Assembly: GCA_937926215.1 (NCBI GenBank)
Contig: CALEYA010000163.1
Span: 1-43,087, forward strand
Direction of reading: 5' to 3'
Length of the DNA: 43,087 nucleotides
DNA from: an uncultured Croceitalea sp.
GTDB lineage: Bacteria > Bacteroidota > Bacteroidia > Flavobacteriales > Flavobacteriaceae
This document shows positions 1 to 43,087 of this stretch, piece by piece; the stretch's first letter is position 1, and the number at the start of each line of letters is the position of its first letter. The translations under genes and the position numbers were made by a program. Under the pieces are notes generated by a model. That model searched no databases and was not told where the DNA came from. It saw only the letters and a program-made list of their open reading frames with translations.

Positions 1-279
1 ATGCAGGTCTGGGGAGATTGGATGGGAAAGCTTCAAGAAAAGGGACAACTTTTGGATGGTTTCCCCTTGGAGTCGGATGGAAAGGTCATCAAGAATAAGG
101 GAACGTTGGTGACCAACGGACCTTATGCTGAAGGCACGGAACTCGTAGGGGGCTATTTGATCGTTTCTGCGCAGCATATGGACGAAGCCGTAGAAATCTC
201 CAAAGGGTGTCCCATCTTTGATTATGAAGGCAGTAATATTGAGGTAAGGGAAATCCTTACTATGGACAATCCCCACTAA
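1..279 (+). CDS. YCII/DGPF-domain protein, 5' end cut by window
   Basis: C-terminal 92 residues of a YCII-related (DGPF) protein. The family is usually around 115-120 residues, so the N-terminus probably lies left of position 1 and the first ATG here is an internal methionine. The sequence shows the family pattern: GKLQEKGQLLDGFPL, then a stretch around VTNGPYAEGTELVGGYLIVSA, then the closing IEVREI. These are small dimeric alpha/beta proteins; their enzymatic role is generally unknown. The next gene (52 bases downstream, same strand) is an ECF sigma factor of the type whose genes normally sit beside DGPF-protein genes, so the pair is probably functionally linked. Family identity is confident; function is not. 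Confidence 0.85.
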   Translation: MQVWGDWMGKLQEKGQLLDGFPLESDGKVIKNKGTLVTNGPYAEGTELVGGYLIVSAQHMDEAVEISKGCPIFDYEGSNIEVREILTMDNPH

Positions 280-295
280 TGGGAAATAGCACAAG

Positions 296-316
296 GGCCC
301 GATTTCCCATCGGGCC
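296..316 (+). terminator. Hairpin between YCII gene and sigma factor
   Basis: Eight-base-pair stem (GGCCCGAT / ATCGGGCC) with a five-base loop, followed by a short T-rich tract (CTCTTT then TTTATT). It starts 16 bases after the YCII stop and ends 14 bases before the sigma-factor ATG. It could be a weak intrinsic terminator or attenuator setting sigma-factor level relative to the YCII protein. Confidence 0.5.
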
Positions 317-330
317 TCTTTAACTTTATT

Positions 331-1569
331 ATGGAACAAGACCTAAGCAAAACCGTAACACATCTTTTTAGGAACGAGTATGGAAAGGTAGTTGCCTTAT
401 TGACCAGTAAATATGGGGTTGCCCAAGTGGAAAAAATAGAGGACGCCGTACAGGATACTTTTCTTAAAGCGATGCGTATTTGGGGCTATCAAAGAATTCC
501 GGAAAACCCAACCGCTTGGTTGTATAAAGTAGCAAACAACGGCCTGATCGATAAACTGCGAAAAGCTAAAAAGCTTACGTATACCAGTAGTGATTACCTT
601 ATGGAGTCCACTACGGAAGCCGATGGGTTTTGGACGGATAACGAAATTACCGATAGTCAGTTAAAACTCATTTTTGCTTGCTGTCATCCCTCACTATCCA
701 CGGAACATCAGGTTATTTTAAGTCTTAAATTGATTGGGGGTTTTAGCAACAAGGAATTGGCAGAGGCATTGCTTAAAAAAGAAGAGACGGTTGCCAAATC
801 GTTCACTAGGGCAAAAAAGAAGTTTAGGGAAGAGGTACAACTGCTTCAAATCCCGGTACAAATGGGTCTGCAATCCAGACTTTTTGTGGTGCTACAGGTT
901 ATTTACCTCCTTTTTTCGGAGGGCTACGCCGCAACCACGGGTGGGCAAATAGTAAAACGCGATATCTGTTATGAATCCTTGCGCTTGGCCTTGTTGCTCA
1001 AAAAGAATCGCTACTGCCAGCATCCCAACTTAAATGCGCTCATTGCACTCATTTGTTTCCATGCCTCCCGTTTTGATGCGCGCATCAATGCTGATGGAGA
1101 ATTGGTGACCCTTGAGTTTCAGGATAGGAAGTTGTACAACAGGGAACTGATTGCTATCGGAAGTTCCCATTTAGAAGATGCGGGGACTGCTAACCAGCCG
1201 CCATCCAGGTACCACTTAGAGGCTGCGGTCTCCTATGAGCATTGTGCGGCACCTTCTTTTAAGGAAACCGATTGGGCCAACATCTTACTACTTTACAACC
1301 TGCAATTGCAGACCCAGTATTCCCCAATGGCCGCATTGAATAGGATCGTGCCTTTGGCAAAAGTACAGGGGGTAGAAAAGGGACTTGCAGCATTGGAAGA
1401 TTGGAAATGCAAGAATGATTATCAGCAAGTTGCCTTGTTTTACACGATAAGGGCCGAACTGTTGGCCGAGTTGGAAAGGGAGTTTAAGCCAGATTTGGAA
1501 CGGGCCATTTCGTTAACCGAGAATATGTTGGTAAAACGCCATTTGGAGAAAAAACTTGCAGATGGGTAA
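331..1569 (+). CDS. ECF42-like RNA polymerase sigma factor with C-terminal extension
   Basis: A 412-residue ECF sigma factor, about twice the usual ECF length. Region 2 is near residues 10-75 (VEDAVQDTFLKAMRIW and the AWLYKVANNGLIDKLRK segment) and region 4 near 108-165 (LSLKLIGGFSNKELAEAL with ETVAKSFTRAKKK). The remaining ~240 residues form the helical DUF6596/TPR-like extension with the diagnostic YLLFSEGYAA stretch. This architecture is typical of the ECF42 group, which usually lacks an anti-sigma factor and is encoded next to YCII/DGPF proteins, as here. No anti-sigma gene is adjacent. The extension is thought to modulate activity in this group. Regulon and signal are unknown. Confidence 0.9.
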   Translation: MEQDLSKTVTHLFRNEYGKVVALLTSKYGVAQVEKIEDAVQDTFLKAMRIWGYQRIPENPTAWLYKVANNGLIDKLRKAKKLTYTSSDYLMESTTEADGFWTDNEITDSQLKLIFACCHPSLSTEHQVILSLKLIGGFSNKELAEALLKKEETVAKSFTRAKKKFREEVQLLQIPVQMGLQSRLFVVLQVIYLLFSEGYAATTGGQIVKRDICYESLRLALLLKKNRYCQHPNLNALIALICFHASRFDARINADGELVTLEFQDRKLYNRELIAIGSSHLEDAGTANQPPSRYHLEAAVSYEHCAAPSFKETDWANILLLYNLQLQTQYSPMAALNRIVPLAKVQGVEKGLAALEDWKCKNDYQQVALFYTIRAELLAELEREFKPDLERAISLTENMLVKRHLEKKLADG

Positions 1570-1633
1570 AGGGAAGGGAAGAAAAGAAAATGCTGTGGGA
1601 TGTCGAAAACAAAATTGAAGGAACTCTTCCAGC

Positions 1634-1864
1634 TTATGCCATTTTTGCTTTGTTCTTTTTAGTTATGAATTTCAAGGATTTTTTTACACGGCTATTTTTA
1701 TCCAAGTACAATCGTGCTACTTGATTGACGGGGGTATTGTTTTTAAGGATATTGATTTCTAGTCTCACTGGAGCAATTGTAGTTTCCACTTTTATCTCGT
1801 TGGTATTTCCTAAAGCGGTAGCGGTGATAAAAAGGGCGAAAAAAAGAGTTACGATTGCTTTCAT
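1634..1864 (-). CDS. Small secreted basic protein, unknown function
   Basis: A 76-residue protein not assigned to a named family. Residues 1-19 look like a Sec signal peptide (KAIVTLFFALFITATALG). The mature part of about 57 residues has a beta-like stretch (VRLEINILKNNTPVNQVARLYLD) and a very basic tail rich in lysine (SRVKKSLKFITKKNKAKMA). Export to the periplasm or surface is inferred. A perfect 11-bp inverted repeat begins 7 bases upstream of the ATG, which suggests a dedicated regulator. It is probably monocistronic, with a 258-base gap to the subtilase gene behind it. It is more likely a real gene than chance because of the clean signal peptide and promoter-side structure. Confidence 0.7.
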   Translation of the reverse strand: MKAIVTLFFALFITATALGNTNEIKVETTIAPVRLEINILKNNTPVNQVARLYLDKNSRVKKSLKFITKKNKAKMA

Positions 1865-1870
1865 GACATA

Positions 1871-1895
1871 AGTAATTTTACATGGTAAAATTACT
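1871..1895. promoter_or_regulatory. Perfect 25-bp inverted repeat upstream of small secreted protein
   Basis: AGTAATTTTAC, a three-base spacer, then GTAAAATTACT. The 11-bp arms are perfect. It lies just before the start codon of the minus-strand gene ending at 1864. It could be an operator for a dimeric repressor, or an RNA hairpin in the 5' leader close to the start codon. No regulator gene is adjacent. Confidence 0.6.
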
Positions 1896-1969
1896 TTGAA
1901 CAGTTTTCAACCTCCATTTTTGTCGCTTAACCCCATTAAAAATCGATTAAAAACAACCGCTTGGATAAA

Positions 1970-2020
1970 CGGTATAATAATACCGATAACGGTTTTTGAG
2001 CGCCCAAACCGCTCATCGGT
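1970..2020. repeat. Cluster of short inverted repeats in intergenic gap
   Basis: CGGTAT-aata-ATACCG at 1970-1985 is followed by a nested structure: ACCGAT (1982-1987) pairs with ATCGGT (2015-2020) around a GAGCG / CGCTC hairpin (1998-2014). It lies between the 3' end of the subtilase gene and the promoter side of the small secreted protein. There is no T-run, so it is not a classical terminator. Function unknown. Confidence 0.4.
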
Positions 2021-2122
2021 GAACAGTGCATTTTATCTGGGATTTAGCATACCCATCTAGTAATCATCCTAAAAAAAGCTCAATGGTTGAAGACTACTTT
2101 TTTCTTATCCTCTAGTAGAAAC

Positions 2123-4963
2123 CTATAACTTTTGGACGAGCTTGGTATACCTATCCCCATTGCTTGAAAGCAGGACCATGGCATACAGACCGGAGGGTAA
2201 TTGTTCCAATAAGATGAAATTTTGACCCGGATCAATGGGTTTGGAGAGAATAAATCGCCCATCAAGACCATAAATTTCCAGTTGTGCCACGACGGATTCG
2301 GTATCCTTACTTATAATGTTGATGCCATTGGCGATGGGATTGGGAAAGCTTATAAAAGCCGTTTCAGATAAAAATATCGCCTGTGTTTCTTCCGAAAGTA
2401 AAACAGACCCATCCGTTAGGGTAGTTTTTAAACGATAGGTATTGCTACCCTCTTGGGGCACATCATCCGTAAATTGTAGCTGAAGACTGCTTGGGGCATT
2501 GGTTTCTGCAATAGTGGTAAACGTATCGCCTTGCTTTTTCTCTACAGTGATGCTGGATACATTAAAAATACTGGATAATACCGCTTGTAGTTCAATTGCA
2601 GTATTGTTCTGGTCCGCTTCCGCAAACAAAAAACTACTGTAACAATTGACCGGAAAATCACTGGTATCCAGGGTTTCACTGCGTACACCAGAAGCGCCAT
2701 TGGCAAATAGGGGGCGTATGGCAAAATAGGACGAGCTGTCTTGCCTGTTTTGTACTACATAGGTGGTATCCGTAACTTGGGCTATGGCCTGTAAACGGTT
2801 CCCTGTTAAGCTATAAACGGAATAGGCTTCCGCCGCAAGGGAAGGCTTCCATTGTAATTCTAAGGTGTCATCACAATTTAAGCCCACGGATACTTGGTTA
2901 ATACGTGAAATGAAAAAAGGATCGGATAGATACTCTTGGGTCCCGTCACTAATTTTTAACAGCGCGGGGGTATTCACATCTTCTGGGGGCGTCCATAAGA
3001 AATAGCCTTGTTCGAGCGGAACATCGTCCGTAATGGTTTCCCAAGTTATTCCATCGTCATAGCTAACGGAAAGTGAGCCGTTTTGTGCAGCCAGGGTACT
3101 ATTCCATCTTAAGTAGGTAGGAGTCTCGCCATCGTAAGGCAGATTGTCCCCTTCTAAAGGGTACTTCCATTCAAAACTAGTTGCCGCATCCCAGCTATAG
3201 GCAATGGCAAATTCTTGATGTGGACTTTGAAGATCAAAAGGGTTCACCAGGATGTCCAATTGTCCCGACTCCGAAGAAGGGATGGTGACTTGTTCTATGG
3301 TATTGAGATGGTCCATCCCTCTTTCTGCCTCCGCCCCAAGGGCGGTTATGAAAGGACTACTGTCCAGAACCCACGGCAAATAGGTTTGATCTGGGGTGGA
3401 AACGGATAGGTCCAGGTCGTTTACCAAAGCCTTTCCGTCGTTTGCATTTGCTGGTAAATCCGTCCAAACCAACGTAATCTTGATGTTTGTTGCCCCTTCT
3501 GGGATAGAAATGCGGTAGGTTTTAGGTGTGCTGGCAAATGCGGAGTCGACCAAAAAAGTGCCTTCCTTTTGGATTTTCAGGGCCTTATCGGCATTTAAAT
3601 TGCCGTAACCGGTATCAAAATCGGGTCCTTTTGGGCCAATATCATCCGCGCTACCCAAGAGCATTGCCTTTATTAAGGAAGCGGGGGGCACCATGTTAAA
3701 AGATTGCTGGTAATATTCTTGGAGTAGCCCCACCACCGCACTGGTCAATGCCGTAGCATTGGAAGTCCCAATGATACTGTAAGCCACGAGTTCGGGTTTT
3801 ACCCTACCGTCAAATGCGGGTCCTCTGGATGAAAAGGACATGCGTTGGTATTCTTCGTCCACGGCACCAACGGTGAGTATGTTTTTGGCCATTTTAAAAT
3901 TTCCGGTGAGATTGGCGTAAGAACCCAACCCACTGTAAGGCCCATCGGCGGGAATTTGCTCCCCGGCGTTTCCTGCGGAGAAAATGTGCAACTCGGTAGG
4001 ATTGTTATAAGCTTGAAGATCATAAGCTTCCGCCAGAATACCATAAAAGTTTTCAATTTGTGTTCCGTAGGAATGATTCTGGACAAAGATTCCATTTTGG
4101 GAAAGGTTCTGGGAATCGTCCGGAAAGATGTTTTCAAAATTGGACAAGCTAATTTTTGCGCTGGGGGCAATTCCCTTTCCCTTAATGGAGGAGTTCCCCA
4201 ATCCTGCCATAATTGTGGCCATATCCGTAGCATGCCCGTCTACTGTTGCAGAAGCTAAAGGAGAGGGTACAAGTTTATCGATAAGATCAATATCATTGGC
4301 AAAAAATTGATTGTCTTTTAGTGAAATAACAAGGTCTTCCCCAAAAGTATCCTCTAGCTCACCTTGAAACTTGGGAATCGAGTTTATGGAAGGGTTAAGA
4401 TCCAGCACGGTACTTTCTAAATGGGGAACAAAAGACTCGTTGCCAATAAATTGGATTTCCGACCTAGGTAATAATGAGGCAAGAATGTCTTCCTTGTTGC
4501 CATAGAGTTGGATATGGTTTCCGTAAACGCCCTTCACTACAATCGAATTCACTTCTTTTAGTACGGCCATTGTGTCTTCCGGTGAAGCGGATTTCACCAC
4601 AAAGGAGGAAGGGCCTGCGCTTGAATCTTTTAACAGGTTTTCCGAAAGTTTCCAACGGTTGTTTGCTTCAACTAGCGGAAAATTAGTGGACAGTGTGTTC
4701 CATTGTTCTTCGGGAAACGAAACCACAAAATGGGATCTATCCAAGCGTCGTAGGACCGTAAGATGGGTTATATGCGAAAGCGCATTGGGGTTTGCTCTTA
4801 AGATAGCAGTGGTCCAGGGGCTTTTTTTCTCGTTTTCCACAATCGTATGGGGCATTCCATCACCTATAAAAACCTGCCATTTTGTGGCTATACTTTCTTG
4901 GGCTTGTATGCTAACCATACAAACAAACAAGAAAAACCATAGAAAACTTGAGGATTGCGTCAT
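2123..4963 (-). CDS. Secreted S8 subtilisin-like peptidase with T9SS C-terminal sorting domain
   Basis: A 946-residue exported serine protease. Residues 1-21 are a signal peptide ending at AQA-like QAQ. The S8 catalytic domain spans about 205-465: Asp217 (SLKDNQF), His244 (DGHATDMAT), oxyanion Asn332 (FSAGNAGE) and Ser401 (GTSNATALTSAVVG), the usual D-H-S order. A beta-rich region follows, then fibronectin-like/Ig-like modules (about 610-860). The final ~75 residues (SFPNPIANG ... ERYTKLVQKL-like end) form a type A type IX secretion tail with the PNP motif and GLDG / LPSGLYAM signatures. It should therefore be secreted across the outer membrane or attached to the surface. It is divergent from an M57 protease lipoprotein, separated by 130 bases. 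Role: probably extracellular protein degradation; substrate unknown. Confidence 0.9.
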   Translation of the reverse strand: MTQSSSFLWFFLFVCMVSIQAQESIATKWQVFIGDGMPHTIVENEKKSPWTTAILRANPNALSHITHLTVLRRLDRSHFVVSFPEEQWNTLSTNFPLVEANNRWKLSENLLKDSSAGPSSFVVKSASPEDTMAVLKEVNSIVVKGVYGNHIQLYGNKEDILASLLPRSEIQFIGNESFVPHLESTVLDLNPSINSIPKFQGELEDTFGEDLVISLKDNQFFANDIDLIDKLVPSPLASATVDGHATDMATIMAGLGNSSIKGKGIAPSAKISLSNFENIFPDDSQNLSQNGIFVQNHSYGTQIENFYGILAEAYDLQAYNNPTELHIFSAGNAGEQIPADGPYSGLGSYANLTGNFKMAKNILTVGAVDEEYQRMSFSSRGPAFDGRVKPELVAYSIIGTSNATALTSAVVGLLQEYYQQSFNMVPPASLIKAMLLGSADDIGPKGPDFDTGYGNLNADKALKIQKEGTFLVDSAFASTPKTYRISIPEGATNIKITLVWTDLPANANDGKALVNDLDLSVSTPDQTYLPWVLDSSPFITALGAEAERGMDHLNTIEQVTIPSSESGQLDILVNPFDLQSPHQEFAIAYSWDAATSFEWKYPLEGDNLPYDGETPTYLRWNSTLAAQNGSLSVSYDDGITWETITDDVPLEQGYFLWTPPEDVNTPALLKISDGTQEYLSDPFFISRINQVSVGLNCDDTLELQWKPSLAAEAYSVYSLTGNRLQAIAQVTDTTYVVQNRQDSSSYFAIRPLFANGASGVRSETLDTSDFPVNCYSSFLFAEADQNNTAIELQAVLSSIFNVSSITVEKKQGDTFTTIAETNAPSSLQLQFTDDVPQEGSNTYRLKTTLTDGSVLLSEETQAIFLSETAFISFPNPIANGINIISKDTESVVAQLEIYGLDGRFILSKPIDPGQNFILLEQLPSGLYAMVLLSSNGDRYTKLVQKL

Positions 4964-5042
4964 AAAGTAAAAAACTAGAAGAAAATTAAGATAATATTTA
5001 CAAAATTGAAGGATTTTACAAATTACTTTAATAAATTGTTAA

Positions 5043-5056
5043 CAAGAAATTTCTTG
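5043..5056. promoter_or_regulatory. 14-bp perfect palindrome overlapping a putative -33 box
   Basis: CAAGAAATTTCTTG reads the same on both strands. Its last three bases form the TTG that lies at -33 spacing from the TAACTTTA box of the M57 gene. It sits in the 130-bp gap between two divergent secreted-protease genes, so a regulator bound here could control one or both. Confidence 0.5.
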
Positions 5057-5080
5057 AAAATAGCTTATGTATTAACTTTA
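5054..5080 (+). promoter_or_regulatory. Putative flavobacterial promoter for M57 protease
   Basis: TTG at 5054-5056 and TAACTTTA at 5073-5080 (7 of 8 to TAnnTTTG) with 16 bases between them, just under the usual 17-23. The expected transcription start is only a few bases before the ATG at 5094, giving a very short leader. Confidence 0.45.
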
Positions 5081-5093
5081 AATCTTACAGAAA

Positions 5094-5945
5094 ATGAAAA
5101 GTAGTTTAAATTTTTTGACATGTTTGTCAATGGTAGGAATGGCCTTTTTTACATCCTGCGAAACTGAAGATGTACTCGTGGAAGAGGAAGCCGTAAGCGA
5201 GTTGGAAGTAAGCCCCGCTTTACGGGCACAGCTTGACAATTTAGCCTTGAGCAGTACGGTAGTAGAACCTTATGCCGTCACCTTTCCGGATGGAAGTGAA
5301 TTTTCCGGCTTTTTGGTCGGAGGTGATATTATGATGACCCAAGAGGAAATCATGAGCAGAAGTATTTACGCGGATGAAGGGGGTATCCAAAGCGAACAGT
5401 ACAGGACCAACAATTTAGTGAGTAGTCCTAGGACCATAAGTGTCATAGGATATACCGGTGGCGGTTTTGGATTGTCCAGTAGGGGTAGGACCGGATTGCG
5501 GAGGGCAATCAACAATTACAATAATTTGAATTTGGAAGTGCGTTTTACACTGCGTTTTGCGGCCAGCACCAATGCGGATATCGTGGTATTTGACAATACG
5601 GCAAACAACCCTGGTTTGGCTGGCGGGTCTGCAGGATTTCCATCTGGGGGCAATCCCAACAAGTTTGTGCAAATCTATGGTTTGGCAGGCAGCTCCAGTG
5701 ATGTAAACGAGCATGTGGTCACCCACGAGATTGGTCATTCCATGGGATTCCGTCATACTGACTTCTTTAGCAGACAAAGCTGTGGGGACAATGTCAATGA
5801 AGGTAGTGCTGGTGTAGGGGCCATTCACATCCCCGGTACGCCTACGGGCTTTGACCCAAATTCCATTATGTTGGCTTGTTTTAGCAATGGTACCAATGGG
5901 GAGTTCAACAACAATGACAGAATAGCGCTTCGCTTTTTGTACTAG
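5094..5945 (+). CDS. M57 (HEIGH) zinc metalloprotease, lipoprotein
   Basis: A 283-residue protein of the dual-action HEIGH metallopeptidase family (peptidase M57). The N-terminus is a lipoprotein signal (hydrophobic stretch ending FFTSC, lipobox Cys near residue 22) followed by an acidic linker rich in Glu, so it is likely anchored on the cell envelope. The zinc site is VTHEIGHSMGFRHTD near residues 207-221: HExxH with the third ligand in the xxGFRHTD extension. A glycine-rich stretch (GYTGGGFGLSSRGRTGLR) precedes it. Length is usual for the family. It is divergent from the subtilase gene and may be co-regulated with it. Predicted role is extracellular or envelope proteolysis; natural substrates are unknown. 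Confidence 0.9.
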   Translation: MKSSLNFLTCLSMVGMAFFTSCETEDVLVEEEAVSELEVSPALRAQLDNLALSSTVVEPYAVTFPDGSEFSGFLVGGDIMMTQEEIMSRSIYADEGGIQSEQYRTNNLVSSPRTISVIGYTGGGFGLSSRGRTGLRRAINNYNNLNLEVRFTLRFAASTNADIVVFDNTANNPGLAGGSAGFPSGGNPNKFVQIYGLAGSSSDVNEHVVTHEIGHSMGFRHTDFFSRQSCGDNVNEGSAGVGAIHIPGTPTGFDPNSIMLACFSNGTNGEFNNNDRIALRFLY

Positions 5946-5975
5946 CGATACTGTTTTGACAAGTAATTTATATAA

Positions 5976-6016
5976 AAGGTCATCTGGAAACTGTTTTCCG
6001 GATGACCTTGTTTTTT
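5976..6016. terminator. Intrinsic terminator between M57 protease and glycosidase-like gene
   Basis: Fifteen-base arms at 5976-5990 and 5995-6009 (AAGGTCATC..GGAAA / TTTCC..GATGACCTT) with one T-G pair and a CTGT loop, then six T residues. It is a strong terminator for the plus strand. It may also serve the convergent minus-strand gene, although the T-run is weaker on that side. Confidence 0.85.
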
Positions 6017-6030
6017 AGAAACAGCTACTG

Positions 6031-8040
6031 CTAATGCCGGAGTACGATTTTTTCATCGTTTTTAATGGTAGTGTTCAATAACACCCTTCCTTTTTCTGCA
6101 ATGGATACGTCAAGGACATTGTTGTTCCGTTCTACGGAAATATCAAACGCTTTTCCGGATACGTATACATTTTTTAAGCTCAAGCTGTCCCATCCATTTG
6201 GCAGACTAGGGGACAATTCCAGTTTGTTAAAGCCCAGAGGTTCCATACCCAATAATCCTTCCGTCAAAATACGGCAATAGAGGGCGCTTTCCGCGGAGAG
6301 GTGTTTCATATTGTTTTCTGGAAAGGCTTCAATGGCATAAGGCACATGATTGCCCAAAAGACGCTTGGCGGAATAACTCTTTAAACGGTCAAAGGCCAAA
6401 TCTACTTCGCCTACCTTCATGGCACCCCGCAAGGCGTATAAAGTTGCCCGATCCCAAAAAATGGCATCCTTTGCGGGTACTTCCGGATTTAATTCCACCA
6501 AAATACCGTTCTCCGTCCACAGCTTATCGAACAATGCCTTTAAGGTGCCTTCCTTACGGTCAGTGATACCCATGGTCAAAGGCAGGCAAATCCAATGTCG
6601 TAACAAGCTGTTTTCCTCAAAATATTTATAGGTCTTCAAACCTTCCATGGCGGCACCAAAATAGCTATCGATGACTTTTTCCATGGTTTTGGCACGCTTA
6701 CGGTATAGCTCGGCTTTTTTAGGGAATCCCAATTCCTTGGCCAAACTGGAGGCGTATTTAAGTCCGCCATAATACAAGGTAGACGTAGAAAGATTGGCAC
6801 TTCCGGTAGTGATACGTCCTTCCATTTCATCGGATTCGGATGCAATGGCCCCAGCGGCATTTCGTTTCTTATGACAGTAGTTGATGGACCATTCGATCAA
6901 AGGCCAAAGCTTTTTGGCTTCTTCCTTATCGCCAGCGGCCAATAAGTATAAGGAGGTTCCGTAGGCAATCATAGCAGCGTCCCCGCGGTCCAAATGCCGC
7001 ATGGGAAAGTTGCCATCCACCTCAAAAGCATAGGGGATGTGGGTATCCGTTGTTGGGATATTTTCCAAAAATTTTTGATAGGTATTGAATGCGGCAGTCG
7101 TCCCTTTTTCATACCCCAAATAGGGAAAAAAGGGCCCACTGTACTCTACCTGGTCGTTGGCCCAAATACCTACATAATAATTGCCACCTCCCGGGGAATG
7201 GACCAAGCCCATGGAGGAATCAAAAATACTTTCTGCCGCCCGAATTTTGGAAAAATAAAAGAGGGTGTTGATGATAGGATCAGGAGTTTTCAATTGGAGT
7301 TGATCGTACAATTCGTCCAAAAATGCCTGGCGTTGTCCGTAGGCTTTTTCAAAATTGAAATCGTTTGTTTTTTCATCATTGAGCACGGCACCGTAGTAAA
7401 TGGGAAAACTATAGGTGGAGTTGGGTGCTAGCGCAATACTGTCCATGGCAGTAGAGAACACCCGGTGTTTGTAAGAGCCTTTATACCCATGCTGACTTTG
7501 GGTAAGGTCCACGTTGGAAAAGCGTATTGTTTGGCTTTTATCCGAAATATTTTTCACGTCCCATTGTTCTACCAAAAAGCGGTCTTCCATAGAGGGATAG
7601 AGGGTCTTGGTAACTTGAAGCCCTTGGACCGGGCTACAGTGGAAAATCAGCTTGCCAGCAATGGAAACGGAATCTACTTTAGAGGGTACGATCAGTTTTT
7701 CACCTAAAATAATGGTGGGGGAAACCCCATCATCCGTCGTACGTCTAAAATAGGCCCTAAACTTTTTCCAGTCTGGTTCGTTAGATTTGTTATAGGTGCG
7801 TAATTGCGGAAAGATGACATCCCTGGAGATACTCAAATTTTTAAGCGAGTCAATTTCATAATAGATAATGGCAGAGACTTTTCTGCCAGATAGTTCTATA
7901 TTGTCCTTATGGGGTAAACGCTCTTCTTGGGTGAGGTCCCAAACAATTTTTTTGCCGTCAACAGGTTTCCAATACTCTTGGGCAAATCCAATGGTAATGC
8001 TGAGGAAGAAAAATAAGGGATACAGAATTTGGCGTGTCAT
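6031..8040 (-). CDS. Secreted six-hairpin glycosidase-like protein
   Basis: A 669-residue protein with a signal peptide (residues 1-20, ending GFAQ). The N-terminal ~240 residues look like a beta-sandwich. Residues about 250-580 are a helical (alpha/alpha)6-toroid segment with features of glycosidase clans that use this fold: GIWANDQVEYSGPFFPYLG, HLDRGDAAMIAYGTSLYLLAAG, ESDEMEGRITTGSANLSTS. The C-terminus (LELSPSLPNGWDSLSLKNV and after) resembles the closing beta-sandwich of such enzymes. Candidate acidic catalytic residues are the Asp/Glu in NDQVE and SDEME; this is inference. The CAZy family and substrate cannot be named from sequence alone. It lies 113 bases downstream of a Tat-exported Gfo/Idh/MocA protein, a pairing that suggests periplasmic glycan turnover. 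Confidence 0.7.
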   Translation of the reverse strand: MTRQILYPLFFFLSITIGFAQEYWKPVDGKKIVWDLTQEERLPHKDNIELSGRKVSAIIYYEIDSLKNLSISRDVIFPQLRTYNKSNEPDWKKFRAYFRRTTDDGVSPTIILGEKLIVPSKVDSVSIAGKLIFHCSPVQGLQVTKTLYPSMEDRFLVEQWDVKNISDKSQTIRFSNVDLTQSQHGYKGSYKHRVFSTAMDSIALAPNSTYSFPIYYGAVLNDEKTNDFNFEKAYGQRQAFLDELYDQLQLKTPDPIINTLFYFSKIRAAESIFDSSMGLVHSPGGGNYYVGIWANDQVEYSGPFFPYLGYEKGTTAAFNTYQKFLENIPTTDTHIPYAFEVDGNFPMRHLDRGDAAMIAYGTSLYLLAAGDKEEAKKLWPLIEWSINYCHKKRNAAGAIASESDEMEGRITTGSANLSTSTLYYGGLKYASSLAKELGFPKKAELYRKRAKTMEKVIDSYFGAAMEGLKTYKYFEENSLLRHWICLPLTMGITDRKEGTLKALFDKLWTENGILVELNPEVPAKDAIFWDRATLYALRGAMKVGEVDLAFDRLKSYSAKRLLGNHVPYAIEAFPENNMKHLSAESALYCRILTEGLLGMEPLGFNKLELSPSLPNGWDSLSLKNVYVSGKAFDISVERNNNVLDVSIAEKGRVLLNTTIKNDEKIVLRH

Positions 8041-8153
8041 AAAAAAATGAATAGTTAGTGTATGGTAATGAAATTCGTCAATTTTTAAAGACTAGAGGCT
8101 TAAAATTCAGTAAAACTCCGATATATCCATAGGGTTTTCACAGAAGTTGCATG

Positions 8154-9578
8154 CTAGCTAAGTTCCCAACCCTTGCGATACTCCCGTGAAACCCACTCAT
8201 TGGCTTTTTCATAATTGGTGATTCTCATGTTCTCACCGTCCCAAAGGAGTTTTCTGCGACCGGGATATTCGTACGGAGCCCAATCCCCTACTTTTTTCCC
8301 TGGTTTTAGGCGTTTGTATTGATAGGCCTTTACGGCAAGGTTCCCCATAAGCACCGTTTCCGTTAAAGGTCCGGCTTTGGAAAAATCGGAAGAGGTAGCG
8401 GAACCGTTGATACAGCCCTCCACAAAATTGGCAATATGGCCATCCATGCTATTGGGAATCCGGGGGTAAATAGGCGTTGGGGGTTTGTAAAGGTCCATAA
8501 GCCCAGAAGGCAACAACCGGGCATTTTTGGAATAGGTATCTGCCACAATAATGCCTTTATCGCCATACATAACGGTACCACCGCCACTATCCCCAATGCT
8601 TTCGTTGTCCTTCAATTCATCCGGCAAGTCCGGTTTTAGGCCACCGTCATACCAATTTAATTGGATATCGCCATGTGTTTCATGTTGAAACTTGAGGTGT
8701 ATTTTGGAAGATGGGGGGCAGGACGGACTGTAATCCGCTTCTACAAAATCACCTACCCATACCGTGGTGCAGCTGGCTTCTGCCTCCGTAGGATAGCCCA
8801 AATCCAACACGCTAAAGGGGGTTTCCATAATATGGCAGCCCATATCACCCAAAGCGCCCGTACCAAAATCCCACCAGCCACGCCACTTGAACGGAAGGTA
8901 GGCATCGTTATAATTTCGCATGGCTGCAGGACCCAACCACAGGTCCCAATCCAAACCTTTGGGAATTTTATGTTTTTGGGCAGGGATTGGCACCCCTTGC
9001 GGCCAGACAGGTCGGTTTGTCCAGCAGTCGATAGTGTGTACTTTTCCAATAATCCCAGACTCTACCCATTCGCGTGCCTTTCTGCTGTCATCACTAGAAG
9101 CACCTTGGTTTCCCATTTGCGTAACGATACCATTTTCGGCAGCTACTTGGGTCATCAAACGGGCTTCTTGTATATTATGTGTCAATGGTTTTTCTACGTA
9201 CGCATGTTTTTTCTCGCGCATAAAAGGTAGGGCTATGGACGCATGTGTATGGTCCGGTGTTGCTACCATAATGGCATCCAGTTCCCCCAAATGGTTGTCA
9301 TATACCTTTCTAAAATCTTGATATCGTTTTACGTTGGGGAATGCCTCGTAGGTCTGCTTGGCCCGGCGGTCGTCCACATCGGCGAACGCCACAAATTTCA
9401 CTTTATTGGTAGCTGCCATGCCCCGCACAACACCGCTACCCCTGCCACCAACGCCAAAAGCACCTACATACAAGGTATCGCTGGGGGGAACATGGGTTTT
9501 CCCCAAAACAAAACTGGGGACAATGGTAAATGCAGCTGAAGCCGATGCGGCATTTTTAAGGAACTTTCTTCGTTGCAT
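8154..9578 (-). CDS. Tat-exported Gfo/Idh/MocA family oxidoreductase
   Basis: A 474-residue NAD(P)-dependent sugar oxidoreductase family member. The N-terminus carries a twin-arginine signal (QRRKFLKNAASASAAF), so the enzyme is probably exported folded with its cofactor. The Rossmann domain has GAFGVGGRGSG near residues 39-49, followed by VATPDHTH and the family lysine in EKPL (about residue 134). The C-terminal substrate domain contains GALGDMGCHIMETPF. Exported members include GH109-like NAD-dependent glycosidases and enzymes acting on 3-keto-sugars. Which of these applies is not visible. The next gene is a glycosidase-like protein on the same strand, probably co-transcribed. Confidence 0.88.
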   Translation of the reverse strand: MQRRKFLKNAASASAAFTIVPSFVLGKTHVPPSDTLYVGAFGVGGRGSGVVRGMAATNKVKFVAFADVDDRRAKQTYEAFPNVKRYQDFRKVYDNHLGELDAIMVATPDHTHASIALPFMREKKHAYVEKPLTHNIQEARLMTQVAAENGIVTQMGNQGASSDDSRKAREWVESGIIGKVHTIDCWTNRPVWPQGVPIPAQKHKIPKGLDWDLWLGPAAMRNYNDAYLPFKWRGWWDFGTGALGDMGCHIMETPFSVLDLGYPTEAEASCTTVWVGDFVEADYSPSCPPSSKIHLKFQHETHGDIQLNWYDGGLKPDLPDELKDNESIGDSGGGTVMYGDKGIIVADTYSKNARLLPSGLMDLYKPPTPIYPRIPNSMDGHIANFVEGCINGSATSSDFSKAGPLTETVLMGNLAVKAYQYKRLKPGKKVGDWAPYEYPGRRKLLWDGENMRITNYEKANEWVSREYRKGWELS

Positions 9579-9640
9579 GGGAATGGTCTTTAGTTGTGCT
9601 AGGAAGATACAAAAAAGCCCAAACTTTTAGGGTAGCACAA

Positions 9641-10300
9641 TTAGAGCTTTCCATTCCATTCGGCATAAAACTGCTCCAAAAAATCCAGCATGTATCGGTG
9701 TCGGCCTTCGGCTATTTTTTTTCCGGTAGGTGTATTCATTTTATCCTTGAGCAAAAGCAACTTTTCGTAAAAATGGTTGATGGTAGGTGCTTTGGATTTT
9801 TTATAGGTCTCTTTATCCATATCCAGCTGTGGCGGGATATCCGGATGAAACAATTCCCTGTTCTTAAACCCACCGTAGTTGAAAGCACGGGCAATACCAA
9901 TGGCCCCAATGGCATCCAAGCGGTCGGCATCCTGCACTACTTGCAGCTCTTTGGAGGTAAACGGGACCTCGTTTGCATCCAAAGAATTCTTAAAGGACAT
10001 GTTTTCAATGATTTTTACCACATGGTCAATGGTATGGTGATGGACATTTTGCTCCTGTAAAAATTCCTTGGCTATTCTTGGGCCAATGGTCTCATCGCCA
10101 TCATGGAACTTTGGGTCCGCAATATCATGTAACAAGGCTGCCAAGCTGACCACCAAGATATTGACTTCTTCTTCCCGCGAGAGTAAGAGCGTATTGTTAA
10201 AAACCCGTTGGATATGGAACCAATCGTGTCCTCCCTCTGCCCCCATCAAGGTGGCTTTTACAAAAGCGATGGTCTCTTCTACTAAGGCGGCATCCGTCAT
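9641..10300 (-). CDS. HD-domain metal-dependent phosphohydrolase
   Basis: A 219-residue HD-superfamily protein. The metal-site motif is arranged as HDWFHIQRV (first His-Asp), then LAALLHDIADPKF (central HD near residue 54), then DADRLDAIGAIGIARAF (distal Asp). This is the YedJ/YpgQ-like pattern, a group of soluble hydrolases thought to act on nucleotides. Length is normal. It sits directly behind the acyltransferase gene with 2 bases between them, so the two are almost certainly co-transcribed (plsC first). No fused regulatory domain is seen. Substrate is unknown. Confidence 0.88.
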   Translation of the reverse strand: MTDAALVEETIAFVKATLMGAEGGHDWFHIQRVFNNTLLLSREEEVNILVVSLAALLHDIADPKFHDGDETIGPRIAKEFLQEQNVHHHTIDHVVKIIENMSFKNSLDANEVPFTSKELQVVQDADRLDAIGAIGIARAFNYGGFKNRELFHPDIPPQLDMDKETYKKSKAPTINHFYEKLLLLKDKMNTPTGKKIAEGRHRYMLDFLEQFYAEWNGKL

Positions 10301-10302
10301 TA

Positions 10303-11031
10303 TTAATAGTTGATATCTTTCGTGATTATTTCTTCAACCTTGGCAATCAAGGTGTCCGCATCTTTGGTGTTTTCCAAGGGTGGGTGGACCTTGAACGTTA
10401 CGTGTGCCCCAAGCCCCATGGGAAACTGTCCAAATCGCAGTAATTTCCAGGAATTGTTGATGGTTATGGGGACTACCAATGCAGAAGGGGCTTTTCTAAG
10501 CAGCATTTTAAGTCCCATAGGTTTAAAAGGCTTTGGTTTACCGGTCCTACTGCGGGTTCCTTCAGGAAAAATGACGGCACTTCGCTTATTCGCTTCAATA
10601 TAACTGCCCAATTTTCCAATTTCTAGAATGGCCTGCTTCCCATCTTTTCTGTCAATCAATGCAGAACCGCCATGGCGCAGATTGTAGGAAACACTGGGAA
10701 TGCCTTTGCCAAGCTCTTTTTTGGCGACAAACTTGGGATGGTACTTGCGCATATGATAGATGATGGGCGGAATGTCATACATGCTTTGGTGATTGGTCAC
10801 AATGATCAACGGCACGCCCGTAGGAATGTCTTGATTATTGGTAAAGGTGTAGCGTGTGCCCAAAATATTGGTGGATCGCATTAAAAACCAGTTTAAGGTG
10901 CTTACGCTCCATTTGTGCGCCGAATACCCTAAAACTTTAAAACAAAACCATTGGATAGGATGAAATACGATCAAGGCCAAGCCAAAAAAGAGGAAGAAAA
11001 GGATGGTTATGGGATACGATAAAATTTTCAT
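10303..11031 (-). CDS. plsC: 1-acyl-sn-glycerol-3-phosphate acyltransferase (PlsC family)
   Basis: A 242-residue membrane-associated acyltransferase that transfers an acyl chain to lysophosphatidic acid in phospholipid synthesis. An N-terminal membrane segment (residues ~5-33) is followed by the catalytic motif NHQSMYD (NHxxxxD, near residue 81), the glycerol-phosphate-binding FPEGTRSRTGK (about 158) and the late VPITINNS motif. Length matches the family. Upstream, on the minus strand, is the bacilliredoxin gene with a terminator in between, so plsC and the HD gene form their own unit. Other lysophospholipid acyltransferases have the same motifs, so exact substrate preference is unproven. Confidence 0.9.
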   Translation of the reverse strand: MKILSYPITILFFLFFGLALIVFHPIQWFCFKVLGYSAHKWSVSTLNWFLMRSTNILGTRYTFTNNQDIPTGVPLIIVTNHQSMYDIPPIIYHMRKYHPKFVAKKELGKGIPSVSYNLRHGGSALIDRKDGKQAILEIGKLGSYIEANKRSAVIFPEGTRSRTGKPKPFKPMGLKMLLRKAPSALVVPITINNSWKLLRFGQFPMGLGAHVTFKVHPPLENTKDADTLIAKVEEIITKDINY

Positions 11032-11045
11032 GGTACTGCAAAACT

Positions 11046-11076
11046 AAAAAACCACTCCAAAACGAAGTGGTCTTTT
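11046..11076 (-). terminator. Intrinsic terminator after the bacilliredoxin gene
   Basis: On the minus strand ACCACT / AGTGGT arms (plus coordinates 11051-11056 and 11066-11071) enclose a nine-base loop and run into TTTTTTAG. It lies between the bacilliredoxin stop codon and the plsC start, separating the two transcription units. Confidence 0.75.
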
Positions 11077-11124
11077 TCCAAGATTATTTTGTGCTATTCC
11101 CTTATGGAAATTTGGCAAAAAGTC

Positions 11125-11535
11125 TTAACAATGTTCGTTGTAGGCTTCCATTAGATTTTCTGCAATCATTTCTGCCGGACGTCCCTCAATATGGTGGCGC
11201 TCGATCATATGGACCAATTCCCCGTCCTTGAACAAGGCCATACTTGGCGATGATGGAGGAAAAGGAACCATTGCTGCCCTTGCGGTATTCACCGCATCGG
11301 TATCGACACCCGCAAAAACGGTGGTCAAATGATCTGGTCTTTTGCCATTTTGTAAGCTTAATTTGGCAGCGGGTCTCGCATTGGCGGCAGCACAGCCACA
11401 AACGGAGTTGACTACCACCAAGGTCGTGCCTTTTTGTTCCAACGCCTTTTCAACGGCCTCACTTGTATATAATTCTTCAAACCCGGCAACGGCCAAGTCG
11501 TTTCTCATAGGTTTCACTAATTCTTCTGGATACAT
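11125..11535 (-). CDS. BrxA/BrxB-type bacilliredoxin
   Basis: A 136-residue thioredoxin-fold protein of the YphP/YqiW (BrxA/BrxB) family, which removes bacillithiol from mixed disulfides in Firmicutes. The unusual active site CGC is present in VVNSVCGCAAANARPA, and the family segment APPSSPSMALFKDGELVHMIERHHIEG-like sequence is present as PPSSPSMALFKDG with the RHHIEG motif. The C-terminus ends in Cys as in homologues. The start chosen is MYPEELVKPM. An upstream in-frame ATG at 11556 touches a TATCTTTG promoter box and would lie at or before the transcription start. The role in thiol redox repair is inferred from family. Confidence 0.9.
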   Translation of the reverse strand: MYPEELVKPMRNDLAVAGFEELYTSEAVEKALEQKGTTLVVVNSVCGCAAANARPAAKLSLQNGKRPDHLTTVFAGVDTDAVNTARAAMVPFPPSSPSMALFKDGELVHMIERHHIEGRPAEMIAENLMEAYNEHC

Positions 11536-11556
11536 AACGTATTTTTTTAATCGCAT

Positions 11557-11564
11557 CAAAGATA
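11557..11564 (-). promoter_or_regulatory. TATCTTTG -7 box for bacilliredoxin
   Basis: Exact match to TAnnTTTG on the minus strand. It is part of a 16-bp inverted repeat with the plus-strand box at 11631-11638. Its position supports translation starting at 11535 rather than 11556. No clear TTG is seen at -33. Confidence 0.6.
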
Positions 11565-11630
11565 GGGGTTTTGTCGAATTTCTATATGTTACTTAACAAA
11601 TCCGACCGTTTTCTTTTTTGTCTAAACCCC

Positions 11631-11638
11631 TATCTTTG
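11631..11638 (+). promoter_or_regulatory. TATCTTTG -7 box for the DjlA-like gene
   Basis: Exact match to TAnnTTTG, 21 bases before the ATG at 11660. It mirrors the minus-strand box at 11557-11564; the shared repeat is 11556-11571 against 11624-11639. The -33 element is weak (TTTTC about 17 bases upstream). Confidence 0.6.
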
Positions 11639-11659
11639 AATCCTTAAAAGCAAGGAAGC

Positions 11660-12400
11660 ATGATTAAATGGGCTGGGGCCATTATTGGATTTTTTATTCG
11701 GGGGTTGGCCGGTGCGGTACTTGGTTTTTTGGCGGGGAGCTTTCTGGATAGTTTGGGAGGGCAAAATACCCGTAAACCCCGTTCTGTTTTTGATGATTTA
11801 ACCCGTAAGAACGTATCCCCGGCCGATTTTGAACTCAATTTATTGTCCCTATGTTCCATTATCATTAAAGCGGACGGACAGGTAAGTCAGCGGGAACTGG
11901 ATTATGTGCGGCAGTATTTTTTAAGCACCTATGGTAAAGAGAAGGCCAACGCCATTTTTAGGACCTTTAATGATGTAATCAAAAAACGTGAAGTTTCTGC
12001 ACAGCGTATCTGCAGCTACCTTAACCAAAGGACCCGTTATGAAGTGCGCTTGCAATTGCTCCACTTTTTGTTTGGCATCGCGCAGGCGGATGGGAACGTT
12101 AGTAAGCCGGAAGTAAGTAAATTGAGGGAACTAGCCGGATACCTGCGGATAGGCCAACGGGATTTTGACAGTATCATGGCGATGTTTGTCAAGGCTGCGG
12201 ACAATGCCTATAAAATTCTGGAAATCCCTAAGGGCGCTACCGACGATGAGGTAAAAAAAGCCTATCGGAACATGGCCAAAAAATACCATCCAGATAAGGT
12301 CATCACGGATAACGAGGCCATTAAAAAAGGGGCGGAAGAGAAGTTTAAGGAAGTGCAAAAGGCCTATGAAGTAATCCAGCAAGAGCGGGGAATGGCGTAA
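11660..12400 (+). CDS. TerB/DnaJ-domain protein, DjlA-like
   Basis: A 246-residue membrane-anchored J-protein. Residues 1-30 form a glycine-rich transmembrane segment ([21 protein letters not shown], GxxxG-like). A TerB-like helical domain spans about 50-165 ([22 protein letters not shown], and a second ADGNVSKPE repeat). A C-terminal J domain begins near residue 180 ([20 protein letters not shown]) with the HPDK tetrapeptide. This is the DjlA layout, in which the J domain stimulates DnaK ATPase at the membrane. It is followed closely by an SRPBCC protein and a HupE-like protein on the same strand. Client proteins are unknown. Confidence 0.9.
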
Positions 12401-12422
12401 TTTTAGAGTTTGAAGTTGTCCT

Positions 12423-12908
12423 ATGCCCAAAATTATTCTTAAGACATATATAAACGCAGGCAGGGACATTGTCTTTGATGTATCACGAAGTATAGATTTA
12501 CATAAAATTTCAACTTCTTCCACAAATGAAACGGCCATTGCCGGAAAAACTAAAGGGTTGATCAGTCTAGGGGAGCAGGTTACTTGGCGGGCTAAACATC
12601 TAGGTTTTTATCAAACACTGACTTCAAAAATTACCCAGTATGACCGTCCGAACACTTTTACGGATGAAATGGTGGAAGGAATCTTCAAAAAATTCAAACA
12701 TCAACATAGTTTTAAAGAAAAAGATGGAGGTACTTTGATGAGTGACGTTTTTGAGTTTGAATCCCCTTTTGGTATCTTGGGAAAATTGGCAAATGTTCTA
12801 TTCCTAAAACGATATCTTCAATCTTTTTTAGCGGAACGAAATAAAGTGATTAAGGCATATGCAGAATCCGGATACTGGAGAAAGGTACTAACAACTATGA
12901 ACGAATAA
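12423..12908 (+). CDS. SRPBCC (START/Bet v 1-like) family protein
   Basis: A 161-residue protein with the SRPBCC cyclase/polyketide-cyclase-like pattern: an N-terminal strand with IILKTYINAGRDIVFDVSRSIDLH, a middle YDRPNTFTDEMVEG strand, then EFESPFGILGKLANVLFLKRYLQSFL before the final helix. This fold binds hydrophobic ligands; no ligand or enzyme activity can be deduced. It starts 22 bases after the DjlA-like gene and 19 bases before the HupE gene, so co-transcription is likely. Base composition is somewhat richer in A+T than its neighbours. Confidence 0.8.
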   Translation: MPKIILKTYINAGRDIVFDVSRSIDLHKISTSSTNETAIAGKTKGLISLGEQVTWRAKHLGFYQTLTSKITQYDRPNTFTDEMVEGIFKKFKHQHSFKEKDGGTLMSDVFEFESPFGILGKLANVLFLKRYLQSFLAERNKVIKAYAESGYWRKVLTTMNE

Positions 12909-12927
12909 CCAACTAACTAAAATAACA

Positions 12928-13512
12928 ATGGAAGATTTTTTCTTTTACATAAAATTGGGTTTGGAACATGTGCTTGACCTAGGCGCGTATGATCATATTC
13001 TATTTTTAGCGGCCTTGGCGGTACCCTTTACGTTCAAAAGTTGGAAACACGTGGTGCTTTTGGCAACGGTTTTTACCATTGCCCATTGTACATCCTTGGC
13101 GTTTTCGGTTTACGGTATTTACAAAGTTGATGTTGGCCTTATCGAATTTTTGATTCCGGTCACCATCGCCCTTACGGCACTATTTAACCTTTACCAGGTA
13201 TTGTTAAAGCGGGAATATATCAACCTTAGCTTCCACCTGTTGGCAACGGCCTTTTTTGGAGTGGTCCACGGTTTTGGCTTTTCCAATTATTTCAACCTGT
13301 TAATGGCGGAAGAGGAAAACAAGTTGGGCCCTTTGCTGGGCTTTGCTACGGGAATAGAACTATCACAGGTCACTATTATCTTCATCGTTTTGGGGGTAGC
13401 GTACTTCTTTCAATCGGTTTTAAAGCTAAATTCGCGCCTTTTTGTAGGGATCGCCTCTATTTTAATTCTTTTTGTCACAATACCTATGTTGTTAGAGACG
13501 TTCCCTAAGTAG
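12928..13512 (+). CDS. HupE/UreJ family membrane protein
   Basis: A 194-residue protein with about six transmembrane segments and the histidine pattern of the HupE/UreJ_2 family: LEHVLDLGAYDHILFL near the N-terminus, FTIAHCTSLAFSVYG around 53, and FGVVHGFGFSNYF around 110. Family members are linked to nickel or other metal uptake near hydrogenase or urease genes, but none of those genes is nearby. In Bacteroidota this protein is usually free-standing. Metal transport is therefore only a family-level suggestion. Confidence 0.85.
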   Translation: MEDFFFYIKLGLEHVLDLGAYDHILFLAALAVPFTFKSWKHVVLLATVFTIAHCTSLAFSVYGIYKVDVGLIEFLIPVTIALTALFNLYQVLLKREYINLSFHLLATAFFGVVHGFGFSNYFNLLMAEEENKLGPLLGFATGIELSQVTIIFIVLGVAYFFQSVLKLNSRLFVGIASILILFVTIPMLLETFPK

Positions 13513-13539
13513 GCATACGTTAAAATTAATGGAACAAGG

Positions 13540-13570
13540 TTGTGCGGGTCTGCCAAAGCAGGTATATTTA
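13540..13570 (+). promoter_or_regulatory. Putative promoter for dCMP deaminase gene
   Basis: TTG at 13540-13542 and TATATTTA at 13563-13570 (7 of 8 to TAnnTTTG), 20 bases apart. It ends 17 bases before the ATG at 13588. Confidence 0.5.
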
Positions 13571-13587
13571 GGTATTAGCATAGGAAT

Positions 13588-14025
13588 ATGGAGTTGAGCA
13601 AACAGGAAAAATACGACCGTGCCTATTTACGGATGGCCCAAGAATGGGGACAGCTTTCATATTGTAAAAGAAAACAAGTAGGTGCCCTGATCGTTAAAAA
13701 CCGGATGATTATTTCGGATGGCTATAACGGCACGCCTACCGGTTTTGAAAATTTTTGCGAAGATGATGAAGGTGTCACCAAATGGTATGTGTTACATGCG
13801 GAGGCCAATGCCATTTTAAAAGTGGCTTCCTCCACACAGTCCTGTGAAGGGGCTACATTGTACATTACTTTGTCGCCTTGTAGGGAGTGCAGCAAGCTTA
13901 TCCATCAGTCTGGCATAAAACGTGTAGTCTATCAAAAAGCCTATAAGGACAATTCCGGGCTTCAATTTTTGGAACGCGCAGGCGTTGCCATTGAACATAT
14001 GCCTATTGTAGAAGAAACGGTCTAA
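13588..14025 (+). CDS. dCMP/cytidine deaminase family protein (ComEB-like)
   Basis: A 145-residue zinc-dependent deaminase. The zinc motif is complete: HAEANAIL (His and catalytic Glu, near 71-78) and SPCRECSKLI (PCxxC, near 93-98). The KRKQVGALIVKNRMIISDGYNGTPTGFENFCED stretch is typical of deoxycytidylate deaminases, with an additional Cys-containing loop. It would convert dCMP to dUMP, feeding thymidylate synthesis. It precedes an S41 protease by 17 bases, so the two are probably in one transcript. Exact substrate is assigned by family similarity. Confidence 0.9.
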   Translation: MELSKQEKYDRAYLRMAQEWGQLSYCKRKQVGALIVKNRMIISDGYNGTPTGFENFCEDDEGVTKWYVLHAEANAILKVASSTQSCEGATLYITLSPCRECSKLIHQSGIKRVVYQKAYKDNSGLQFLERAGVAIEHMPIVEETV

Positions 14026-14042
14026 GTACCGAGCCCCAAATT

Positions 14043-15668
14043 ATGAAGAAGAAATATAGTTACTTGTTACCTACCGTATTGGCTCTTGCCATTGCCTTGG
14101 GTATTTTTATAGGGGGGAAACTCCATTTTAATGACACTCCGGAGAAACTCTTTTCCACCAATTCCAAGAAGGACAAACTCAATCGGCTTATCGATTATAT
14201 CGATTATGAGTATGTGGATGAAATAGATACGGATAGCATTGTTGATGTTACCGTAAACAACATTTTGGGCAAGTTGGACCCCCATTCCGTATACATTCCA
14301 CGGAGTGAGATGGAAGCGGTCTCAGAAAGTATGAAAGGTGATTTTGTGGGGATAGGAATCCGCTTTAATATGTATCGTGATACGTTGACCGTAGTACGCA
14401 CCATAAAAGGCGGCCCTAGTGCCAAAAAGGGATTGCAAGCAGGGGATAAAATTCTGATGGCCGATGGGGATACCTTATACGGCCGAAGAATAGCCAATAA
14501 AAACCTAGTCCATAAATTGAAAGGTAAAAGTGGCTCCAGGGTAAAACTTAAGGTCTTCCGGAAATCCGAAAATAAAAGCTTTGATGTAGTTATAAAAAGG
14601 GATGTTGTGCCCATAAAAAGTGTGGATGCCAATTTTATGTTGAACAACACCATGGGGTATATCCGTATCAATCGCTTTGCGGAATCTACGTTTAAAGAAT
14701 TCAAGAAAGCCCTTTTGGAACTCCGTAAACAAGGGGCCACCAAATTGGTGCTGGACCTGCGGGACAACCCGGGCGGCTATTTGGGCATTGCGGAAAAAAT
14801 GGCGGATGAGTTTTTAGAGGATGGAAAACTCATATTGTTTACCAAAAATAAAAAAGGAAAGGTCAAAAAAGCTTATGCTACGGAACGGGGCAGTTTTGAG
14901 GATAGTCCGGTCTATGTGTTGATCAATGAACGGTCCGCATCGGCCAGTGAAATTATTGCCGGTGCCCTGCAGGACAATGATATTGGAACCATTGTAGGCA
15001 GACGTTCTTTTGGCAAAGGTTTGGTGCAACGCGAAATGGATTTGGGTGATGGTTCCGCGGTGCGGTTAACGGTTTCCAGATACTACACCCCAACGGGGCG
15101 TTCCATTCAAAAATCATATAAAAAAGGCCATAAGGACTATTATCAAAGGTTTATGGAGCGTTACAACAGTGGCGAACTCATTTCCGTAGATAGCATAAAA
15201 GTGGCCGACTCCCTAAAATTTACAACGCCAAAAGGCAAAGTGGTCTATGGAGGTGGGGGTATCATACCGGATGTTTTTGTGCCCATAGGGTCTTTGGATA
15301 AAGAACGCATTGAAAGCTTGGATTCCTCTGGATTTTTCTCCGATTTTGTTTTTAAGTTCCTAGAAAAGGACAGGACGCGCTTTGCCAATTACCCGCAAAA
15401 GGAATTCATGGAAGAATATAGGGTGGACGATATTATCTTCGAACGTTTTATCGATTACCTGATCAATGGTGGTATTGAATTGGATTTTTACGGGAGCGAT
15501 ACGTTGATCAAAACGTATTTAAAAGCCAATATGGCAGAGCAATTGTATTCGCCTAATTTGGGCGCGCAAATCAAATCTTCGGAAGATAATATGCTAAAGC
15601 GGGTGTTGGATTTGGATGCCGAAGTCCTAAAGAATATGGATGAAGCCCTTATTAGGAGCAGGGATTAA
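14043..15668 (+). CDS. S41 family C-terminal processing peptidase
   Basis: A 541-residue periplasmic protease anchored by an N-terminal hydrophobic segment (residues 8-26). The cap region is followed by a PDZ domain at about 100-185 (GIGIRFNMYRD, GPSAKKGLQAGDKIL). The S41 catalytic core has LDLRDNPGGYL near 237-247, the nucleophile in RSASASEIIAG (Ser302) and the general base in GRRSFGKGLVQ (Lys325), a Ser-Lys dyad. A C-terminal extension of about 150 residues after the core is usual in Bacteroidota members. Likely job is processing or turnover of envelope proteins. Its 3' end overlaps the stop of the convergent small membrane gene by 4 bases. Confidence 0.93.
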   Translation: MKKKYSYLLPTVLALAIALGIFIGGKLHFNDTPEKLFSTNSKKDKLNRLIDYIDYEYVDEIDTDSIVDVTVNNILGKLDPHSVYIPRSEMEAVSESMKGDFVGIGIRFNMYRDTLTVVRTIKGGPSAKKGLQAGDKILMADGDTLYGRRIANKNLVHKLKGKSGSRVKLKVFRKSENKSFDVVIKRDVVPIKSVDANFMLNNTMGYIRINRFAESTFKEFKKALLELRKQGATKLVLDLRDNPGGYLGIAEKMADEFLEDGKLILFTKNKKGKVKKAYATERGSFEDSPVYVLINERSASASEIIAGALQDNDIGTIVGRRSFGKGLVQREMDLGDGSAVRLTVSRYYTPTGRSIQKSYKKGHKDYYQRFMERYNSGELISVDSIKVADSLKFTTPKGKVVYGGGGIIPDVFVPIGSLDKERIESLDSSGFFSDFVFKFLEKDRTRFANYPQKEFMEEYRVDDIIFERFIDYLINGGIELDFYGSDTLIKTYLKANMAEQLYSPNLGAQIKSSEDNMLKRVLDLDAEVLKNMDEALIRSRD

Positions 15669-15868
15669 TGCTTCTTTATTTTATCGGAAATTTTACGGGA
15701 GGTATTAAAAATCAACAGCAATACGATAGCGCATAAAGAGGCCATAATACCAATACAAGCAATAAGGCTATCCCCCTCAAACAGATTGTTGAAATCCAAA
15801 ATGGTAACATTGTAAATGGCAAGCCCAAGAGCAATAAGCACTAAGACTAAGACAAAAGTTCTGTTCAT
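15665..15868 (-). CDS. Small two-helix membrane protein
   Basis: A 67-residue protein with two predicted membrane helices (residues ~4-24, FVLVLVLIALGLAIYNVTIL, and ~37-57, IACIGIMASLCAIVLLLIF) and a lysine-rich cytosolic tail (SRKISDKIKKH). It is not recognised as a named family; similar short proteins are common in flavobacteria. It lies 9 bases downstream of the MarC gene on the same strand, so it is probably co-transcribed with it. Function unknown. Confidence 0.75.
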   Translation of the reverse strand: MNRTFVLVLVLIALGLAIYNVTILDFNNLFEGDSLIACIGIMASLCAIVLLLIFNTSRKISDKIKKH

Positions 15869-15877
15869 AGGATATCG

Positions 15878-16450
15878 TTATAACAAGGCATTAATATTTG
15901 TAGCGAATAACTTCACCGAAATTGCCAGTAAAATTACACCAAAAACCTTTCGTATGACGCTAAGCCCATTTTGGCTGAGTACCCGTTCAATTTTTTTAGA
16001 GGATTTTAATACTGCAAAAACAAAAACAATATTCACTAGAATGGCCACAATGATATTTTCCACGTAGTATTCCGCGCGCAAAGCTAGAATGGAGGTGAGC
16101 GTTCCTGCACCGGCAATCATGGGAAACGCAATAGGCACAACGGAGGCACTTTCCGGTTCATCGTCCTTAAAAAGGGTTACTCCCAAGACCATTTCCAAAG
16201 CCAGGAAAAAGATGACAAAGGCCCCGGCGACAGCAAAGGAGTTCACGTCGATACCAATAAGATTTAAAATGCTTTCCCCCACAAAAAGAAAGGCCACCAT
16301 TAAACAAGCAGCAACTATGGACGCTTTGCCAGATTGGATATGTCCCACCTTTTGCCTTAAGGAAATGACAATGGGAATGCTTCCCAAAATATCGATAACG
16401 GCAAAAAGCACCATACTGGCGGTTGCAATTTCTTTAAAGTCGAAATTCAT
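15878..16450 (-). CDS. MarC family integral membrane protein
   Basis: A 190-residue protein with about six transmembrane helices of the MarC/UPF0056 family. The N-terminal segment FAVIDILGSIPIVISL and the central AFPMIAGAGTLTSILAL are family signatures. Despite the name, MarC was shown not to be a multidrug efflux determinant in E. coli, and its function remains undefined. It starts 51 bases from the window-side of the DUF3109 gene, which is divergent, and is followed by a small membrane protein. Confidence 0.9.
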   Translation of the reverse strand: MNFDFKEIATASMVLFAVIDILGSIPIVISLRQKVGHIQSGKASIVAACLMVAFLFVGESILNLIGIDVNSFAVAGAFVIFFLALEMVLGVTLFKDDEPESASVVPIAFPMIAGAGTLTSILALRAEYYVENIIVAILVNIVFVFAVLKSSKKIERVLSQNGLSVIRKVFGVILLAISVKLFATNINALL

Positions 16451-16538
16451 ACGGATGGTTTAATAGAATACAAAATTACATCTAAAATAGAGGACTCCAT
16501 GGGCAGGGATGATTAAATTAGCGGCATATTTAAGAAGT

Positions 16539-17108
16539 ATGTTCCAAATAGATAACACCTTGATCTCCGAAGAAATTTTAGAAAAGGATTTCGTTTGCAA
16601 CCTAAGCGCATGCAAAGGCGCCTGTTGTGTAGACGGGGAGGCCGGCGCGCCTTTAGAGGACAAGGAGACCGAAATTTTGGTGGATATCTACGCCCAAGTA
16701 AAGCCGTTTTTGCGGGAGGAAGGTCTTGCGGCCATAGCGGAGCAAGGGGCTTTTGTAAAAGGCGAAGATGGCGAATGGGAAACGCCCTTGGTAAATAAAA
16801 GCGAATGTGCCTATGTTATTTATGATGATAAGAAGGTCGCCAAATGCGGATTGGAGGAGGCCTATAATGCAGGGGCAACCTCTTGGAAGAAACCCATTTC
16901 TTGTCATTTATACCCCATACGGACCAAAGAGTATACCGCCTTTACGGCGGTAAACTACCACAAATGGGAGATTTGCGACCCCGCCTGTAGCTTAGGTGCC
17001 GAACTAAAAGTACCTATCTACAAATTTGTAAAAGAATCGTTGATCAGAAAATTTGGCAAGCAATGGTATGCCGAGTTGGAAGAAGTAGCGGAAAAGCACA
17101 ATTCTTAA
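16539..17108 (+). CDS. DUF3109 family cysteine-rich protein
   Basis: A 189-residue protein of the DUF3109 family, related in pattern to the zinc/iron-chelating cysteine-cluster proteins (YkgJ-like). Cysteines occur as CNLSACKGACC near the N-terminus, SECAYV and KCGLEEA in the middle, ISCHLYPIR, and WEICDPACS towards the end. This spacing suggests a bound metal or Fe-S cluster. The start chosen is MFQIDNTLISEEIL, which matches the typical family N-terminus; an in-frame ATG 30 bases upstream (16509) adds ten poorly matching residues. Enzymatic role unknown. Confidence 0.85.
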   Translation: MFQIDNTLISEEILEKDFVCNLSACKGACCVDGEAGAPLEDKETEILVDIYAQVKPFLREEGLAAIAEQGAFVKGEDGEWETPLVNKSECAYVIYDDKKVAKCGLEEAYNAGATSWKKPISCHLYPIRTKEYTAFTAVNYHKWEICDPACSLGAELKVPIYKFVKESLIRKFGKQWYAELEEVAEKHNS

Positions 17109-17143
17109 AAAGCGCAGTAAGGGATTTGGAGGCGTGGTCAGCT

Positions 17144-19105
17144 TTAGATTACGGGGACTTCAAGCACTATTTTGGTTCCTTTGGGTTGCCCGCCATCTTC
17201 AAACAAGTCGATAATCTCCACACTAAAATCATATTGGTAGTCTTTGGCAAAATTGGCCAAACGCTCTTTGGTGATATCGATACCAACGGATTTTCGTTTA
17301 AGGACCCTGTTCTCTTTGATTTCTTCGGAAACTTTTCTGCCTACCCCATTATCGACTATAGCAATTTGGATATGGCTTTCGTCTTTTCTTGTAATATTTA
17401 TCCAAATATTTTTTTGACCCTCCTTGGCAGAGAGACCATGCCAAATGGCGTTTTCTAAAAAAGGTTGCAATACCAAGGACGGAATCTTTACCTGTTCCGG
17501 ATGGATACCGTCTTCAATAGCGATGTTGTAATCAATTTCATTGGAAAACCTGATGTTTTCAATATTGAGATACAACTCCACGGTTTCCAATTCTTCCGAA
17601 AGTTGGGTTTCCTTTAAAGAAGACCCTTCCAAGATACGCCTTACCAGTTTTGAAAATTTGTTCAGGTAGTGTACGGCATTCTTTTGTTCATTGTTAATAA
17701 TGTAAAGTTTAATGGAATTTAAGGAGTTGAACAAAAAATGGGGGTTCATTTGACTCCGCAACATATGCTGCTCCAAGCCCAATACCCGCTTCTCATTATT
17801 GGATTGGTATTGGCGGTACATGATAAACAATATGGTGGCTATAAGGCCTATGACCAGGGCACTGACCAAAATGGTGGTTTGGTTTTTCCGCAAGCGTAAC
17901 CGTATAAGTTCGTTGTCCTTTGCCAATACCGATATCTGACTGGTTTTCTTTTCACTTTCATACCTTAGGATAAGGTCGTTCATATACCTTAGGTTACGCT
18001 CACTGGTAATTTCCTTGTCAAACCGATCGGCTTCCTTGTAATACAGAAGGGCTTCTTGGTAGTTGCCTTTATTGATTTCCAAATCGGAGAGGTGTTTGTT
18101 GGCATACATGACCATACTGGGAATCTCACCTTGGCTGGCCATTTGCTTGCCAGTTTTCATGTACTTTTCGGCCTCCTTCAAATTCCCTAGACTTAAATAT
18201 GCCCATCCTAGATTAATAAGCATGGAGGAAGAAATAAAAGGATCACCGATAACTGTGGCAGGCTGCTCTATTTGTTTTAGCAATTGTAAGGCTTCTTTTG
18301 GTTTGGCCTGCTTCAGGTATATTTGGGAAATACTGTTTTTGCAGATGACTTGCCCATAACTATTGCTAATTTCCTCATTGATGGAAAGGGATTTTCTGTA
18401 GTAGGTCAGCGCTTCTTCCAGCGCTCCCTTTTGTTCCAAACAATCCCCAATATTTTGGTTGTTAATGGCAAGGCCTCGCTTGTTGTTCAATGTTTTCTCG
18501 TTGGCCAAAGCCCTTTTAAATTGGCTGATGGCCAAATCATACTGCCCCAAGGTCTGGTACAGGTTGCCTATACTATTTAGGGAAACGTTGATGTTGCGCT
18601 TGATGTGCATGGAAGGGTTGGTAATGGATTCCGCCAGCTCCAGTGCCTGCTGGTTGTAGTCCAATGCCGTTTTTATAGCATCATTTCTTCTAAAAACAAC
18701 GCCAAGCATGTTAAGGGCCAGCACCTTTAATTCATCATTATCCAAGTCCTCCGCTATGCTTAGGGCTTCTTTATGGAGCAACGCCGATTTTTTAAATTTA
18801 GACTGGTACCTATAAACGGTCCCAAGTTGATTTAGGGCATAGGCCTTTCCCTCTTCATAGCCGTAGTTTTCCGCTTTTTTGATGAATGCATTCAGTTTTA
18901 CCGTATCGCGTCGAATAGGTTTAAGTACTTTTTCAATATCCAGGTAAGACTTTGGCTTAAGGATCAAAAGCCGCTCATGCGCCTCTTCTTCATCCATTTC
19001 TTGTGAGGACAAAACCCCGCAAAAAACAAAAAAAACAAGTGTGATAAAGCATCTTGTTTTTCTAAGGATTTGAAACCAGAAAAGGGGGTAGTGCGGTTTT
19101 GGCAT
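17144..19105 (-). CDS. TPR sensor histidine kinase, LytS/YehU-type
   Basis: A 653-residue membrane sensor. A signal or first membrane segment (residues ~18-34) is followed by a periplasmic region with about six to seven tetratricopeptide repeats (residues ~85-365; for example GTVYRYQSKFKKSALLHKEA, GNLYQTLGQYDLAISQFKRA). A transmembrane helix lies at about 410-430, followed by a short coiled coil. The His_kinase domain carries NPHFLFNSLNSIK with the predicted phospho-acceptor His456, and the ATPase has ENAIWHGL and DNGVGRK. It lies 9 bases downstream of the LytTR regulator and should phosphorylate it. The signal is unknown; TPRs suggest a protein or peptide ligand. Confidence 0.92.
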   Translation of the reverse strand: MPKPHYPLFWFQILRKTRCFITLVFFVFCGVLSSQEMDEEEAHERLLILKPKSYLDIEKVLKPIRRDTVKLNAFIKKAENYGYEEGKAYALNQLGTVYRYQSKFKKSALLHKEALSIAEDLDNDELKVLALNMLGVVFRRNDAIKTALDYNQQALELAESITNPSMHIKRNINVSLNSIGNLYQTLGQYDLAISQFKRALANEKTLNNKRGLAINNQNIGDCLEQKGALEEALTYYRKSLSINEEISNSYGQVICKNSISQIYLKQAKPKEALQLLKQIEQPATVIGDPFISSSMLINLGWAYLSLGNLKEAEKYMKTGKQMASQGEIPSMVMYANKHLSDLEINKGNYQEALLYYKEADRFDKEITSERNLRYMNDLILRYESEKKTSQISVLAKDNELIRLRLRKNQTTILVSALVIGLIATILFIMYRQYQSNNEKRVLGLEQHMLRSQMNPHFLFNSLNSIKLYIINNEQKNAVHYLNKFSKLVRRILEGSSLKETQLSEELETVELYLNIENIRFSNEIDYNIAIEDGIHPEQVKIPSLVLQPFLENAIWHGLSAKEGQKNIWINITRKDESHIQIAIVDNGVGRKVSEEIKENRVLKRKSVGIDITKERLANFAKDYQYDFSVEIIDLFEDGGQPKGTKIVLEVPVI

Positions 19106-19114
19106 TCAAGAAAG

Positions 19115-19849
19115 TTATAACAAATCTAGGAAATCTGATTTTTTCTGTCGGGATACGGGTATTTTATGTCCCGCGCTGAGCACCACATAACCATCGGTTT
19201 TAAGGAACTCCTTAATTTTTCCAAGATTTACGATAAACGAGTTATGGATCCTAAAAAATGACTCCGAAGGCAACAACTGGTTTACCTCTTTTAGTTTTTT
19301 GGTCAACACCAATTTTTGTCCACTTTCCAAGTAGAGCGTGCTATAGTTTCCGTCGGATTCTACATATAAAATTTCTTCACTCTCTAAAAACAAAAGTTTT
19401 CCATCGGTATTGATCGTAATTTTTTTCTGTAGGGATTTGCTGTTGAAATTGATCAATATTTGCTCTAGCCGTTCCGCCGTGTAGTTTTTGTCGTTGAATT
19501 TTTTGACCTTTATAATGGTCTCATTGAGGTCATCACTGTCTATAGGCTTAAGCAGATAGTCTATGGCCTCATTTTTTAAGGCTTTTAAGGCATATTGGTT
19601 ATAGGCCGTGGTGATAATTACCGGAAAGCTTTTGTTCTTTAGGTTTTTAATGAACTGGAACCCGTCCATAATGGGCATTTCAATATCCAAGAACAGGCAA
19701 TCTGGGGAGTTGGTCTCCAAATAGTTCAATGCTTCATGGGCGTCGGTGAATGTAGCGATTACCTTTACTTCATCACTTAGGTTACTAAGTTCCCAACTAA
19801 GACTTTCCAGAGCTTTGGATTCGTCGTCTACTAAAACAGCTTCTAACAT
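19115..19849 (-). CDS. LytTR-family response regulator
   Basis: A 244-residue regulator with a receiver domain (residues 1-120; acidic pocket VDDE, phospho-acceptor Asp55 in CLFLDIEMPIMDG, Thr and Lys in TTAYNQYALKA / LLKPID) and a LytTR DNA-binding domain (about 140-244, with EEILYVESDGNYSTLYL and FFRIHNSFIVNLGKI). It is the first gene of a two-gene operon with the TPR histidine kinase. LytTR proteins bind direct repeats about 20-22 bases apart. The gap upstream contains several ACGGTT/ACGGTA copies that could be sites. Target genes are unknown. Confidence 0.93.
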   Translation of the reverse strand: MLEAVLVDDESKALESLSWELSNLSDEVKVIATFTDAHEALNYLETNSPDCLFLDIEMPIMDGFQFIKNLKNKSFPVIITTAYNQYALKALKNEAIDYLLKPIDSDDLNETIIKVKKFNDKNYTAERLEQILINFNSKSLQKKITINTDGKLLFLESEEILYVESDGNYSTLYLESGQKLVLTKKLKEVNQLLPSESFFRIHNSFIVNLGKIKEFLKTDGYVVLSAGHKIPVSRQKKSDFLDLL

Positions 19850-20063
19850 GATAAAAAGGTATTCATTTTTTTGCAGACCTATCTAAGAATTATACTGACG
19901 GTATCTAAATATGTATTGATGGACGGTTATGGCCTATAAACGGCAATAACGGTTTCAGATGATAAAATGTAAGTATTGGATTACATAGATAGCCAATTAT
20001 TACGTTTGCGAAAATACCGACTTTCCATTCATACATGATTTGCTACCAATTATACATAGACCA
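19850..20063. other. Upstream region of the LytTR operon with repeated ACGGTW motifs
   Basis: No gene is seen here. ACGGTA at 19898 and ACGGTT at 19923 and 19949 are spaced 25-26 bases apart, with ACGGCA at 19940. ATAC-tgacg-GTAT at 19893 is a small dyad. The spacing is slightly larger than typical LytTR repeats. These could be binding sites for the LytTR regulator or another factor controlling the operon and/or the divergent transcript starting near 20100. Confidence 0.35.
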
Positions 20064-20093
20064 TTTGACGAACGATTTCCGTTAGTATCTTGG
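20064..20093 (+). promoter_or_regulatory. Flavobacterial promoter for the small-peptide/structured-RNA transcript
   Basis: TTTG at 20064-20067 and TATCTTGG at 20086-20093 (7 of 8 to TAnnTTTG) with 18 bases between. The predicted start is near 20100, which is where the structured leader begins. It is divergent from the LytTR operon. Confidence 0.55.
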
Positions 20094-20120
20094 ACCTAGA
20101 ATAAACAAACAAGAGAGTAA

Positions 20121-20171
20121 GCCCTAGTGCAGTATGCCTGACGGGAGTCGGGATTATCGATAAAATAGGGG
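20121..20171 (+). promoter_or_regulatory. Structured 5' leader before the 39-codon ORF
   Basis: CCCTA (20122-20126) can pair with TAGGG (20166-20170), enclosing a second hairpin CCTGAC / GTCGGG (20137-20142 with 20147-20152) that has a GGGA loop. It sits within the roughly 100-base leader of the small ORF starting at 20199. It may control translation or stability of that transcript. Confidence 0.4.
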
Positions 20172-20198
20172 AAACAACAACCGGCCAATATAATTAGT

Positions 20199-20318
20199 AT
20201 GAAAAAAAGTGTACTTCTTTTTATTGCATTTATGATTGCATTGGTAATGGCGGTATTAACGGATAAAACGGATGCAATGGAAACCAAGGAAATAGCATCT
20301 TTAGTTGAAAACGAATAA
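20199..20318 (+). CDS. 39-residue hydrophobic peptide
   Basis: A short ORF: a lysine start (MKKS), a hydrophobic stretch of about 17 residues (VLLFIAFMIALVMAVL), then a polar, acidic tail (TDKTDAMETKEIASLVENE). This is the layout of a small membrane peptide, a type I toxin-like peptide or a signal-peptide-bearing pheromone precursor. No family is recognised. In its favour are a good promoter at 20064-20093, an AT-rich translation-start region, and a terminator at 20481-20524 that would end the same transcript. Against it are the small size and no homology check. It lies between a divergent LytTR operon and nrdB. Confidence 0.5.
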   Translation: MKKSVLLFIAFMIALVMAVLTDKTDAMETKEIASLVENE

Positions 20319-20480
20319 CTACCAGTCAACGTACGGCCAACCAACATGCTAAAGCGTGTGAATTTGCAAAATAGTCTGGTTGCTATAGCTTACATTTTTT
20401 GATTTAGGTTTCGGGGGAACTACCTAACCAAGAATAAAGCATAGTAGCACCAAGGCCGTACGGTTTGGTAGTAATTACTT
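20319..20480 (+). ncRNA. Candidate structured RNA (riboswitch- or attenuator-like) upstream of nrdB
   Basis: A multi-helix fold is visible. The long-range closing stem P1 pairs CGTACGGCC (20330-20338) with GGCCGTACG (20454-20462). It is extended by AA/TT (20328-20329 with 20464-20465) and ACCA/TGGT (20321-20324 with 20466-20469). P2 is CATGC-taaa-GCGTG (20345-20358). P3 pairs GGT..GCTA..GCTT (20378-20391) with AAGC..TAGC..ACC (20437-20451). P4 is a hairpin TTAGGT / ACCTAA (20404-20427) with an inner TTC/GAA pairing. Together they make a three-way junction. TTTGGT at 20464-20469 is also complementary to ACCAAA at 20485-20490 in the terminator arm. It does not show cobalamin-riboswitch or other consensus known to me. 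It may be a 3'-UTR-derived sRNA or an attenuator. Confidence 0.55.
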
Positions 20481-20524
20481 AAAGACCAAAAGGTATGGTT
20501 AAAACATACTTTTTGGTCTTTTTT
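20481..20524 (+). terminator. Strong intrinsic terminator after the structured RNA
   Basis: Arms AAAGACCAAAAGGTATG (20481-20497) and CATACTTTTTGGTCTTT (from 20505) form a nearly perfect 17-bp stem around a seven-base loop. The 3' arm ends in a run of T. It lies about 220 bases before the nrdB start, so it either ends the small-peptide transcript or acts as a conditional terminator for nrdBA. Confidence 0.88.
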
Positions 20525-20745
20525 ATTTGCGGCTTTTTTGTTGATTTTCAGAGTTTCCGGTCTCAAGTTGCACAAACCTAACAAACATCATAGCCCAACC
20601 TACATTTCAACGATCTGTGTTAAAAACTTTGGACAGTATTAACTCAAACAAACTTTAGAATCCAGATACATTTTTGAATATTTGTTGGTCCGTACTGCGA
20701 GGTAAATTCCAGTTTTTAATTATCCATTTTATAAATCACAGAACT
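20525..20745 (+). promoter_or_regulatory. nrdB upstream region
   Basis: No gene is seen. TACATTTT at 20667 and AAACTTTG at 20626 are each 7 of 8 to TAnnTTTG, but neither has a convincing TTG at -33 distance. No NrdR-box-like palindrome was recognised. nrdB may be read from a promoter here, or by readthrough of the terminator at 20481-20524. Confidence 0.3.
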
Positions 20746-21732
20746 ATGTCAGCTGCCGTTGAGCCTATATTAGAAGAAAACGAGGACCGATTTGTTATTT
20801 TTCCTATCAAACATGATGATTTGTGGGAATGGTACAAAAAATGCGAGGCTTGTTTTTGGACAGCTGAAGAAATTGATCTTGGTGAAGACCTTACGGATTG
20901 GAACGACAAGCTAAATGATGATGAACGCTATTTCATAAAACATATCCTTGCCTTCTTTGCAGCTTCGGATGGTATCGTAAACGAGAATCTAGCAGAAAAT
21001 TTTGTGAGCGAAGTGCAGTATGCGGAGGCGAAATTCTTTTATGGATTTCAGATTATGATGGAGAACATCCATTCTGAGACCTATTCCCTTTTAATAGATA
21101 CCTATGTTAAGGATGAAAAGGAGAAGAACATCTTGTTCAAGGCCATTGAAAATTTCCCGGCGATAAAGAAAAAAGCGGATTGGGCCTTAAGTTGGATAGA
21201 ATCCCCAAGCTTTGCAGAGCGTCTAATCGCCTTTGCCGCGGTAGAAGGGATATTCTTTTCAGGAGCGTTCTGTTCCATATTCTGGTTAAAGAAAAGGGGC
21301 CTTATGCCCGGATTGACATTTTCCAATGAGCTAATTTCCAGGGATGAAGGAATGCACTGTGATTATGCGGTACACTTGCATAACAAACATTTGATCAATA
21401 AAGTACCTAAAGAACGTATTACCCAAATCTTGACGGATGCCTTAAACATTGAGCGTGAATTCATTACCGAATCCTTGCCGGCAAGTTTAATTGGCATGAA
21501 TTCCAAATTGATGACACAGTATTTGGAATTTGTAACGGACAGGTTATTGGTAGAGTTGGAATGCGATAAAGTATACAATGCTACCAATCCCTTTGATTTT
21601 ATGGATATGATTTCCTTGCAAGGAAAGACCAATTTCTTTGAGAAAAGGGTTTCAGAATACCAAAAAGCAGGGGTATTGAATAAAGATAAAGATGAAGATG
21701 CGCAGAAAATCAGTTTTGATGCCGATTTCTAG
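20746..21732 (+). CDS. nrdB: Class Ia ribonucleotide reductase, beta (radical) subunit
   Basis: A 328-residue R2 subunit that houses the di-iron/tyrosyl radical cofactor for ribonucleotide reduction. All ligands are visible: Asp75 (FAASDGIV), Glu106 and His109 (MENIHSETY), radical Tyr113, Glu167 ([10 protein letters not shown]), Glu201 and His204 ([11 protein letters not shown]). The sequence is of the eukaryote-like branch ([28 protein letters not shown]). The C-terminus (QKISFDADF) would dock on NrdA. The start chosen is the ATG giving MSAAVEPI; a longer frame from a TTG at 20674 adds 24 non-homologous residues. It is followed by nrdA after 147 bases that contain two hairpins. Confidence 0.96.
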
Positions 21733-21746
21733 ATAATGACGAAGCA

Positions 21747-21781
21747 GGGGAATCTTTAACCAGGAATTCCCCACCTTTTTT
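21747..21781 (+). terminator. Terminator-like hairpin between nrdB and nrdA
   Basis: GGGGAAT (21747-21753) pairs with ATTCCCC (21766-21772) around a 12-base loop; ACC and a run of six to seven T follow. It could partly uncouple nrdA from nrdB transcription, or protect the nrdB 3' end. Confidence 0.7.
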
Positions 21782-21812
21782 GCCCCATACCTAAAAAATG
21801 ACCTAACTACTT

Positions 21813-21838
21813 AAACTATAAGAAAACTTATAGTTTTT
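21813..21838 (+). terminator. Second hairpin in the nrdB-nrdA gap
   Basis: AAACTATAAG (21813-21822), loop AAAA, CTTATAGTTT (21827-21836): ten perfect base pairs followed by TT. It lies 42 bases before the nrdA start. It could be a weak terminator or an mRNA processing/stability element. Confidence 0.5.
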
Positions 21839-21879
21839 GGTGACCAATATATTTTAATTAATAAAAAACAAGTAGCCAC

Positions 21880-24357
21880 ATGTATGTAGTAAAAAGAGAC
21901 GGAAGAAAAGAGTTGATCATGTTCGATAAGATCACAGCTCGAGTACGTAAATTATGTTACGGCCTTAACAGTCTGGTAGATCCCCTAAAAGTTGCCATGC
22001 GTGTTATTGAAGGCCTGTATGATGGGGTAACAACTTCCGAATTGGATAATTTGGCAGCTGAGATTGCGGCCACCATGACTACAACACACCCGGACTATGC
22101 AAAATTGGCGGCGCGTATCTCCGTTTCCAATTTACATAAGAACACCAAAAAATCCTTCTCCGAAACCATGAAGGATTTGTATGAGTACGTAAACCCTAGA
22201 ACGGGCAAGAAAGCACCCTTACTTTCCGATGAGGTGTACAAGGTGATTTCCGAGAATGCGGAGCGTCTGGATTCCACTATAATTTATAACCGTGATTTTG
22301 GCTACGATTACTTCGGTTTTAAGACATTGGAACGGTCCTACTTGTTAAAAGTGAATGGGCAGATAGCGGAGCGCCCACAACACATGTTGATGCGTGTTTC
22401 CGTGGGTATCCACGTAGACGATTTGGAAGCGGCTATTGAGACTTACGAGTTGATGTCCAAAAAGTACTTTACCCATGCTACGCCAACACTGTTCAACTCG
22501 GGCACACCAAAACCGCAGATGTCCTCTTGCTTTTTATTGGCAATGAAGGAAGACAGTATTGATGGCATATATGATACCCTTAAGCAGACTGCCAAAATTT
22601 CCCAGTCCGCTGGGGGAATAGGCTTATCCATACACAACGTGCGTGCCAGAGGGTCATACATTGGCGGCACCAATGGTACCAGTAACGGTATTGTCCCCAT
22701 GCTAAAAGTATTCAATGATACAGCGCGTTACGTAGATCAAGGTGGCGGAAAACGTAAAGGAAGTTTCGCGATTTATATGGAGCCATGGCATGCGGATATC
22801 TATGATTTTTTAGATTTAAAAAAGAACCACGGAAAGGAAGAAATGCGTGCGCGTGATTTGTTCTACGCCATGTGGATTTCGGATTTGTTTATGAGGCGCG
22901 TAGAGGCCAATGAAGAATGGACCCTAATGTGCCCCAATGAGTGCCCAGGGCTTTTTACGAACCATAGTGAAGAGTTCGAAAAGCTCTACACTAAATATGA
23001 AGCGGAAGGTAAGGGCCGTAAAACGGTAAAAGCCCGGGAACTTTGGGAAAAGATATTGGAATCCCAAATTGAGACGGGAACACCCTATATGCTCTATAAA
23101 GATGCGGCAAACCGCAAGAGTAACCAGAAGAATTTGGGGACCATCCGTTCCTCCAACCTTTGTACGGAGATTATGGAATATACCTCTCCAGATGAGGTTG
23201 CCGTTTGTAACCTAGCGTCCATTGCGTTGCCCATGTTCGTTAAGAACGGCGAATTTGATCATAAAGAATTGTTTAAGGTAACAAAAAGGGTAACCAAGAA
23301 CCTGAACAAGGTCATCGATAGAAACTACTATCCTGTAAAAGAAGCGGAGAATTCCAATATGCGCCACAGACCTATTGGTCTGGGTGTCCAAGGTTTGGCA
23401 GATACCTTTATTATGCTGCGTATGCCTTTTACAAGTGATGAGGCCAAAAAACTGAACCAGGAGATTTTTGAAACCCTATATTTTGCCGCGGTTACCGCTT
23501 CTATGGAGCAAGCTAAGGTAGAGGGGGCATATTCTTCCTATGAAGGTTCGCCAATCTCTAATGGGGAGTTCCAGCATAACCTATGGGGCATTAAAGATGA
23601 CGAACTATCCGGACGTTGGGATTGGGCCAAACTGCGCAAGGATGTCAAGAAAAACGGCGTACGCAACTCACTTTTAGTGGCTCCTATGCCAACGGCATCT
23701 ACCTCACAGATTTTAGGGAATAATGAATGTTTTGAGCCGTATACGTCCAATATTTACACCAGAAGGGTACTTTCTGGGGAGTTTATCGTGGTCAACAAGC
23801 ACCTGTTGGAAGATTTGGTCAGTTTAGGGCTTTGGAACGAGAACATGAAGCAAGAGTTGATGCGCGCCAACGGTTCCATCCAACATATTGAAACTATTCC
23901 ACAAGACATTAGGAACTTATATAAAACGGTTTGGGAATTGAGTATGAAGGACATTATTGATATGTCCAGACACAGAGGGTATTTTATTGACCAAAGTCAA
24001 TCGCTCAACTTGTTTATGGAGAACGCGAACTACTCCAAACTGACCTCAATGCATTTCTATGCTTGGAAGAGCGGTCTAAAAACCGGAATGTATTACTTAA
24101 GGACCAAGGCGGCTGTTGATGCCATTAAGTTTACCTTGGACAATACCAAAAAGAAAGAAGTTCCCGTAAGTGTTGCCGCGGAGGCCGAAGTGACGGCCGC
24201 GGACCCTAAAGCAGCGGAAAACTTGAAGGTTAACCCTACCCCTGTGGATCAGCAGGAAGTGGACATTCAGCCAATGACACCGGCTGAAATGAAAGAAATG
24301 ATCGCACGGGCCAAGGAAGGCCAAGCGGACGATGACTGCTTAATGTGTGGATCATAG
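21880..24357 (+). CDS. nrdA: Class Ia ribonucleotide reductase, alpha (catalytic) subunit
   Basis: An 825-residue R1 subunit reducing ribonucleoside diphosphates. The N-terminal ATP-cone ([18 protein letters not shown] to about 90) suggests dATP/ATP activity control. The catalytic barrel contains the first cysteine of the redox pair in [10 protein letters not shown], specificity-site residues around [13 protein letters not shown], the thiyl-radical Cys with neighbouring Asn and Glu in [11 protein letters not shown], the second cysteine in [11 protein letters not shown], and the paired tyrosines region [10 protein letters not shown]. The C-terminal swinging arm ends DDDCLMCGS with Cys820 and Cys823, the re-reduction pair. 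A ~50-residue Ala/Pro/Glu-rich linker precedes it. It belongs to the eukaryote-like branch with its nrdB neighbour. Cytosolic. Confidence 0.97.
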
Positions 24358-24384
24358 TGTGATAGTGTTTATTTGATTCAAAAG

Positions 24385-24422
24385 TACCCCATGAAGCCAT
24401 AAGCGGATTGGGGTATTTTTTT
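24385..24422 (+). terminator. Terminator after nrdA
   Basis: TACCCCA (24385-24391) pairs with TGGGGTA (24409-24415) around a 17-base loop, followed by a run of T. It is the first of three hairpins in the convergent gap. Confidence 0.7.
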
Positions 24423-24430
24423 TGACATAA

Positions 24431-24458
24431 AAAAACCCGCTGCATGCAGCGGGTTTTT
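24431..24458. terminator. Perfect 28-bp palindromic bidirectional terminator
   Basis: AAAAACCCGCTGCA followed directly by its reverse complement. The A and T flanks give a U-run on both strands. It serves nrdA (plus) and the GMC/subunit-3 operon (minus), which converge here. Confidence 0.9.
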
Positions 24459-24489
24459 AATATTTAGGATGTTTGGTATCCTAAATATT
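24459..24489. terminator. 12-bp inverted repeat overlapping the subunit-3 stop codon
   Basis: AATATTTAGGAT, seven-base loop, ATCCTAAATATT. It overlaps the TAA of the minus-strand gene ending at 24488. It is probably a transcript-end stabilising hairpin in tandem with the palindrome at 24431-24458. Confidence 0.6.
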
Positions 24490-25210
24490 ACTTTAAGGAC
24501 CAATCCTTGCCTTGCGTAAGCTCTTCCAAGTCCCCGCAAGCGACGTACTGTCCGGGAATGGGTAAATAGGCCAGCACCTCTTCGCCAATGTATTCAGAAG
24601 ACTTATAGGCCCATGTGGCCATGCCCCGTATGTTGCCGGCAAATTCATAGCAGGCAATCTCATCATCAAGCTCGGCCGTTCCATTGCTTAAAATGGCTTT
24701 TGCATATGCGTTAAGGGCTTCGGAATGCTTATCTTCCGTCTCATCCGACCTTTTCTTAAGATATTTTGCCAATAGAGGTTCATAGTCCTCAGGATCTAAA
24801 TCGGAAACTGCATCTTTTCCGGAGCTTTTAAGTACCGCATCGGTAAACTTGTTCAAGGTCATGGAAAGGAAATCCTTGTTGTTGGACTTGATGTTGTCCC
24901 CATCGAACTTTTCAAATTCGCCCTTAATATTCTGGACCGTTTCCGCTTGGGTCATCATCACCTTGGACGCAAACTCATCAATGAACATATGAACGTTCAT
25001 TTCCGTTGCGGAAGGAGTATCCGTCTTAGGGAGGATAATATCCACAATTTGAGCTATGGCATAGCCTTGGTCTTTTTCAAAATAATCGGGAACCCAAGTA
25101 GCATAAGCGGCTTTCTCCTTACAACTTTGTACAATTCCCAAAAGGGTGGGTGTGGCAACGGCGTAGCCAAAAGCCATCCCAATATTTTTAAGTGCTGATC
25201 TTCTTTCCAT
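24488..25210 (-). CDS. Gluconate 2-dehydrogenase subunit 3 family protein
   Basis: A 240-residue small subunit of membrane or periplasmic FAD sugar dehydrogenases. The N-terminus has a twin-arginine-like signal (ERRSALKNIGMAFGYAVATP) ending near a Cys (GIVQSC), so it probably carries the partner flavoprotein through the Tat system and may be lipid-anchored. The family segment IAQIVDIILPKTDTPSATEMNVHMFIDEFAS is clear. Its ATG overlaps the stop of the upstream GMC gene by one base (TAATG), strong evidence for coupled translation and a 1:1 complex. No cytochrome c subunit is present in the window. Confidence 0.9.
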   Translation of the reverse strand: MERRSALKNIGMAFGYAVATPTLLGIVQSCKEKAAYATWVPDYFEKDQGYAIAQIVDIILPKTDTPSATEMNVHMFIDEFASKVMMTQAETVQNIKGEFEKFDGDNIKSNNKDFLSMTLNKFTDAVLKSSGKDAVSDLDPEDYEPLLAKYLKKRSDETEDKHSEALNAYAKAILSNGTAELDDEIACYEFAGNIRGMATWAYKSSEYIGEEVLAYLPIPGQYVACGDLEELTQGKDWSLK

Positions 25211-26928
25211 TAGATATTTCCTTTTTTAAGTTCTTGGGCAGCATGGTTTGCTGCTCTTGCCGTAAAGGCCATATAGGTCAACGAGGGGTTCACGCAGGCC
25301 GCAGAGGTCATAAAAGCACCGTCCGTAACATAAACGTTCTTACAGGCGTGCACTTGGTTATACTCATTTAACACAGAGGTTTTGGGGTCTTTGCCCATTC
25401 TGGCAGTACCCATTTCATGGATGCCCAGCCCTATGGCGTAGGTGTCATCATAGGTTTCAATATCCCGTGCACCCGATTTTTCCAACATGGCAGCGGCTTG
25501 CTCCTGCATATCTACCCGCATTTTAAGTTCGTTTTCCTTAATGGCGGCATCAAACGTGACCGTTGGCAATCCCCACTCGTCCAGTTTTTCGTAATCCAAG
25601 AACATCTTATTGTCATGGTAAGGCAAAATTTCACCAAAGCCCAGCATGTTCATATTCCAACCACCAGGACCCAATACGGCATTTTTATAGTCCTTACCAA
25701 AGGAAGCTTCGGCAACCATATCTTCATAATCCCCACGGGAAGCACCGCCTTGGTACCCATAACCACGGGTAAACTCTTTCATATTGGAATTTCCGCCGAT
25801 ATTCCTAAACCTTGGGATATAAATGCCGTTCGGTTTTCTTCCTTTATAGAATTTATCGTCAAAACCGTCTATTTTTCCCCGTGCCCCGGCTTTAAAGTGA
25901 TGATCCATAATATTATGGCCCAGTTCACCGGAATCGTTTCCAAGACCGTTTTCAAAACGATCGGACTTGGATTTCATTAAGATGGAAGTAGAGGCCACCG
26001 CGGAAGCGCAAAGGAAAATTACCTTGGCCTTAAATTCAAACTCTTCTTTGGTTTCCCTATCGATAACCTTTACCCCTGTTGCTTTTTTAGTATTTGGATC
26101 ATACATTACCTCGTGTACAATGGAGTCTGGTCGCAAGGTCATATTTCCCGTACGTTCCGCTGCGGGCAAGGTAGAGGAAACACTACTAAAGTAAGCGCCA
26201 AAGGGACACCCACGCATACAACGGTTTCTGAATTGGCAACGCACGCGGCCGTCACCTTCAAATTTTTTATCACTATTAATATGTGCCACACGCCCGGCGG
26301 TAATTACCCTGCCGTCAAAATGTTGTGCCACTTTACCGCGAACATGGTCTTCCACGCAGTTAAGCTCCATCATGGGCTCAAACTTGCCATCTGGCAGTTG
26401 CTTTAAATTCAGGAGTTCCCCAGAAACGCCAATGTAGGATTCCACTTTGTCATACCAAGGGGCAATATCCTTGTAACGTACGGGCCAGTCTACGGCAATA
26501 CCATCATTCTTGTTGGCCGTAAAATCAATATCGCTAAATCGATAACTATGCCTTCCCCACATAATGGAACGCCCACCAACGTGGTAACCGCGCATCCAAT
26601 CAAATCGTTTTACTTCATTGTAGGGATGTTTTAAGTCATTTACGAACCAATGTTTGGAATCTTGCCTTGTAGTGTAGCCAGTCCTGTTTTGCTTTTCCTG
26701 TTGCGCAACATCCGCTGCTGTGGGTTTGTTGCCATGGGGCAAATCCCAAGTATCCAAATTTGCCGTAGGATAGTCCTCCCTATGCTTTACCATAGGGCCC
26801 CGTTCCAACACCAAGGTCTTCAGTCCGTTTTCGCACAGCTCCTTCGCTGCCCATCCTCCACTAATGCCCGTTCCCACAACAATCGCGTCATACGACTCCT
26901 GCTCGTCATTGTAATAGAATTTGCTCAT
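25210..26928 (-). CDS. GMC-family FAD sugar dehydrogenase, large subunit (paralogue 1)
   Basis: A 572-residue flavoprotein. An N-terminal ADP-binding fold (YDAIVVGTGISGGWAAKELCE, residues 13-33) is followed by VLERGP, GGRSIMWGR (about 118-126), and a Cys-x5-Cys-x3-Cys cluster at 231, 237 and 241 (RCQFRNRCMRGCPFG). That spacing corresponds to the [3Fe-4S] ligands of bacterial FAD-glucose dehydrogenase large subunits. The C-terminal GMC domain has the catalytic-site GIHEMGTARMG and CVNPSLT. It has no signal peptide of its own, fitting co-export with the Tat-bearing subunit 3 encoded next. Likely reaction: oxidation of a sugar or glycoside hydroxyl (possibly C3), passing electrons to a cytochrome or quinone. 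Substrate not determined. Confidence 0.92.
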   Translation of the reverse strand: MSKFYYNDEQESYDAIVVGTGISGGWAAKELCENGLKTLVLERGPMVKHREDYPTANLDTWDLPHGNKPTAADVAQQEKQNRTGYTTRQDSKHWFVNDLKHPYNEVKRFDWMRGYHVGGRSIMWGRHSYRFSDIDFTANKNDGIAVDWPVRYKDIAPWYDKVESYIGVSGELLNLKQLPDGKFEPMMELNCVEDHVRGKVAQHFDGRVITAGRVAHINSDKKFEGDGRVRCQFRNRCMRGCPFGAYFSSVSSTLPAAERTGNMTLRPDSIVHEVMYDPNTKKATGVKVIDRETKEEFEFKAKVIFLCASAVASTSILMKSKSDRFENGLGNDSGELGHNIMDHHFKAGARGKIDGFDDKFYKGRKPNGIYIPRFRNIGGNSNMKEFTRGYGYQGGASRGDYEDMVAEASFGKDYKNAVLGPGGWNMNMLGFGEILPYHDNKMFLDYEKLDEWGLPTVTFDAAIKENELKMRVDMQEQAAAMLEKSGARDIETYDDTYAIGLGIHEMGTARMGKDPKTSVLNEYNQVHACKNVYVTDGAFMTSAACVNPSLTYMAFTARAANHAAQELKKGNI

Positions 26929-27287
26929 CTAATTGAAAATTGTTTATTCCTTAAATGTATTAAATATTAAATTAATTTTCTACATTTAATGGCTATGTTT
27001 ATTGAGGATTTAGCACTATAACGTTGTAGTTAATTTGTAATTTCTTAATTATCAGAACTTCAAATATTTTTTTGATGCATCGGGGAAAAGGTGGCTTGGA
27101 CAGGGCAAAAAAGGGAAATATGGGTGTCATGCAATTGACCAGTACTTTTAGGACACCAAAGTGCACGAAAAAATGGGAACTGTTAAAAACCAAATCAAAA
27201 GTGTGCGGGTATTCCGTTCCCATGGCTTGCATGGACACTAAAGCATTCTTAGGTATCGCTGGGTAATTAAAAAGAGCCGTTGCTGTT
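26929..27287. other. 359-bp gap between GMC operon and DinB-MFS-Gfo operon
   Basis: A divergent promoter region. The first ~140 bases are AT-rich; TACATTTA read on the minus strand could be a -7 box for the GMC operon. The right half is more GC-rich, with GGTGTC / GACACC (27123-27128 with 27152-27157) and AGTGT..CCATG-gcttg-CATGG..ACACT (27200-27239). Open frames here on both strands are short, have no recognisable domain and overlap each other, so none is called as a gene. Confidence 0.4.
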
Positions 27288-27731
27288 ATGAAATCCTTAT
27301 TTAACCAACTATTTGATTATAACTTCTATTGCAATAAAAAGTTAATAGAACAATGCGGTGCTTTGGAAAAAGTCCCGAAGGAAACCGTTAGGCTCTTTAG
27401 TCATGTGTTGAACGCACACCATATTTGGAACTGCCGTTTATTGGGCAAGCCATGGGAACTGGAAGTTTGGCAAGAACACCCCGTAGCACAATGGGAGGAC
27501 CTTCACTATGAGAACCAACGCACTACGTTTGAAATTATCACCAATACCGATGATTTTGAAAAACGCATGAATTACGAGACCACAGAGGGTAGGGTTTTTG
27601 CCAATGAGGTCAAGGATATTTTGTTTCACCTTATCAATCATTCCACGCACCACAGGGCCCAAATTTTGGCAGATTTAAGAAGTCATGACATTGCCCCGCC
27701 GAAATTGGATTATATTTTTTACAAACGCTAA
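27288..27731 (+). CDS. DinB-family protein
   Basis: A 147-residue four-helix protein of the DinB/DUF1572-like superfamily. Metal-ligand histidines are in the expected places: HVLNAHHIW (helix 2, near residues 39-47) and HLINHSTHHRAQI (near 113-125). Members bind a divalent metal, and some are thiol-transferases. The function of this one is unknown. It begins a run of three same-strand genes, with 23 bases to the MFS transporter, and may simply share a promoter with the sugar genes. Confidence 0.85.
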   Translation: MKSLFNQLFDYNFYCNKKLIEQCGALEKVPKETVRLFSHVLNAHHIWNCRLLGKPWELEVWQEHPVAQWEDLHYENQRTTFEIITNTDDFEKRMNYETTEGRVFANEVKDILFHLINHSTHHRAQILADLRSHDIAPPKLDYIFYKR

Positions 27732-27754
27732 TCAATAAACCAACATATTATATT

Positions 27755-28981
27755 ATGAACAATACCACTAAATTTCAATTGTCTTTAATGATGTTCTTGG
27801 AGTTCTTCATTTGGGGAGGCTGGTTTGTAACTATGGGCATATACTTGCCCAATTCATTGGAAGCAAGCGGAGGAGACATTGCACAAGCGTATTCTACGCA
27901 GTCATGGGGAGCTATTATAGCACCGTTTTTTATTGGCTTAATTGCCGATAGGTTCTTTAATGCAGAACGTATTTTGGGCGTACTGCATCTAATAGGGGCC
28001 TTTTTAATGTACCAATTGGCCAATGCAACGGATTTTACGGTTTTCTATCCTTATGTTTTAGGGTATATGATTGCCTATATGCCCACCTTGGCCTTGGTAA
28101 ACTCGGTTTCCTTTAACCAAATGAAAGATCCTGCCAAAGAATTCTCCTTGGTTCGGGTTTTTGGCACCATTGGTTGGATCGTTGCCGGATTGACCATTAG
28201 CTTTTTTGGTTGGGACAGCGAGCAAGGCGTCCAGGATGGCTTGCTTAGAAATACCTTTTTAATGGTCGCCATAGCTTCTGGGGTTTTAGGGATATTTAGT
28301 TTTACCTTACCCAAAACCCCACCAAAAGTTGGGAAGGATGAAAAAATTTCTTTTGGTGATATCATAGGCTTGGATGCACTTAAACTGCTCAAGGACCGTA
28401 ACTTCTTGATTTTCTTTTTGGCCTCTGTGCTCATCTGTATTCCCTTGGCTTTTTATTACCAACATGCCGGACAGTTTTTAGGGGAGATCGGGGTTTCCAA
28501 TCCGGCAGCTAAAATGTCCATAGGACAAGTTTCGGAAGTTGTTTTTATGCTGCTATTGCCTTTCTTTTTTAAGCGCTTTGGGTTTAAGAAGACCATTCTC
28601 TTTGGTATGATAGCTTGGCTGGTACGCTATTTATTGTTCGCTTATGGAAATGCAGGCGATTTGGCATTTATGCTAATCGTAGGCATTGCACTGCACGGTA
28701 TCTGTTATGACTTCTTCTTTGTCTCCGGACAAATATATACCGATACCAAGGCGGGTGACCGCTACAAAAGCGCGGCGCAAGGGCTTATCACACTTGCTAC
28801 GTATGGGGTTGGTATGCTAGTCGGATTTTGGGTGGCGGGTAAAATTACGGATGCTTATCTAATTTCGGAAAACGTGCACAACTGGGAAAGCATATGGATA
28901 TTCCCGGCCATTTTTGCACTTGGGGTACTTTTATTATTTGCCTTATTTTTTAAAAATGAAAAAATCGAATACAAAGAATAA
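27755..28981 (+). CDS. MFS transporter, nucleoside:H+ symporter-like
   Basis: A 408-residue inner-membrane carrier with about twelve hydrophobic segments. The start (LSLMMFLEFFIWGGWFVTMGIYL) and the TQSWGAIIAPFFIGLIADRFF loop match the NupG/XapB-like nucleoside:H+ symporter group as found in Bacteroidota and Planctomycetes. In those phyla such carriers are often encoded with Gfo/Idh/MocA and TIM-barrel sugar enzymes. The gene is 12 bases upstream of exactly such an oxidoreductase. The cargo may therefore be a keto-sugar or sugar rather than a nucleoside; this is inference from context. Confidence 0.88.
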   Translation: MNNTTKFQLSLMMFLEFFIWGGWFVTMGIYLPNSLEASGGDIAQAYSTQSWGAIIAPFFIGLIADRFFNAERILGVLHLIGAFLMYQLANATDFTVFYPYVLGYMIAYMPTLALVNSVSFNQMKDPAKEFSLVRVFGTIGWIVAGLTISFFGWDSEQGVQDGLLRNTFLMVAIASGVLGIFSFTLPKTPPKVGKDEKISFGDIIGLDALKLLKDRNFLIFFLASVLICIPLAFYYQHAGQFLGEIGVSNPAAKMSIGQVSEVVFMLLLPFFFKRFGFKKTILFGMIAWLVRYLLFAYGNAGDLAFMLIVGIALHGICYDFFFVSGQIYTDTKAGDRYKSAAQGLITLATYGVGMLVGFWVAGKITDAYLISENVHNWESIWIFPAIFALGVLLLFALFFKNEKIEYKE

Positions 28982-28993
28982 ACACAGCAACAC

Positions 28994-30130
28994 ATGCCAA
29001 AAAAAATAAGATTAGGAATTTTAGGTGGGGGCGGGGATTCCTTAATAGGGGTTTTACATCGGGTCGCCTCATTTATTAATGACAATTACGAAATTGTGGG
29101 TGCGGTCTTTAATCCGGACTACGACCAGAGTGTGGAATTTGCCAAGGAGATTGACATTCCAACCAATCGCATTTATAAGGATTTTGATACCCTTGTAGAA
29201 GAGGAATTAAAACTCCCGGAAGATGAACGCATACAGGTATGTTCTGTTCAAACGCCTAATTTTTTGCACTTTCCCATGGCCAAAAAGTTGTTGGACAACG
29301 GGTTCCATGTGATTTGTGAAAAGCCGATGACCATGGATTATGCCGAGGCCAAAATACTGGAAGAAGCCCATCAAAAATCAGGGAAAATCTTTGCCCTAAC
29401 ACATACGTATACGGGCTATCCCATGGTACGCCAGATGAAAGAAATGATCAAAACGGGCGAACTGGGAAAAATCCATAAAGTAGATGCGCAGTACTATCAA
29501 GGATGGATAAATTCCATCATTCACGATAAGGAAAAGCGTTCTACCGTATGGCGTTTGGATCCTACCAAAGCAGGTATCAGTTCCTGTATGGGAGATATTG
29601 GGGTGCATGCCTTTAATATGGTAGAGTTCACCACGGGATTGCAGATAAAATCCGTGCTTTGTGATTTTAATTACCTCTACGAGGACAACAAAATGGATGT
29701 AGACGGAACGGTGTTGGTCCGTATGGACGACCATGTAAAAGGGGTCATCCGCTCCAGTCAGGTAGCGACCGGGGAAGAAAATGGATTGACAATCGCCATT
29801 TATGGTGAAAAGGGAGCCCTTAAGTGGGAGCAGGAACGGCCTAATTTCTTGTATAAAATGAGCGATACGGAGCCGTTACAAGTGTACAAACCGGGACATG
29901 CCTATAATTCCGAATTTTCCTTAAATGCCTCCAAGTTGCCTCCTGGCCATCCTGAAGGTATTTTTGATTCCATGGCCAATATTTATTTAGGCGCTGCAAG
30001 GGCCATTAGGGGAGAAGCCTATAAAGAAGGCGAATTTCCCACAATGAAAGACGGTGTCCGCGGGATGAATTTTATAGAAAGTACGGTGGCCTCCCATAAA
30101 GGCGGTAATGTCTGGGTAGCCTTGGATTAG
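28994..30130 (+). CDS. Cytosolic Gfo/Idh/MocA family oxidoreductase
   Basis: A 378-residue NAD(P)-dependent sugar oxidoreductase without signal peptide. The Rossmann motif is LGILGGGGDSLIG (residues 7-19), with VQTPNFLHF and the catalytic-lysine CEKPMTMDYAEA near 102-113. The substrate domain has SSCMGDIGVHAFNMVEF, the usual Asp/His pair. The GGGGDSLIG variant and length are typical of a Bacteroidota subgroup found in 3-keto-sugar loci. It probably reduces an imported keto-sugar back to a sugar, or catalyses a related dehydrogenation. It is the last gene of the DinB-MFS-Gfo unit. Confidence 0.9.
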   Translation: MPKKIRLGILGGGGDSLIGVLHRVASFINDNYEIVGAVFNPDYDQSVEFAKEIDIPTNRIYKDFDTLVEEELKLPEDERIQVCSVQTPNFLHFPMAKKLLDNGFHVICEKPMTMDYAEAKILEEAHQKSGKIFALTHTYTGYPMVRQMKEMIKTGELGKIHKVDAQYYQGWINSIIHDKEKRSTVWRLDPTKAGISSCMGDIGVHAFNMVEFTTGLQIKSVLCDFNYLYEDNKMDVDGTVLVRMDDHVKGVIRSSQVATGEENGLTIAIYGEKGALKWEQERPNFLYKMSDTEPLQVYKPGHAYNSEFSLNASKLPPGHPEGIFDSMANIYLGAARAIRGEAYKEGEFPTMKDGVRGMNFIESTVASHKGGNVWVALD

Positions 30131-30155
30131 TGCCTCCAAATCCTAAAAATCTTGA

Positions 30156-30178
30156 AATGGCCGCAACTAGCGGCCATT
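30156..30178. terminator. Hairpin between convergent Gfo and ASCH genes
   Basis: AATGGCCGC, five-base loop, GCGGCCATT: nine perfect base pairs, overlapping the stop codon of the ASCH gene. It has no long T-run, so the strength as a terminator is uncertain. Confidence 0.6.
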
Positions 30179-30641
30179 ATCTTTCAAACACTTTTTCAAA
30201 GCGTTCAAAAACGATGATCATACTTTCCAGCGGTCTTCTGTTGAATTCGGCCAGTTCCCGGGTGTAATAGTCCCAATGCACTTTTTTCCAATATTCCAAG
30301 CTTTTGTCCCCTTCCCCTTCCAAACGGGCATGTTCTGAATGGATGGAGAAATACGGAATCATTTTGACCGAAGTGGTCCGCACCAAACACTTGGCGGTAC
30401 CCTTCCAATCCGTCACCACAAAGAAATCATCAATTTTAGGGATTGTTTCGTCACGTAATTGCAAACCTAAAAGGGAATGTGAGGTAGCCCGCTTGATGTC
30501 TTTGCACACCAAATCCGCCAATATATTGGCATCTTTTTCATTATCCCCAAAATAACCCACTCCTGGAGCTTTATTTAACGCGAACTCCGTGTGTTTGTCC
30601 AAAAAGTCACCCCAAAGATTTCTTGCCGAAGCATTATCCAT
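30177..30641 (-). CDS. ASCH-domain protein
   Basis: A 154-residue protein with the ASCH/PUA-like fold pattern: LVCKDIKRATSHSLLGLQL (the basic 'K..aT.S' segment), DDFFVVTDWKGTAKCLVRTTSVKMIPYF, and EHARLEGEGDKSLEYWKKVHWDYY, the YqfB-type EGEGD..W motif. ASCH proteins bind RNA or modified nucleosides; YqfB is an amidohydrolase for N4-acetylcytidine. The role here is unknown. It lies 21 bases downstream of the second GMC gene on the same strand and may be co-transcribed, although it has no obvious link to sugar oxidation. Confidence 0.85.
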   Translation of the reverse strand: MDNASARNLWGDFLDKHTEFALNKAPGVGYFGDNEKDANILADLVCKDIKRATSHSLLGLQLRDETIPKIDDFFVVTDWKGTAKCLVRTTSVKMIPYFSIHSEHARLEGEGDKSLEYWKKVHWDYYTRELAEFNRRPLESMIIVFERFEKVFER

Positions 30642-30662
30642 GTATCGTTGATTTAGATTTAA

Positions 30663-32366
30663 TTATGAAAAGTTTCCTTGTTTAAATTGTTCTGCCGCAT
30701 GATGCGCTGCCCGCACCGTAAAGGCCATATAGGTTAATGAGGGATTTACGCAACTGGCGGAGGTCATAAAAGCCCCATCCGTTACATAAACGTTAGGCAC
30801 CTCATGCAACTGGTTATTTTTGTTGACAACGGACGTTCTTGGGTTCCAACCCATACGGGCACCACCCATCTCATGGATGCCCAGGCCGGGTCCCGTTTCC
30901 GTATCATAGGCATGGACATCCTTAAATCCTGCCGCTTTGAGCATGGCCACGGCTTCGGCTTTTATCGCCTCCCGCATTTTAAGCTCGTTATCCTTGAATT
31001 CCACATCAAAATCCAGCTGTGGCAGTCCCCAAATATCTTTTTTATCGGTGCTCAGCGTCACGCGATTGTCCGGATGGGGCAACATCTCCCCAAAACCGGT
31101 CATGCCGATATTCCAACCGCCCGGTTTTAACATAGCTTCTTTATAAGCGGCACCATAACCTAGTTCTGACACCATTTCTGCCCAGTTGTCCCTGCTGGCA
31201 CCCCCTTGATAGCCAAATCCGCGTAAGAATTCCGGTCTTTTGGTACGCTCGTCCAGATTTACGAATCTGGGAATATAGAACCCATTGGGTCTTCTTCCTT
31301 TAAAAAATTTTTCCAAATGGCCATCTACCTTGGCAGCGGCGCCCAACTGGTAATGGTGGTCCATAATATTGCGGCCTACTTGATCATGGGTATTGCCCAT
31401 ACCGTTTGGAAAACGTTCCGATTTTGATTGGAGCAATATACCAACGGATGCCATGGCGGAGGCACATAGGAATACCAGTTTTCCGTTAAAGGTGAAGCTT
31501 TCCCCGGTTTTTGCATCAATGATTTTTACGCCGGAAGCTTTTTGGGTAACCGCATCATAGATAACCTCATGTACTATGGAATTGGGTCGTAAAGTCATAT
31601 TGCCGGTGCGTTCGGCAGCCGGCAGGGTAGCTGAATTACTGCTAAAGTAACCTCCAAAGGGACATCCACGCCAACACCGATTGCGGTATTGGCATGGTCC
31701 TCGACCTTCAAAATTGGTGGTGTTTTCCGTAATATGGGCCACACGGCCTATGGTCAATAACCTGCCGTCATCAAATTGTTTTCCCAAGCTTTGCTGCAGT
31801 TCTTTTTCCGCGCAATTGAGTTCCATGGGGGGTAAAAATTGACCATCGGGTAGTTGTTCCAATCCCAATAGTTCTCCACTTACGCCAATGTATTTCTCCA
31901 CTTTATCATACCAGGGGGCAATGTCTTTGTACCTAACGGGCCAATCCACTGCAATATCCTCCTTTAGGTTGGCCTCAAAATCCAAATTGCTCCATCGGTA
32001 ACTTTGCCTTCCCCAGGTTAGGGAACGTCCGCCTACGTGATATCCCCGTATCCAGTCAAAGCGTTTGGTTTCTTGATAAGGATGTTCCAAATCGTTGACA
32101 AAAAAATGCTTAACATCATCCTTAGGGGCCCATCCTACCCGGGCCTGCTTATGGTATTTCTTTTTGTCTTCTAAGGAAAGCTCCCCTTTAAAGGGATAAT
32201 CCCAGGGGTCGTCGTTCATGGTGGGGTAGTCCTGCACATGTTTTACCATGGGCCCACGTTCCAACACAAGGGTCTTAAGGCCATTTTCGCAAAGTTCTTT
32301 AGCGGCCCAACCACCTGTTATTCCGGTTCCTACAACAATTGCATCATATTGGGTATCTTGATTCAA
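30663..32366 (-). CDS. GMC-family FAD sugar dehydrogenase, large subunit (paralogue 2)
   Basis: A 567-residue paralogue of the GMC enzyme encoded at 25210-26928, aligned over its full length. It has the FAD-binding YDAIVVGTGITGGWAAKEL, GGRSLTWGR, the Cys225/Cys231/Cys235 [3Fe-4S]-type motif (CQYRNRCWRGC) and the C-terminal GIHEMGGARMG / CVNPSLT. The frame opens with TTG; no in-frame ATG lies between it and an upstream stop (TAA at 32391-32393), so TTG is the probable start. Unlike paralogue 1 it has no subunit-3 gene beside it; it may share that subunit or use another elsewhere. Divergent from the isomerase-DUF1080 operon. Substrate unknown. Confidence 0.9.
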   Translation of the reverse strand: MNQDTQYDAIVVGTGITGGWAAKELCENGLKTLVLERGPMVKHVQDYPTMNDDPWDYPFKGELSLEDKKKYHKQARVGWAPKDDVKHFFVNDLEHPYQETKRFDWIRGYHVGGRSLTWGRQSYRWSNLDFEANLKEDIAVDWPVRYKDIAPWYDKVEKYIGVSGELLGLEQLPDGQFLPPMELNCAEKELQQSLGKQFDDGRLLTIGRVAHITENTTNFEGRGPCQYRNRCWRGCPFGGYFSSNSATLPAAERTGNMTLRPNSIVHEVIYDAVTQKASGVKIIDAKTGESFTFNGKLVFLCASAMASVGILLQSKSERFPNGMGNTHDQVGRNIMDHHYQLGAAAKVDGHLEKFFKGRRPNGFYIPRFVNLDERTKRPEFLRGFGYQGGASRDNWAEMVSELGYGAAYKEAMLKPGGWNIGMTGFGEMLPHPDNRVTLSTDKKDIWGLPQLDFDVEFKDNELKMREAIKAEAVAMLKAAGFKDVHAYDTETGPGLGIHEMGGARMGWNPRTSVVNKNNQLHEVPNVYVTDGAFMTSASCVNPSLTYMAFTVRAAHHAAEQFKQGNFS

Positions 32367-32508
32367 AGGAAGCTTGTTTTTTTTGGTCTCTTATCGTTAT
32401 ATTTATAACCTGCTACAACGAAAAATCAGAAATCATTAATATTTTCTTAAATATAGGCCATTATTCCCAAAAGTTTGGGGAGTGCGGGCCAATAAAAAAT
32501 CTATTTGA

Positions 32509-33561
32509 ATGAAGACAGTTAAAGGACCTGCCGTTTTTTTGGCACAGTTTGTAGATGGCCATGCCCCATTCAATTCTTTGGACGGGCTCTGTAAATGGGC
32601 ATCAGATTTAGGCTACAAAGGAATACAGATTCCTACATGGGAATCCTTTCTTATCGATTTGGACAAAGCAGCGGAAAGTCAGGATTATTGCGATGAGCTC
32701 AAAGGCAAGATAAATTCCTATGGTTTGGAAATCACGGAGCTGTCCACACATTTACAAGGACAGTTGGTCGCGGTAAATCCAGCGTATGATATTATGTTCG
32801 ACAATTTTGCGCCGGATGCCCTAAAAGGAAAACCTAAAGAACGCACTGCTTGGGCCGTAGAAACGGTGAAGAAAGCGGCAACGGCCAGCAGAAGGTTGGG
32901 CATTAAGGCCCATGCTACCTTTTCCGGTGCCTTGCTTTGGCATACGATGCACCCTTGGCCCCAACGACCTGCCGGTCTTGTGGAAATGGGTTTTGAAGAG
33001 CTGGCAAAACGTTGGCTGCCCATTTTAAACCATTTTGATGAGGAAGGCGTGGATGTCTGTTATGAGATCCATCCGGGAGAAGACCTACATGATGGGGATA
33101 CTTTTGAGCGTTTTTTAGCGGCAACGGGAAACCACAAACGGGTCAATATCCTGTATGACCCTAGTCATTTTGTGCTACAACAATTGGATTACATCACCTA
33201 TATTGACCATTACCATGAGTTTATAAAAGCCTTTCACGTTAAGGATTCCGAATTTAACCCAACGGGAAAAAAAGGGGCCTTTGGAGGGTATAATGATTGG
33301 GCGGACCGTGCAGGTCGTTACCGCTCCTTGGGCGATGGACAAATTGATTTTAAGACGATTTTTTCCAAACTAACACAGTACGGTTGCGATGTTTGGGCGG
33401 TGATGGAATGGGAGTGCGTGATCAAAAGCCCAGAGCAGGGCGCGCGGGAAGGTGCTATTTTTATCAAGGACCATATTATAGAAGCTACCCAAAAAGCCTT
33501 TGATGACTTTGCCGGGGCGGAAATCAACAAAGAAGAACTTAAACGAATATTGGGATTATGA
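32509..33561 (+). CDS. Sugar phosphate isomerase/epimerase (TIM barrel, AP endonuclease 2-like)
   Basis: A 350-residue xylose-isomerase-like TIM-barrel protein without signal peptide. Metal-binding residues of the family are visible: the glutamate in CYEIHPGEDLHDG, the aspartate/histidine in LYDPSHFVLQQ, the histidine in KAFHVKDSEF, and the late glutamate in AVMEWECV. This subgroup in Bacteroidota accompanies Gfo/Idh/MocA and DUF1080 genes. Its chemistry is likely epimerisation or isomerisation of a (keto)sugar, but the substrate is unknown. Its stop overlaps the next gene's ATG by 4 bases (ATGA), indicating translational coupling. Confidence 0.9.
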   Translation: MKTVKGPAVFLAQFVDGHAPFNSLDGLCKWASDLGYKGIQIPTWESFLIDLDKAAESQDYCDELKGKINSYGLEITELSTHLQGQLVAVNPAYDIMFDNFAPDALKGKPKERTAWAVETVKKAATASRRLGIKAHATFSGALLWHTMHPWPQRPAGLVEMGFEELAKRWLPILNHFDEEGVDVCYEIHPGEDLHDGDTFERFLAATGNHKRVNILYDPSHFVLQQLDYITYIDHYHEFIKAFHVKDSEFNPTGKKGAFGGYNDWADRAGRYRSLGDGQIDFKTIFSKLTQYGCDVWAVMEWECVIKSPEQGAREGAIFIKDHIIEATQKAFDDFAGAEINKEELKRILGL

Positions 33562-34319
33562 GAAAGATGACCATTGTGTTGCTAGCGTTAACCATAGTGG
33601 GTGTAGGCTGTAAGCAAAAAGAAACTAAAGAAACCACGACAGAAGCGGAGGTGGAAATGGAAACTAAAGAGGAGATGGAAGATAACGAATGGATCACCCT
33701 TTTTGATGGGACTTCTTTTGACGGTTGGCACGTATACCCGGGAAAAGAGGTGCCGGATGCTTGGCAATTGGAAGACGGTGCCATGATATTGCGGACCACG
33801 GAATACCGTCCAGATGGCAATCGCTTTAATATGGTAACCGACAGGGAGTTTGAAAGTTTTGAACTTTCCCTGGAATGGATGGTTACCAAAGGGGCCAATA
33901 GTGGTATTATGTGGGCCGTTATCGAGGACGAAAAATATCCTGAACCTTACTATAGCGGTCCAGAAATCCAAGTATTGGACAATATCAACCACCCGGATGC
34001 CAAAAACGGGACGTCGCACCAAGCAGGAGCCTTATACGATATGGTTTCGCCAGCAAAAGATGTGGTAAAACCTTTGGGGGAATGGAACAGCTATACCATC
34101 ACCATCAACCATAAAACCAACCAAGGTAGCGTTGTGCTTAATGGCGAAAAAATTGTGGAATTCCCAGTGAATGGGGACGCTTGGGATGCCATGGTGGCGG
34201 ATTCCAAGTTTGCCACATGGGAAGCTTTTGGAAAATCAAGAACAGGGAGGATAGCCTTACAAGACCATGGAGAGGCAATCCCAATTGGCTATCGTAACAT
34301 TAAGATAAAGGAATTATAA
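33558..34319 (+). CDS. DUF1080 (3-keto-disaccharide hydrolase) lipoprotein 1
   Basis: A 253-residue lipoprotein. The signal MTIVLLALTIVGVGC has the lipobox Cys at residue 18, followed by an acidic Glu/Thr linker. The concanavalin-like DUF1080 domain starts near residue 50 (WITLFDGTSFDGWHVYPG) and includes SFELSLEWMVTKGANSGIMWAV and the end GRIALQDHGEAIPIGYRNIKIKEL, which are family landmarks. Some members cleave 3-keto-glycosides, hence the domain name. The enzyme would act in the periplasm or at the surface on products of the GMC dehydrogenases. It overlaps the upstream isomerase and is one base from the next DUF1080 gene. Confidence 0.9.
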   Translation: MRKMTIVLLALTIVGVGCKQKETKETTTEAEVEMETKEEMEDNEWITLFDGTSFDGWHVYPGKEVPDAWQLEDGAMILRTTEYRPDGNRFNMVTDREFESFELSLEWMVTKGANSGIMWAVIEDEKYPEPYYSGPEIQVLDNINHPDAKNGTSHQAGALYDMVSPAKDVVKPLGEWNSYTITINHKTNQGSVVLNGEKIVEFPVNGDAWDAMVADSKFATWEAFGKSRTGRIALQDHGEAIPIGYRNIKIKEL

Positions 34320-34320
34320 G

Positions 34321-35115
34321 ATGAAGTATACATCAATAACAGTGGCCGTATTAATGGCAGTACAGCTTTCTTGTCAAGAAAAAGTGCAAGAAGAAACCAA
34401 AACCGAAGCTCAGAGCAAGGTAGCCCAAAGCAAGGAAGAACCCACAAAACCAGAGGAAACCGAAGTGTATGAACCGGTACCTCCAACAGTTACGGTAGAT
34501 ACCAAGGGCGTTCCAAGCGATGCCATTGTCCTGTTTGATGGTAGTAATTTTGATGAATGGACCAGTTCCGTGGATAGTACCGCAGTGCAATGGCACTTGA
34601 ACGATGATGGTAGTATGACCGTTAAGGACAAAGTTGGGGATATCCAAACCAAAAGAAATTTTGGGAGCATACAGCTGCATTTGGAATGGAAATCACCCGC
34701 GGAAATCCTTAGGGATGGCCAGAATAGGGCCAATAGTGGGGTTTTTATCCAACAGCGTTATGAGGTGCAGGTTTTGGACAATAATGACAACCCTACCTAT
34801 ACCAATGGTCAGGTGGGTTCCGTTTACAAGCAGTCCATTCCCTTGGCCATGGCTTCGGTTCCTACCGGGGAGTGGAATACCTATGACATCATTTTTCATG
34901 CCCCCGAATTTGATGGGGAAAAATTAAGCGAGCCCGCCTATGTTACGGTTTTGCATAACGGGGTATTGATACAAGATCATTTTGAAATTGAAGGCACCAT
35001 AAAATTTATAGGTTGGCCTAAGTATGAAGCGCATGGCAAAGCACCGTTAAAGTTACAAGACCATGGGGATAACAGTAGAGTGAGTTATCGGAATATTTGG
35101 GTGAGGGAATTATAA
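34321..35115 (+). CDS. DUF1080 (3-keto-disaccharide hydrolase) lipoprotein 2
   Basis: A 264-residue lipoprotein with signal ITVAVLMAVQLSC and a long Glu/Lys/Thr linker of about 40 residues. The DUF1080 domain (about 60-264) shows IVLFDGSNFDEW, FGSIQLHLEWKSP, NSGVFIQQRYEVQVLDN, and the closing LKLQDHGDNSRVSYRNIWVREL. It is clearly distinct from lipoprotein 1, so the pair is not a recent duplication and may cover different linkages or substrates. It is the last gene of the three-gene operon. Confidence 0.9.
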   Translation: MKYTSITVAVLMAVQLSCQEKVQEETKTEAQSKVAQSKEEPTKPEETEVYEPVPPTVTVDTKGVPSDAIVLFDGSNFDEWTSSVDSTAVQWHLNDDGSMTVKDKVGDIQTKRNFGSIQLHLEWKSPAEILRDGQNRANSGVFIQQRYEVQVLDNNDNPTYTNGQVGSVYKQSIPLAMASVPTGEWNTYDIIFHAPEFDGEKLSEPAYVTVLHNGVLIQDHFEIEGTIKFIGWPKYEAHGKAPLKLQDHGDNSRVSYRNIWVREL

Positions 35116-35398
35116 TGAGTCTCTAGGGTTTATGATAGTCCGTACCCGTTAAAATGACCTAATTTTTCGTCACCCAGAACTCGATTCAGGGTCACACGCA
35201 TGGATTATGAATGGAAATAGCGTATGGGATGCTGAAGCAAGTCCAGCATGATGGAATCCTTAAAGGATTAGTATTTCAAAAAAGCAACTATTCAAAATAC
35301 CTTAGAAAGGTATAATGGTCATTGTGCTTGTAGCATTTAGAAAAAATGAAGAGGCCAATTCAGAGCTCTATATTAGAACAAACCAGAAACCTTTTAAA
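35116..35398. repeat. Intergenic region with REP-like inverted-repeat pair
   Basis: Two degenerate hairpins occur in one block. ACCCAGAA-ctcga-TTCAGGGT lies at 35172-35192 (one A-A mismatch) and ATGCTG..CAGCAT at 35229-35249. They resemble the dispersed 'CCCTGAAxxxxxTTCAGGG ... GCTGAAxxxxxTTCAGC' intergenic repeat I know from flavobacterial genomes, here decayed. Only one copy is in this window, so dispersion cannot be shown. The rest of the gap holds no recognisable gene. Confidence 0.45.
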
Positions 35399-35427
35399 CT
35401 GGAAATCTTTGATTTGCCCTACCTTTG
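35399..35427 (+). promoter_or_regulatory. Promoter for the yicC-gmk operon
   Basis: TACCTTTG at 35420-35427 is an exact TAnnTTTG match. A weak -33 element (CTGG, 35399-35402) is 17 bases upstream. The predicted start is about 13 bases before the yicC ATG. Confidence 0.6.
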
Positions 35428-35446
35428 CCAAAATCGTCCATAGCAT

Positions 35447-36304
35447 ATGATTCAGTCCATGACCGGGTACGGCAAGCATGTAGTGCAGTTGCCGTCTAAG
35501 AAAATTACGATAGAGTTAAAATCGCTCAACAGTAAAAACCTGGATATTAATGCACGTATTCCACAAGCCTTTCGGGAAAAAGAACTACCACTACGCAAGA
35601 AAATTGCGGATTCCCTTACTAGGGGAAAAGTAGATTTTGGACTGTATGTTGAAATTACCGGAGCGGAAACTACGGCAGAAATCAATTCCGCAATCGTAAA
35701 GCAGTATATGGAGCAGCTAAGGCAATTGGCCGATGGCGATGATACCAAACTTTTGGAAATGGCCCTTCGGATGCCGGATACCCTTAAAACGGATAAGGAC
35801 GATATAGATCCCGAAGAATTCAAAACCATTGAAGAAGCCCTGCAAGAGGCATTAATGGCTATCAATACCTTTCGGTCGGAAGAGGGGAAAGTGCTTGAAG
35901 CCGATTTTTTAGAGCGTTTAAAAACTTTAGAAGGACTTTTGGATGCCGTCAAAAAAATGGATGCCGATCGCTTGGGCACCATCCGTGAGCGATTGGAAAA
36001 AGCCTTAGCCGATTTAGCGGTCGAAATTGATGCCAACAGGTTTGAGCAAGAATTGATCTATTATTTGGAGAAATACGACATTACCGAAGAGAAGGTACGT
36101 TTGGCAAACCATTTAAAGTACTTTACGGAAACGTTGAACTCTTCGGAATCCAACGGAAAAAAATTAGGGTTCATATCGCAGGAAATAGGTCGGGAAATCA
36201 ATACCATTGGTTCCAAAGCTAATTATGCGCCCATGCAACAGTTGGTGGTACAGATGAAGGACGAGTTGGAAAAAATAAAGGAACAAATGCTTAATGTGCT
36301 ATGA
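35447..36304 (+). CDS. YicC/YloC family endoribonuclease-like protein
   Basis: A 285-residue YicC-family protein. The start MIQSMTGYGK, the NSKNLDINARIP segment, and the C-terminal EKYDITEEKVRLANHLKYF and SKANYAPMQQLVVQMKDELEKIKEQ are diagnostic. YicC-family members have been described as RNases that act on small RNAs and form hexamers. It overlaps gmk by 4 bases (ATGA); the yicC-gmk order is conserved in many bacteria, so both are made from one transcript starting at the promoter around 35420. Confidence 0.93.
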   Translation: MIQSMTGYGKHVVQLPSKKITIELKSLNSKNLDINARIPQAFREKELPLRKKIADSLTRGKVDFGLYVEITGAETTAEINSAIVKQYMEQLRQLADGDDTKLLEMALRMPDTLKTDKDDIDPEEFKTIEEALQEALMAINTFRSEEGKVLEADFLERLKTLEGLLDAVKKMDADRLGTIRERLEKALADLAVEIDANRFEQELIYYLEKYDITEEKVRLANHLKYFTETLNSSESNGKKLGFISQEIGREINTIGSKANYAPMQQLVVQMKDELEKIKEQMLNVL

Positions 36305-36885
36305 CCAAAGGAGGTAAGCTCATCATATTCTCAGCGCCATCCGGTAGCGGAAAGACCACCATTGTTAGACATCTATTGGAACAAGAGGACCTTAACCTCG
36401 CTTTTTCCGTTTCGGCAACATCCAGACCAAAACGGGGTAAGGAAAAGCATGGAGAGCACTATTATTTTTTAAGCGTTCCGGAATTTAAGGACCATATTAA
36501 GAACGATGATTTTCTGGAGTGGGAAGAAGTATACAGGGACAGTTTTTACGGCACTTTAAAAAGTGAGGTGGAACGGCTTTGGGCCGAAGGTAAAAACGTC
36601 ATTTTTGATATTGACGTGGTCGGCGGACTTCGCATCAAAAAGAAATTCCCAGAACAGACCCTTGCCGTTTTCGTAAAACCCCCAAGTGTGGACGAGCTAA
36701 AAATTCGACTTAAAAAACGAAGTACGGAGAGCGAGGATAAAATTAATATGCGGGTCGCCAAAGCATCGGTAGAACTGGCCACGGCCCCGCAGTTTGATAA
36801 GATTATCAAAAACTATGATCTGGATGTTGCCCTAGCCGAAGCCTATCAAATGGTAGCGGAGTATGTTGGGGTTACCGATGAATAG
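36301..36885 (+). CDS. gmk: Guanylate kinase
   Basis: A 194-residue cytosolic kinase phosphorylating GMP to GDP with ATP. The P-loop is FSAPSGSGKTTIVRHLL (residues ~9-25). The GMP-binding segment is SATSRPKRGKEKHGEHYYFLS, with the family's serine/arginine/tyrosine contacts, and the lid includes LKKRSTESEDKINMRV. Length and domains are standard. It is co-translated with yicC through a 4-base overlap. The next gene is not the usual nadD but a six-helix membrane protein inserted in between. Confidence 0.96.
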   Translation: MTKGGKLIIFSAPSGSGKTTIVRHLLEQEDLNLAFSVSATSRPKRGKEKHGEHYYFLSVPEFKDHIKNDDFLEWEEVYRDSFYGTLKSEVERLWAEGKNVIFDIDVVGGLRIKKKFPEQTLAVFVKPPSVDELKIRLKKRSTESEDKINMRVAKASVELATAPQFDKIIKNYDLDVALAEAYQMVAEYVGVTDE

Positions 36886-36926
36886 GATAATGTATAATTC
36901 CCCAAGACAAGCATAATATCAAAGTT

Positions 36927-37505
36927 ATGAGATTGAAAATTTGCATAATAATTGGGTTGTTTTTTTTGGTTCTAAACCAAGCCCTTCTGTTGAAGGGGAA
37001 TAGTTTTATTCAAACGCAAGAACCAATAGACTATGCGCATTGGCTTTTGTTTCTAGGGGTTTTGCTTATGTTGGCAATGAATATTGTCTTTTCAGGTAAC
37101 AGTTTTACTAGTATTGCGAGCATTCTTACTTCCTTGGGTGTGATTGCCCTAATTGGTCAAGCGACTATAGACTTTTTGTGGTGGAGTTACGGTACGGACT
37201 ATGAAGGAATGAATCAACTTGTGAATCAAATCATGGAGCAGCCATCTATCCGTATCCCATTTGTAACAGTAGGACCAGCTTTGTTCTATCTTGGGATAGC
37301 TTTGCACGTTGGAAAATTTATTAGGAAGCATGCTATTTGGTCATTAATTGCGATTACGGGCGTAATTAGTATTGGCATAGGTTCATTGGTATACGACAAC
37401 CGAAATATTATTTTTCTAGGACACATCGTTCTTATGGTTGGCGTTGTAGTACTGATATTTACAATTCAAAGTAATAACGCAATAAAAGAAGGTAATTCGT
37501 TATAA
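36927..37505 (+). CDS. Six-transmembrane protein of unknown function
   Basis: A 192-residue membrane protein, not recognised. Hydrophobic segments lie at about 5-22, 40-57, 62-85, 113-130, 138-156 and 162-182, with short loops and the only longer loop (WWSYGTDYEGMNQLVNQIMEQPS) after helix 3. It is markedly A+T-richer than the flanking gmk and nadD. It sits between two genes (gmk and nadD) that are often adjacent in flavobacteria, suggesting insertion or a lineage-specific gene. Spacing to both neighbours is about 40 bases. Confidence 0.75.
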   Translation: MRLKICIIIGLFFLVLNQALLLKGNSFIQTQEPIDYAHWLLFLGVLLMLAMNIVFSGNSFTSIASILTSLGVIALIGQATIDFLWWSYGTDYEGMNQLVNQIMEQPSIRIPFVTVGPALFYLGIALHVGKFIRKHAIWSLIAITGVISIGIGSLVYDNRNIIFLGHIVLMVGVVVLIFTIQSNNAIKEGNSL

Positions 37506-37543
37506 CCATATCTTTTATTGAAGTCTGGGCTTAAACCCGAAGT

Positions 37544-38131
37544 ATGAAGCAAATAGGACTATTTTTTGGAACTTTTAACCCTATTCATATTGGGCATTTG
37601 GCCATTGCCAACCATATGGTTGAATTCTCCAGTTTGGATGAGGTTTGGTTCGTGATAACGCCCCAAAGCCCTTTTAAACAGAAAAAGACCTTGCTGGATA
37701 ACCACCATAGGTATCAAATGGTTTTGGAAGCTACTGAAACCTATCCAAAACTAAAACCTAGCAAGATAGAATTCGATTTGCCTCAACCCAATTATACTAT
37801 CGACACTTTGGTACATCTGGAAGAAACCCACAAGAGCGAGGGTCACCATTTCTCTTTGATCATGGGAGAGGACAATTTAAAAGGGTTTCACAAGTGGAAA
37901 AACTATGAAACCATACTGGAACATTATTCGCTTTATGTATACCCCAGGTTAAGCGATGGGGAAGTGGACCATCAATTTAAGGACCATCCAAAAATACATA
38001 GGGTCGATGCCCCAATTATGGAAATATCGTCCACTTTTATTAGAAAACAACATGGCCTGGGGAAAAACATCAAACCACTCTTGCCTAAGGAAGTTTGGAC
38101 CTATATGGATGAGATGAATTTTTATAGGTAA
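37544..38131 (+). CDS. nadD: Nicotinate-nucleotide adenylyltransferase
   Basis: A 195-residue nucleotidyltransferase making nicotinate adenine dinucleotide in NAD synthesis. The N-terminal GLFFGTFNPIHIGHLAIA carries the (H/T)xGH ATP-binding motif. The C-terminal ISSTFIRKQ is the second signature. The central VWFVITPQSPFKQKKTLLD and IMGEDNLKGFHKWKNYETIL segments are typical of NadD. Its end is 4 bases from the end of the convergent GDYXXLXY gene. Confidence 0.95.
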   Translation: MKQIGLFFGTFNPIHIGHLAIANHMVEFSSLDEVWFVITPQSPFKQKKTLLDNHHRYQMVLEATETYPKLKPSKIEFDLPQPNYTIDTLVHLEETHKSEGHHFSLIMGEDNLKGFHKWKNYETILEHYSLYVYPRLSDGEVDHQFKDHPKIHRVDAPIMEISSTFIRKQHGLGKNIKPLLPKEVWTYMDEMNFYR

Positions 38132-38135
38132 ATCG

Positions 38136-38696
38136 TTATTCCTTGTTTTGAAATTGGTCTACAAATTGTTGGATAGGAATATCATCAATAAAAACATTAT
38201 CCAAAACAGCGGTTCTATCCTTGACGTACACCAATCCATAACAGATTTTTGTAGTATCAAGCTGCGTTTCCCTAACGGATACTTCAGCATCATAGGCTTT
38301 GTGTTCGTTCATATAAAAACGATTGAACGGTAGCCTAAAATGTACTGTTTTTCCATAATTATAATTGCTTTCTGCCTCAACAAAATCTTGGTCGATATCC
38401 AATTGGGTTTTACTTACGGCTGTTGCTTTTGCAAATCCTGCTTCATCCATCCCTAGATATACAAAAACGGGACCCCTATACTCCTCCCAATCTTCTGTTG
38501 TTTCAAAAGAGTTTAGTTCATAGTTCAGGGTAATGTATTTGCCCCGGAACGGGTCCGTTGGGTCAATAGGTCGCGTTTTAAATTTATAAGCCGTTCCTTC
38601 TTGGATGGTATCCTCTTGTTGGAATATCATTCGTGCAGGAACGGAAAGTTGTACCGCAAAAAGGAGAAAAAGTAAAATCAGTATAAGTTTACGCAT
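38136..38696 (-). CDS. GDYXXLXY-domain membrane-anchored protein
   Basis: A 186-residue protein with an N-terminal membrane anchor (RKLILILLFLLFAVQLSVPA). It has the GDYXXLXY-family pattern, here DPTDPFRGKYITLNYEL, so the motif is RGKYITLNY rather than GDY. The C-terminal part has VRETQLDTTKICYGLVYVKD. The start chosen is the ATG inside the upstream gene's stop region (GATGCGTAA), giving an 8-base overlap with the DUF2157 gene. A longer frame to 38831 would only read through DUF2157 out of frame. These two proteins are encoded together in many bacteria; function is unknown. Confidence 0.88.
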   Translation of the reverse strand: MRKLILILLFLLFAVQLSVPARMIFQQEDTIQEGTAYKFKTRPIDPTDPFRGKYITLNYELNSFETTEDWEEYRGPVFVYLGMDEAGFAKATAVSKTQLDIDQDFVEAESNYNYGKTVHFRLPFNRFYMNEHKAYDAEVSVRETQLDTTKICYGLVYVKDRTAVLDNVFIDDIPIQQFVDQFQNKE

Positions 38697-39987
38697 CGGT
38701 TTCAGTTTTTGGGTTGATCGATAAAGCAGTAGAACGTTGCTTTTTAAGCAATAGGTAATTCGCAAAGAAAAAACCGGCACCCACTGCGATAAAAAGAATG
38801 CCGCGGAAGATAAAATCCAAATCCGTATCAAAAAACCGACATACGATCAATACGGTAATGATCAGTAGCCCATAATTGAGTATGGCGTAACTTGACTTAT
38901 CAATGCCGATTTTAATACCAAAAAGACCCAATGCCGCTACAAGTATATTGGTAAGGACGATGTTATGCACATACCCCAGACTTTTGGTCAAATACAACAG
39001 TCCTACGATAAGAAATGCATATTGAAATAGGTTGAAGCTTTTAAGCAGCTTTTTTTGGTATAAATAGGCTAAAACGATTATTGCTGCGAGAAAGAGAATG
39101 CCAGCAAACGCGGTATCTATAGGTGCAAACGGATCTTGAAAGGCATCTTCCCAAAACCATTTGAAGGTGAGGATCATAAGAATGCTTATGGTGCCTAAAG
39201 ACCCCATAACGGTGTACCCATTCCTTCGTAGTTTTTGATTTTTAAATACAGGAAGTTGTCCTAGATTGTAAAACAATCCAAACAGGCCCAGGTACATTAA
39301 GAATCCCATGGACTGGCCATTGGTAAACGTTCCTAAGACAATGATGGGGCTTAATGGAAGCAACCAATTGAGCACCCCGGAAATATTGCTTTCCACCTCT
39401 TGTTTTTGTAAGCGGACGTAATACGGAATTCCCCAAGCAAATAACAACAAGTACCACCATGGTATAGGCCCCCGATAGGTGTAGCCAAGAGCAGCAGCAT
39501 ACCACGTAATCAATACCAGATGAAGCATCATGGCCATATTGGAGCGCAACAGGTACATTAACGGCGCCGTAATCGCAATCCAAACCAATAGAAAGTCGCT
39601 TAGATTACCGGGAATATTATAAATCTGGCTCACCAAAGAAATGGTGGCCCCTACGGACAATATCAAAAAAGTGGCCGATGGTTCCACCCAAGCGGAGCCC
39701 TTCTTTTTAATAAAACTATAGCTAACAGCCATCTGGCCGATGATTAAAGGCAAAAAAGCAAAAATGGTCTTGATATTTTTTGGCATGGTATCCCAGTTAT
39801 GGGCAATAATCAAGATGATCCCCAGACCACTTAGAAGTGCGCCCAATACCCCAAAAATGGTAAACAACCTATTTGGTTTTGCCTCGTCTTTGGTCTGATA
39901 ATAGGCCGTAATCTTTTGGACGGTGTCTTGGGTAATGATATCCGCTTCCAAGAGTTCGGCAAGCTCGTTCTTTATTTTGGAATTCAT
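38689..39987 (-). CDS. DUF2157 multi-pass membrane protein
   Basis: A 432-residue protein. The N-terminal soluble segment (ELAELLEADIITQDTVQKITAYYQ) and the first transmembrane segments (RLFTIFGVLGALLSGLGIILIIAHNWDTMP) are the DUF2157 signature. About twelve further hydrophobic segments follow. It overlaps by 8 bases the GDYXXLXY gene behind it, so the two are translationally coupled. Function unknown; an envelope role is inferred from location only. Confidence 0.88.
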   Translation of the reverse strand: MNSKIKNELAELLEADIITQDTVQKITAYYQTKDEAKPNRLFTIFGVLGALLSGLGIILIIAHNWDTMPKNIKTIFAFLPLIIGQMAVSYSFIKKKGSAWVEPSATFLILSVGATISLVSQIYNIPGNLSDFLLVWIAITAPLMYLLRSNMAMMLHLVLITWYAAALGYTYRGPIPWWYLLLFAWGIPYYVRLQKQEVESNISGVLNWLLPLSPIIVLGTFTNGQSMGFLMYLGLFGLFYNLGQLPVFKNQKLRRNGYTVMGSLGTISILMILTFKWFWEDAFQDPFAPIDTAFAGILFLAAIIVLAYLYQKKLLKSFNLFQYAFLIVGLLYLTKSLGYVHNIVLTNILVAALGLFGIKIGIDKSSYAILNYGLLIITVLIVCRFFDTDLDFIFRGILFIAVGAGFFFANYLLLKKQRSTALSINPKTETDA

Positions 39988-40084
39988 AGGACTGCTTTAA
40001 AGGGTAACGTATAGTTTAAATGGGTAATTGTCTTTAAGTGTTAATGCATAAAGTTAAGGACTGTCCAGATAGCTACAACTGTAA

Positions 40085-40139
40085 GGACTTGCCTGACCGG
40101 CTGGCAGAGCTCGTTTTTTAGGGGCCCAAGGCCTGCCCC
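40085..40139. repeat. Degenerate palindromic element in the intergenic gap
   Basis: TGCC..CCGG..GGCA (40090-40106) is followed by a T-run (40113-40118) and a GGGGC / GCCCC hairpin (40121-40139). It resembles the GC-rich palindromic repeats scattered between flavobacterial genes. The T-run comes before the second hairpin, so it could be a weak plus-strand terminator for the first. Only one copy is in this window. Confidence 0.35.
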
Positions 40140-40153
40140 ATGAAGTTTACGCC

Positions 40154-40627
40154 CTAGGCTTCATCTTCCATTTGCTGTAGATATTGCAGGTCCCTAGTAT
40201 TTTTTTGGACCGCAATTGCTGCGAACATACTAAGCAAGTAAGACATGCCATAGAATCCCTTTTCACTTAGCTCCAGATCCGCGTTCCAAAGCCCGATGAC
40301 CAATAAAACCAAAGAAGCTATTGTGGTAAACCAACTTATACCATAGTAGGCGTCGGTTACTGGCAATCCTTGTTGTCTGTCCCTTACGCTTTTTTGAACG
40401 GAGACCACAGAGAAAAGCCCAAAGAGCAGCAATGTAAAGTAATATCCTTTTTCATTGAGCCACATACTAGCATTCCAAAGTCCTATGCAGTACGATATCA
40501 TTCCAACAAAAAGTGCAAACCAAGAAGCGGATATAAAAGCCGGGGTTGGACGTAATTCCCCATGCTGCTTCTTTTGGGTTTTCTGAAATGGAACCTTTTC
40601 TTTTTCAACAGATGTTAGATTTTCCAT
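40154..40627 (-). CDS. YiaA/YiaB-like four-helix membrane protein
   Basis: A 157-residue inner-membrane protein made of two tandem YiaAB modules. Module 1 (about 30-80) is ASWFALFVGMISYCIGLWNASMWLNEKGYYF; module 2 (about 97-150) is ISWFTTIASLVLLVIGLWNADLELSEKGFYG. The repeated GLWNA..L.EKG(Y/F) motif shows internal duplication. Each module has two membrane helices and ends with VQK(S/N)xRD. Function unknown. It is probably monocistronic. Confidence 0.88.
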   Translation of the reverse strand: MENLTSVEKEKVPFQKTQKKQHGELRPTPAFISASWFALFVGMISYCIGLWNASMWLNEKGYYFTLLLFGLFSVVSVQKSVRDRQQGLPVTDAYYGISWFTTIASLVLLVIGLWNADLELSEKGFYGMSYLLSMFAAIAVQKNTRDLQYLQQMEDEA

Positions 40628-40782
40628 AATTGAACTTTTAAAATGAATTAAGGGGCAAATATGGTTTTGTTCCCAGCTCCAAACAATGTATTTTTATCAA
40701 ATTACTTATGATTAAATGATACAATAATATTACATAAAATATTGATATACAGTAAAATGAATACTTATAATCTTATGATTAA

Positions 40783-42240
40783 ATGAATGCTATTATTCAG
40801 ATATATGCTGGTTTTACTACCTTGGAAAAAAGGGGATTTGTCAAATATTTAAAAGCCAAAAACAAAAGGAACGATACCAAAAACCTAGCATTACTCAAAC
40901 TTTTGGATAAGGGAAAAGCCAAGAGTGCCAGTACTATTCTTTATCCCAACCAAGATAAAGGGGCGTTCCATGCCTTGTGCAAACGAGTACATGACAGTTT
41001 GGTGGACTTTGTGGCTTCCCAAAGTTTTGCGAGCGAGTCCCAAAAGGATATGGAAACGCTCAAACTACTGCTTGCCAGTAGGCTTTTTTTTGAAAAAAAG
41101 CATTTTAAGACGGCTTTTAAAACCTTAAAGAAAGCAGAGCGAAAAGCCAAGACCTTGGAAAACTTCTCCATCCTTAGCGAGATATACCATACAAAGATCC
41201 AATATGCCCATGCCAACCCGTCATGGTCGTTGCAACGTGTAATTCGGGATTATGAGGTCAACAAGCTATTGTTGGAACAAGACTTTCAACTCAATATGGC
41301 TTATGCGAACATTAAGGAAAACTTGGTCAAATACCCTAAAAAACCTGTGGAATCCATTATTGCAGAGGCGTTTTCCCATTTTAAGGTAAAGATTAACCAA
41401 GACCTTACCTACAAATCGGTCTTCCAACTTATGGAGATAACCGCTACCCTAGGAAAATTGCAACGGGATTTTTACAGTATCGCACCGTACATGGCCGAAT
41501 TGTTTGCTGCCGTAAGGCAAAAAGGAAGTGTACCACCGCAACAGAAATATTATTACCTCAATATTCTGTACCTATTGGCGGTAACGGATTTTAGGAACAA
41601 AAAATTCGATAGTTCCAAACGGAAACTTCAGGAAATCGAGAATGAAATCAAAACCGCCAAAAAAGGAACGTATGATGCGCTCAAACACAAGTTAGGGGTG
41701 ATGCATGCCCTAAACGCTTTGTACACCTCCCATATTGACAATGCCCTAGCGATACTCAAATTAGCAAGTAAAGCTTCCTTGAACGCGCAGTTGCTTTTGG
41801 CCATGTGTTATTTTCAAAAAGAGTGGTTCTCAGAGGCAAATGCGGTGTTAACGCAACTTAATAAAACGGATCGTTGGTACGAGAAAAAAATGGATTGGAT
41901 TTGGGTACTTAAAAAGAACATCATGGAAATTCTGCTATTTATTGAATTGGATAAGCTGGATATCGTTCTAAACAGGTTGACCCGTTTCTCAAAGAATTTT
42001 AGTGCTCCATTACGCATCATTGGCGAGGAACGTGTCTTGATTTTTATGGACTTGGTAAAAACGTATTATGAGGCACCACACCTAGTAACTGATGATAGGT
42101 TTAAGGAGAGGGTAGAAAAATCATTCGATTGGGTGGGCAATGATCAAGAAGATATTTTTGTGATGAGTTTCTACGCCTGGCTAAAATCCAAAATAGAACG
42201 GAAAAAATTGTATCAAGTTACCTTGGAGTTGGTTTCGTAG
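40783..42240 (+). CDS. Conserved-looking helical repeat protein, unknown function
   Basis: A 485-residue soluble protein without signal peptide. It is rich in Lys and Leu and nearly all helical. Segments such as LFFEKKHFKTAFKTLKKAERKAKTLENF and YILLAVTDFRNKKFDSSKRKL-like ones (YLLAVTDFRNKKFD) look like divergent TPR or TPR-like helical pairs, so a scaffold or regulatory role is plausible. No enzyme motif is visible. The start ATG follows an AT-rich leader of about 150 bases. It converges on the DUF6503-like gene, with one base between their ends. I do not recognise the family. Confidence 0.75.
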   Translation: MNAIIQIYAGFTTLEKRGFVKYLKAKNKRNDTKNLALLKLLDKGKAKSASTILYPNQDKGAFHALCKRVHDSLVDFVASQSFASESQKDMETLKLLLASRLFFEKKHFKTAFKTLKKAERKAKTLENFSILSEIYHTKIQYAHANPSWSLQRVIRDYEVNKLLLEQDFQLNMAYANIKENLVKYPKKPVESIIAEAFSHFKVKINQDLTYKSVFQLMEITATLGKLQRDFYSIAPYMAELFAAVRQKGSVPPQQKYYYLNILYLLAVTDFRNKKFDSSKRKLQEIENEIKTAKKGTYDALKHKLGVMHALNALYTSHIDNALAILKLASKASLNAQLLLAMCYFQKEWFSEANAVLTQLNKTDRWYEKKMDWIWVLKKNIMEILLFIELDKLDIVLNRLTRFSKNFSAPLRIIGEERVLIFMDLVKTYYEAPHLVTDDRFKERVEKSFDWVGNDQEDIFVMSFYAWLKSKIERKKLYQVTLELVS

Positions 42241-42241
42241 G

Positions 42242-42955
42242 TTAGTCGTTGATGGCAGCTAAGATATCCGTCCCTAGATATTTGTCATCCTTATTATAGT
42301 ACCATGCCCTTGTCTTTGGCATTTGTATGCCACGGATATCTTCCAAACCTGTTAAAAGGATATACTCCCCATCGTTTTTGGACTCGTCATGATAAAATTG
42401 GTAGACCTCCATGGCATAGGTTTTTGGGTCAAAATAAAAATACCAGGTATCGTCGCCTACTTCTTTAGTATACTTCACCTTTAAAACCAGGTATTCCTTT
42501 TGTTTAAAACGGCGTTTTTGGACCTTAGGACTCAAGATTGTGCCAGGGTCTTTAAGTTTCATAGGGAGCCCATACAAATAGGTGTAGTAATTTTTGAACA
42601 TTGCACCTCGTTCGCAGGAAAGGCCTAATTTGGCGATTTCCTCCGGACTTGGATTATCCGTATTATTTAGGTTGATGGAACAAGAGTCTTGCTGAATTTT
42701 ATACATATAGGTATCCGAATCCTTTTCAACCTGAAGCGAAAAATACGATTTTGGAAAATCCAGGGCAATCTTACTTGTGCGCTGCGAGCTGGAGGGTGTT
42801 TCCATGACCACGCTAAACTCGCCTTTATAGTTGGCCCAAGCATGGTAGGGGTCATGGAACGCTATGGATTTTTCGAGTACTTCCCATGCGGTAAGCTCTT
42901 GTGTAAACCCAGAAAAGGAAGTAAAAAGCGTAAAAATGATAAGGCAATATCTCAT
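42242..42955 (-). CDS. DUF6503-like secreted protein
   Basis: A 237-residue exported protein with a signal peptide (CLIIFTLFTSFSGFTQ). The mature region starts ELTAWEVLEKSIAFHDPYHAW, with a predicted beta-rich fold, FSVVMETPSSSQRTSKIALDFP, and a C-terminal DDTWYFYFDPKTYAMEVYQFYHDESKNDGEYILLTGL. This resembles DUF6503 and the LolA/outer-membrane lipoprotein-sorting superfamily, a half-barrel that binds hydrophobic ligands. Function unknown. Its start lies five bases from the stop of the partial gene at the window edge, on the same strand, so the two are probably co-transcribed. Confidence 0.8.
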   Translation of the reverse strand: MRYCLIIFTLFTSFSGFTQELTAWEVLEKSIAFHDPYHAWANYKGEFSVVMETPSSSQRTSKIALDFPKSYFSLQVEKDSDTYMYKIQQDSCSINLNNTDNPSPEEIAKLGLSCERGAMFKNYYTYLYGLPMKLKDPGTILSPKVQKRRFKQKEYLVLKVKYTKEVGDDTWYFYFDPKTYAMEVYQFYHDESKNDGEYILLTGLEDIRGIQMPKTRAWYYNKDDKYLGTDILAAIND

Positions 42956-42960
42956 ACCAA

Positions 42961-43087
42961 CTAATCCTTTTCTATTCGTGCTGGCGTAATGGAACTATCA
43001 TGTTCCGTATAGTAGAGTTCCAATAGATTCATGGCGGCCTTGATCAAATCCTTACTTTCCGTAAGTAGGGAGAAATAGAGGGTCGTG
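42961..43087 (-). CDS. C-terminal fragment of a probable transporter (cut by window)
   Basis: Only the last 41 codons are present. They read TLYFSLLTESKDLIKAAMN then LLELYYTEHDSSITPARIEKD before the TAG. The helical, amphipathic pattern with SLLTESKDLI..NLLEL resembles the cytosolic C-terminal PhoU-like part of Bacteroidota phosphate transporters (Na/Pi or PiT type). That is a memory-level resemblance only. It precedes the DUF6503-like gene on the same strand. Confidence 0.5.
   Translation of the reverse strand, partial: TTLYFSLLTESKDLIKAAMNLLELYYTEHDSSITPARIEKD

Follow-up and report, generated by a model that had tools for sequence, protein, structure and literature searches.

We found that the window, by which we mean the whole 43,087-nucleotide stretch of uncultured Croceitalea DNA analysed here, carries a structured RNA with a conserved fold, a conserved linkage to a LytTR two-component locus, a conserved LytTR-type site upstream and a terminator at its end. 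Judged from sequence, the most probable reading is that a LytTR-activated transcript ends in a structured regulatory RNA and may have a dual function, as peptide and as RNA; activation by the regulator is the proposed part. The original prediction had offered two roles, regulation of nrdB/nrdA transcription or an sRNA or structured 3′ end of the small-peptide transcript, and the upstream linkage, the site and the terminator favour the second. The features of the locus are listed here by position in the window.

17144 to 19105, minus strand: TPR histidine kinase gene (Pfam TPR_12 3.8e-29, His_kinase 3.7e-21), downstream of the LytTR regulator gene on the same strand
19115 to 19849, minus strand: LytTR response regulator gene, divergent from the peptide-RNA unit (Pfam Response_reg 1.4e-24, LytTR 8.1e-21)
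19912 to 19943, minus strand: weak second LytTR-type repeat pair facing the regulator gene (4 of 22 mismatches)
20025 to 20056, plus strand: paired LytTR-type site, CCATTCATACA-N10-CCAATTATACA (0 mismatches)
20086 to 20093, plus strand: -7-like promoter box TATCTTGG, picked out by eye, 29 bases after the paired site
20199 to 20318, plus strand: gene for a 39-aa hydrophobic peptide (MKKSVLLFIAFMIALVMAV...), with a similar peptide in 75 of the 88 listed loci
20319 to 20475, plus strand: structured RNA with a three-way junction (fold, covariation and covariance-model match)
20319 to 20324, plus strand: P0, the extension of the closing stem, 5′ strand CTACCA, pairing with 20466-20471 (covarying pairs)
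20330 to 20338, plus strand: P1, 5′ strand CGTACGGCC (compensatory changes)
20344 to 20359, plus strand: hairpin P2 (fold; two-sided change in one of four tested pairs)
20404 to 20427, plus strand: inner hairpin, holding the invariant GGTTTCGGGGGAACTACC at 20407-20424
20454 to 20462, plus strand: P1, 3′ strand GGCCGTACG (compensatory changes)
20466 to 20471, plus strand: P0, 3′ strand TGGTAG (covarying pairs)
20481 to 20524, plus strand: intrinsic terminator, 17 pairs within 20481-20521 and a T tail, found independently of the fold
20746 to 21732, plus strand: nrdB (Pfam Ribonuc_red_sm 7.8e-110), a neighbour that we judge to lie outside the system

The three-way junction described in the original prediction, with its 9-bp P1, the extension of that stem, the further helices and the 17-pair terminator, was reproduced with every pair in place. 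The long arm of the RNA ends in the hairpin at 20404-20427. Folding of 20300-20540, which includes the terminator, gave -82.1 kcal/mol versus -51.5 +/- 4.6 kcal/mol for 200 dinucleotide shuffles, none of which was equally good (z -6.69). The long arm linking P1 to the inner hairpin, formed by about 20377-20403 with 20428-20452, is absent from the consensus of the window-type alignment.

Relatives of the RNA were collected in two ways. Searching the DNA of 59 relatives yielded clear copies within the genus and contributed eight loci. An 18-base hairpin sequence shared with another genus was then used as an exact pattern against 84,980 species genomes, where it occurred in at least 119 stretches, 80 of them listed. 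By record title, all 80 listed matches belong to Bacteroidota, chiefly to Maribacter, Allomuricauda/Muricauda, Flagellimonas, Robiginitalea, Zobellia, Arenibacter, Eudoraea and Croceitalea; viral contigs gave no match to the 18-mer, and no second copy of the RNA was found in the window's own genome. Together, these sources make up 88 listed loci, 85 of them distinct after removal of the duplicates L041, L053 and L094. Because the exact 18-mer was required, the invariance of the hairpin in the pattern-found loci is a result of selection. An unselected figure came from R1, a covariance model trained on 27 loci from genera other than the window's. With E 3.1e-9 this model matched 20318-20477 of the window, and it was positive in 60 of 397 family genomes, with a single match in each; these 60 are a lower bound, since genome G116 has the exact 18-mer without an R1 match. 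The inner-hairpin 18-mer GGUUUCGGGGGAACUACC is exact in 58 of the 60, while the remaining two (G232:C26 and G398:C53; loci L261 and L262) carry GGTTTCGGGGGGAAC, with six G instead of five.

Covariation was assessed in two alignments, one of 27 of the 85 loci, which have the longer form of the RNA, and one of 12 window-type loci. Five loci (L009, L026, L029, L062 and L068) were excluded from the 27-locus alignment by hand, and automatic location did not place P1 properly in L030, L050, L063, L077 and L083. For the 27 loci RNAalifold proposed P0, P1, a helix adjoining P1, a small hairpin and the inner hairpin, with two-sided compensatory changes in 20 of 39 pairs and pairing in 92.8% of cells. 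These values were reached by none of 500 shuffles, and slid structures gave at most 15 two-sided pairs, with pairing falling to 45% or less. In the 12-locus alignment, two-sided changes affected 10 of 28 pairs. P1, for example, occurs among the loci as GTACGACTC/GAGTCGTAC, GTGCGGCCA/TGGCCGCAC and ATACGACCC/GGGTCGTAT. The closing helices are thus supported by compensatory changes; covariation is uninformative for the innermost hairpin, which does not vary. The homologues and compensatory changes on which the original prediction depended are therefore present, with relatives at 85 distinct loci and covarying closing helices P0 and P1. Because its helices covary in relatives and a model built from other genera recovers the window copy, the fold is conserved and not a product of chance.

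The RNA does not belong to a known family. Rfam gave no match at gathering score anywhere in the window or in 15 relatives, and a relaxed scan returned only weak matches below threshold (E > 0.01), in agreement with the earlier statement that no known class, cobalamin or other catalogued riboswitch included, could be recognised. Neither 6S-Flavo (RF01685) nor Flavo-1 (RF01705) matches the window, although both resemble this RNA in size range and in being structured and flavobacterial. We rejected identity with 6S RNA, as 6S-Flavo is a separate single locus elsewhere in the genome; it lies at G000:C127:8608-8718 and is present in 30 of 39 relatives. A 2017 study reportedly comprised 224 candidate RNAs. 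Our literature search, whose coverage leaves out many subscription papers, found no description of this RNA, and the searched terms did not occur in PMC11109978 and PMC8632094. Rfp18, a Flavobacterium sRNA with a strong fold, affects protease mRNAs according to the accessible part of its report (PMC9723704); the RNA described here is likewise flavobacterial and strongly folded, and its regulatory role is a proposal.

We found the LytTR regulator in 72 of the 88 listed loci, and it is divergent in all 72. Among the 85 distinct loci, 70 have it as a listed neighbour; 13 of the other 15 are uninformative, as 1504 or fewer upstream bases are covered there (in L009 the regulator was later located further out). 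In two Pricia loci (L073 and L089), peptide and RNA are kept and LytTR is not adjacent. Another gene occupies its place, which we take to be HflX-like.

The paired site was searched between regulator and peptide with the pattern CMRWTYATACA-N10-CMRWTYATACA, allowing spacings of 9 to 11. It was present in 70 of 70 distinct loci with the regulator, always with a spacing of 10; 24 loci showed no mismatch out of 22 positions, 29 showed one, 12 two, 4 three and 1 four, so that 65 of 70 had two or fewer. Since the pattern was read from the same loci, this conservation is partly circular, and independent support is limited to the spacing and the comparison with shuffles: 72 letter shuffles gave 4 mismatches once and otherwise 5 to 8. 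In the window, the site is the only match with up to three mismatches (0.06 expected by chance). It is also the only perfect match in the genome, which holds seven others with two or three mismatches versus three for a reversed control pattern. A reverse-strand pair with four or fewer mismatches, corresponding to the weak second repeat pair of the window, was detected in 38 of 70 loci as compared to 1 of 72 forward-strand shuffles, and may point to autoregulation of the regulator gene. By eye, the window box after the paired site resembles the flavobacterial -7 consensus, given as TAnnTTTG in the accessible part of PMC9723704. The upstream neighbours stay linked to the RNA and the downstream gene is not constant, which favours the LytTR-peptide reading over a role in nrdBA control.

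A related arrangement was found in other Flavobacteriaceae. A close relative of the LytTR regulator is present in 38 of 120 family genomes, and we examined the region before its gene in 15 loci whose regulator is 61-66% identical. The paired site, with four or fewer mismatches, occurs in 13 of them and is followed in 10 (L232, L233, L234, L250-L254, L257 and L259) by a short conserved G-loop RNA of the order AAAGTGATCGTGGGGATTCACTTT, TGATTAAATGCTATTAATCA, terminator, in which a GUGGGGAUU-type loop (lost in L254) precedes a second hairpin, TGATTAAATGCTATTAATCA. The short RNA shares the regulator family, the site type, the G-rich loop and the terminator with the window RNA; it differs in being about 110 nt long and in having no three-way junction. 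The short-RNA genomes gave no R1 match, their loci gave no Rfam match, and no comparable peptide was seen in L232-L235, the four loci with frames listed. In 11 of the 15 loci, nrdB lies within the sequence covered. There are thus two forms of a LytTR-linked RNA that stands between regulator and nrdB. The short RNA may be the older form, and nrdB may be an inherited neighbour. Between the short RNA and nrdB, inspection by eye showed one more conserved element in L232, L234, L250-L254 and L257-L259, namely AGTTTTAGTTAGTTTAGTTAATTATTGGGG(A)n AGAGAGC with a terminator; its extent differs, and it is possibly another small RNA.

The peptides encoded before the long RNA are 35-70 aa in length and contain one strongly hydrophobic stretch (hydropathy maximum 2.4-3.8 among 73 peptides). 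The gene was not recognised in 13 of the 88 listed loci, several of which are truncated, and L004 seems to be without one. The peptide matched no Pfam or NCBIfam family at cutoff, nor did the secreted-looking protein (e.g. L009:1896-2471) whose frame of about 166-212 aa separates peptide and RNA in Maribacter, Zobellia, Robiginitalea and others. A terminator-like structure follows within 160 nt of the RNA in 45 of the 85 distinct loci, as against 1 of 85 shuffled sequences and 1 of 77 control windows placed upstream. The terminator arm AGACCAAAAAGTAT...ATACTTTTTGGTCT (20481-20521 in the window) is unusually conserved across several genera.

The RNA might instead be a 3′ UTR element that acts only in cis, stabilising or regulating the peptide mRNA and having no function in trans. 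The window itself is compatible with such a role, as the peptide gene's stop codon directly adjoins the RNA (20318/20319), which is located between the last reading frame and the terminator. Its complexity and invariance, however, go far beyond the needs of a stabiliser; the RNA is separated from the peptide gene in some loci by a frame of 170-200 aa and a spacer reaching about 230 nt, and the short RNA occupies the same place in other genera. We consider a purely cis-acting element rather unlikely.

The same holds, with still less in its favour, for a stand-alone noncoding RNA (e.g. ligand-binding, protein-binding or catalytic) that has its own promoter and is merely situated beside the LytTR locus. 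The two Pricia loci, which keep the RNA beside the peptide without LytTR, would fit this explanation, as would a promoter-like TATTTTT box seen by eye shortly before the RNA in several Maribacter/Zobellia-type loci, which suggests a separate transcript there. Such a box was not noted in the window, however, and with LytTR as neighbour in 70 of the 85 distinct loci and all but two of the others uninformative, independence from the locus is improbable. In L086, L090, L043, L105 and L082, as examples, the box lies about 100-190 nt before P1, and behind it comes CCCCC, which could pair with the invariant G loop; GGGGAA, likewise seen by eye, stands some 25 nt ahead of P0 in these loci. In some Maribacter/Zobellia-type loci the match between the G loop and a leader C-run looked striking, but we rejected such pairing as a general feature because six or more complementary bases were found in only 25 of 70 loci, and the window leader contains no CCC-containing complement to the G loop.

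A riboswitch or attenuator controlling nrdB/nrdA is already largely refuted, and we regard it as very improbable. The RNA and nrdB are on the same strand, nrdB is the next gene in the window, and it follows 299-2098 nt downstream in 54 of the 88 listed loci (51 of the 85 distinct ones). A cis-regulator of nrdBA requires constant linkage upstream of nrdB, yet nrdB was not found in the other 34 listed loci, within the 566 to 7857 bases of downstream sequence covered. In 20 of these 34, a convergent frame comes next when open frames of at least 90 aa are considered, so that the RNA cannot be the leader of that gene. Among the 85 distinct loci, the first downstream frame of at least 90 aa is nrdB in 46, a convergent frame in 21, another same-strand frame in 13 and absent in 5; in L104, a convergent frame comes first and nrdB lies behind it. 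The position of nrdB moreover looks inherited, since nrdB also follows the short terminated RNA in other genera.

The switch itself had been proposed on the basis of TTTGGT (20464-20469), which is complementary to ACCAAA (20485-20490) in the terminator arm. The complementarity is real, but a working antiterminator is contradicted by its energy: enforcing the pairing changed the fold from -79.5 to -58.8 kcal/mol, a cost of 20.7 kcal/mol, and its equilibrium pair probability was 0.0. In 15 of 40 loci with a detected terminator, six or seven bases of the strand that follows P1 are complementary to the arm of the terminator, as compared to about 2 of 40 expected from shuffles; the other 25 have five or fewer. 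This excess is the strongest result in favour of the nrdBA switch. We read it as a AGACCAAAAAGTAT-type terminator kept in part of the clade and in related genera, where it may still have a lineage-specific role. With both energetics and conservation against it, we rejected the antiterminator. Finally, a type I-like toxin-antitoxin system, in which the RNA would control a toxic hydrophobic peptide, is hardly credible: a short single-helix peptide is mostly found beside the RNA, but the RNA lies downstream on the peptide's own strand rather than antisense, occurs as a single copy in each of the 60 positive genomes and is tied to a two-component system.

We therefore return to the LytTR-dependent transcript as the preferred explanation. 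In the proposed pathway, the TPR histidine kinase would phosphorylate the divergently encoded LytTR regulator, which in turn would activate a transcript predicted to start near 20100, downstream of the paired site. This transcript would comprise the 39-aa membrane peptide and the structured RNA as its 3′ part, and would end at the terminator at 20524. The RNA would be the regulatory output, either as the whole transcript or after a presumed processing step, and would most likely act in trans through its exposed, nearly invariant G5 loop, which may bind a C-rich RNA or a protein. The peptide could be a second output or provide feedback at the membrane.

The arrangement is comparable to the Staphylococcus aureus agr locus, which has divergent P2/P3 promoters. 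As described in the accessible part of PMC4227749, AgrA binds two direct repeats between these promoters, one of which makes RNAIII, and RNAIII also encodes delta-hemolysin. Similarly, the LytTR regulator here is divergent from the RNA unit wherever it was found (not adjacent in the two Pricia loci), paired direct repeats separate the divergent units in every distinct locus with the regulator, and one predicted transcript combines a small peptide frame with a structured RNA. Several features set it apart from agr/RNAIII: Rfam gave no RNAIII match in the window, the two systems differ in phylum, fold, peptide and type of kinase, autoinducer genes were not seen, and here the peptide frame precedes the fold. 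The layout can thus be called agr/RNAIII-like by analogy, and homology to agr/RNAIII was not detected. Tentatively, and with slightly less than even confidence, we suggest that this is a new Bacteroidota RNA family that a LytTR two-component system uses as its dedicated output; analogous rather than homologous to agr/RNAIII, it would have evolved together with the peptide from an older short G-loop RNA at this locus.

These results remove a misleading nrd riboswitch candidate. Regulators are known for few flavobacterial regulatory RNAs, and since the nearly invariant RNA core, a unique regulator site and the peptide gene occur together in culturable marine genera, the pathway from signal to RNA is directly testable. 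If the proposal is true, the layout of a LytTR regulator plus RNA known from staphylococci would have arisen a second time.
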